Part shown: positions 1-34,580 of the stretch, one piece after another
How the letters are laid out: the number at the start of each line of letters is the position of its first letter
Numbering within the stretch: position 1 is the stretch's first letter
Source of the DNA: Bacilli bacterium
GTDB taxonomy: Bacteria > Bacillota_I > Bacilli_A > RF39 > UBA660
Reading direction: 5' to 3'
DNA length: 34,580 nucleotides
Assembly (NCBI GenBank): GCA_017484065.1
Contig: JAFUTX010000031.1
Location: 1 to 34,580 of the forward strand
Made by a program: the position numbers and the translations under genes
The notes under the pieces: model-generated
What the model was told of the DNA's origin: nothing
What the model saw: the letters and a program-made list of their open reading frames with translations, nothing else
Databases searched by the model: none

Positions 1-63
1 ATATCATATTTTTAGATTTTTTCAATATTATATATATATTATTCACATTTAAAGCCTTATAAA

Positions 64-123
64 AAGTGCACTTTCTTTTGAAAATACACTTTTCTATACA
101 AATTGCACTTAATTGTGCACTTT
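64..123. repeat. cluster of TGCACTT repeats
   Basis: Three copies of TGCACTT lie at about 67-73, 104-110 and 116-122, with a degenerate TACACTT at 85-91. The first and last contain the palindrome GTGCAC, so AAGTGCA near 64-70 can pair with TGCACTT at 104-110. The cluster runs into the stop codon of the MazF-like gene. It may be a terminator-like structure or a binding-site array; the sequence does not decide which. Confidence 0.5.
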
Positions 124-919
124 AGATTGATTTAACGGATTTATAAATAGTATTATGTTTTTTAATAGTTCCACTTGTTTCTTTTATTTCTTCAAAAGCA
201 TAATACTTCTTTATTATTTTTAATATAGCATCATTATCTATTTTAGTAATAGTTGCTATTTTATTATTTATATAATATGGTTCTCTAATTCTATTAGAAC
301 TAATATTAATTAAGTTTTCTAATCTAGCAGTTCCTAATTTTTCATCTAATAAATCATAGTGAAAATAATAATTATCATCTTTATGTTTTGAAGTAAGTGG
401 TATAGCAGTCCACATTTTTTTATTTGAGGCACTTCTCCATAATATTGCTGGTCTCAACTTTCTTAATTCACTACCAATATTATAACCTAAATCTACCCAA
501 TATATAGCTCCAACTTTTAAGCTAGTATTATCACTATTTTTGTTTATTAGTTCTAGTTTATTTTTACACCACTTATTATATGATATGCCATCTGGATCAT
601 TATTTGTATTATCTTTAACATAGTTTAAGAAACTTATTTTCGATTTTAATAAAATATCATCAAATTCTTTATTTGTTATTTTAATAGGTTTACCTTTAAT
701 ATATACACATTTTTTAATATTAGAACGATTATAATCAGTTATTTCATTTAATACTACATATTTATTAATAGATTTTAAATGAATACTATTTTCTTTTTCT
801 TCATTATAAACAGGTACTCCTACATAATGATTTTGTGATATATCATAAAGTATTAAAATCCATTGTTTATTATCATTTAAATTATATTCATATATTTGTT
901 TCCAATTTATCGTATGCAT
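122..919 (-). CDS. tandem PemK/MazF-like toxin-family protein
   Basis: 265 aa. Residues about 135-245 look like a PemK/MazF endoribonuclease domain: a VGAIYWVDLG opening strand, NIGSELRKLRPAIL with the conserved Arg-Pro (156-157), and IPLTS (173-177). MazF toxins are usually about 110 aa and cut mRNA. The first half (about 19-93) reads like a second, degraded copy of the same barrel, ILILYDISQNHYVGVPVYNE aligning with PAILWRSASNKKMWTAIPLT, and GKPIKITNKEFDDIL with NKIATITKIDNDAIL. It lacks the RP motif, so it may be a structural or inhibitory partner. The start is supported by AAAGGAGGT upstream. No antitoxin gene is visible upstream; what lies beyond position 1 is unknown. The gene follows tRNA-His on the same strand across two hairpins. 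RNase activity is inferred from the family, not shown. Confidence 0.75.
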   Translation of the reverse strand: MHTINWKQIYEYNLNDNKQWILILYDISQNHYVGVPVYNEEKENSIHLKSINKYVVLNEITDYNRSNIKKCVYIKGKPIKITNKEFDDILLKSKISFLNYVKDNTNNDPDGISYNKWCKNKLELINKNSDNTSLKVGAIYWVDLGYNIGSELRKLRPAILWRSASNKKMWTAIPLTSKHKDDNYYFHYDLLDEKLGTARLENLINISSNRIREPYYINNKIATITKIDNDAILKIIKKYYAFEEIKETSGTIKKHNTIYKSVKSI

Positions 920-939
920 AACTATTACCTCCTTTAAAG

Positions 940-970
940 AAAAAAAGAAGTAGCTTTGTACTACTTCTTT
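940..970 (-). terminator. terminator after tRNA-His
   Basis: A 10-bp perfect stem AAAGAAGTAG / CTACTTCTTT with a 7-nt loop (954-960). On the minus strand a T tract (plus-strand As at 940-946) follows directly. It sits between tRNA-His and the ribosome site of the MazF-like gene, so it could also attenuate readthrough into that gene. Confidence 0.8.
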
Positions 971-978
971 AATATATT

Positions 979-993
979 CTCGAAAAGTTCGAG
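979..993. other. small hairpin CTCGAA-AAG-TTCGAG
   Basis: A perfect 6-bp inverted repeat with a 3-nt loop, between the 3' end of tRNA-His and its terminator hairpin. It may be a tRNA 3'-trailer processing or stability element. Function unknown. Confidence 0.4.
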
Positions 994-1006
994 TTAAATT
1001 CTATAA

Positions 1007-1083
1007 TGGGGCGAAATATGGGGATCGAACCCATGCATACCGGAGCCACAATCCGGCGTGTTAACCACTTCACCAATTCCGCC
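1007..1083 (-). tRNA. tRNA-His (anticodon GTG)
   Basis: Folds as a complete cloverleaf on the minus strand. The anticodon stem is CCGGA/TCCGG with loop TTGTGGC, giving anticodon GTG. The T arm contains GGTTCGATCC. The extra 5' G (G-1) opposite C73, the hallmark of tRNA-His, is present and encoded, and CCA is encoded at the 3' end (1007-1009). Confidence 0.97.
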
Positions 1084-1153
1084 ATAAATACATAGATAGT
1101 CTACCAAAAAAATAAAATAAATGCAATACGTTTTTTCAAATTAATAAGAAGTG

Positions 1154-1181
1154 TTGCAAAAAGAATATAAAACTGTATAAT
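1154..1181 (+). promoter_or_regulatory. promoter for the 1212-1649 gene
   Basis: TTGCAA at 1154-1159 and a perfect TATAAT at 1176-1181, separated by 16 nt, about 30 nt before the coding start. Confidence 0.6.
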
Positions 1182-1211
1182 AAATACTCATGAAAGATTT
1201 GAGTGATAAAT

Positions 1212-1649
1212 ATGACTAATGAAGAAAAAAATTGTATAAAAATAGATATTAATGAAATCAAAAGAGATAATATAGAAGAATTATGGCTAATATTTAAATG
1301 CTTTATTAATTGTTATATTTCTTCTGGTTTTAAAATGGGATTAAATAATCAAATAACTAAGGAAACTATAATAGCTTTTAAAGAGTTTTATAATATATTA
1401 AAAAAAGAAAAGTATATTTTAAATTCGTTAATAGAAAACTATAATAATTTAGACTTTGATGAAGTTATCGAATTACTAAATGATTTAGACATATTAAATG
1501 AAAAGACTTTTAATTATTACTATAGTGTTTTTGATAATATTGAAGATGCAACTCTAACTAAAGAAGAATATCGAGCAAAGAGATATAAAAAGGATTTTGA
1601 TACATTAATAGAAACGGATAAGTATGAAAAAAGGTTAAAAAAGTATTAA
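1212..1649 (+). CDS. uncharacterised acidic helical protein
   Basis: About 145 aa; I recognise no family. It is rich in Glu, Lys, Asn and Ile, has no signal peptide or clear membrane segment, and ends in a Lys/Arg-rich stretch (YRAKRYKKDF and KYEKRLKKY). The predicted character is soluble and mostly helical. I chose ATG at 1212 because GAGTGA stands 5 nt before it; an in-frame GTG at 1203 is possible but has a poorer ribosome site. It has its own promoter (TTGCAA/TATAAT) and is followed 74 nt later by the ABC exporter gene on the same strand, with no clear terminator between, so the two may be cotranscribed. Confidence 0.7.
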   Translation: MTNEEKNCIKIDINEIKRDNIEELWLIFKCFINCYISSGFKMGLNNQITKETIIAFKEFYNILKKEKYILNSLIENYNNLDFDEVIELLNDLDILNEKTFNYYYSVFDNIEDATLTKEEYRAKRYKKDFDTLIETDKYEKRLKKY

Positions 1650-1723
1650 ATTAAAAATACAATGACAAATAATGGAAAAAAATATATAATTAATAATATA
1701 ATTACATGAAAGGAATGAATATA

Positions 1724-4420
1724 TTGCTAGAACTTAAAAAAATTACTAAAGAATATAAAACTGAGGGATTTACCCAAAAAGCATTAGATAAAGTAAGTAT
1801 TAATTTTAGAAAGAATGAATTTGCATCTATTTTAGGACCAAGTGGTAGTGGAAAAACAACACTTTTAAATATCATAGGCGGCTTAGATCATTATGATTCT
1901 GGAGATTTAATTATCAATGAAACTAGTACTAAGAAGTATAAAGATAGAGATTGGGATACTTATCGTAATCATCGTGTCGGTTTTGTATTTCAAAGTTATA
2001 ATTTAATAACTCATCAAACTGTACTTGCTAACGTTGAACTTGCTCTAACTTTATCAGGTGTATCTAAAAGTGTTAGAAAGAAAAAAGCTCGTGAAGCATT
2101 AAAAGCAGTTGGATTAGAAAAACATATTCATAAGAAACCAAGTCAATTATCAGGTGGACAAATGCAAAGAGTAGCAATAGCTCGTGCCTTAGTAAATGAT
2201 CCAGAAATATTACTTGCTGATGAACCAACTGGAGCATTAGACAGCAATACATCTAAACAAATAATGGAGATACTTGCTGATGTTGCTAAGGATAGACTTG
2301 TAATTATGGTAACTCATAATCCAGAATTAGCTAATGATTACTCTACAAGAATTATTAAAGTAAAAGATGGAAAAGTATTAGATGATACTAATCCTTATGA
2401 TGGTAGTACCGATACTAAGTTAGATGCTTATGAAACAAAGAATAAAACTAAAAAAACATCAATGAATTTTTTAACTGCATTATCTTTATCATTAAATAAT
2501 TTAATGACTAAAAAAGGACGTACTATATTAACAGCATTTGCAGGTTCCATAGGTATAATAGGTATAGCTTTAATCCTTTCTTTATCTAATGGAGTAAATG
2601 AATATATTACTAATTTACAAAAAGAAACTATGTTATCTTATCCTTTAGTAATAGAAGAAGAATCAATAGATTATAGCAGTTTAATGAATGCTGGAAACAA
2701 TATAAATGAAGATAAAGAAATCAAACATAAAAAAGATGCTATATATACTGATAATAGTTCTATAGAAGTATTTAATACATTTTCAAACAATGTTACTAAA
2801 AATAATTTAACAGAATTTAAGAAATACTTAGATGATAAGAATAGTGAGATAAATAAATATATTGGAGAAAATGGTATAGTATATTCTTATAATACTAAGT
2901 TTGATGTATATAACTTTGATAGTGATGGAAAACTAATTAATAGCGATGGTTCAAACTTTAAAAGAAGTGAAACAAGAGAATACAATTTTAATATGTATAA
3001 TAATAGTATTTTTACTGAATTAATGTCTAAAAGTAATTCTAGTGAATCAGTTAGTGATGCTGTATTAAATGAATACGATGTAGTTTATGGTGATTGGCCG
3101 ACTAAATACGATGAGGTTGTATTAGTCTTAGATAAGAATAACGAATTACCTTTAGCTACTATATATAATCTAGGTTTATTACCTTCAAAAGAATATAAAG
3201 AAATAGTTAATAAAATGGATAATCGTGAAAATATTGAAGTTGAAGAAAAGAAAATTAGTTACGAAGATATAGTTAATACAAAATTTAAATTATTAACTGC
3301 TACTGATTATTACATAAAGAATAAAAAAGGCTTATTTGATTATATTGGAGGTAATGAAGGTAAAGTAGAAGAATTAGTAAAGAATAATTCATTAGAACTT
3401 AAAGTAGTCGGAGTAGTAAGACAAAAAACAACAAGTAAAACTGCTACTATTAATGGAAATGTTGGTTATACTAAAGCTTTAACTGATTGGATAATTAAAC
3501 ATACTGATGAAAGTGATGTAGTAGTTGCACAAGAAAAGAATAAAGATAAGAATGTTATCAATGGTATTAATTTTGCTATTTCTACTGATAAAGATAAATT
3601 AGAAGCTGCTAAAATATATATTTCTAATTTAAGTACTAGTGAAAAAGCAAATCTTAGCAATTTAATTATGGAAAGTATGGCAAATAGTGCTATGAGTAGT
3701 AATATCATGAGTATGAGTGAAGAACAAATAGCAGCAATGTTTGATCAATACTTTAAAAATCCTGATGAAGACTTTTTAATGAATATATATGATAACTATA
3801 TTAATAGTGGTTCATATGAAAATAATATGACTGAATTTGGTAAAGTAAATATCGATTCTCCAAGTAGTATACAAATTTATACTGATAGTTTCGAAAATAA
3901 AGATAAAGTTACTAATGCGATAGATAATTATAATAGTAAGGCAGACGAAAGCGATAAAATATCATATACTGACTTAGTGGGATTACTAATGTCTAGTGTA
4001 ACTAAAATAATTAATACTATATCTTATGTATTAATTGCATTTGTTTCTATTTCATTAGTAGTATCTAGTATTATGATAGCTATTATTACATATATTTCGG
4101 TATTAGAGAGAACTAAAGAAATTGGTATATTAAGAGCAGTAGGGGCAAGTAAAAAAGATGTTACCCATGTATTTAATGCTGAAACATTTATTGAAGGTTT
4201 AGTAGCAGGAGTAATGGGTATCTTAATTACTATACTTCTTAATATTCCTATAAATATATTAATAAAGAAATTAGTTGATATTGATAAAGTAGCATCATTA
4301 CCATTTATGGGTGGTTTAATACTTGTAATAATAAGTGTTATACTTACTGTTATAGCAGGTTTAATTCCATCTAAAATGGCCGCAAAAAAAGACCCAGTTG
4401 AGTCTTTAAGAAGTGAATAA
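1724..4420 (+). CDS. ABC exporter, ATPase fused to FtsX/MacB-type permease
   Basis: One polypeptide holds an N-terminal LolD/MacB-type ATPase and a C-terminal FtsX-like permease. Numbered from ATG 1706, the Walker A GPSGSGKT is at 44-51, the signature LSGGQ at 148-152, Walker B ILLADE at 168-173 and the switch His at 204. One membrane helix follows at about 274-297, then a long extracytoplasmic region (about 300-770) and three helices near the C terminus. This is the MacB layout (one helix, a large external domain, three helices). Such transporters couple ATP use to moving peptides, lipoproteins or antibiotics at the outer membrane face; the substrate here is unknown. I prefer the TTG start at 1724: AAAGGA lies 9 nt upstream and it gives the typical opening MLELKKITKEY. 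ATG 1706 lacks a ribosome site. It ends one base before the convergent pentapeptide gene. Confidence 0.92.
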   Translation: MLELKKITKEYKTEGFTQKALDKVSINFRKNEFASILGPSGSGKTTLLNIIGGLDHYDSGDLIINETSTKKYKDRDWDTYRNHRVGFVFQSYNLITHQTVLANVELALTLSGVSKSVRKKKAREALKAVGLEKHIHKKPSQLSGGQMQRVAIARALVNDPEILLADEPTGALDSNTSKQIMEILADVAKDRLVIMVTHNPELANDYSTRIIKVKDGKVLDDTNPYDGSTDTKLDAYETKNKTKKTSMNFLTALSLSLNNLMTKKGRTILTAFAGSIGIIGIALILSLSNGVNEYITNLQKETMLSYPLVIEEESIDYSSLMNAGNNINEDKEIKHKKDAIYTDNSSIEVFNTFSNNVTKNNLTEFKKYLDDKNSEINKYIGENGIVYSYNTKFDVYNFDSDGKLINSDGSNFKRSETREYNFNMYNNSIFTELMSKSNSSESVSDAVLNEYDVVYGDWPTKYDEVVLVLDKNNELPLATIYNLGLLPSKEYKEIVNKMDNRENIEVEEKKISYEDIVNTKFKLLTATDYYIKNKKGLFDYIGGNEGKVEELVKNNSLELKVVGVVRQKTTSKTATINGNVGYTKALTDWIIKHTDESDVVVAQEKNKDKNVINGINFAISTDKDKLEAAKIYISNLSTSEKANLSNLIMESMANSAMSSNIMSMSEEQIAAMFDQYFKNPDEDFLMNIYDNYINSGSYENNMTEFGKVNIDSPSSIQIYTDSFENKDKVTNAIDNYNSKADESDKISYTDLVGLLMSSVTKIINTISYVLIAFVSISLVVSSIMIAIITYISVLERTKEIGILRAVGASKKDVTHVFNAETFIEGLVAGVMGILITILLNIPINILIKKLVDIDKVASLPFMGGLILVIISVILTVIAGLIPSKMAAKKDPVESLRSE

Positions 4421-5047
4421 TTAATCGTTAAATTTAACACCAAGCATTTCTACTAAATCATAAGATTGGAATCGATCAATTATTATTCCTTTAACAGAGT
4501 AGTAATCTAACATAATATTGTCAATCTTTGAATTAGCAAAGTTAACGTTATTTAAATTAGTATTTAATATTTCACTTTTAGTTAAATCTACATTGTTCAA
4601 GTGTAGATTTTTTATTTTTGTTTCATTAAATGTCATTTCACTAAAATTAGATTCATTAATAATCATATTATTTATTTTAGCATCGCTAAAGTTTATATAC
4701 TTTGCCATACAATTATCGAATTCTACATCTTTTAGACTAGCACCAATAAAAGATGTACCAATTAAACGACAATTTTTAAATATAACTCTTTCTACTAATT
4801 TATAATTAAAGTTCTTATTAGATATATCACATTTTTCAAAGCAAACATCTCTTAAATCAACATCTTTTATATTTATATTATTAAAACTAATATTTTTAAA
4901 TATACAACTATCAATAGTAATATCTATTAATTCAATATTTTTATTTGTATTATTAGTGAATATACTATTACTAAAATCGTTATCTAGATAAGCTTGTTCT
5001 AATGTGTTATCAAAAGTATGCTTAAGTTTAGGTTCATTAAGTTTCAT
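4421..5047 (-). CDS. pentapeptide-repeat protein
   Basis: 208 aa. Most of the length (about 25-180) shows the five-residue periodicity of pentapeptide repeats with central Leu/Phe/Ile, for example DVDLRDVCFEKCDISNKNF, GTSFIGASLKDVEFDNC and LTKSEILNTNLNNVNFANS. Such repeats build a right-handed square beta helix. Some members (Qnr, MfpA, McbG) mimic DNA and protect gyrase, but nothing here proves that role. There is no signal peptide, so it should be cytoplasmic. GGTGAT precedes the ATG. It is convergent with the ABC exporter: the stop codons are adjacent with no intergenic base. It lies downstream of the DUF308 gene on the same strand, across that gene's terminator. Confidence 0.85.
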   Translation of the reverse strand: MKLNEPKLKHTFDNTLEQAYLDNDFSNSIFTNNTNKNIELIDITIDSCIFKNISFNNINIKDVDLRDVCFEKCDISNKNFNYKLVERVIFKNCRLIGTSFIGASLKDVEFDNCMAKYINFSDAKINNMIINESNFSEMTFNETKIKNLHLNNVDLTKSEILNTNLNNVNFANSKIDNIMLDYYSVKGIIIDRFQSYDLVEMLGVKFND

Positions 5048-5072
5048 TCTATCACCATCAACATATTAACAT

Positions 5073-5100
5073 AAAAAAATGACTTATTAAATAAGCCATT
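5073..5100 (-). terminator. terminator of the DUF308 gene
   Basis: Read on the minus strand: stem AATGGCTTATT / AATAAGTCATT with one G-U pair and a 2-nt loop, then a run of Ts. The stem includes the last bases of the DUF308 stop codon. On the plus strand the G-U becomes an A-C mismatch, so the signal favours the minus strand. Confidence 0.75.
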
Positions 5101-5623
5101 AATTATTCTTACTTATAACAATTTGATTATATATTCCCAAAACACTATATATCATTAACATAATACCGATGAATTTAACAAAGAAATCAGGAACTATAAA
5201 TTTACCAAATATACATAATACACCAATAATTATTTCTACTACTGAAATTATAATATTTTTAGTTAATTTAATACCTAAACTTTTTTGAACATTCATAGTT
5301 TCTTGTAGCTTTAATAAACTTGTTAAAACTACATATATACCAATAATAAATGATATTAATTCTTTTAAAAAGTCAGTTTTAAATACTAAAATTCCACCTA
5401 GTACGATAGTGATAATCCCAAATATTAATTTTAAATTATCATTTAAAGTTTTAATATCCTTTCTTATATAATCAATTAATATTGCTAATCCATATATAAT
5501 AGTAATACATCCAAATACTATAGAAACTATATTTGTTACATTTTCCGCCCATATAACTAATGATAATCCAAAGATAAATAATGCTATTAATATTAGTAAT
5601 GAACTAATTATATTTTTCTTCAT
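5099..5623 (-). CDS. DUF308/HdeD-like membrane protein
   Basis: 174 aa, almost entirely hydrophobic, with about six membrane helices in three hairpin pairs: near 5-25 and 31-50, then 62-82 and 88-107, then 123-140 and 146-167. The repeated pattern (LVIWAENVTNIVSIVFGCITIIYGLAIL and LKLIFGIITIVLGGILVF) is that of the HdeD/DUF308 family. HdeD in E. coli is linked to acid resistance; the role of Gram-positive members is not established. AAGGAGG lies a few bases before the ATG. It is transcribed alone with its own terminator, and is divergent from the downstream DUF6020-like gene. Confidence 0.75.
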   Translation of the reverse strand: MKKNIISSLLILIALFIFGLSLVIWAENVTNIVSIVFGCITIIYGLAILIDYIRKDIKTLNDNLKLIFGIITIVLGGILVFKTDFLKELISFIIGIYVVLTSLLKLQETMNVQKSLGIKLTKNIIISVVEIIIGVLCIFGKFIVPDFFVKFIGIMLMIYSVLGIYNQIVISKNN

Positions 5624-5701
5624 AATGTCCTCCTTAATTCTTAATAGAATTATATAATAAATTATTATTTTTTACAATGCTATTAATTTAACTATAAAGT
5701 A

Positions 5702-5730
5702 TTGATAAACATAAAATGGTTATTTATAAT
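5702..5730 (+). promoter_or_regulatory. promoter for the DUF6020-like gene
   Basis: TTGATA at 5702-5707, a 17-nt spacer and TATAAT at 5725-5730, 38 nt before the ATG. Confidence 0.7.
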
Positions 5731-5768
5731 ATGATATAAGATATCAAAGTAGTGAAAGGATACTTCAA

Positions 5769-7358
5769 ATGAAAAAATTGCTTTTAGAACTTAAAAATAA
5801 TAAAATAATTAAACTAGTTTTTTCTTTAGTTTTTTCAATTATGATAATTATCGATAAAAACATAGTATATAATGGAAATATCTTCTCTAAAATAGATGAA
5901 TTATATATTATTAATTTTAAAGTATTTGATTATATACTCATAGTTTTATTATTTATCATTATTTATATTTTATTATCTCTCTTAATAATGCTTTTAGATA
6001 AATGTAACATTAATGTTGATAATAAAAAAGTTAATAAAAAATTTTATATAATTGTATTTATTTTATTATTTTTAAACTGGTTACCATACGTCTTATCTTA
6101 TTTTCCATTTGGTATTTATGCAGATACTGAATACCAAATAGAGCAAGCTATATCACATCACTTGAATAATAGACATCCTATTTTTAACACTATGATTATT
6201 ACTCTGTTTGTTGACATTGGTAAGTGTTTCGACAGTTTAAAAATAGGATTACAACTATATTCTATTTTCCAATTATTATTATCATTAAGTATAATCACAT
6301 ATTTTATTGGTTGGTTAAAGAGAAGAAATGTACCAAATATTTATCTTATATTAACTATATTGTTTTATATGTTTTTTCCTCTTATACCTTTGTATGTTGT
6401 ATCTTTTTGGAAAGATACGTTGTTCTCATTATTTCTTCTACTTTATGTTTTAAACATATATGATGTAGTATTAACAGATGGTAAATTTATTTGTAATTTT
6501 AAAGGAATTATTATCCATTCTTTATTGATATTTTTAGTAGCTTTTTCAAGAAACAATGGAATATATATAGTTATTGTTACTAGTATTTTTTTGATAAAAA
6601 GATATTTTAATATTAAATTCTTTAAAAAAATAATTTTGTTTTTACTAGTATGTATAGTATTAATTCAAATCCCAATTTTTAATTATTTAAATATTAATAC
6701 AGCTTTTGTAGAAAATCTAGGAGTTCCTATTCAACAAATATGTTATGTAGTATCAAGTAATGGGAAAATGAATACTAATGATAAAGAGTTTATTGATAAA
6801 TTGATGCCAATTAATGATATAAAGGAAACTTATACACCTGCATTAGTTGATTCAATTAAATTTAGTTCGGGTTTTAATGAAGAGTTTTTAAATAATAATA
6901 AAATAGAATTCTTTAAAGTATGGTTTAGTTTATTAAAGCAAAATCCTAAAAAATATATAGAAGCATACTTATTAAATACAATAGGATTTTATGACATTTT
7001 TAAATCAAGTGATGTTGCATACACAAATACAACTAATTGGTATGATGTTGAAGAAAAACTCGGAATAAAACAAGATGATTATATTAATAAATTCTTTGGT
7101 AAGTCAATTAGAAAGTATTTAGAACCCAAAAAGCATTATAGTAGTGCTATATTTGTATGGCTACTGATTTTATCATTTATAATATGTATTATTAAGAAGA
7201 ATAATTATTTACAGTTGATACCGTTATTAGTAACAGTAGCTACTTTATTTTTAGCAGTACCATTAGCTTTTTCTTTTAGATATTTATATATTTTAACATT
7301 AGCATTACCACTATTATTAATAAGTCCATGTTTAACTGTTAAAAGAAAAAAATATTAA
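5769..7358 (+). CDS. polytopic membrane protein, DUF6020-like (possible GT-C glycosyltransferase)
   Basis: 529 aa with about ten to twelve membrane helices. After the first helices comes LNWLPYVLSYFPFGIYADTE (about 100-120). A Trp-Pro motif followed by an Asp-containing external loop resembles the catalytic loop of GT-C glycosyltransferases and of the DUF6020 family. A further motif is NRHPIF (about 133-138). A soluble segment at about 310-440 lies outside the membrane, then three helices and a basic tail. If the GT-C reading is right, it would move a sugar from a lipid carrier at the outer face, for wall polymers or surface glycans. GAAAGGA stands 9 nt before the ATG and a good promoter precedes it. 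The assignment rests on motif likeness only. Confidence 0.65.
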   Translation: MKKLLLELKNNKIIKLVFSLVFSIMIIIDKNIVYNGNIFSKIDELYIINFKVFDYILIVLLFIIIYILLSLLIMLLDKCNINVDNKKVNKKFYIIVFILLFLNWLPYVLSYFPFGIYADTEYQIEQAISHHLNNRHPIFNTMIITLFVDIGKCFDSLKIGLQLYSIFQLLLSLSIITYFIGWLKRRNVPNIYLILTILFYMFFPLIPLYVVSFWKDTLFSLFLLLYVLNIYDVVLTDGKFICNFKGIIIHSLLIFLVAFSRNNGIYIVIVTSIFLIKRYFNIKFFKKIILFLLVCIVLIQIPIFNYLNINTAFVENLGVPIQQICYVVSSNGKMNTNDKEFIDKLMPINDIKETYTPALVDSIKFSSGFNEEFLNNNKIEFFKVWFSLLKQNPKKYIEAYLLNTIGFYDIFKSSDVAYTNTTNWYDVEEKLGIKQDDYINKFFGKSIRKYLEPKKHYSSAIFVWLLILSFIICIIKKNNYLQLIPLLVTVATLFLAVPLAFSFRYLYILTLALPLLLISPCLTVKRKKY

Positions 7359-7418
7359 TTTACTTTAGTTAGTTTATATGTTATATTTAACACATAATAG
7401 AGAAAGAGGTATAGAAAA

Positions 7419-8321
7419 GTGGAAAAGAAAAATGGTAAAGGACTAATTATATTAGTAGCAATTATATGTTGTGTAATATGTTTAGTCGGAGGTTATAGTT
7501 TAGGTAAAGGTATATTTACTAACAAAGAAGAAACTAATAATAATGAAGCAAATAAAAATAGTGATAATAAAGTAAATACTGAAGAAGAAGTTGAATTAAC
7601 TGATGTTTATATTAAGAAAGATATAAGTAAAAAAGCTAGTATATTGCTTAGTGTTGGATTTACAGATGAAGACAAAGATATAATCACTATTGGATATGGT
7701 GCAGATCAATTTTTGAATTATAGTGACAAATATAAAATGGCTATTGTACTTCATTACAATTATTATAATACATCAAATTTTAGAAAAATGTATTATTCTG
7801 ATGTAAATGAATTAGATGAAAAATTAAAACAATCTTTGCTTGAATATGGAAATGGTAATATAGATGAATTTTTAAGAGAAGATTATGGTATTAGAATTGC
7901 TGAAGCTGATAAAATAAGAAATAGCTATGAGGATATATTTGGAGAAAAAACTCCAACTATTACTGATGAAGTTGCTATTGTTTGTCCTTGGTTCAATTAT
8001 GATAGTAAAAGTGATACTTATATATCAAATAGTAATTGTGGTGATGCTCCTAATACGAATTATATCTATTATAAACATAAATATACAACTAAATTAGATA
8101 ATGCATATGTTTATGTAAATGTTGCTAGTATGGATCGCGATGATAATGTATACAAAGGATTAGAACAAAATACAAATAATTATCTATATAAAATAAAAAG
8201 TACATTCAGTTTAGAACAAGAAGTTAAAACTAACTATGAAAAATATGCTAAATATCGTTTAGTATTTGAAAAAGATAGTAATGGTATTTATCATTATAAA
8301 TCTACTGAAAAATTAGATTAA
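7419..8321 (+). CDS. membrane-anchored extracytoplasmic protein of unknown function
   Basis: 300 aa starting at GTG, with GAAAGAGGT upstream. Residues 8-29 form a membrane helix (GLIILVAIICCVICLVGGYS). A low-complexity Asn/Glu/Lys linker (about 36-58) follows and then a globular outer domain. The Cys residues in the helix do not form a convincing lipobox. The outer domain is rich in Tyr, Asp and Asn and has a Cys pair (VCPW and SNCGDA, about 190-208) that could form a disulfide. I recognise no family. It lies 60 nt downstream of the DUF6020-like gene and ends in a strong terminator, so the two may share a transcript. Confidence 0.75.
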   Translation: MEKKNGKGLIILVAIICCVICLVGGYSLGKGIFTNKEETNNNEANKNSDNKVNTEEEVELTDVYIKKDISKKASILLSVGFTDEDKDIITIGYGADQFLNYSDKYKMAIVLHYNYYNTSNFRKMYYSDVNELDEKLKQSLLEYGNGNIDEFLREDYGIRIAEADKIRNSYEDIFGEKTPTITDEVAIVCPWFNYDSKSDTYISNSNCGDAPNTNYIYYKHKYTTKLDNAYVYVNVASMDRDDNVYKGLEQNTNNYLYKIKSTFSLEQEVKTNYEKYAKYRLVFEKDSNGIYHYKSTEKLD

Positions 8322-8327
8322 TTAATG

Positions 8328-8366
8328 AATTATATATTGTTAACATGCAATATATAATTTTTTTTT
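8328..8366 (+). terminator. rho-independent terminator
   Basis: A perfect 12-bp stem AATTATATATTG / CAATATATAATT with an 8-nt loop, followed by an unbroken T run to 8366. Confidence 0.88.
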
Positions 8367-8393
8367 GTGCATAATAGATATGAGGTATGTATT

Positions 8394-9770
8394 ATGAGCT
8401 TAGAAAAATATAATGATAAAAGAGATTTTAATAAAACTAAAGAACCAATAGGTAAAAAGGGTAAGAATAAGAAGAAACTAATATTTGTAGTTCAACATCA
8501 TTTAGCTAGAAAAGATCATTATGATTTAAGATTAGAGTGGAATGGTGTATTAAAAAGTTGGGCGGTTCCTAAAGGGCCTAGTTATAATCCTAAAGATAAG
8601 AGACTTGCTGTAATGGTAGAAGACCATCCATATACTTATCGAAATTTTGAAGGAACAATTCCTAAAGGTGAATATGGTGGAGGTACTGTAATGCTATTTG
8701 ATGAGGGAGAATGGATACCTAAATATAAACCTGATTTTAATAAAGAGATTAAATTTGAATTAAAAGGACATCGATTAAATGGCGCATGGACATTAGTTCC
8801 TTTTAAAGATGATAATTGGTTACTAATTAAAGAAGGCAATGAACCAATTAAAAATATTGATATAACTAAATATGATACAAGTATTAAAACTGGATGTACC
8901 ATGAAAGAAATAGAGAATAATAAAAAGATCAATAAAAAGAATGTAGTAGAGGGAATAACTATAACAAACCCTGATAAAATAATATTTAAAAATCCCATGG
9001 TTAATAAGATGGATATTGTTTCTTATTATCAAAAAGTTGCAGATTTAATGTTACCATATTTAGAAAACCGAATAGTAAGTGTTATTAGAGCTCCTAGCGG
9101 AATAGAAAATGATATATTTTTTAAGAAACATTTAGATAATGATGATGCTGGAATTGGTAAAATAAAAATTAAAAGTGATAAAGGCAAGAAGGAAGATTAT
9201 TACTATATAAATAGTAAATCAGCACTAATTAGTGAAGTTCAAATGAATAGTTTTGAATTTCATATATGGGGTAGCAGAGTAGAAAAAATAAATAATCCAG
9301 ACATGATGGTTATTGATTTGGATCCGGATGAAGCAATGAGTATTAATAAAGTCAGGCAAGGAGTTAAAGATTTAAAAACTATTTTAGATGAATTTAAATT
9401 ACAATCTTTTCTTAAAACAAGTGGGGGTAAAGGTTATCATGTTGTAATCCCTTTTAAAGAGAAAATAACATGGAAAGAATTTAGAGGTATTGCTAATAAT
9501 ATTGCTAAACTTATGGAAGCTAGATGGCCAGATAAATATGTAGCTAATATGAGTAAAAGTAAGAGAAAAAATAAAATATTTATTGATTGGCAAAGGAATA
9601 TTAAAGGTTCAACTAGTGTAGCACCATATTCGGTAAGATTACGTAAAAAAGCTACAGTATCAATGCCTATTTTATGGAGTGAACTAGATAAAATTAAACC
9701 AGATGAGATAACTATTGATAAAGCATTAAAAAGAATTAAAAGAAAGAATCCGTGGGCTGATTTCTTATAA
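8394..9770 (+). CDS. ligD: LigD-like protein: 3'-phosphoesterase plus primase/polymerase, no ligase domain
   Basis: 458 aa from ATG 8394 (GAGGT 7 nt upstream). A GTG at 8367 would add 9 residues but overlaps the upstream terminator. Residues 25-150 are the LigD phosphoesterase domain: VVQHHLARKDHYDLRLE with the metal-binding His and Asp, and EDHPYTYRNFEGTIPKGEYG. Residues about 188-450 are the LigD polymerase (archaeo-eukaryotic primase type): VIRAPSG, the catalytic DLD at 308-310, TSGGKGYHVVIPF, and IDWQRN at 397-402. The order PE-Pol matches PE-Lig-Pol LigD proteins, but the central ATP-dependent ligase is replaced by a linker of about 40 residues. In non-homologous end joining LigD fills, trims and seals ends with Ku. 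No Ku or separate ligase gene is in this window. It may process ends and leave sealing to another ligase. Confidence 0.93.
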   Translation: MSLEKYNDKRDFNKTKEPIGKKGKNKKKLIFVVQHHLARKDHYDLRLEWNGVLKSWAVPKGPSYNPKDKRLAVMVEDHPYTYRNFEGTIPKGEYGGGTVMLFDEGEWIPKYKPDFNKEIKFELKGHRLNGAWTLVPFKDDNWLLIKEGNEPIKNIDITKYDTSIKTGCTMKEIENNKKINKKNVVEGITITNPDKIIFKNPMVNKMDIVSYYQKVADLMLPYLENRIVSVIRAPSGIENDIFFKKHLDNDDAGIGKIKIKSDKGKKEDYYYINSKSALISEVQMNSFEFHIWGSRVEKINNPDMMVIDLDPDEAMSINKVRQGVKDLKTILDEFKLQSFLKTSGGKGYHVVIPFKEKITWKEFRGIANNIAKLMEARWPDKYVANMSKSKRKNKIFIDWQRNIKGSTSVAPYSVRLRKKATVSMPILWSELDKIKPDEITIDKALKRIKRKNPWADFL

Positions 9771-9779
9771 TAAAAGTTA

Positions 9780-9809
9780 TTGATTTAATTATTTATTTCT
9801 ATGTATAAT
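9780..9809 (+). promoter_or_regulatory. promoter for the ASCH gene
   Basis: TTGATT at 9780-9785, an 18-nt spacer and TATAAT at 9804-9809 with an upstream TG. Because the -10 box lies at 9804-9809, translation from ATG 9801 would need a transcript starting upstream of this promoter; this supports the ATG at 9825. Confidence 0.6.
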
Positions 9810-9824
9810 AGTTATGTGATGTAT

Positions 9825-10217
9825 ATGAAAGTATTAAGTATTAAGGAACCATTTGCAACTTTAATAAAAGATGGTATTAAACAAATAGAAACTAGAAGTT
9901 GGAAGACTAATTATCGTGGCAAGCTATTTATTCACGCTAGTTTAACTAAGAATAATAAATCTATAATTGGTAGGAATGAATTATTAAAATTAATAGAAAA
10001 CAAAGAAATGAATTATGGGAATATTATATGTGAGTGTGAATTAGTCGATTGTATTTATATGGATGAAAAGTTTTTAAATGAAATAAAAAATAATCATATA
10101 GAATATATTTGTGGTCATTACGATATTGGTAGATACGCTTGGATTTTTACAAACGTTAAACCTATCAAACCTATACCTGCTAAAGGTAGATTAGGAATAT
10201 GGAATTATGAAAAATAA
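9825..10217 (+). CDS. ASCH-domain protein
   Basis: 130 aa from ATG 9825. It has the ASCH (PUA-like barrel) pattern: a start with LSIKEPFATLIKDGIKQIETRSW, YRGKLFIHAS (about 33-42), a middle strand GNIICECELVDC, and the closing GRYAWIFTNVKPIKPIPAKG then LGIWNY. ASCH domains bind RNA or modified nucleobases, and some are RNases or act with tRNA; the ligand cannot be told here. The in-frame ATG at 9801 lies on the -10 box, so the later start is preferred; GTGAT stands 4 nt before it. It follows the LigD-like gene by about 50 nt and has its own promoter. It ends at a terminator shared with the convergent hsp20 gene. Confidence 0.8.
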   Translation: MKVLSIKEPFATLIKDGIKQIETRSWKTNYRGKLFIHASLTKNNKSIIGRNELLKLIENKEMNYGNIICECELVDCIYMDEKFLNEIKNNHIEYICGHYDIGRYAWIFTNVKPIKPIPAKGRLGIWNYEK

Positions 10218-10250
10218 AAACTGCTAACTTTTTGTTAACAGTTTCTTTTA
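10218..10250. terminator. bidirectional terminator between ASCH gene and hsp20
   Basis: Stem AAACTGCTAAC / GTTAACAGTTT (10218-10228 and 10234-10244), with a T-rich tract on each side. As RNA the minus-strand version is fully paired through one U-G pair; the plus version has one A-C mismatch. It serves the convergent ASCH and hsp20 genes. Confidence 0.75.
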
Positions 10251-10252
10251 AT

Positions 10253-10666
10253 TTAGTCTTTAATTGAAATATATTTCTTTTCAGTTTCATTAGGTAAACT
10301 TTCTTTAGGAAAAGTTACATTTAATATACCATCTTTAAATGATGCATCAATATCTTCGTCAGTAACATTTTCACCTACATAAAAACTTCTTTTACAATTA
10401 CTATAATATCTTTCACGATGAACATAATTCTTTTCTTCATCACTTTCATCAACATTGTTATTATATGTTGCATTGATATTTAAGTAACCATCTTTTAATT
10501 CAATTTTAATATCATCTTTTTTACAACCAGGCAAATCCATTTCTAAAATGTAATTACCATCTTTTTCTAAAATATCGGTTTTCATTAAATTCTTATCTTT
10601 TCTTTTAAAGAAAGAATCATTAAATACATCATCTAAAACATCAAAATTTCTGAATTCTGGAAACAT
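10253..10666 (-). CDS. small heat-shock protein Hsp20
   Basis: About 137 aa, the usual length of bacterial Hsp20. The alpha-crystallin domain spans about 27-120: LMKTDILEKDGNYILEMDLPGCKKDDIKIELKDG is the classic first half, RSFYVGENVTDEDIDASFKDGILNVTFPK the second. A short C-terminal tail contains YISIKD, an IxI-like anchor used in oligomer assembly. These ATP-independent chaperones hold unfolded proteins for refolding by DnaK or GroEL. AAGGAG is 10 nt before ATG 10666; a GTG two codons earlier is possible but too close to it. A strong TTGACA/TATATT promoter overlapped by a CIRCE element indicates control by the heat-shock repressor HrcA. Confidence 0.93.
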   Translation of the reverse strand: MFPEFRNFDVLDDVFNDSFFKRKDKNLMKTDILEKDGNYILEMDLPGCKKDDIKIELKDGYLNINATYNNNVDESDEEKNYVHRERYYSNCKRSFYVGENVTDEDIDASFKDGILNVTFPKESLPNETEKKYISIKD

Positions 10667-10752
10667 TTCCACATCACTCCTTCTAATTAAAATATGTCAT
10701 TAGATATTATGTACATATGTAAGAAATATAAACTATTTTTTCTTACAAATTC

Positions 10753-10781
10753 AATATAGCACTATTAATTAGCAATGTCAA
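10753..10781 (-). promoter_or_regulatory. hsp20 promoter
   Basis: On the minus strand: a perfect -35 TTGACA (plus 10776-10781), a 17-nt spacer, and -10 TATATT (plus 10753-10758). The CIRCE element covers the -35 box. An extra half-site AGTGCTA on the minus strand touches the -10. Confidence 0.85.
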
Positions 10782-10795
10782 TATGTGAGTGCTAG
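10769..10795. promoter_or_regulatory. CIRCE-like HrcA operator
   Basis: TTAGCAATG-N9-GAGTGCTAG. The consensus is TTAGCACTC-N9-GAGTGCTAA, so 15 of 18 arm bases match with the exact 9-nt spacing. It overlaps the -35 box of hsp20, where bound HrcA would block transcription. It also lies in the shared region upstream of the divergent carboxypeptidase gene. Confidence 0.85.
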
Positions 10796-10803
10796 TTTTC
10801 TTT

Positions 10804-10832
10804 TTGGAATATACTTTTACTTTACACATATT
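10804..10832 (+). promoter_or_regulatory. weak promoter for the carboxypeptidase gene
   Basis: TTGGAA at 10804-10809, 17 nt, then CATATT at 10827-10832, 18 nt before the ATG. The boxes are imperfect. Confidence 0.4.
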
Positions 10833-10850
10833 AATTAATAAGGTGATTTA

Positions 10851-11996
10851 ATGAAGAGATTTATTTTATTGTTTATAACAATGTTATTATTTATTCCCAA
10901 TGTAAAAGCAGAGGAAGATTTAGTTCCTAATGCTGGTAGTGGTATTTTAATTGAAAAATCTACTGGTCAAATATTATATGAAAAAAATGCTCACGAAAAA
11001 AGACCAATGGCTAGTATGACTAAAATAATGAGTATGCTGTTAGTTATGGAACAAATAGATAAAGGTAAACTTACTATGGAAGATGAAGTATTAATAAGTG
11101 AAAATTCAGCAAATATGGGTGGAAGTCAAGTATTTTTACAGCCTGGTGAAACTTATAAAGTTCATGACTTACTTAAAAGTGTTGCTATAGCTAGTGGTAA
11201 TGATGCAGTAGTTGCTTTAGCTGAAAAGGTAGCTGGTACAGAAGAAGAATTTGTTAATATGATGAATAATAAAGTAAAGGAATTAGGTTTAAAAGATACT
11301 AACTTTGAAAATCCTCATGGCTTAGATAGTGAAAATCATTACTCAACTGCTTATGACATGGCAATGCTTGGTAGAGAGTTATTAAAATACGAAGATATCC
11401 TTAAATTTACTAGTACATATGAAGATTATTTAAAGAAGCCGGATGGCTCTAGTATCTGGCTTGTAAATACAAATAAGTTAGTGCGTTTTTATGAAGGGGT
11501 AGATGGTTTAAAAACTGGTTATACTAAAACAGCAGGATATTGTCTTACTGCTACTGCTAAAAAGAATGATATGAGATTAATAAGTGTTGTAATGGGTGAA
11601 GATAGTCCTGATCATCGAAGTAGTGATACAGTAAAATTATTATCATATGGATTTAATAATTTTAAGTTACATAATATTTTAACTACTAAAGAGAAAGTAG
11701 GAGAGATTACTATTAAATCCGGTAAAAAAGAAAAAGCTAATATTTATATTAATGAAGATGCTACTGAGCTACTAAAAAATACAGATGATGTTAATAAATA
11801 TAAATTTGATGTTACTACTTATAATATTAAAGCTCCTGTTAAGAAAAAGGATGTAGTAGGAATACTAGAAATAAAAGATAATAAAGGTAAAGTTATTACT
11901 AAGAAAAATTTAGTTATCAATGAAGATATAGAAAAAGCTAATATTATTGATTATTATAAAAGAAATTTAAAAACTATAATATCTGGTAAAAACTAA
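10851..11996 (+). CDS. dacA: D-alanyl-D-alanine carboxypeptidase (S11, PBP5-like)
   Basis: 381 aa. A signal peptide (1-20, ending VKA before EED) exports it. All three penicillin-binding motifs are present: SMTK at 55-58 with the nucleophile Ser, SGN at 115-117, and KTG at 221-223. A C-terminal PBP5-type beta domain follows (about 275-350). The enzyme removes the terminal D-Ala from peptidoglycan stem pentapeptides and so limits cross-linking. AAGGTGA precedes the ATG. The C terminus (YYKRNLKTIISGKN) could be a short amphipathic anchor but is not strongly so. In sporeformers related enzymes (DacB, DacF) act in the spore cortex; the sequence does not separate these roles, so the symbol is a family-level name. 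Confidence 0.93.
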   Translation: MKRFILLFITMLLFIPNVKAEEDLVPNAGSGILIEKSTGQILYEKNAHEKRPMASMTKIMSMLLVMEQIDKGKLTMEDEVLISENSANMGGSQVFLQPGETYKVHDLLKSVAIASGNDAVVALAEKVAGTEEEFVNMMNNKVKELGLKDTNFENPHGLDSENHYSTAYDMAMLGRELLKYEDILKFTSTYEDYLKKPDGSSIWLVNTNKLVRFYEGVDGLKTGYTKTAGYCLTATAKKNDMRLISVVMGEDSPDHRSSDTVKLLSYGFNNFKLHNILTTKEKVGEITIKSGKKEKANIYINEDATELLKNTDDVNKYKFDVTTYNIKAPVKKKDVVGILEIKDNKGKVITKKNLVINEDIEKANIIDYYKRNLKTIISGKN

Positions 11997-12002
11997 AAAA
12001 AT

Positions 12003-12022
12003 GTCCTCTAGCAGGACTTTTT
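12003..12022. terminator. bidirectional terminator between dacA and the csp gene
   Basis: Stem GTCCT / AGGAC with loop CTAGC, a T run on the plus side (12018-12022) and an A run before it (T run on the minus strand). It is the end signal of both convergent genes. Confidence 0.75.
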
Positions 12023-12227
12023 ATGAATTACAAACATGTTTAACTTCAGTAGCTTGTAAACCTTTATTTGTTTGAATTAAGTTAAAATCAACTGTTTCAC
12101 CAGTCTTTAAAGTTTTATAACCATTAGACATAATTGTAGAGTAGTGAACAAATATATCTTCACTATCTTTATATTCAATAAATCCGTATCCCTTTCTATC
12201 GTTAAACCACTTAATTCTACTACGCAT
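12021..12227 (-). CDS. cold-shock protein (CspA family)
   Basis: 68 aa, the normal length. The single cold-shock domain has IKWFNDRKGYGFIE with RNP1 (KGYGFI, 12-17) and RNP2 (DIFVHY, 24-29), the aromatic residues that stack on single-stranded nucleic acid. It would act as an RNA chaperone. Two usual features differ: the common KWFN-x-x-KGFGFI has Tyr for Phe at 14, and the C terminus is HVCNS rather than the usual acidic or Val end. AAGGAGG precedes the ATG. The roughly 115-nt region upstream, up to the LytTR gene end, may hold its 5' leader; I see no clear promoter. Confidence 0.93.
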   Translation of the reverse strand: MRSRIKWFNDRKGYGFIEYKDSEDIFVHYSTIMSNGYKTLKTGETVDFNLIQTNKGLQATEVKHVCNS

Positions 12228-12342
12228 AATACATTTCCTCCTTAAATTCTATTTGCTAATAAAAAGCATGAACTGATATTAGCATTAATTTGTCATATTT
12301 TGTAAAAATTTTGATAAAGTGTTCATTTTTTATGATTTTTGG

Positions 12343-13065
12343 TTAATTACTATGTAAGGTAAATAACTCTTTTAGTATTTTCTTTTTATTGCGACTTATT
12401 AAGTCAGTTTTACAATTATTAAACTTTATTACATTAGTAGTAAAGTTTATACTTTGAATATTATCTAGATTAACTATACAACTTCGATGAGTTTTTAGAA
12501 AGTTACATTCATCTTTTAAATCTTCATCTATACTAGATATACTTTTATTAAGTATAAAATAATTTTCATTTGTAACTAAAAATGTTGAGTTATCATTTAA
12601 ATTTTTTTCAAAATATAGTATTTGTTCAAAAGGTATTTGATATATTTCATTGTCAACTTTAAATACATAACTTTTATCATAATTAAAAATTTTATAAGCA
12701 TAATGAAATGCTTGTTTAAGTTGTGAGAATAAACTTTCATTTGTGTTTATAAATAAGATATTAGATATTTCATTTAGTTTAGTAGTTTTAATAGTATCAT
12801 TACAAATAATAATAGGATTATTTATAAAGCTATTATTTCTTATGTCTTTAGCAAAATCCATAGATTTATCAACATCAATATTTTTAGCTAAAATAAACAT
12901 TGTTTTACCACTTAAATTCTTGATACTTTCAAGTGAATCTTTATTATATTGCTGAAATAATTTAAATCTATATGAGTAATTCTGTGGCCCCATAAATTTT
13001 GCAATAAATCTTTTATATATGTTATCTTTATTTACTACATCATCATAAATTATAAAATTAATCAT
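12343..13065 (-). CDS. LytTR-family regulator with degenerate receiver
   Basis: 240 aa. The C-terminal part (about 135-238) is a LytTR DNA-binding domain: QIPFEQILYFEKN, then NFLKTHRSCIVNLDNIQSI, the usual F-x-R-x-H-R-S-x-x-V-N-L signature with THRSCIVNL at 192-200. The N-terminal 125 residues have the receiver outline of AgrA/ComE (FIIYDD at 4-9 for the acidic pocket), but the strand that should end in the phosphorylated Asp reads MFILAKNID, with Ala/Lys at that place. It is therefore probably not phosphorylated normally. No histidine kinase is nearby. AgrA/ComE relatives often control bacteriocin loci; the bacteriocin operon 2.2 kb away is a candidate target, but this is inference. The ribosome site is weak (AGAAAGA). 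Confidence 0.85.
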   Translation of the reverse strand: MINFIIYDDVVNKDNIYKRFIAKFMGPQNYSYRFKLFQQYNKDSLESIKNLSGKTMFILAKNIDVDKSMDFAKDIRNNSFINNPIIICNDTIKTTKLNEISNILFINTNESLFSQLKQAFHYAYKIFNYDKSYVFKVDNEIYQIPFEQILYFEKNLNDNSTFLVTNENYFILNKSISSIDEDLKDECNFLKTHRSCIVNLDNIQSINFTTNVIKFNNCKTDLISRNKKKILKELFTLHSN

Positions 13066-13186
13066 GTTATTCTTTCTATTCTGAAATTATTACGACTTTC
13101 TCATTTTAGCAAATAGCGAATAAAAATAAAATAGTTTTTATTTATATATTTTTAATATTTTACACATATATATAATAAAACTATTT

Positions 13187-13255
13187 CTTATGTTTTTATT
13201 AAATACCCATACTATCGTGGTGAAAATAATATACAAAAAAACATAAGGATAGTGT
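13187..13255. other. inverted repeat with pseudoknot potential upstream of the LytTR gene
   Basis: CTTATGTTTTT (13187-13197) pairs perfectly with AAAAACATAAG (13237-13247). ACTATC in the loop (13211-13216) also pairs with GATAGT immediately after the stem (13248-13253), extendable by a U-G and an A-U pair. This is an H-type pseudoknot layout. The rest of 13066-13326 holds no gene and is AT-rich. The repeats could be a structured RNA, a leader, or paired operator sites. Confidence 0.45.
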
Positions 13256-13286
13256 AAACGATATTTACAAATGATTTACTCACAAT

Positions 13287-13314
13287 TAAAAAGTCACATT
13301 TTTAATATGTGACT
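13287..13314 (-). terminator. terminator after tRNA-Leu
   Basis: An 8-bp stem AGTCACAT / ATGTGACT with a 7-nt loop, then a T run on the minus strand (plus-strand As at 13288-13291). It lies 13 nt past the 3' end of tRNA-Leu. Confidence 0.85.
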
Positions 13315-13326
13315 ATATTATTTATT

Positions 13327-13413
13327 TGGTGCCTGCGGTCGGAGTCGAACCGACACGGTATTGCTACCACTGGATTTTGAGTCCAGCGCGTCTACCAATT
13401 TCACCACGCAGGC
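13327..13413 (-). tRNA. tRNA-Leu (anticodon CAA)
   Basis: A class II tRNA of 87 nt on the minus strand. The acceptor stem is GCCTGCG / CGCAGGC, the discriminator A, and CCA is encoded. The anticodon arm CTGGA-CTCAAAA-TCCAG gives anticodon CAA, read as Leu (UUG). The long variable arm and the GGTTCGACTCC T arm fit tRNA-Leu. Confidence 0.96.
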
Positions 13414-13504
13414 ATATTTAGATTATAACAAATAAATAATTAAAAATCTATAAAAAGTAGCGTTTAAATAACTTTTGGAATAATTTATAGTGGAGGTTGT
13501 TTAA

Positions 13505-14413
13505 GTGACTATAGCAGTCTTATGTGCAATAGGTGCCTCGTTTTTACTATCTTTTGCTAATCACATAGATAAATTTGTTATAAATGAATCATTTGAATTT
13601 GATAGTATAAAATCATTGTTAGTTTTTTCTACTTTAGTAGCGGGAATAATATTTTTTCCTATAAGTTATATAATAAATGATTTTAATTTTACTTTTGATT
13701 TAATCTGTTTTTTAGTCACTTTTGTTAGTGCAATCTTTTTTATACTAGCTACATATTTTTACTTTATTGCTTTAGAAATAACTGATGCATCAATAGTTGT
13801 ATCATTACAACAAACAGTGCCAATATTTAGTTTGATATTAACATTTATTTTCTTTAATGAAGTATTAACTCCTAAAGAGTTGTTAGGTATGCTAATTATT
13901 ATTGTATCTACAATAGTTATGAGTATGAAAAAAATTAATGGTTCTTTTAATTTTAAACCATTGTTATATATGTTTTTATTTACAATTTCTTCTTCATTAT
14001 ATTTTTTTATTTTTGAAATAGGTGTAAATATAACTGATTATAATACTTCAAACTTATCATTTCAGTTATCGCTTTTTGTAATTGGTTTAATATTTTTATT
14101 ATTTAAAAGTTATCGAGATAGTTTTTTCTTTGTCATAGATAAAAGAAAAAGAGAAACTACATTTAATATTATAAATGAAATATTTACTTTAGTTGCTAAC
14201 ATGTTAAATAATTATGCTAACACAATAATTCCTTTAGCAATGGTTAATGCTTTAAATGGATTTCAAGTAGTATTTACCTTTTTAATAGGTTTAGTTGGAG
14301 TTATCATATTACCAAAATATTTTATTGAAGACATTGATAAAAAAAATATTTTAAAAAAAGTAATATGTATAGTTTTTGAAATAATTGGTTTATTTATAAT
14401 GACAAATTATTAA
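13505..14413 (+). CDS. EamA/DMT-family transporter
   Basis: 302 aa with about ten membrane helices in two halves, the EamA (drug/metabolite transporter) architecture. The first half contains the family's typical segment ALEITDASIVVSLQQTVPIFSLILTFIFFNEVLTPKELLGMLIIIVST cut by the conserved Glu before the fifth helix (residues about 97-145). The second half repeats it more weakly (ANTIIPLAMVNALNGFQVVFTFLIG). The substrate is unknown. It starts with GTG, 8 nt after GGAGGT, and stands 91 nt beyond tRNA-Leu on the opposite strand. The next gene, gmk, begins 41 nt downstream with no terminator, so the two may be cotranscribed. Confidence 0.85.
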   Translation: MTIAVLCAIGASFLLSFANHIDKFVINESFEFDSIKSLLVFSTLVAGIIFFPISYIINDFNFTFDLICFLVTFVSAIFFILATYFYFIALEITDASIVVSLQQTVPIFSLILTFIFFNEVLTPKELLGMLIIIVSTIVMSMKKINGSFNFKPLLYMFLFTISSSLYFFIFEIGVNITDYNTSNLSFQLSLFVIGLIFLLFKSYRDSFFFVIDKRKRETTFNIINEIFTLVANMLNNYANTIIPLAMVNALNGFQVVFTFLIGLVGVIILPKYFIEDIDKKNILKKVICIVFEIIGLFIMTNY

Positions 14414-14454
14414 ATAATTGTTATAATTTACTACACAAAAGAGGAGGAAGAAAA

Positions 14455-15129
14455 ATGATAAAAACTAAAAAAAGAGGTAGTTTGATTATTATTAGTGGTA
14501 CTACTTGTGCTGGTAAAGGAACTATAGTTAAAGAATTATTAAAACATAATGAAAATATGGTATGTTCAATATCATGTACATCAAGAGAAAAAAGAGTCGG
14601 AGAAACTGATGGTAAAGATTATTACTTTTTAACTGATGAAGAATTCGAACAAAAAATAAAGAATAATGAAATGTTAGAATACGCTTCTGTTCATGATCAT
14701 TATTATGGTACTCCTAAAGCAGAAATAGAAAGCTTATTAAGTAGTGGTAAAGATGTAATATTAGAAATTGAAGTTCAAGGTGCAGCTCAAGTAAAGAAAA
14801 TGCTACCAGAAACTATCTTAATTTTTATTATGGCTCCTTCTATGGAAGAGGTTAAAAGAAGAATTAAAGCTCGTGGTACAGAAACTAATGAAAGAATAAT
14901 TAGAAGATTCCAAACTGCTTATCAAGAAATAAATGAAATACCTAAATACAATTATGTAGTAGTAAATGATGTATTAGATGATGCAGTTAAAAAAGTTGAA
15001 GCAATACTTATTAGTGAAAAGTGTAGAGTCGACAGAATTGAGGAGATTTATGTCGAAAATCAGGAGGAAATTATTCACGAATTTTTGATGGAAAAAGACT
15101 TTGATAACAGTATAAAAGAGATAAAATAA
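14455..15129 (+). CDS. gmk: guanylate kinase
   Basis: 224 aa, about 20 longer than the usual enzyme because of an acidic C-terminal extension (ENQEEIIHEFLMEKDFDNSIKE region). It phosphorylates GMP to GDP with ATP. The P-loop is GTTCAGKGT (about 15-23), where most bacterial enzymes have GPSGxGKGT, so the usual Pro-Ser-Gly is Thr-Thr-Cys. GMP-binding motifs are intact: SCTSREKRVGETDGKDYYFL, EYASVHDHYYGTPKAEIE, and the lid RIKARGTE. ILEIEVQGAAQVK is the conserved middle strand. GAGGAGG stands before the ATG. In many Gram-positives gmk neighbours rpoZ or priA; it does not here. Confidence 0.95.
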   Translation: MIKTKKRGSLIIISGTTCAGKGTIVKELLKHNENMVCSISCTSREKRVGETDGKDYYFLTDEEFEQKIKNNEMLEYASVHDHYYGTPKAEIESLLSSGKDVILEIEVQGAAQVKKMLPETILIFIMAPSMEEVKRRIKARGTETNERIIRRFQTAYQEINEIPKYNYVVVNDVLDDAVKKVEAILISEKCRVDRIEEIYVENQEEIIHEFLMEKDFDNSIKEIK

Positions 15130-15155
15130 TTAAAAAAAGTGCTAAAAATATAGAT

Positions 15156-15195
15156 AAAAATGAAAAAAACGTTGATTTTTTTCATTTTTTTTTAA
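15156..15195 (+). terminator. strong AU-rich terminator after gmk
   Basis: A perfect 14-bp stem AAAAATGAAAAAAA (15156-15169) / TTTTTTTCATTTTT (15076+100 to 15189, i.e. 15176-15189) with loop CGTTGA, followed by Ts. It separates gmk from the bacteriocin exporter, whose promoter must lie in the next 55 nt; none with good boxes is visible there. Confidence 0.8.
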
Positions 15196-15249
15196 TTTTT
15201 AGGGGAGATTTTAAAAAAAATGACTATATGAATAGTAGAGGAGGCAAAA

Positions 15250-17283
15250 ATGAAAAAAAATGAAATTGTAAGACAACATGATTTAAAAGATTGTGGTGTA
15301 GCATCTCTATTATCAATAATAATTCATTATGGTGGATATGTACCTATTGAGACACTCCGTATTGATTGTAACACCACATTAGAAGGTACAACTGCTTATG
15401 ATATTATTAAAACTGCAAAAAAATATGGATTTGATTCTTATGGAATTAAATTAGATAGTATTGATGATGAAAATATTAAATTACCTTGTATAGCTCATTT
15501 AGTTTTAAAAAATGGTTTATGTCATTATGCAGTTATATATAGCATTAAAAAAAATCATGTAGAGCTAATGGATCCTAGCAAGGGTAAAGTAATAATGAAA
15601 AAGGAAGAGTTTGCTTTGTACTGGACTAAGAATTTGTTACTCTTTCATCCTATTGAGTTTATCCCAATAATTAGTAAGCCTTATAATATTATTAATGTTT
15701 TAAAAAAAATTATTCTACTTAATAAGAGTACTTTATCAGTATTATTTCTTGTGAGTGCAATATTGATAATTCTTTCAATAATCACAAATTTATATTTTCA
15801 AATTGGAATTAAAAGCTTTAATAATGGAATTGATATTTTTAAGATAACAGCTACTTTTTTCTTCATACTAATTATTATAAAAGGCATCTTACATTATTAT
15901 CGAAATAAAATTGAAATATTTATTAATAATGCAATTGATTCTAAATTATTTACTAATTTCATTTATCATTTATTTTCACTTCCTCTAAAAATTTTTCATA
16001 ATCGTAGTACTGGAGAAATAGTATCTAGAATTAATGAGCTTAATAATATACGCAATTTATTTACAGAAATTCTAGTTATTGTTTTTCTTGATTCGATTAT
16101 GGCACTATTTACAATGCTAATACTTTTACATATTAACAAAGAAATGTTTTTTTGCTTATGTTTTCTAATTCTTTTATATTGTTTAGTAGGTATTGTATAT
16201 AGTAAAACTATTTATAAGAAAGTTTTAAAAAATATTGAATTAGAATCTGATTTTAATAGTTCTGTAGTTCATAATATTGAAATGATTGATAGTATTAAAA
16301 ATCTTTCTTTTACAAATACTGTAATAAAAAAGATTAATAATAAGTTATTTAGTTTTATAAATAATAATTATACTTTTAATAATTTTGTTAATATTTATGA
16401 AAATATTAAAAACGGTATATATGAGATTGGTCTTTTCTTTATAAATAGTTATGGTTTTTATTTAGTATACTTAAATAGAATTAGTATTTTGGAATTAATC
16501 ACTTTTAATAATTTATTAATCTTTATGTTTGAACCTATAAAAAATGTTATTAATATAATCCCTAAATATTATTACATTAAAGCTTCAATATATAAGATAA
16601 GTGAATTTATAAGTATTGAAAAAGAAAAACTAATATATAATGAAGAATTTATAAATGGAGATTTAGTAATTAATAACTTGTCATATAACTATAATCCTTA
16701 TAAAAAAGTAATAGATAATCTTTCTTTAATAATTAAGAAAAATTCACATGTAATGATTAAAGGTAAGAGTGGAACTGGTAAAAGCACATTATGTAAGTTA
16801 ATAACTCGTAACATAGATATTCAGAAGGGAGAGATATGTTTTTCAGAAGTGAGCATCAACGATTATAATATTGCAACGATTAGAAATAATATATTATATG
16901 TCAACCAATTAGAAAATCTATATCCTGACACAATAAAAAATAATATAATTTTTAATCGTGATTGTTCTACAAAAAAATTCCATGATATTTGTCATCTATG
17001 TGGTGTAGATAAAATTGTTAATAATAAAGTGTTTAGATATGAATCTTTGATTTTAGAAAACTCAGCTAACTTAAGTGGAGGAGAAAAACAAAGAATAATA
17101 TTAGCGAGAGCACTATTACAAGATTTTAAAATATTAATTTTAGATGAAGCGTTAAGTGAAGTTGACTACGAATTAGAAACTGAAATTATTAATAATTTAA
17201 GAAAATACTATAAAGATAAAACAATTATTTATGTATCTCATAAAAATCATGAAAAATTATTTGATGAATGTATTGAATTATAA
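15250..17283 (+). CDS. peptidase-containing ABC exporter (C39) for double-glycine peptides
   Basis: 677 aa with the three-domain PCAT layout. An N-terminal C39 cysteine peptidase has QHDLKDCGVASL with oxyanion Gln9 and nucleophile Cys15, HYAV with His92, and DPSKG with Asp108. A membrane domain of about six helices spans roughly 155-440. The ATPase has Walker A GKSGTGKS at 505-512, signature LSGGE, Walker B ILILDEALSE and a switch His in VSHKNH. It cuts precursors after Gly-Gly and exports the mature peptide. It is followed at once by two tiny genes for double-glycine precursors, its obvious substrates. No HlyD-type accessory protein is present. AGAGGAGG precedes the ATG. Confidence 0.95.
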   Translation: MKKNEIVRQHDLKDCGVASLLSIIIHYGGYVPIETLRIDCNTTLEGTTAYDIIKTAKKYGFDSYGIKLDSIDDENIKLPCIAHLVLKNGLCHYAVIYSIKKNHVELMDPSKGKVIMKKEEFALYWTKNLLLFHPIEFIPIISKPYNIINVLKKIILLNKSTLSVLFLVSAILIILSIITNLYFQIGIKSFNNGIDIFKITATFFFILIIIKGILHYYRNKIEIFINNAIDSKLFTNFIYHLFSLPLKIFHNRSTGEIVSRINELNNIRNLFTEILVIVFLDSIMALFTMLILLHINKEMFFCLCFLILLYCLVGIVYSKTIYKKVLKNIELESDFNSSVVHNIEMIDSIKNLSFTNTVIKKINNKLFSFINNNYTFNNFVNIYENIKNGIYEIGLFFINSYGFYLVYLNRISILELITFNNLLIFMFEPIKNVINIIPKYYYIKASIYKISEFISIEKEKLIYNEEFINGDLVINNLSYNYNPYKKVIDNLSLIIKKNSHVMIKGKSGTGKSTLCKLITRNIDIQKGEICFSEVSINDYNIATIRNNILYVNQLENLYPDTIKNNIIFNRDCSTKKFHDICHLCGVDKIVNNKVFRYESLILENSANLSGGEKQRIILARALLQDFKILILDEALSEVDYELETEIINNLRKYYKDKTIIYVSHKNHEKLFDECIEL

Positions 17284-17315
17284 AAAACGTAAGTAATAGA
17301 AAGAAGGTAGTAATA

Positions 17316-17453
17316 ATGATTTTAACAGATGAAGAAACACTAAAATTAAACGGTGGAGCAATTAAAACAGCAACTATAGCAGCAATAACAGCAGTAGGGA
17401 TATTTTTAGCAGGACTTTTTGATGGGTTATTTCGTCCATTAAGATGTAATTAA
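17316..17453 (+). CDS. bacteriocin precursor peptide A (double-glycine leader, GxxxG)
   Basis: 45 aa, too short for usual gene calling. Leader MILTDEETLKLNGG (1-14) has Leu at -12, Glu at -8, Leu at -4 and the Gly-Gly cut site. The core (15-45) begins AIKTATIAAITAVG, is hydrophobic, contains the helix-helix motif GLFDG (33-37) and ends RPLRCN with one Cys at 44. GAAGGT is 8 nt before the ATG. It starts 33 nt after the exporter. With peptide B it resembles a class IIb two-peptide bacteriocin, whose partners associate through GxxxG motifs and permeabilise target membranes. Activity is inferred. Confidence 0.85.
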   Translation: MILTDEETLKLNGGAIKTATIAAITAVGIFLAGLFDGLFRPLRCN

Positions 17454-17463
17454 GGAGGTTAAT

Positions 17464-17619
17464 ATGATATTAAATGATAAACAATTAATTACAATTAATG
17501 GCGGAGCTATTTCTGCTACATATTTAAATGCTATTGCTCGTGCTGCTACTGTATTGTTAGAATTAGGTAGAACAATAGGTTCTGCAATCCGTCGTGGTTT
17601 TAGTAAAAATTACTGTTAA
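17464..17619 (+). CDS. bacteriocin precursor peptide B (double-glycine leader, GxxxG)
   Basis: 51 aa. Leader MILNDKQLITINGG is the same length as that of peptide A and shares MIL, Asp5 and NGG, and both cores start with Ala-Ile. The core (15-51) is a cationic amphipathic helix with GRTIG (35-39), AIRRG (41-45) and a C-terminal KNYC with a single Cys at 51. AAGGAGG overlaps the stop of peptide A (10 nt gap), so translation is tightly coupled. A terminator follows. No immunity gene lies between the peptides and the terminator. Confidence 0.85.
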   Translation: MILNDKQLITINGGAISATYLNAIARAATVLLELGRTIGSAIRRGFSKNYC

Positions 17620-17624
17620 TCTAG

Positions 17625-17646
17625 AAAGCCCATAAGGGCTTTTTTT
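17625..17646 (+). terminator. terminator of the bacteriocin operon
   Basis: Stem AAAGCCC / GGGCTTT with loop ATAA, then a T run to 17646. GC-rich for this genome and close after peptide B. Confidence 0.92.
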
Positions 17647-17658
17647 AATATGTTAATC

Positions 17659-17686
17659 TTGACTATAACTAATTTTAAGGTATAAT
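17659..17686 (+). promoter_or_regulatory. promoter for the 17714 gene
   Basis: TTGACT at 17659-17664, 16 nt, then a perfect TATAAT at 17681-17686. It shows the next gene is transcribed separately from the bacteriocin operon. Confidence 0.8.
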
Positions 17687-17713
17687 TGAATTATAAGAGA
17701 AAAGAGGTTAAAT

Positions 17714-18283
17714 ATGAAAAATAAAGATGTTGTTAAAAATGCTGTATACTTTGATTTTATAGTATCCATTATCATAGCTATTGTTGGTTTATTATGTTTT
17801 TTTATTAACTTTAGTGATAGTGTACTAAAATATATTTGTATATTAATATATGTTGGTTGTGCTGTAGTAGGGTACGTTACTGACTTAGTCTATAAAAACA
17901 AAAAATTAGATGTATATAAAGGTAGTAAAATATACATGATAATTATGGCTGTTATTGCTATACTTGCATTAAATATTTTTAAATATGATAAAATGATGGT
18001 ATTGTGTGGTAGTTTATTTGCTCTTGCTACATCATTAAGTATTTTAGATTATTTCTTTTATTATAATAAACAAAAGAAGGACTTTGCTAAAGTAGTAGGA
18101 ATATCAACTGCTATTATGTTAATATTCTCAATACTTATGCTAATAAATGTATTTGTTGATTTTAAAATTGGGGAAAAAGCATTTTTAATCAATTACACTG
18201 ATAGAATTGCTATTACATTAGTTTTAGTCGGAGGATTAAAAGCTGTTGTTAATAAATTAATTATTAAAGATAATAATTATTAA
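17714..18283 (+). CDS. six-helix membrane protein of unknown function
   Basis: 189 aa with about six membrane helices (near 12-30, 37-57, 72-88, 93-113, 126-148 and 162-182) joined by short basic loops. I recognise no family. AGAGG precedes the ATG. It has its own promoter and is closed by a strong terminator, so it is a single-gene unit. Its place just after the bacteriocin peptides makes it a possible immunity protein, since such proteins are often small membrane proteins, but the terminator and promoter between them argue for independent expression. The role is open. Confidence 0.75.
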   Translation: MKNKDVVKNAVYFDFIVSIIIAIVGLLCFFINFSDSVLKYICILIYVGCAVVGYVTDLVYKNKKLDVYKGSKIYMIIMAVIAILALNIFKYDKMMVLCGSLFALATSLSILDYFFYYNKQKKDFAKVVGISTAIMLIFSILMLINVFVDFKIGEKAFLINYTDRIAITLVLVGGLKAVVNKLIIKDNNY

Positions 18284-18287
18284 TAAT

Positions 18288-18323
18288 AAAAAGTTCTTAA
18301 GTTTTTACTTAAGAACTTTTTTT
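18288..18323 (+). terminator. rho-independent terminator
   Basis: A perfect 14-bp stem AAAAAGTTCTTAAG / CTTAAGAACTTTTT with loop TTTTTA, followed by Ts. Confidence 0.92.
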
Positions 18324-18384
18324 AGCGTTTATTTTACATTTTTTAGCAAAAAAATCACAAATATGTTTTATTTTTAAAAAAGTG

Positions 18385-18393
18385 TGTTATAAT
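18385..18393 (+). promoter_or_regulatory. extended -10 promoter for the cell-wall protein gene
   Basis: TGT followed by TATAAT (18388-18393), an extended -10 box. The -35 region (TTTTAT-like) is weak. Confidence 0.6.
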
Positions 18394-18427
18394 AACAATA
18401 AGATAGAGAGGTTTTTAGGTGATTATG

Positions 18428-19036
18428 ATGAAAAGAGCCAATAAAATATTTAGTATATTCTTATTAATGCTTATGGTATTTGCTACTAGTTTAAGTACTG
18501 TAAAAGCTGAAGTACATGAAGGAACAGGATTAAATGGTGAAAAGTACAGATGGATGGTAGACATGACTCAAGATAGTACTAGTAATAAAAATAGATATAC
18601 TGTATCATTACAAGTTACTGAAGGTACGATGTATGGTTTGGATTTATATTTAAATCCAATTAATGTAACTATAGATAATATAACTGCAATTAGTCCATTT
18701 ACAATTGCTACAGAATCAAGTGAATATGTTGGTAAAAACTCTGGTACTATTCCTGTTAATATATTAGTTGATGGTAGTCAAGCTGTAACTCAAAGCTTTG
18801 TTCAAGTTGTAGTTATTGAAGGACATAAAACTGATGCTTCATTAGAAACTTGTTTGTTAAAAGTTGGCGTTGATCCAGCTGAATTAAAGGAAGTAACTGA
18901 AGATCCTAAAGCTACTACTCCAGAAAATCCTAAAACTGGTAGTATGGCTCCAGTAGCAGCAGTAGTTGGTGGTATTGCTTTAGTAGCAGTAGTTTATATC
19001 AATAGTAAAAAGAATACAAAAGTATATAAAATTTAA
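18428..19036 (+). CDS. cell-wall-anchored surface protein with NPKTG sorting signal
   Basis: About 202 aa. The N-terminal signal peptide ends VKA before EVHEG. The middle (about 30-155) is a beta-rich domain with no recognised family, and two Thr/Pro/Glu-rich turns lead to NPKTG. A hydrophobic helix (MAPVAAVVGGIALVAVVYIN) and a short basic tail follow. This is the three-part sorting signal of sortase substrates, with Asn-Pro in place of the usual Leu-Pro. (S/N/P)PxTG signals are known for some class B sortases such as that of Clostridioides difficile. No sortase gene is in this window. I chose ATG 18428 because AGGTGA lies 5 nt before it; ATG 18425 and GTG 18419 are too close to it. Confidence 0.85.
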   Translation: MKRANKIFSIFLLMLMVFATSLSTVKAEVHEGTGLNGEKYRWMVDMTQDSTSNKNRYTVSLQVTEGTMYGLDLYLNPINVTIDNITAISPFTIATESSEYVGKNSGTIPVNILVDGSQAVTQSFVQVVVIEGHKTDASLETCLLKVGVDPAELKEVTEDPKATTPENPKTGSMAPVAAVVGGIALVAVVYINSKKNTKVYKI

Positions 19037-19056
19037 GGGTTATAAAACCCTTTTTT
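19035..19056 (+). terminator. terminator of the cell-wall protein gene
   Basis: Stem AAGGGTT / AACCCTT with a short loop and a T run (19051-19056). The stem begins in the stop codon. Confidence 0.85.
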
Positions 19057-19059
19057 ATT

Positions 19060-19068
19060 TGCTATAAT
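19060..19068 (+). promoter_or_regulatory. extended -10 promoter for the pseudouridine synthase gene
   Basis: TGC plus TATAAT at 19063-19068, only 18 nt before the ATG and directly after the terminator. The leader would be very short. Confidence 0.5.
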
Positions 19069-19086
19069 ATGATCAGGTGATTTTTT

Positions 19087-19803
19087 ATGGAACGTTTACA
19101 AAAAGTTATTGCTAATAGTGGCTTTTGTTCAAGAAGAAAAGCAGAAGAGTTTATAAAAGAAGGTAAAGTTAAAGTTAATGGTAAAGTAATTACTGAACTA
19201 GGTACTAAAGTAGAATATAGTGATGATATTATGGTTAATAATACTCATATAACTAAGGAAGAACAAAAAGTGTATTACTTATTAAATAAACCAAGAGGAG
19301 TTATTTCAACAACTAGTGATGATAAAAATAGAAAAAGTATAGTTGATTTAATTAATACAGATAAAAGAATATATCCAATAGGAAGGCTGGACTATGATAC
19401 AACTGGTTTAATAATCCTTACTAATGATGGTGAACTTGCTAATATTTTAATGCATCCAAAAAATGAATGTAGTAAAACTTATGTAGCTAAGTTAGAAGGC
19501 ATTTTATCTAAAGAAGATATTTTAGCTATAAAAAAGGGTATAGTAATTGATAATCGTAAAGTTGATATAGTTAATTTTAAAGTTAGAAAAAAAGATATGT
19601 TAAAAAATACTACTTTAGTTGAAATCACAATTAATGAAGGTAGAAATCATATTGTTAAAAGATTATTTAGTAGTTTAAAACATGAAGTTATAAAATTAAC
19701 TCGAACAAGTTATTCATTTTTAACACTAGATGGTTTAAAATCAGGAGATTATCGTAATCTATCTATTAAAGAAGTAAAGAAATTATATAGTTTAAAAAAA
19801 TAA
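19087..19803 (+). CDS. rluB: 23S/16S rRNA pseudouridine synthase, RluB/RsuA family
   Basis: 238 aa. Residues 1-60 are an S4 RNA-binding domain (MERLQKVIANSGFCSRRKAEEFIKEGKVKVNGK, given here only as a description of its position and pattern). The catalytic domain has YLLNKPRGVISTTSD, then GRLDYDTTGLIILTNDGE with the catalytic Asp in GRLDYDTTG (about 100-108), and the closing motif EGRNHIVKRLF. It converts a uridine of rRNA to pseudouridine. The family member cannot be fixed from sequence alone; RluB (23S U2605) is usual in Gram-positives. In Bacillota this gene often neighbours scpA/scpB; here those lie 14 kb away on the same strand. AGGTGA is 6 nt before the ATG. Confidence 0.93.
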   Translation: MERLQKVIANSGFCSRRKAEEFIKEGKVKVNGKVITELGTKVEYSDDIMVNNTHITKEEQKVYYLLNKPRGVISTTSDDKNRKSIVDLINTDKRIYPIGRLDYDTTGLIILTNDGELANILMHPKNECSKTYVAKLEGILSKEDILAIKKGIVIDNRKVDIVNFKVRKKDMLKNTTLVEITINEGRNHIVKRLFSSLKHEVIKLTRTSYSFLTLDGLKSGDYRNLSIKEVKKLYSLKK

Positions 19804-19832
19804 AAAAGGATTCATTTGAAGTGAATCCTTTT
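19804..19832. terminator. bidirectional terminator
   Basis: An 11-bp stem AAAAGGATTCA / TGAATCCTTTT, loop TTTGAAG, with T-rich tails on both strands. It ends the pseudouridine synthase gene and the convergent ferredoxin gene. Confidence 0.88.
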
Positions 19833-19836
19833 CGTT

Positions 19837-20166
19837 TTATTGTTCGCTGTGGCAAGGACAATCTTCACCACAATCGCAATTATCGCCACAATTGCATTCT
19901 CCAGTTTCTTTGCAATTGCATCCATCAGAACAATCGCAATCATCACCACAGATACATTCTTCGCCATCTTGGCAATGACACTCATCGTATTTAATAGCCC
20001 CAGTAGGACATACATCAACTATATCATTAGCTTGAGCTTCATCGATATTTTCATTGTTTATAACATGTGATAAACCATTGTCATCAAAATCAAAATGAGT
20101 ATTATCAATAGCTACGCAAGCTCCACAACCAATACATTTTTCTTGATCTACAACAAATTTTTTCAT
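19837..20166 (-). CDS. ferredoxin fused to a Cys-rich metallothionein-like tail
   Basis: 109 aa. Residues 1-60 are a one-cluster [4Fe-4S] ferredoxin: CIGCGAC with Cys11, 14 and 17 and the fourth ligand Cys53 in DVCPTGAI. This half matches the common Gram-positive ferredoxin (Fer type). Residues 61-109 add 14 further cysteines arranged as seven C-x-C pairs (63/65, 71/73, 77/79, 83/85, 91/93, 97/99, 103/105) in an acidic Asp/Glu/Gly background, with a repeated CxCG-(D/E)-(D/N)-C unit. CxC-rich acidic tails are typical of metallothioneins. The tail could store or buffer metal for the cluster, or take up zinc or copper. AAAGGAGG precedes the ATG. It is monocistronic, minus strand. Confidence 0.9.
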   Translation of the reverse strand: MKKFVVDQEKCIGCGACVAIDNTHFDFDDNGLSHVINNENIDEAQANDIVDVCPTGAIKYDECHCQDGEECICGDDCDCSDGCNCKETGECNCGDNCDCGEDCPCHSEQ

Positions 20167-20258
20167 AAATATATTCCTCCTTTGCTAATTATATAAAAAA
20201 AGATTATAGATTGCAATTATTAGAGTTTTAATTTTTAATTATTTATGTTATTATTAAG

Positions 20259-20274
20259 ATACAAGGAGTTGTAT
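20259..20274 (+). promoter_or_regulatory. ribosome site within a small hairpin
   Basis: ATACAA-GGAG-TTGTAT: a perfect 6-bp stem whose 4-nt loop is the ribosome site GGAG. It could affect translation start at ATG 20279. The stem is short and AT-rich, so chance is possible. Confidence 0.35.
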
Positions 20275-20278
20275 TTTT

Positions 20279-21193
20279 ATGAAGACAAGAATGCAAAAAT
20301 ACTATGATGAAGAAGGTAATTCATTAGCCTTAAAAGAAAGTAGAACTAACAAAAATGAAGAACTATATAATACTTTAATGGATGGTGAATTATCAAAATT
20401 AGATATAACTAACAATTATGAAGTAATTGGAGATAATGATGATATTATTGATATAGATAAAATCAGAAAAATTGTTGATAATCGTTATAATGCTCCAAAA
20501 AAGAAAAAAATAGACTTTGATTTATATGAAGAAGATAAATCTATTGATTTAAATGATACTAAAGAATATGATTTAAATGCTGTTATGTCTAAAGCTCGTG
20601 AAAATAAAGTTGTTGATTATGAAAAAGAAAGATTAAAAAAGATTAGGGATACACAATTTGATATTTTAAGTAACTTAGATTTAAATGAAGAAGCCCAAAG
20701 CGAAGAGGAAGAAGAAATAATTAACCTAATGAATACTATTGCTAATCCCGTCATTAAAGAAGATAAAGATAATGAGGAATCAAATGAAGAAAAGAAAAAT
20801 ACTTCTCTTGAAAAAGATTTAGATCCACTTGATATTTTAAGCGATTTAAAAGGTGATGATAATACTGTTAAAATTGAAGGCATTACTGAAGCTATAAAGA
20901 AAGAAGAACAAAAACCTAAAGAAGTTAAAATAGAAAAGATGGAATTGGAAGATAATAAAAAAGATAAGAAAGTAAATAATAAACAAAGTAAAAAGAAAAA
21001 AGAAGAAGAAAACTTCTATACAACTCAAACAATATTTGATAATACAGCAGATTATGATGATTTTAACGATTTAAAAGAAGATGTTAAAATGAATCAAATA
21101 TTAATTAAAATAATTGTGTTTGTTATTATCGTATTAGTTATCGTTGGAGGAATAATTTTAGCCAATAAATTTTTAGATTTAGGTTTATTCTAA
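20279..21193 (+). CDS. highly charged tail-anchored protein of unknown function
   Basis: 304 aa. The first 270 residues are strongly charged, with Lys/Glu/Asp runs (about 140-150, 165-175 and 215-240), predicted partly disordered or coiled coil. A single membrane helix at about 281-300 (LIKIIVFVIIVLVIVGGIILA) is followed by eight residues, so it is a C-terminally anchored protein with a cytoplasmic body. I recognise no family. It lies directly upstream of the yunB-like gene (22-nt gap) and then the spoVA genes, so a role in spore formation or cell-envelope assembly is possible but unproven. Confidence 0.75.
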   Translation: MKTRMQKYYDEEGNSLALKESRTNKNEELYNTLMDGELSKLDITNNYEVIGDNDDIIDIDKIRKIVDNRYNAPKKKKIDFDLYEEDKSIDLNDTKEYDLNAVMSKARENKVVDYEKERLKKIRDTQFDILSNLDLNEEAQSEEEEEIINLMNTIANPVIKEDKDNEESNEEKKNTSLEKDLDPLDILSDLKGDDNTVKIEGITEAIKKEEQKPKEVKIEKMELEDNKKDKKVNNKQSKKKKEEENFYTTQTIFDNTADYDDFNDLKEDVKMNQILIKIIVFVIIVLVIVGGIILANKFLDLGLF

Positions 21194-21215
21194 ATTAATA
21201 CACATAATATATAAT

Positions 21216-21950
21216 ATGAAAAGAAAAGTATATTTAAAGAAATCTAATAAAAAGACTAATATTAGAAATATATATTTTTTCTTAATAAGTATTACTATAT
21301 TAGGTGTTTTTTTTATGTTAGATTATTTTAATGATAATATATCTCCAAAAATGATATTAATGACTGAGACTATTGTTGATAAGATAAACAATATTATTAT
21401 TAACAATTGTGTTGCAAAAAATTATTTTAATAGTGATACTTTAACTAAGTTAATTGATATTCAAAAAAATAAAAATGACGAAATAATAAATGTAGATTTT
21501 AATATGGCTAAATTATATGAAATTACAAATCATATATCTAATAATATTATTAATGAGGTTAAAGATATTGATATAAGTCATATAGATTTTGTTAATGAAA
21601 GTATTTCTAAAGAAAAGACAGTTTATTTAAGTATACCTAGTGGGGTAGTAACAGATAATGTATTATTATATAATTTAGGACCTAAGATACCTATTAAAGT
21701 AGCTTATGTTGGTAACTTATTTACTAACATAAAAACATCTATTAAAGATTATGGTATTAATAATTCATTGATAGAAGTATATGTAGTTATAGATATTCAA
21801 ACTCAAATAGTAGCACCATTTATTAAAGAAGATAATCGTAATAGTTATTCACTATTAGTTGCTAGTACAATTATAGAAGGTAAAATACCATCTTATTATA
21901 ATGGTAGATTAGATTTTAATAGTAATTTAGTTATGTCTAGTATAAATTAA
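21216..21950 (+). CDS. yunB: sporulation protein YunB
   Basis: 244 aa. One N-terminal helix (about 18-39) anchors an outer domain. The YunB core is recognisable: an opening VNDNI-SPKMILMTETIVDKINNIIINNCVA region, YLSIPSGVVTDNVLLYNLGPKIPIKVAYVG (from about 146), and IKDYGINNSLIEVYVVIDIQTQIVAPF. In Bacillus subtilis YunB is a sigma-E-controlled mother-cell protein needed for normal sporulation; its biochemical role is unknown. Here it is next to spoVAC-AD-AE, which strengthens the assignment. The ribosome site is poor. Confidence 0.88.
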   Translation: MKRKVYLKKSNKKTNIRNIYFFLISITILGVFFMLDYFNDNISPKMILMTETIVDKINNIIINNCVAKNYFNSDTLTKLIDIQKNKNDEIINVDFNMAKLYEITNHISNNIINEVKDIDISHIDFVNESISKEKTVYLSIPSGVVTDNVLLYNLGPKIPIKVAYVGNLFTNIKTSIKDYGINNSLIEVYVVIDIQTQIVAPFIKEDNRNSYSLLVASTIIEGKIPSYYNGRLDFNSNLVMSSIN

Positions 21951-21983
21951 TTAAAAATATTCATAATATAAATGGTGAATATT

Positions 21984-22421
21984 ATGAATAAAGAAGAGTA
22001 TAAAAAGCTTGTTAAAAAGTATGAACCTAAGAAAAATAATTGTATGAGTTTGCTAATTTCTTTTTTAGTCGGAGGACTTATAGGTTTTATTGGACAAGTA
22101 ATAGTTAATATTTTAATTACTAGTTTTGGCATTGCTAAGATGGATGCTTATGCTTGGAGTTGTATTATCATTATTGCAAGTGGTAGTTTACTAACTGCTT
22201 TAGGTTTTTTTGATAGTTGGGTTGGTAAAGTTAAAGCTGGGTTGATTATACCTACTACTGGTTTTTCACACTCTGTTACTAGTGCAGCCCTTGATTATCG
22301 TAAAGAAGGTCTTATTACTGGATTAGGTTCTAACTTTTTTAAACTAGCTGGAAGTGTCATCTTATATGGAGTTATATCAGCATTCTTTTTATGTATATTA
22401 GAGGTGATTATCCATGGCTAG
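21984..22421 (+). CDS. spoVAC: stage V sporulation protein AC
   Basis: About 145 aa from ATG 21984 (GGTGA 6 nt upstream); ATG 21972 would overlap that site. It starts KKYEPKKN, then has membrane segments with FLVGGLIGFIGQVI, GFFDSWVGKVKAGLIIPTTGFSHSVTSAALDYRKEG and GSNFFKLAGSVILYGV, typical of SpoVAC. With SpoVAD and SpoVAE it carries calcium-dipicolinate into the forespore, and SpoVAC is a mechanosensitive channel in germination. The gene overlaps spoVAD by 8 nt, so the three form an operon. Only AC-AD-AE are present, as in clostridia, without spoVAA/AB. Confidence 0.95.
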   Translation: MNKEEYKKLVKKYEPKKNNCMSLLISFLVGGLIGFIGQVIVNILITSFGIAKMDAYAWSCIIIIASGSLLTALGFFDSWVGKVKAGLIIPTTGFSHSVTSAALDYRKEGLITGLGSNFFKLAGSVILYGVISAFFLCILEVIIHG

Positions 22422-23385
22422 TTATAAATTTAAAGATGCATATATTTATGATTTTTATAGTATAGCAGGTCCTTTAGAGAGTAAAGGGTTAATAAAAAAA
22501 TATGATTATTGTTTGAATGATTATTACTTTGGAGAAAAAACTTTTGAAATGGCCGAGGTAAAAATGCAACAAACGGTAATTGATAAACTATTATTTAATA
22601 ATGATTTAACCGATGAATATATTGATTTAATAGTTGGAGGAGATTTATTAAATCAAATAGTTGCAACTACATATAATTCTAAAAAGTATAATATTCCATT
22701 ACTTGGAGTATATAGTGCATGTGCAACATTTGTTGAAAGTTTAATAGTAGGTAGTAATTTTATATCTAATAAGATGGGACATAATGTAATAGCTATAACT
22801 AGTTCACATAACTTAACAGCAGAAAAACAATTTAGATATCCTATTGAGTATGGTGGTATTAAATATCCAACTAATACATTTACATCTACTGGTAGTGCTG
22901 GTGCTATTTTAAGTAATAAAGGTAAAATAAAAATTGAATCAGCTACTATTGGTAAAGTAATAGATATGGGTATAAAAGATGCCAATCATATGGGAGCAGT
23001 TATGGCGCCAGCTGCGGCAGATACTATATCTAGACACTTAAGCGATTTAAAAAGAGATATTAATTATTATGATTTAATCTTAACTGGTGATTTAGGATTA
23101 ATTGGAGTAGATATATTAAAAGAATATTTAAATAAAGTTTATAATATTAAGTTAAAAAAACATATGGATAGCGGCTGTGAAATATTTAGTCAAGAACAAG
23201 ATGTTAATGCCGGAGCTAGTGGTCCAGTAGCACTACCACTTGTCTTATTTAATAAAGTACTAAAATCATCTAAATATAAAAAGATACTAATTGTAGGTAC
23301 TGGATCACTTCATAATACAACTTTAGTAAATCAAAAAAATAGCATACCAGCAATTGCTCATGCTGTTAGTTTGGAGGTTTTATAA
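22414..23385 (+). CDS. spoVAD: stage V sporulation protein AD
   Basis: 323 aa, full length, with a thiolase-like fold. It has LLGVYSACATFVESLIVGSN with Cys in the place of the thiolase nucleophile (about 105-110), FRYPIEYGG, TSTGSAGAIL, IVGTGSLHN and the C-terminal NSIPAIAHAVSLE. SpoVAD binds dipicolinic acid and helps load it into the spore core. AGAGGTGAT precedes the ATG, inside the end of spoVAC. Its stop overlaps the spoVAE start (TAATG). Confidence 0.96.
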   Translation: MASYKFKDAYIYDFYSIAGPLESKGLIKKYDYCLNDYYFGEKTFEMAEVKMQQTVIDKLLFNNDLTDEYIDLIVGGDLLNQIVATTYNSKKYNIPLLGVYSACATFVESLIVGSNFISNKMGHNVIAITSSHNLTAEKQFRYPIEYGGIKYPTNTFTSTGSAGAILSNKGKIKIESATIGKVIDMGIKDANHMGAVMAPAAADTISRHLSDLKRDINYYDLILTGDLGLIGVDILKEYLNKVYNIKLKKHMDSGCEIFSQEQDVNAGASGPVALPLVLFNKVLKSSKYKKILIVGTGSLHNTTLVNQKNSIPAIAHAVSLEVL

Positions 23386-23735
23386 TGGAATATTTATATG
23401 CATTCTTATTTGCAGGAGTAGCTTGTGCATTAGCTCAAATTTTATTTAATCATACTAAATTAACAGCAGGGCATGTAACTAGTTTGTATACAGTATTGGG
23501 TGCAATATTAAGTTTCTTTGGTATATATGAAAAATGTCTTCAAAAGTTTGGTGCAGGAGCATCAGTACTTATTTCTAACTTTGGTCATATGCTATATACT
23601 TCTGCTTTAGAAGGATATAAAGCTAAAGGAATACTTGGTATATTTAGTGAGTTATTATGTAAATCAAGTGCAGCTATTACTGCAGCTATAGTATTTGCTT
23701 TTGTATTTTCATTTATTTTTAAACCTAGAGATTAA
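23385..23735 (+). CDS. spoVAE: stage V sporulation protein AE
   Basis: 116 aa with about four membrane helices and the family's conserved FAGVACALAQILFNHTKLTAGHVTSLYTVLGAILSFFGIYEK and FGAGASVLISNFGHMLY patterns. This is the SpoVAEb type, a membrane component of the dipicolinate channel. GGAGG lies 8 nt before the ATG. It is the last gene of the operon; I see no strong terminator in the 136 nt before the next gene. Confidence 0.95.
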   Translation: MEYLYAFLFAGVACALAQILFNHTKLTAGHVTSLYTVLGAILSFFGIYEKCLQKFGAGASVLISNFGHMLYTSALEGYKAKGILGIFSELLCKSSAAITAAIVFAFVFSFIFKPRD

Positions 23736-23871
23736 TCATATGATTATTCTTTTTTTGTTTTTGAAGATTTGATTGTAACAAAAATTGACAATTATTTCTC
23801 TTGAGTAAATATCTTATCTATAGTAAAATATAAATGTATTTACTTATAATAAAACAGGAGGTTGATAAAAA

Positions 23872-24708
23872 ATGAAAAATGATAAGTTAAGTACAATTAT
23901 TAATTTATTTGAAGAAAAAGAGATTCGAAGTATTTGGGACAAAGAAAAGGAAGAATACTATTATAGTGTTGTTGATGTGATAGCAGCATTAACAGATAGC
24001 CCACGTGCTAGAAAATATTGGAACGATTTAAAAGCTAAATTAGATGAGGAAGGAAGTCAACTGTCCGCAAAAATCGGACAGTTGAAGATGAAAGCTCCAG
24101 ATGGCAAGAATAGATTAACTGATGTATTAAACACCGAAGGTATATTTAGACTTATTCAATCAGTTCCATCTCCTAAGGCAGAGCCTTTTAAAGTCTGGTT
24201 ATCACATCTTGGTAAAGAAGAAATAGATAACGTCTTTGATCCATCTAAAGGTATCGAAAAAATGATAGATTACTATTTAAAGAAAGGACATAATTTTGAT
24301 TGGATTAAATTAAGAATAATGTCTATTATTGATAGAAAGAAATTAACTTACGAATGGCAACAAAGTGGAGTAGGAACTCAAAGTGAATATGCGATACTCA
24401 CTAATGAGATTTATAAAGAAACTTTTGGCTTAACTGCTAAAGAACTAAAAGAATATAAAGGTTTAAGAAAAGAAAATTTAAGAGATAATATGAGTGATGT
24501 AGAATTATCTTTAACTAATCTAGGCGAGATAGCTACTAGAGAATATACTAAATTAAAACAACCAACTACCAAAGAAGAACATAAAGAAATAGCTAAGCTA
24601 GGAGGACATACTGCTCAAGTAGCTAGAAAAGATATGGAAAGAGTATTAAAAGATAATGTTGTTACATCTAATAATAATTTAAATTATAAATATATTGAAG
24701 ATGAATAA
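23872..24708 (+). CDS. Bro-N domain phage antirepressor-like protein
   Basis: 278 aa. The N-terminal half is a Bro-N domain of the DinD-like kind: IRSIWDKEKEEYYYSVVDVIAALTDS, then MKAPDGKNRLTDVLNTEGIFRLIQSVPSPKAEPFKVWL (to about residue 110). The C-terminal half resembles the DinD/BRO extension (YEWQQSGVGTQSEYAILTNEIYKETFG; KLGGHTAQVARKDME). Bro-N domains occur in phage antirepressors and bind DNA. AGGAGG stands before the ATG. The segment encoding GSQLSAKIGQLK contains a perfect inverted repeat. There are no other phage genes nearby, so it is an isolated regulator or defence-type gene in an accessory island. Confidence 0.9.
   Translation: MKNDKLSTIINLFEEKEIRSIWDKEKEEYYYSVVDVIAALTDSPRARKYWNDLKAKLDEEGSQLSAKIGQLKMKAPDGKNRLTDVLNTEGIFRLIQSVPSPKAEPFKVWLSHLGKEEIDNVFDPSKGIEKMIDYYLKKGHNFDWIKLRIMSIIDRKKLTYEWQQSGVGTQSEYAILTNEIYKETFGLTAKELKEYKGLRKENLRDNMSDVELSLTNLGEIATREYTKLKQPTTKEEHKEIAKLGGHTAQVARKDMERVLKDNVVTSNNNLNYKYIEDE
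24057..24085. repeat. intragenic perfect inverted repeat in the Bro-N gene
   Basis: TCAACTGTCCG / CGGACAGTTGA, 11 bp, 7-nt loop, centre 24071, 199 nt from the start codon. It is coding sequence for QLSAKIGQL. It parallels the palindromes in the ORF6N and KilA-N genes. Confidence 0.9.
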
Positions 24709-24721
24709 ACGGAGTTAATAT

Positions 24722-24808
24722 ATGAACAACAATGTTGTAAAAGCCAAAATTAAAGTAAACGATAATTTGATTAATATAATGAGAATAAAAGGCGTTAAAC
24801 ATATTTAA
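24722..24808 (+). pseudogene. short remnant resembling the start of a KilA-N gene
   Basis: A 28-codon frame with GGAG upstream encodes an Asn/Lys-rich peptide whose end, NLINIMRIKGVKHI, resembles the start of the KilA-N proteins at 30885 and 31813 (KVNGIDYISLTD). It stops where the domain should continue. About 110 nt downstream lies a decayed palindrome like those inside the intact genes. I infer a degraded antirepressor gene across 24.72-24.95 kb; a genuine microprotein is possible. Confidence 0.4.
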
Positions 24809-24917
24809 TAAATACTATGAGTGCTTATATTTATTTACAAATTTGCAATATATCATTACACAATTACTATTTAGTAAATTTTGATTCTATAGAATCTCTG
24901 AAAAAATTTGGAAAATG

Positions 24918-24945
24918 AAATTGGTCAGTCGTGACTGACTAATTT
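24918..24945. repeat. palindrome in the antirepressor remnant
   Basis: AAATT-g-GTCAGTC-gt-GACTGAC-t-AATTT: 7-bp core arms, a G/T mismatch, then 5 more paired bases. The layout (AAATTGGTC...GAC...AATTTGAG) matches the palindromes in the KilA-N genes, though stops interrupt the frame. Confidence 0.7.
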
Positions 24946-24961
24946 GAGAGGAGGATACAAA

Positions 24962-25024
24962 ATGCTAGCAAATAAAGAACAATTAATAAGTGAAGTAGAG
25001 AAAGTTTTAAAGAATAATAAATGA
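24962..25024 (+). CDS. possible 20-residue microprotein
   Basis: ATG follows AGGAGG at 7 nt and the frame encodes an acidic/basic helical peptide MLANKEQLISEVEKVLKNNK. The strong ribosome site is the only support. It may instead be the leftover start of a lost gene. The remainder of 25025-25193 contains one strong hairpin and no gene. Confidence 0.3.
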   Translation: MLANKEQLISEVEKVLKNNK

Positions 25025-25096
25025 AAATAAACCATATAACGATAAAATTTGTAAATAATTCCAAAGGTCAAGTAGATAACGAATAATTATTTACAA

Positions 25097-25130
25097 AATA
25101 TACCATACTAAGATTATAGTATGGTATATT
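25097..25130. terminator. strong hairpin, likely terminator
   Basis: A perfect 14-bp inverted repeat AATATACCATACTA / TAGTATGGTATATT with loop AGATTA. The following T tract is poor on both strands (TTGACAT on plus; TTTTGTAAAT on minus), so it could end the minus-strand double-HTH transcript or be an operator. Confidence 0.55.
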
Positions 25131-25193
25131 GACATATAATAATTACATATAGTAAAATAATTATAAGAAAGAAATTTAAATAAGACACAAATA

Positions 25194-25631
25194 CTAATGA
25201 ACTTTAACTACTTCTTTAATTAGTTCATCCATTGATAAATTATGTTTTTTACAAATGGTATAAAGTGTCATTGTACTTACTAAGTATAATCCTGACTCAT
25301 AAGTATTATAGGTTGTTTGAGATATAGCGCATTCTCTTGATACCTGTACTTGAGTTAATTTAAGTTTCTTTCTTATTTTTTTTAAATTATTACCGATTAC
25401 TTTAGCATCAGTATTTAATTTAAAATAATTATTTTTTCTAGTAAGTCCACAAATAAAATCTAAAGAATAATGATAGAGGTTACAAAATTTAATTAGTTTT
25501 CTAAAGGGAATTACACTATACCCGTTTTCCCAACAAGATACTGTTGATTTATGTACTCCTAGAATATTACCTAACTGGGTTTGGGTCATTTCTAATTCTT
25601 CGCGGGCGTATTGTAAATTATTATTATACAT
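25194..25631 (-). CDS. double HTH (XRE-type) transcriptional regulator
   Basis: 145 aa with two Cro/C1-type helix-turn-helix domains. The first (about 6-62) has MTQTQLGNILGVHKSTVSCWENG and the second (about 80-138) has LTQVQVSRECAISQTTYNTYESG. Both keep the Q-x-x-(L/V)-(G/S)-x-x-x-x-(I/V) turn. A linker of about 20 residues separates them, so a monomer could contact two half-sites. GGTGAT precedes the ATG. It is divergent from the surface-protein gene 25737-28208 with a 105-nt shared promoter region, so control of that gene is likely. Confidence 0.88.
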   Translation of the reverse strand: MYNNNLQYAREELEMTQTQLGNILGVHKSTVSCWENGYSVIPFRKLIKFCNLYHYSLDFICGLTRKNNYFKLNTDAKVIGNNLKKIRKKLKLTQVQVSRECAISQTTYNTYESGLYLVSTMTLYTICKKHNLSMDELIKEVVKVH

Positions 25632-25681
25632 AGCATCACCAAAAATATTGTTACATTTAATAAAATATTATCGATAAAAGT

Positions 25682-25710
25682 TTGAGTATACCAATATTTT
25701 GTGTTACAAT
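25682..25710 (+). promoter_or_regulatory. promoter for the surface-protein pair
   Basis: TTGAGT at 25682-25687, 17 nt, TACAAT at 25705-25710 with an upstream TG. Two similar stretches, ACCAAAAATATT-GTTACA near 25639 and ACCAATATTTTGTGTTACA near 25690, flank it as imperfect direct repeats, possible operator sites for the divergent HTH protein. Confidence 0.65.
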
Positions 25711-25736
25711 TAATCTAAGATAGAGGTGCAGTAGTA

Positions 25737-28208
25737 ATGAATAATAAAAAGAAAATGAGATATGTAGTTTGTTTAATAGTAATATTGTTGTTAGTAGTAG
25801 GAGTATCATATGCTTTATGGAGTACAACTGATACTCAAGATGGAACAAATAGAATAGCTTCTAATTGTTTAAAAATGTCTTATCAAGATGTAAATGAAGG
25901 AATAAGCTTAACTAATGCTGTACCAACAAGTGATAGTAAAGGTATAGAACAAGAAGGATATACATTTACTATAACTAATAACTGTGATAACTGGGTAGAA
26001 TATAATATTAACTTAGAAGGATTAAGTAGCGTATATGCATCAATTAGACATAATCTATCTTATTTAAAACTAGCTTTATTTAATAATGAAACTAATAACT
26101 ATGTAACTAGTAAAATTATAAATGATTATGATACAGCGACTTCACAACTTAGTAGTGGAGAAGCTTATGATACCAGAATGATTCATTTAGGATCATTAAG
26201 CCCTAGAGGAAGCAAAACATTTAATTTAAAAATATGGTTAATGGAAGATGCACCTAATAGTGAACAAAATAAACAATATGATAGTAAGATAACTATGTAC
26301 TCTTATTTAATAAAAAATGAAGTAGTATTAAGTGATTATGTAAATTCATTAGTAAGTAGTAATTCATCTACCATGTTTGTAGATGATACAGAGGATACTA
26401 ATACAAGATATATGGGAGCAAATCCAGATAATTATGTATCATTTAATGGGGAGTTATGGCGTATTATTGGAGTAATGAATAACGTAGATGATGGTACAGG
26501 TAATAAAGAGAGTAGAATAAAACTTATAAGGAATGAAATTTTAGGAGTTTTTCCATATTATGATGATTGTGCTGATGAAAACTGGACAGATAATGGTGAT
26601 GGTACGTATAGTTGTAATAATCATAGATATGATAATAACTGGCCGAATAGTACAATTAATGAAATATTAAATATTTATTATAATAATGGAACTCATGCAC
26701 CATATCATGGATGGATGTATGTAGCTAGTAACTGGCAAGACTATCTAACATCAGCAATAGACTTTACAAGCAATGGCTTTAATAGTGTTTCTAAAACTTT
26801 AATAGGAAGCACAACATACTATTTGGGCGGATATACCTGGGGTGACAACGGAATTTATGATGGAAAAACAATGAACGCCAAACAATATTATTTTGCAGAA
26901 AAAAACAATAAAGGAAATAATAACCCGTTAACTTGGACTGGTACAGTAGGCTTAATGTATTCAAGTGATTATGGGTATGCAAGTTTAAGCAGTGTAGATG
27001 ATATAAATTGTAGAACAATATCTCTATATTCACATGATAATAATAATGCAAGCTGCAGATATAATGATTGGTTACGTGATTCGAATTTTTGGCAATGGAC
27101 AATGACCCCTCGCACTGATCACAGATATTATATGGATTATATTACAAGCAGTGGTTACGTTGATTATCATTACACTGATAGATCTTTTTATCTCCGCCCC
27201 GTAGTATATCTTAAATCAGATGTCAAAGTAACAGGAGGAGAAGGTACATCTTCAAAACCATATACTTTAAAAGCAAATAGTGAATCTAAGCCTTTAGCTA
27301 GTGAATATATTAGTGAGTTAGCAGAAGATAATACCGAAGAATTATTTACTGATGATACTCCTGATGAAAATATAAGATATATGGGAGCAAATCCAGATAA
27401 CTATGTATGGTTTAATGATGAGTTATGGCGTATTATTGGAGTAATGAATAACGTAGAAGGTGGGTCAAGTGGTAAAACTGAAACAAGAGTTAAAATAATA
27501 AGAAATGAAAGTTTAGGCAATTATGCATTTAAAGAGCCATGCTCTGACGAAGAAATTACTGAAGAAAAAACGTCATGTTCACCTTGGCATAAGAATAACG
27601 TTTGGGAAATTTCTGATATAAATAGAGTCTTAAATAATTATTATTATAATCGTAGTAAAGGTTTGCCTTATAATGGATATAATGGAACCATTATTACTAA
27701 AAATTCAATACCAGATTTTACGAATAATGGCTTAAGAAATAGTGCTAAATCTTTGATAGAAACAGCAACTTATTACTTAGGTGGTTATGCCACTTCTGGA
27801 GAATATAATATAAGTTCAATGATATCTTCCAAATGGTATGAAGCTGAGAAAACAAATATTGTTGCTAATAGAGCATTAACTTGGGTAGGAAATATTGGAT
27901 TGATGGTCCCAAGTGATTATGGTTATGCAACAAGTGATATTGAAAATTGCCGTGAACAGCCATTAAATGTTTATGTCCAAAATTGTCAAGCTAGTGATTG
28001 GTTATTAGACAGTTCTTATGTTCAATGGACTATAACCCCACGTCTGACTTATGAAGGGGGAGCGGCTTATGTTGCTAATTATGGTTCAGTGGGAGATGGC
28101 GGGACACATAAGGCTTATAATATCCGTCCCGTAGCATACCTAAAAGCAAGTGTAAAAATAACAGGTGGTAATGGAACATCTAATAATCCATTTACCTTAG
28201 GATTATAG
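25737..28208 (+). CDS. large repetitive surface protein, TasA-like N terminus plus two C-type-lectin-like domains
   Basis: 823 aa. An N-terminal helix (8-27) ends SYALWSTTD, and the next 170 residues resemble TasA/camelysin-type exported beta domains (GYTFTITNNC, YNINLEG). Two copies of a DUF6273-like C-type-lectin fold follow (about 215-510 and 540-823). Each starts RYMGANPDNYVxFNxELWRIIGVMNNV, contains GLMxxSDYGYA and DWL...WT(M/I)TPR, and ends RPVxYLKxxVKxTGGxGTS. The segment between WTxTPR and the Arg-Pro differs most, as in ligand-binding lectin variable regions. Cys residues are paired for disulfides. It probably acts outside the cell, in adhesion or matrix. AGAGGTG stands 8 nt before the ATG. 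Confidence 0.82.
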   Translation: MNNKKKMRYVVCLIVILLLVVGVSYALWSTTDTQDGTNRIASNCLKMSYQDVNEGISLTNAVPTSDSKGIEQEGYTFTITNNCDNWVEYNINLEGLSSVYASIRHNLSYLKLALFNNETNNYVTSKIINDYDTATSQLSSGEAYDTRMIHLGSLSPRGSKTFNLKIWLMEDAPNSEQNKQYDSKITMYSYLIKNEVVLSDYVNSLVSSNSSTMFVDDTEDTNTRYMGANPDNYVSFNGELWRIIGVMNNVDDGTGNKESRIKLIRNEILGVFPYYDDCADENWTDNGDGTYSCNNHRYDNNWPNSTINEILNIYYNNGTHAPYHGWMYVASNWQDYLTSAIDFTSNGFNSVSKTLIGSTTYYLGGYTWGDNGIYDGKTMNAKQYYFAEKNNKGNNNPLTWTGTVGLMYSSDYGYASLSSVDDINCRTISLYSHDNNNASCRYNDWLRDSNFWQWTMTPRTDHRYYMDYITSSGYVDYHYTDRSFYLRPVVYLKSDVKVTGGEGTSSKPYTLKANSESKPLASEYISELAEDNTEELFTDDTPDENIRYMGANPDNYVWFNDELWRIIGVMNNVEGGSSGKTETRVKIIRNESLGNYAFKEPCSDEEITEEKTSCSPWHKNNVWEISDINRVLNNYYYNRSKGLPYNGYNGTIITKNSIPDFTNNGLRNSAKSLIETATYYLGGYATSGEYNISSMISSKWYEAEKTNIVANRALTWVGNIGLMVPSDYGYATSDIENCREQPLNVYVQNCQASDWLLDSSYVQWTITPRLTYEGGAAYVANYGSVGDGGTHKAYNIRPVAYLKASVKITGGNGTSNNPFTLGL
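26405..26488 (+). repeat. 84-nt nucleotide repeat, copy 1
   Basis: About 5 differences in 84 nt from 27374-27457, 969 nt apart, each encoding the opening of a lectin-like domain (YMGANPDNYV and LWRIIGVMNNV). The neighbouring parts of the two domains are far less alike. Confidence 0.8.
27374..27457 (+). repeat. 84-nt nucleotide repeat, copy 2
   Basis: The second copy of the near-identical block. High DNA identity in one short part of otherwise divergent domains suggests recent gene conversion or recombination. Confidence 0.8.
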
Positions 28209-28223
28209 AAAGGAGTAAATCAT

Positions 28224-29768
28224 ATGAAAGATAATAAAGTAAAAAAATTTATTCCTTTAGTAATAGTAGTAATATTAATAATAACAATATTAGGATATAC
28301 TTTTTCATTATGGACTGATACTAAGAAACAACAATTATCTAATACTAATGTATCTAGTTGTTTAGATGTATCAATAGATGATGTAACTAGTAGTATTGCA
28401 CTTACTAATGCATTTCCAGTAATAGATAGTGAAGGATTAAAACAAGAAGGATATACTTTTACAATAACTAATAATTGTAATAGTTTAGTAAGATATGATG
28501 TTAATTTAGAAAGTACTTATATAGATGGAGTAAGTAAAACTAATTATATAGATATAAATAATATTAATTTAGCTGTAAATGATGATTATGTATATAACTT
28601 AGGTTTATTAGATGAAAGAGATATAACTCTATATAATGAGTCATATGATAGTAGAAATATGAAAAGTGCAGTCTTAAGACCCAATGGAGTTGTTGAATAT
28701 ATATTAAAACTTTGGTTAGATGAAGATACACCAATGACTGAGAAAGGTAAATCTTGGAATGGTAAAGTAACAGTAACTGCTACTATAGAGAATAATGTAG
28801 AACAAGGTAGTGGTAGTGAATACTTATTAAGTCAAGTAGCACCATATACATCTTCTTTAATGTATGATGGAACAAGTGATAATAACTTAAGATATGTTGG
28901 AGCTGATCCTAATAACTATGTTAATTTTAACAATGAACTATGGCGTATTATAGGAGTTATGAACAACATAGAGAATGGCAGTGGAAAGAGTGAAACTAGA
29001 ATTAAGTTAATAAGAGATGAGAGTTTGGGAGAATTTCCATATTATGATAGCTGTGCAGATGAAGATTGGACGAATAATGGAAATGGTACATATACATGTA
29101 ATAATAAAAGATATAATAACAATTGGGAGAATAGTACAGCAAATGAAATATTAAATACTTATTATAATAATGGAGCGCATTCTGCATACCATGGAATTGT
29201 GTGCATTAATAGTAATTGGATAGATTATCCAACATCATCGATTGACTTTACAAGTAGCGGTTTGAGTACATCTAAAAGTTTAATAGAAAATACAATATAT
29301 TACTTGGGTGGTTATTACTCTAATGGTGAACAATATGACTTTACAAAAATGATAACTTCAACATGGTATGAAGCAGAAAGAAGTAATAGTGTTTATATTG
29401 GTAATCCAGCAACGTGGACAAGTGATTTAGGCTTAATGTATCCAAGTGATTATGGATATGCATCAAGCGGAACGGTGCTAGGTAGTAGTTGTAAAACAAT
29501 AGCTTTAAATACTTGGGGTGAAAGTGTAAATGTAAATTGTCGAAATAATGATTGGTTATTTAGTAGTACTTGGTATCAATGGACCATAACTCCTCGTGCT
29601 GGTCACTCTAGTAGTGGGGCTTATGTTGATACAAATGGTGGAGTATATAGTAAAAGTACGGATTTTGCTTTTAATGTTCGTCCAGTCCTATACCTAAAAT
29701 CATCTGTTAAAATATTAAATGATGGTAATGATGGAAGTAGAGAACATCCATATAATTTGAGTTTGTAA
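28224..29768 (+). CDS. surface protein, TasA-like N terminus plus one C-type-lectin-like domain
   Basis: 514 aa. It has the same plan as the preceding protein with one lectin-like repeat. An N-terminal helix (about 8-28) ends GYTFSLWTD, a TasA-like domain spans 30-205, and the DUF6273-like domain covers 215-514: RYVGADPNNYVNFNNELWRIIGVMNNI, GLMYPSDYGYASS, DWLFSSTWYQWTITPR and NVRPVLYLKSSVK. It is most like domain 1 of its neighbour (FPYYDSCADEDWTNNGNGTY). GGAG precedes the ATG, 15 nt after the stop of 25737-28208, so they form one operon ending at a terminator. Confidence 0.82.
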   Translation: MKDNKVKKFIPLVIVVILIITILGYTFSLWTDTKKQQLSNTNVSSCLDVSIDDVTSSIALTNAFPVIDSEGLKQEGYTFTITNNCNSLVRYDVNLESTYIDGVSKTNYIDINNINLAVNDDYVYNLGLLDERDITLYNESYDSRNMKSAVLRPNGVVEYILKLWLDEDTPMTEKGKSWNGKVTVTATIENNVEQGSGSEYLLSQVAPYTSSLMYDGTSDNNLRYVGADPNNYVNFNNELWRIIGVMNNIENGSGKSETRIKLIRDESLGEFPYYDSCADEDWTNNGNGTYTCNNKRYNNNWENSTANEILNTYYNNGAHSAYHGIVCINSNWIDYPTSSIDFTSSGLSTSKSLIENTIYYLGGYYSNGEQYDFTKMITSTWYEAERSNSVYIGNPATWTSDLGLMYPSDYGYASSGTVLGSSCKTIALNTWGESVNVNCRNNDWLFSSTWYQWTITPRAGHSSSGAYVDTNGGVYSKSTDFAFNVRPVLYLKSSVKILNDGNDGSREHPYNLSL

Positions 29769-29770
29769 AG

Positions 29771-29803
29771 AATAGTTAAATAGAAATATTTAGCTATTTT
29801 TTT
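29771..29803 (+). terminator. terminator, copy 1 of a duplicated element
   Basis: Stem AATAGTTAAATA / TATTTAGCTATT (one U-G pair) with a GAAA tetraloop, then a T run to 29803. A 30-nt stretch of it recurs exactly at 30748-30777. Confidence 0.88.
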
Positions 29804-29813
29804 ATTATATATA

Positions 29814-29842
29814 TTGACATACAAATGTACGATATATATAAT
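29814..29842 (+). promoter_or_regulatory. consensus promoter for the ORF6N gene
   Basis: A perfect TTGACA (29814-29819), 17-nt spacer and perfect TATAAT (29837-29842), the best promoter in the window. ACAT-ACAA-ATGT in the spacer is a possible operator. Confidence 0.88.
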
Positions 29843-29876
29843 ATAATTACTTTGAGTAATAGGAGGGTTTTAAACT

Positions 29877-30758
29877 ATGAATGAATTAGCATTTAATGAA
29901 GAATTAAAGATTGAAGATATGATATATGAAATTAGAGGACAACAAGTTATTTTGGATAGAGATTTATCTAAACTATATAAAGTAATGACCGGAAATTTAA
30001 ATAAAGCGGTTAAAAGAAATATTGAAAGATTTCCAGAAAGATTTATGTTTCAATTAACAGAAAATGAATATAAAAATTTGATATTCCAAATTGGAATATC
30101 AAACCAAAGAGGTGGTACTAGAAAATTACCATATGCATTCACAGAACAAGGTGTTGCAATGCTATCAAGTGTATTACATTCAGAAATTGCTATAAATACT
30201 AGTATAAAAATAATAGATGCTTTTGTAGCTATGAGACATTATATTGGAAATAATAATTATAGATTATCAAATGTAGAAAGTAAAATAATTGAGCATGATA
30301 AAAATATAAGACTTTTACAAGAGTCTTTTAATAAGTTGGAAAAGAATAAAGAAATAAATGAAATATATTTTAATGGTAAGATATATGATGCTTATTCTAA
30401 AATAATAAATATATTTAATAGTGCTAAAAAAGAACTAATAATAGTAGACAGATATACAGATAAAACCATTTTAGATATGATAAAAAACTTAAAATGTAAT
30501 GTAGTATTAATTACAGGTAAAAATAATAAATTAACTAAACTAGATATTGAAAAATATAATCAAGATTATAATAACTTAAAAGTATATTATGACGATACAT
30601 TTCATGATAGATATTTTATTCTTGATAGAAATAAAATATATCACTCTGGTAATAGCATTAATCACATAAATTATAGAAAGTCATCGTTAAATTTATTAAA
30701 AGATAAATCAGTAAAAATATCAATATTAAAAGATGTTGATGCAATATTAGTTAAATAG
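29877..30758 (+). CDS. ORF6N-domain antirepressor-like protein
   Basis: 293 aa. The N-terminal ORF6N DNA-binding domain (about 10-115) has IRGQQVILDRDLSKLYKVMTGNLNKAVKRNIERFPERFMFQLT and GGTRKLPYAFTEQGVAMLSSVL. A coiled linker (about 130-165) leads to a C-terminal domain with FHDRYFILDRNKIYHSGNSIN, a degenerate HxKxxxxD-like (phospholipase D-type) motif usual in this family. The motif has H-x-R-x4-D, so catalysis is doubtful. ORF6N proteins are found in phages as antirepressors. GGAGG is 11 nt before the ATG. The stop codon lies within its terminator. The coding region contains a perfect inverted repeat. Confidence 0.9.
   Translation: MNELAFNEELKIEDMIYEIRGQQVILDRDLSKLYKVMTGNLNKAVKRNIERFPERFMFQLTENEYKNLIFQIGISNQRGGTRKLPYAFTEQGVAMLSSVLHSEIAINTSIKIIDAFVAMRHYIGNNNYRLSNVESKIIEHDKNIRLLQESFNKLEKNKEINEIYFNGKIYDAYSKIINIFNSAKKELIIVDRYTDKTILDMIKNLKCNVVLITGKNNKLTKLDIEKYNQDYNNLKVYYDDTFHDRYFILDRNKIYHSGNSINHINYRKSSLNLLKDKSVKISILKDVDAILVK
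30077..30103. repeat. intragenic perfect inverted repeat in the ORF6N gene
   Basis: TTTGATATTCCAA-A-TTGGAATATCAAA: 13-bp arms with a single central base, centre 30090, 213 nt from the start codon. It encodes NLIFQIGISNQ. Confidence 0.93.
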
Positions 30759-30777
30759 AAATATTTAGCTATTTTTT
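30748..30777 (+). terminator. terminator, copy 2 of a duplicated element
   Basis: The same 30 nt as at 29773-29802: TAGTTAAATA-GAAA-TATTTAGCTA plus Ts. Here the stem carries the stop codon of the ORF6N gene. Confidence 0.85.
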
Positions 30778-30841
30778 ATGCCATCGACATCATTCGACAA
30801 AATCTTTAATATAGCTATGTTATATTGCTTTTAAGGGGAGA

Positions 30842-30857
30842 TTAGTTGATTTACTAA
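30842..30857 (+). promoter_or_regulatory. leader repeat before KilA-N gene 1
   Basis: TTAGTTGATTTACTAA: inverted half-sites TTAGT/ACTAA, 27 nt before the ATG, followed by a shared ATAGAAAAGAGGAAAAA ribosome region. The near-identical element occurs before the second KilA-N gene, so it is a possible operator or duplicated leader. Confidence 0.55.
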
Positions 30858-30884
30858 CCAATAGAAAAGAGGAAAAATAAAAAA

Positions 30885-31757
30885 ATGAAAAATGATTTAA
30901 TTAAAAAAGAATTAGATGTAAAAGGTAATAAGGTAGGTGTTATTAAAGTTAATGGTATTGATTATATATCATTGACAGATTTAGCAAAATATCAAAATTC
31001 CAGCGACCATTCATTTACAATTAAAAATTGGTTAAGAAGAATAAATACAATTGATTATATTGGTTTATGGGAAGAATTAAATAATCAAAATTTTAATTTG
31101 GTCGAATTCGACCAAATTAAAACTGAGTATGGTAGAAACTCTTTCTCGATGTCACCTACTCAATGGGTTAAAAGAACAAATGCTATAGGTATTATTTCTA
31201 AAGGTGGTAAATATAGCATAGGAACATTCGCTCACCCTGATATTGCTTTTGAGTTTGCTAGTTGGTTAAGTCCTGAATTTAAACTTTATTTAATTACTGA
31301 ATTTGAAAGATTAAAGAAAAAGGAAAGTGCCACTCAAAAACTCGATTGGACTGCTACTAGATTATTATCTAAAGCTAATTACTTAATTCATACTGATGCT
31401 ATTAAAAACTATATAGTTCCTACTATAACTGATAAACAAAAGAAAAATGTATATGCTAGTGAAGCAGATATATTAAATGTAGCTTTATTTGGGGTGACAG
31501 CTAAAGAATGGCGAGATAATAATCCTAATTTAGAAGGTAATATAAGAGATTATGCTAATATACTTGAATTAATTATTCTAAACAATTTAGAGAGTATCAA
31601 CTCTGAACTAATTAAAATGAATTTATCACAAGAGATTAGATTAACTAAATTAAATAATACAGCTAAAAGACAAATAGAATTATTAAAAGAGAATAATAAT
31701 ATTAAAAAATTAACTTTATTAGAGAATGATAGTGCGTTATTAATTGATAATAAATAA
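30885..31757 (+). CDS. KilA-N domain protein
   Basis: 290 aa. The KilA-N domain (about 1-150) has VIKVNGIDYISLTDLAKYQN, IKNWLRRINTIDYIGLWEELNN, FSMSPTQWVKRTNAIGIISKGGKYSIGTFAHPDIAFEFASWLSPEFKLYLITEFERLKK (described by position, about 88-147). The rest (about 150-290) is helical, with NVYASEADILNVALFGVTAKEWR and a C-terminal coiled part. KilA-N is a phage/virus DNA-binding domain. AGAGG lies upstream. The gene contains a 32-bp perfect palindrome. It is a close paralog of the gene after it. Confidence 0.92.
   Translation: MKNDLIKKELDVKGNKVGVIKVNGIDYISLTDLAKYQNSSDHSFTIKNWLRRINTIDYIGLWEELNNQNFNLVEFDQIKTEYGRNSFSMSPTQWVKRTNAIGIISKGGKYSIGTFAHPDIAFEFASWLSPEFKLYLITEFERLKKKESATQKLDWTATRLLSKANYLIHTDAIKNYIVPTITDKQKKNVYASEADILNVALFGVTAKEWRDNNPNLEGNIRDYANILELIILNNLESINSELIKMNLSQEIRLTKLNNTAKRQIELLKENNNIKKLTLLENDSALLIDNK
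31091..31122. repeat. 32-bp perfect palindrome in KilA-N gene 1
   Basis: TTTTAATTTGGTCGAA and its exact reverse complement with no spacer; centre between 31106 and 31107, 222 nt from the start codon. It encodes NFNLVEFDQIK. Confidence 0.96.
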
Positions 31758-31774
31758 ATATTTTAAAAGAAAAC

Positions 31775-31790
31775 TTAGTTGACTTACTAA
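31775..31790 (+). promoter_or_regulatory. leader repeat before KilA-N gene 2
   Basis: TTAGTTGACTTACTAA, one change from the copy at 30842-30857 in the unpaired centre, again followed by CTATAGAAAAGAGG. The half-sites TTAGT/ACTAA are kept. Confidence 0.55.
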
Positions 31791-31812
31791 ACTATAGAAA
31801 AGAGGAAAAAAA

Positions 31813-32241
31813 ATGAAAAAAGAATTAATTAAAAAAAAATTAGATGTAAAAGGTAATAAGGTATGTGTTATGAAAGTTAATGGTATAGATTATATATCTT
31901 TAACAGATATAGCAAAAACTCAAAATGATGGAAATCCAGCAGACATCATAAAAAACTGGATAAGAAATAAGGATACGATTTCTTTTTTAGGAGTATGGGA
32001 AGAATTAAATAACCCTAATTTCAAACTGGTCGAATTCGACCAGTTTGAGAATAAAGCTGGAAAACATTCTTTTACAATGTCACCGCAAAAATGGATTAAA
32101 AGAACAAATGCTTTAGGAATTATATCTAAATCAGGAAACAATGGTGGTACTTATGCTCATTCTAATATTGCATTTGAATTTCACTTACTATGTGAAGAAA
32201 TAAATAAAGTTAATGAAGATAAAGCATTAATCGAAAGATAA
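31813..32241 (+). CDS. C-terminally truncated KilA-N paralog
   Basis: 142 aa, half the length of its neighbour. Residues 1-123 align closely with KilA-N gene 1 (KLDVKGNKV, KVNGIDYISLTDIAKTQN, FTMSPQKWIKRTNALGIISK, AHSNIAFEF). After AFEF it jumps to HLLCEEINKVNEDKALIER instead of ASWLSPEFK, so an internal deletion has removed the C-terminal region. It retains the whole DNA-binding domain and could act as a competitor or a mini-repressor, or be a decaying copy. AGAGG precedes the ATG. It contains a 28-bp palindrome equivalent to that of gene 1. Confidence 0.85.
   Translation: MKKELIKKKLDVKGNKVCVMKVNGIDYISLTDIAKTQNDGNPADIIKNWIRNKDTISFLGVWEELNNPNFKLVEFDQFENKAGKHSFTMSPQKWIKRTNALGIISKSGNNGGTYAHSNIAFEFHLLCEEINKVNEDKALIER
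32021..32048. repeat. 28-bp perfect palindrome in KilA-N gene 2
   Basis: TCAAACTGGTCGAA and its exact reverse complement with no spacer; centre between 32034 and 32035, 222 nt from the start codon. It shares the core GGTCGAATTCGACC with gene 1; three outer base pairs differ, each compensated. Confidence 0.96.
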
Positions 32242-32274
32242 TAAAAACTTTTTATTTAATTAAAGAAGAAAATT

Positions 32275-32283
32275 TGTTATACT
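32275..32283 (+). promoter_or_regulatory. extended -10 promoter before the 32310 gene
   Basis: TGT followed by TATACT, 26 nt before the ATG. The -35 is weak. It would drive the 32310 gene and the scp genes after it. Confidence 0.45.
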
Positions 32284-32309
32284 TATATCGTATAAAGAGG
32301 GAATAAGAT

Positions 32310-33263
32310 ATGGCAAAGAAAAAAAAGAATGAAGAAATAATAAGAATAGTTGATAGAGAGTTGTATCCTACTGTAATAGGTGTAGTTGATGATACAGAAA
32401 AGAAACCAATATTTTTAATAGTTATATTTATTATTCTAATTGGATTATTATTTGGCTTACCATATATAACTGATTTTTATACTAATTTAAAAGGAGATAC
32501 TTTAGGAGGATCTTCTAGTAATACAACTAAAAATAATACTAATGATAATACGAAAGATAATGTAGATGTTGGTGTTGATAATAGTGATGCTCCATTCTAT
32601 TTAGTTGCTACTAGTAATTCAGTTAAATATGATGATATTGAGATAATTAATTTAAGTTTTACTTCTTTAACTAGTAAAGATTATATTAGTTTAACTATAA
32701 AAAATACTACTGATAAAGCGTTTGAAATTAATGATAAAAATTATTATTTAGAATTGTATGATAGTAATAAAACTTTAATTCAAAGAATTAAAATAACTGG
32801 TGCTACATTGAACGCCAATGGTACAGTAAATTTAGTATTTGAAATAATTAATAAAAATAATGTTAATCAATTTAGATTTTTAAGTAAAACATTAGATGAA
32901 TATCCGGAATTCTCAGCAGGAGATAGTGGTAATGGTGCTATTACTTGTAAAAAGAATAATGAAACGTATATATATAAATTTAAAAATAATAGATTATATA
33001 CCGAAACTGAATTATATACTGTAAATACAACTAATACTGTTGTAAATGCTAGTACTTATGATAATAAAGTTAGTACATATAATGCTATTAATGGTATTAC
33101 TGCACAAACAACTAATGAAAATAATACATTTGAATTTAAAGCAGAAATAGATTTGAGTAAAGCTAAAGTTAGTAGTTTAAATAATATTCATCTATATGAA
33201 AATGAAACTTTGGCTAAAACAATAAACTTTGAAATGAGTGCAATGGGGTATAGTTGTAGTTAG
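32310..33263 (+). CDS. membrane-anchored extracytoplasmic protein of unknown function
   Basis: 317 aa. A basic cytoplasmic start of about 30 residues (MAKKKKNEEIIRIVDRELYP) is followed by one helix (about 34-53, FLIVIFIILIGLLFGLPYI), an Asn/Thr/Asp-rich linker and an external beta-rich domain. The first part of that domain (about 95-195, SVKYDDIEIINLSFTSLTSKDYISLTIKNTTDKAFEI) looks like an immunoglobulin-like fold of the kind seen in lipoproteins. I recognise no family. AGAGGG stands 9 nt before the ATG. It ends 10 nt before scpA, so they are probably cotranscribed; a role in envelope or division is possible but unproven. Confidence 0.78.
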   Translation: MAKKKKNEEIIRIVDRELYPTVIGVVDDTEKKPIFLIVIFIILIGLLFGLPYITDFYTNLKGDTLGGSSSNTTKNNTNDNTKDNVDVGVDNSDAPFYLVATSNSVKYDDIEIINLSFTSLTSKDYISLTIKNTTDKAFEINDKNYYLELYDSNKTLIQRIKITGATLNANGTVNLVFEIINKNNVNQFRFLSKTLDEYPEFSAGDSGNGAITCKKNNETYIYKFKNNRLYTETELYTVNTTNTVVNASTYDNKVSTYNAINGITAQTTNENNTFEFKAEIDLSKAKVSSLNNIHLYENETLAKTINFEMSAMGYSCS

Positions 33264-33273
33264 GGGGATTATT

Positions 33274-34008
33274 ATGGATTATATTATTAATATAGATGAA
33301 TTTGAAGGTCCGTTAGATCTTCTTTTGCATTTAGTTAGAACTAATGAAGTAGATATAAGTACAATGAATACTACTAAAATTATTGAAGGATATTTAGAAT
33401 ATATTAATAAGTGGCAAGATTTAAATATTGATATAGCTAGTGATTATTTAGTAATGGCGGCGGAATTATTACATTTAAAAAGTAAGATTATTTTAAATAT
33501 TACTGATGATAGTGATAGCGAAGATGAATATTCTATTAATAGTGAAGAAGAATTAAAACAAAAGTTAGTTGATTATGAAAAATATAAAAATTTAGTGCCT
33601 ATAATGAATGAATTAAAAGAAGAAAGAGAAGAATACTTTACTAAATTACCAGAGAATGTATCTAACTTTTATGATGCTAGTATTAATACTATTAATGGCT
33701 TATCAATTATAGATTTACAAAAAGCTTTAGAAAGAGCTTTAAAAAGAGAACAAAAGATGAAACCAGTTAATACTAGAATTACCCAAAAGGAATTAAGCGT
33801 TACTGATAAAATTAAAAATATTAGAAATATATTAAAAGAAAAAAAGCGAGTAAACTTTATAGATATGTTTGATTCTTTTGATAAAACTATTGTAGTAGTA
33901 ACTTTTTTAGCAATACTAGATATGAGTAAAAATGGTGAAATAGTTTTGACACAAGAAGATAATTTTAGTAATATTTTACTAGAGAGTAGGAATTTATCGT
34001 GGAATTAA
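33274..34008 (+). CDS. scpA: segregation and condensation protein A
   Basis: 244 aa from ATG 33274 (GGGGGA upstream); the frame is open from 33238, but the extra residues are not conserved. It begins FEGPLDLLLHLVRTNEVDISTMNTTKIIEGYLEYI, the kleisin N-terminal domain, continues YLVMAAELLHLKSKIIL, and ends with a winged helix (FIDMFDSFDKTIVVVTFLAILDMSKNGEIVLTQEDNF). ScpA links SMC heads and, with ScpB, forms the condensin complex for chromosome segregation. It overlaps scpB by 10 nt, so the two are translationally coupled. Confidence 0.96.
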   Translation: MDYIINIDEFEGPLDLLLHLVRTNEVDISTMNTTKIIEGYLEYINKWQDLNIDIASDYLVMAAELLHLKSKIILNITDDSDSEDEYSINSEEELKQKLVDYEKYKNLVPIMNELKEEREEYFTKLPENVSNFYDASINTINGLSIIDLQKALERALKREQKMKPVNTRITQKELSVTDKIKNIRNILKEKKRVNFIDMFDSFDKTIVVVTFLAILDMSKNGEIVLTQEDNFSNILLESRNLSWN

Positions 34009-34571
34009 TAGCAGTTTTAGAAGGATTACTATTTGTAGTAGGAGAAGAAGGAATATCTTTAGATAATTTAAGTAAGATATTAGAAATATCAGTAGAAGAA
34101 ACTAAAAATTTAGTATATGAACTAAAGAAAAGATATGAAGAAAATGATAGAGGATTAAGAGTAAGGTTTTTTAAGGATATTATTAAAGTAAGTACTAAAG
34201 AAGAACATAAAAAGTATTTTGCTAAATTAATTGAGAATCCTGAAACTAATACTTTAAGTGATTCAGCTATGGAAACTTTAGCAATTATTGCTTATAATGA
34301 ACCAATTACTCGAGTAGAAATAGATAATATAAGAGGAGTAAGTAATGCTCATATGATAAGAAAGTTAGTTGCTAAAGGATTAATTAAAGAAGCTGGTAAA
34401 AGTGATATGCCTGGCAAACCACTTCTTTATCGAACTACTAGCGAATTTTTAGATTGTTTTGGCTTATCTAGTTTAGATGAGTTACCGAAAATGGATATGG
34501 AAATAATCGAAGATAATGAAAAAGAACTATTTACATCTATCTATAAAGAAGATGAACAACTTATTGATTAA
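33999..34571 (+). CDS. scpB: segregation and condensation protein B
   Basis: 190 aa from GTG 33999, inside the end of scpA. It has two winged-helix domains: LEGLLFVVGEEGISLDNLSKIL, then LSDSAMETLAIIAYNEPITRVEIDNIRGVSNAHMIRKLVAKGLIKEAGKSDMPGKPLLYRTTSEFLDCFGLSSLDELP. The latter is the ScpB hallmark. It binds ScpA as a dimer in the SMC complex. GAGAGTAGGA provides the ribosome site. The window ends 9 nt after its stop, so what follows is unseen. Confidence 0.96.
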   Translation: MELIAVLEGLLFVVGEEGISLDNLSKILEISVEETKNLVYELKKRYEENDRGLRVRFFKDIIKVSTKEEHKKYFAKLIENPETNTLSDSAMETLAIIAYNEPITRVEIDNIRGVSNAHMIRKLVAKGLIKEAGKSDMPGKPLLYRTTSEFLDCFGLSSLDELPKMDMEIIEDNEKELFTSIYKEDEQLID

Positions 34572-34580
34572 AATAAAAAG

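Follow-up and report, generated by a model that had tools for sequence, protein, structure and literature searches.

A class IIb-like pair of cysteine-tailed peptides encoded behind a C39-peptidase exporter

Class IIb bacteriocins are two-peptide systems whose hallmarks are equimolar activity of the partners and GxxxG motifs (PMC8538875). In the lactobin A/cerein 7B type, adjacent peptide genes, accompanied by a C39-peptidase exporter, encode precursors with a double-glycine leader and a hydrophobic, glycine-rich core that contains GxxxG. Thermophilin 13 also consists of two GxxxG peptides with double-glycine leaders, ThmA and ThmB. Its two cysteines both lie in ThmA, and the same paper states that no bacteriocin had been reported to form a disulfide through single cysteines (PMC10059821). 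The class also has small immunity proteins (CbnZ, BrcI, EnkIaz, and AbpIM; 42-55 aa), and its mechanism of immunity has been termed a mystery (PMC6957408).

Here we describe an operon from the reduced, AT-rich genome of a Bacilli bacterium, contained in a 34,580-nucleotide stretch of DNA that was analyzed as a whole (the window). The class of this genome also includes Spiroplasma-like genomes, and these traits together suggest the RF39 lineage of Bacilli. The operon shares several class IIb features: two adjacent and different precursors, a GxxxG motif in both cores, and double-glycine leaders together with a C39 exporter. In leader, core, gene arrangement, and exporter it is like the lactobin A/cerein 7B type, but it differs in that each partner has one C-terminal cysteine, conserved family-wide, and in that the system is near-universal and largely vertical in one family, where most loci lack an immunity gene. 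The single tail cysteine on each partner also distinguishes it from thermophilin 13. None of the literature searched deals with peptides of this kind in the lineage.

The operon and its conservation in the family

The first gene of the operon (window positions 15250-17283, + strand) encodes a 677-aa ABC exporter with the Pfam domains Peptidase_C39 (E 5.5e-35), ABC_membrane, and ABC_tran, all three above their cut-offs, and with DCG, HYAV, Walker A, and LSGGE motifs. It matches TIGR01193 from end to end at 369 bits, against a curated cut-off of 523.85, and is the only full-length match to a C39-bearing exporter in the genome. Two small genes follow on the same strand. Peptide A is made as a 45-aa precursor (17316-17453), with the leader MILTDEETLKLNGG (17316-17357) and the core AIKTATIAAITAVGIFLAGLFDGLFRPLRCN. 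The core is strongly hydrophobic and resembles a membrane-spanning segment; it contains the GxxxG motif GLFDG (17412-17426), in the region where prophages attach in relatives, and a cysteine at residue 44 (codon 17445-17447). The Shine-Dalgarno sequence of B (AAGGAGG, 17452-17458) overlaps the stop codon of A. Peptide B is made as a 51-aa precursor (17464-17619), with the leader MILNDKQLITINGG (17464-17505) and the core AISATYLNAIARAATVLLELGRTIGSAIRRGFSKNYC, which is amphipathic and cationic (charge +4, high helical moment). Its GxxxG motif, GRTIG (17566-17580), is followed by SAIRR, and its cysteine is residue 51 (codon 17614-17616). The operon ends in an intrinsic terminator (17623-17646), a stem-loop with a U run (-13.3 kcal/mol, z -3.6). 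Because A and B are genes of about 50 codons, annotation easily misses them.

Rereading the DNA bore out the arrangement first proposed for it, an exporter followed by two small genes with matched 14-residue double-glycine leaders, one GxxxG motif and a single core cysteine each. The leaders had been called short; such lengths are also usual in the family, being 12-17 aa in relatives. A 189-aa membrane protein encoded from 17714 was weighed as an immunity protein but dismissed, since its gene comes after the terminator and has a promoter-like site of its own, and since it is not found behind B in a genome of the same genus.

The exporter is present in 348 of 386 genomes and in 143 of the 150 genera of the window's family, and none of 23 genomes from other families of the class has an exporter match reaching 1e-60. 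Searches of genome and viral contig collections with the exporter returned unrelated ABC transporters or nothing. The sequence-only reading had asked whether relatives that keep the exporter might lack the peptide pair. This was examined and the pair survived, with 158 A-B pairs recovered from 168 loci behind the exporter, always in the order A then B and about 40% identical. Conservation of the pairs in the same place excludes a chance pair of open reading frames. When the DNA behind the exporter was read at 110 loci, A was found in each of the 108 with enough downstream sequence, and B in almost all. An A profile run on 146 genomes of the order matched 137, every one a member of the window's family, and the strong matches of a B profile across 395 genomes of the class were confined to the family as well. 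Matches to the B profile outside the family covered the leader region alone, and those that we read were unrelated double-glycine peptides, several of them encoded next to genes for ribosomal proteins. Four loci from other families of the class (L126, L127, L128, and L129) have unrelated small genes with double-glycine leaders near rplU/rpmA or other housekeeping genes. Downstream of the operon, many genera of the family have rpsU/yqeY.

The near-invariant positions of A are the double glycine, GxxDG, a proline, and the cysteine; within its GxxxG, the second glycine (residue 37) is invariant and the first (residue 33) is conserved in at least 90% of the 50 aligned sequences, in which the cysteine column is invariant too. 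In B they are the double glycine, GxxxG, RR, and the cysteine, the second glycine (residue 39) and the cysteine column being invariant and the first glycine (residue 35) and both arginines (43 and 44) at least 90% conserved. Overall, 154 of 158 A cores and 156 of 158 B cores contain GxxxG; A and B cores have no similarity to each other.

The exporter tree is broadly like that of rpoB (29 genomes; Mantel r 0.61, with 0 of 2000 permutations as high), and 20 of the 29 genomes have the same nearest neighbor in both. At exporter identities of at least 50%, the median identities are 53% for the exporter, 62% for the A core, and 53% for the B core, so the cores diverge at about the exporter's rate. 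The agreement with rpoB and the matching divergence of the cores imply purifying selection and, for the most part, vertical inheritance of the system.

How closely do these peptides relate to known class IIb precursors? Against the NCBIfam model TIGR03949 (lactobin A/cerein 7B), whose cut-off is 21.5 bits, the window's A scores 16.3 bits; several of its relatives pass, two of them at 32.8 and 29.3 bits, and 45 of 50 A members match the model at E<=0.01. B matches it weakly, one member scored singly giving 19.7 bits, under the cut-off. The window's own A and B thus score below the curated bacteriocin cut-offs. Profile searches of the PDB with A and B gave weak matches, some of them of the leader only, to CtA, a substrate of a peptidase-transporter. 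The original assignment to two-peptide class IIb was strengthened by the family-wide GxxxG motifs in both cores and by the relatives of A that pass TIGR03949. On these comparisons, the reading of A and B as a two-peptide, class IIb-like system is well supported; the system is real and conserved widely, and is best read as a new, cysteine-tailed variety.

In two genomes, G149 (loci L106/L132) and G016 (L067/L134), gene A is split right after the ..IDG codons of the conserved GxIDG, and the rest of A (..Y[IV]RPL.C[NR]) stands directly before B, beyond an inserted element. Along with phage genes, the element encodes a large serine integrase; it measures about 35 kb in G149, and in G016 its two ends are on separate contigs. 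The integrases of the two genomes share 71% identity, and that of G149 has resolvase and recombinase domains. A viral contig collection searched with the prophage integrase gave no match. These junctions imply that phages attach within A and that lysogens lose an intact A. The same kind of junction residues occurs at a contig end in G264 (L137), and a contig of G199 (L136) ends at the junction point in A. In G350 (L055), a genome with no detected B, the frame of A stops right after ..VIDG and the next gene is ParB-like, which may mark a different element inserted there. An orphan regulator of LytTR type is encoded upstream of the window operon (12343-13065, - strand), and a 240-aa protein of the same length, seemingly of the same LytTR type, adjoins the left prophage junction at L106 (381-1103 after the exporter).

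Accessory protein and protein C of relatives

That no immunity or HlyD-type gene accompanies the peptides had been noted at the outset. This is true of the window operon but not of the system, since relatives carry both, and the absence is a trait of the window's genus. Profile searches of the window genome found neither the accessory protein nor protein C anywhere.

The accessory gene, of about 140 codons, lies between the exporter and A in about three-quarters of the loci read first (81, counting duplicates). The model of its product (pLDDT 93) has an N-terminal transmembrane helix and a beta-barrel; the best structural matches are BesA, ZneB, MacA, AcrA, Spr0693, and MexA, with Z up to 7.7, and Foldseek returned nothing below 1e-3. 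The membrane anchor and barrel are like those of HlyD and other membrane fusion proteins, but the model lacks the hairpin and the lipoyl domain, and a Z of 7.7 is below the secure level. Judged from the model, the protein of relatives is probably a miniature HlyD-type accessory; unlike systems with an HlyD protein, the window has no such gene.

Protein C is encoded behind B in 60 of 168 loci and was not seen in the other 108, the window included. It is about 53 aa long, leaderless, and has one transmembrane segment. Its tail copies the GxxxG-xx-R-(C) motif of B: GxxxG is present in 60 of 60, and a cysteine lies within the last 10 residues in 30 of 60. Comparison by hhalign gave 95% for C against the B core and 0.12% for C against the A core; the score with B was 37, whereas column shuffles averaged 8 and reached at most 20, none of 200 attaining the observed score. 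Apart from C, no immunity gene recurs beside B in the loci that were read.

Protein C is like CbnZ, BrcI, EnkIaz, and AbpIM in its size, its single hydrophobic segment, the lack of a leader, and its place directly behind B. It differs from them in bearing B's GxxxG-[TS]xx-R(-C), a likeness that we have not found described, and, in contrast to loci with such a protein, the window lacks it. As small class IIb immunity proteins with a single transmembrane segment are known (PMC6957408), C is a candidate immunity protein, and its sequence suggests that it may act through mimicry of the partner B. A membrane-tethered look-alike of B would offer a testable mechanism for class IIb immunity.

Terminal cysteines and rival readings

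The C-terminal cysteines of the two partners are strictly concordant. Motif reading with hand correction found them in both peptides in 155 of 158 pairs, in neither in 3, and in only one in none. The corrected calls were L109 and L187, where longer tails follow the cysteine; L045, to which a wrong partner had been assigned; L066 and L198, which carry the cysteine with AxxxG-type spacing; and L041 (second pair), L047, and L139, where the only cysteines are internal. The three cysteine-less pairs all belong to genus g65 (G201, G365, and the second pair of G068), in which further species keep both cysteines. G068 (L041) has tandem A-B pairs, the first with both terminal cysteines and the second with neither. 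The three may derive from a single evolutionary event, so the 158 pairs do not amount to 158 independent tests; moreover, both profiles were built from cysteine-containing seed peptides, which somewhat disfavors cysteine-less ones.

The simplest account of this concordance, which extends to both types of pair within one genome, is a shared bond or a shared ligand. No DsbA-like Thioredoxin_4 or VKOR oxidase was found in 16 family genomes, in which control searches were positive. The concordance lends real support to the suggestion that a disulfide joins A and B, without proving it; the missing thiol-oxidase families speak against such a bond. A covalently joined pair, if true, would represent a design new to two-peptide bacteriocins.

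Gene order, conservation, motifs, concordant cysteines, the relation of A to class IIb, and the likeness of C to B were all observed directly. The best explanation of them, in which we place moderate confidence, is a class IIb-like two-peptide system. The dedicated C39 exporter would cut both precursors after Gly-Gly and secrete the cores. A, as a hydrophobic helix able to span a membrane, would pair with the amphipathic, cationic helix of B through their GxxxG faces in the target membrane, and a disulfide linking the single cysteine at each C terminus would probably lock them together. Related competitors would most likely be permeabilized, and presumably killed. In many relatives the mini-HlyD accessory protein would help export, and in a subset C might protect the producer by pairing with A or by occupying the site of B. 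We advance only tentatively the broader proposal that a covalent, disulfide-linked, membrane-active two-peptide system is a core and largely vertically inherited trait of the whole family, in part of which immunity would come from a leaderless membrane copy of the interaction motif of one partner.

Bacteriocins are not usually inherited vertically by nearly all members of a family, and arms races between them do not typically leave cores evolving at no more than the exporter's pace, so there is room for a role in signaling or the envelope. The exported pair would then serve the lineage as a signal or as part of the envelope (a pheromone, an adhesin, or a membrane-modifying agent), and C would be a membrane partner or receptor with B's binding motif. 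Such a role would suit a system that occurs in most of the family and was not detected elsewhere in the class, whose exporter tree follows rpoB, whose cores are conserved like the exporter, and which has housekeeping surroundings and, at most loci, no immunity gene. However, no sensor kinase or receptor recurs beside the operon, two different GxxxG peptides, one transmembrane-like and one amphipathic, are what class IIb systems have, A scores like a precursor of that class, and lysogens with a broken A persist, so that A is not essential. We regard a signal or envelope component as unlikely. Weapon or signal, the system is kept by almost every species of a small-genome family.

We consider a disulfide-free version of the weapon rather unlikely: a true two-peptide bacteriocin whose terminal cysteines are free thiols, serving metal binding, attachment to the target, or modification. 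The missing Thioredoxin_4 and VKOR oxidases fit free thiols, as would a gut setting that is probably anaerobic, and half of the C proteins keep the terminal cysteine; the strict concordance across the 158 pairs, including the two kinds in one genome, points more simply to a shared bond or ligand. That A and B are independent one-peptide bacteriocins, or leader-bearing orphans sharing only the exporter, would agree with the dissimilarity of their cores, but we consider it very improbable: the order A then B is fixed, the two are present together and change their cysteines together, and even where a prophage splits A, the distal part of the gene is still found immediately in front of B.

Other genes in the window

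Three observations made by eye concern genes elsewhere in the window. One gene (8367-9770, + strand) encodes LigD-like phosphoesterase and polymerase domains without a ligase domain. Another (19837-20166, - strand) encodes a ferredoxin-like protein with a long, cysteine-rich, metallothionein-like tail (CHCQDGEECICGDDCDCSDGCNC...). Finally, three genes at 21972-23735 (+ strand) are like spoVAC-spoVAD-spoVAE, in a genome of 1.2 Mb; their likeness suggests that spore-related functions may have been retained.
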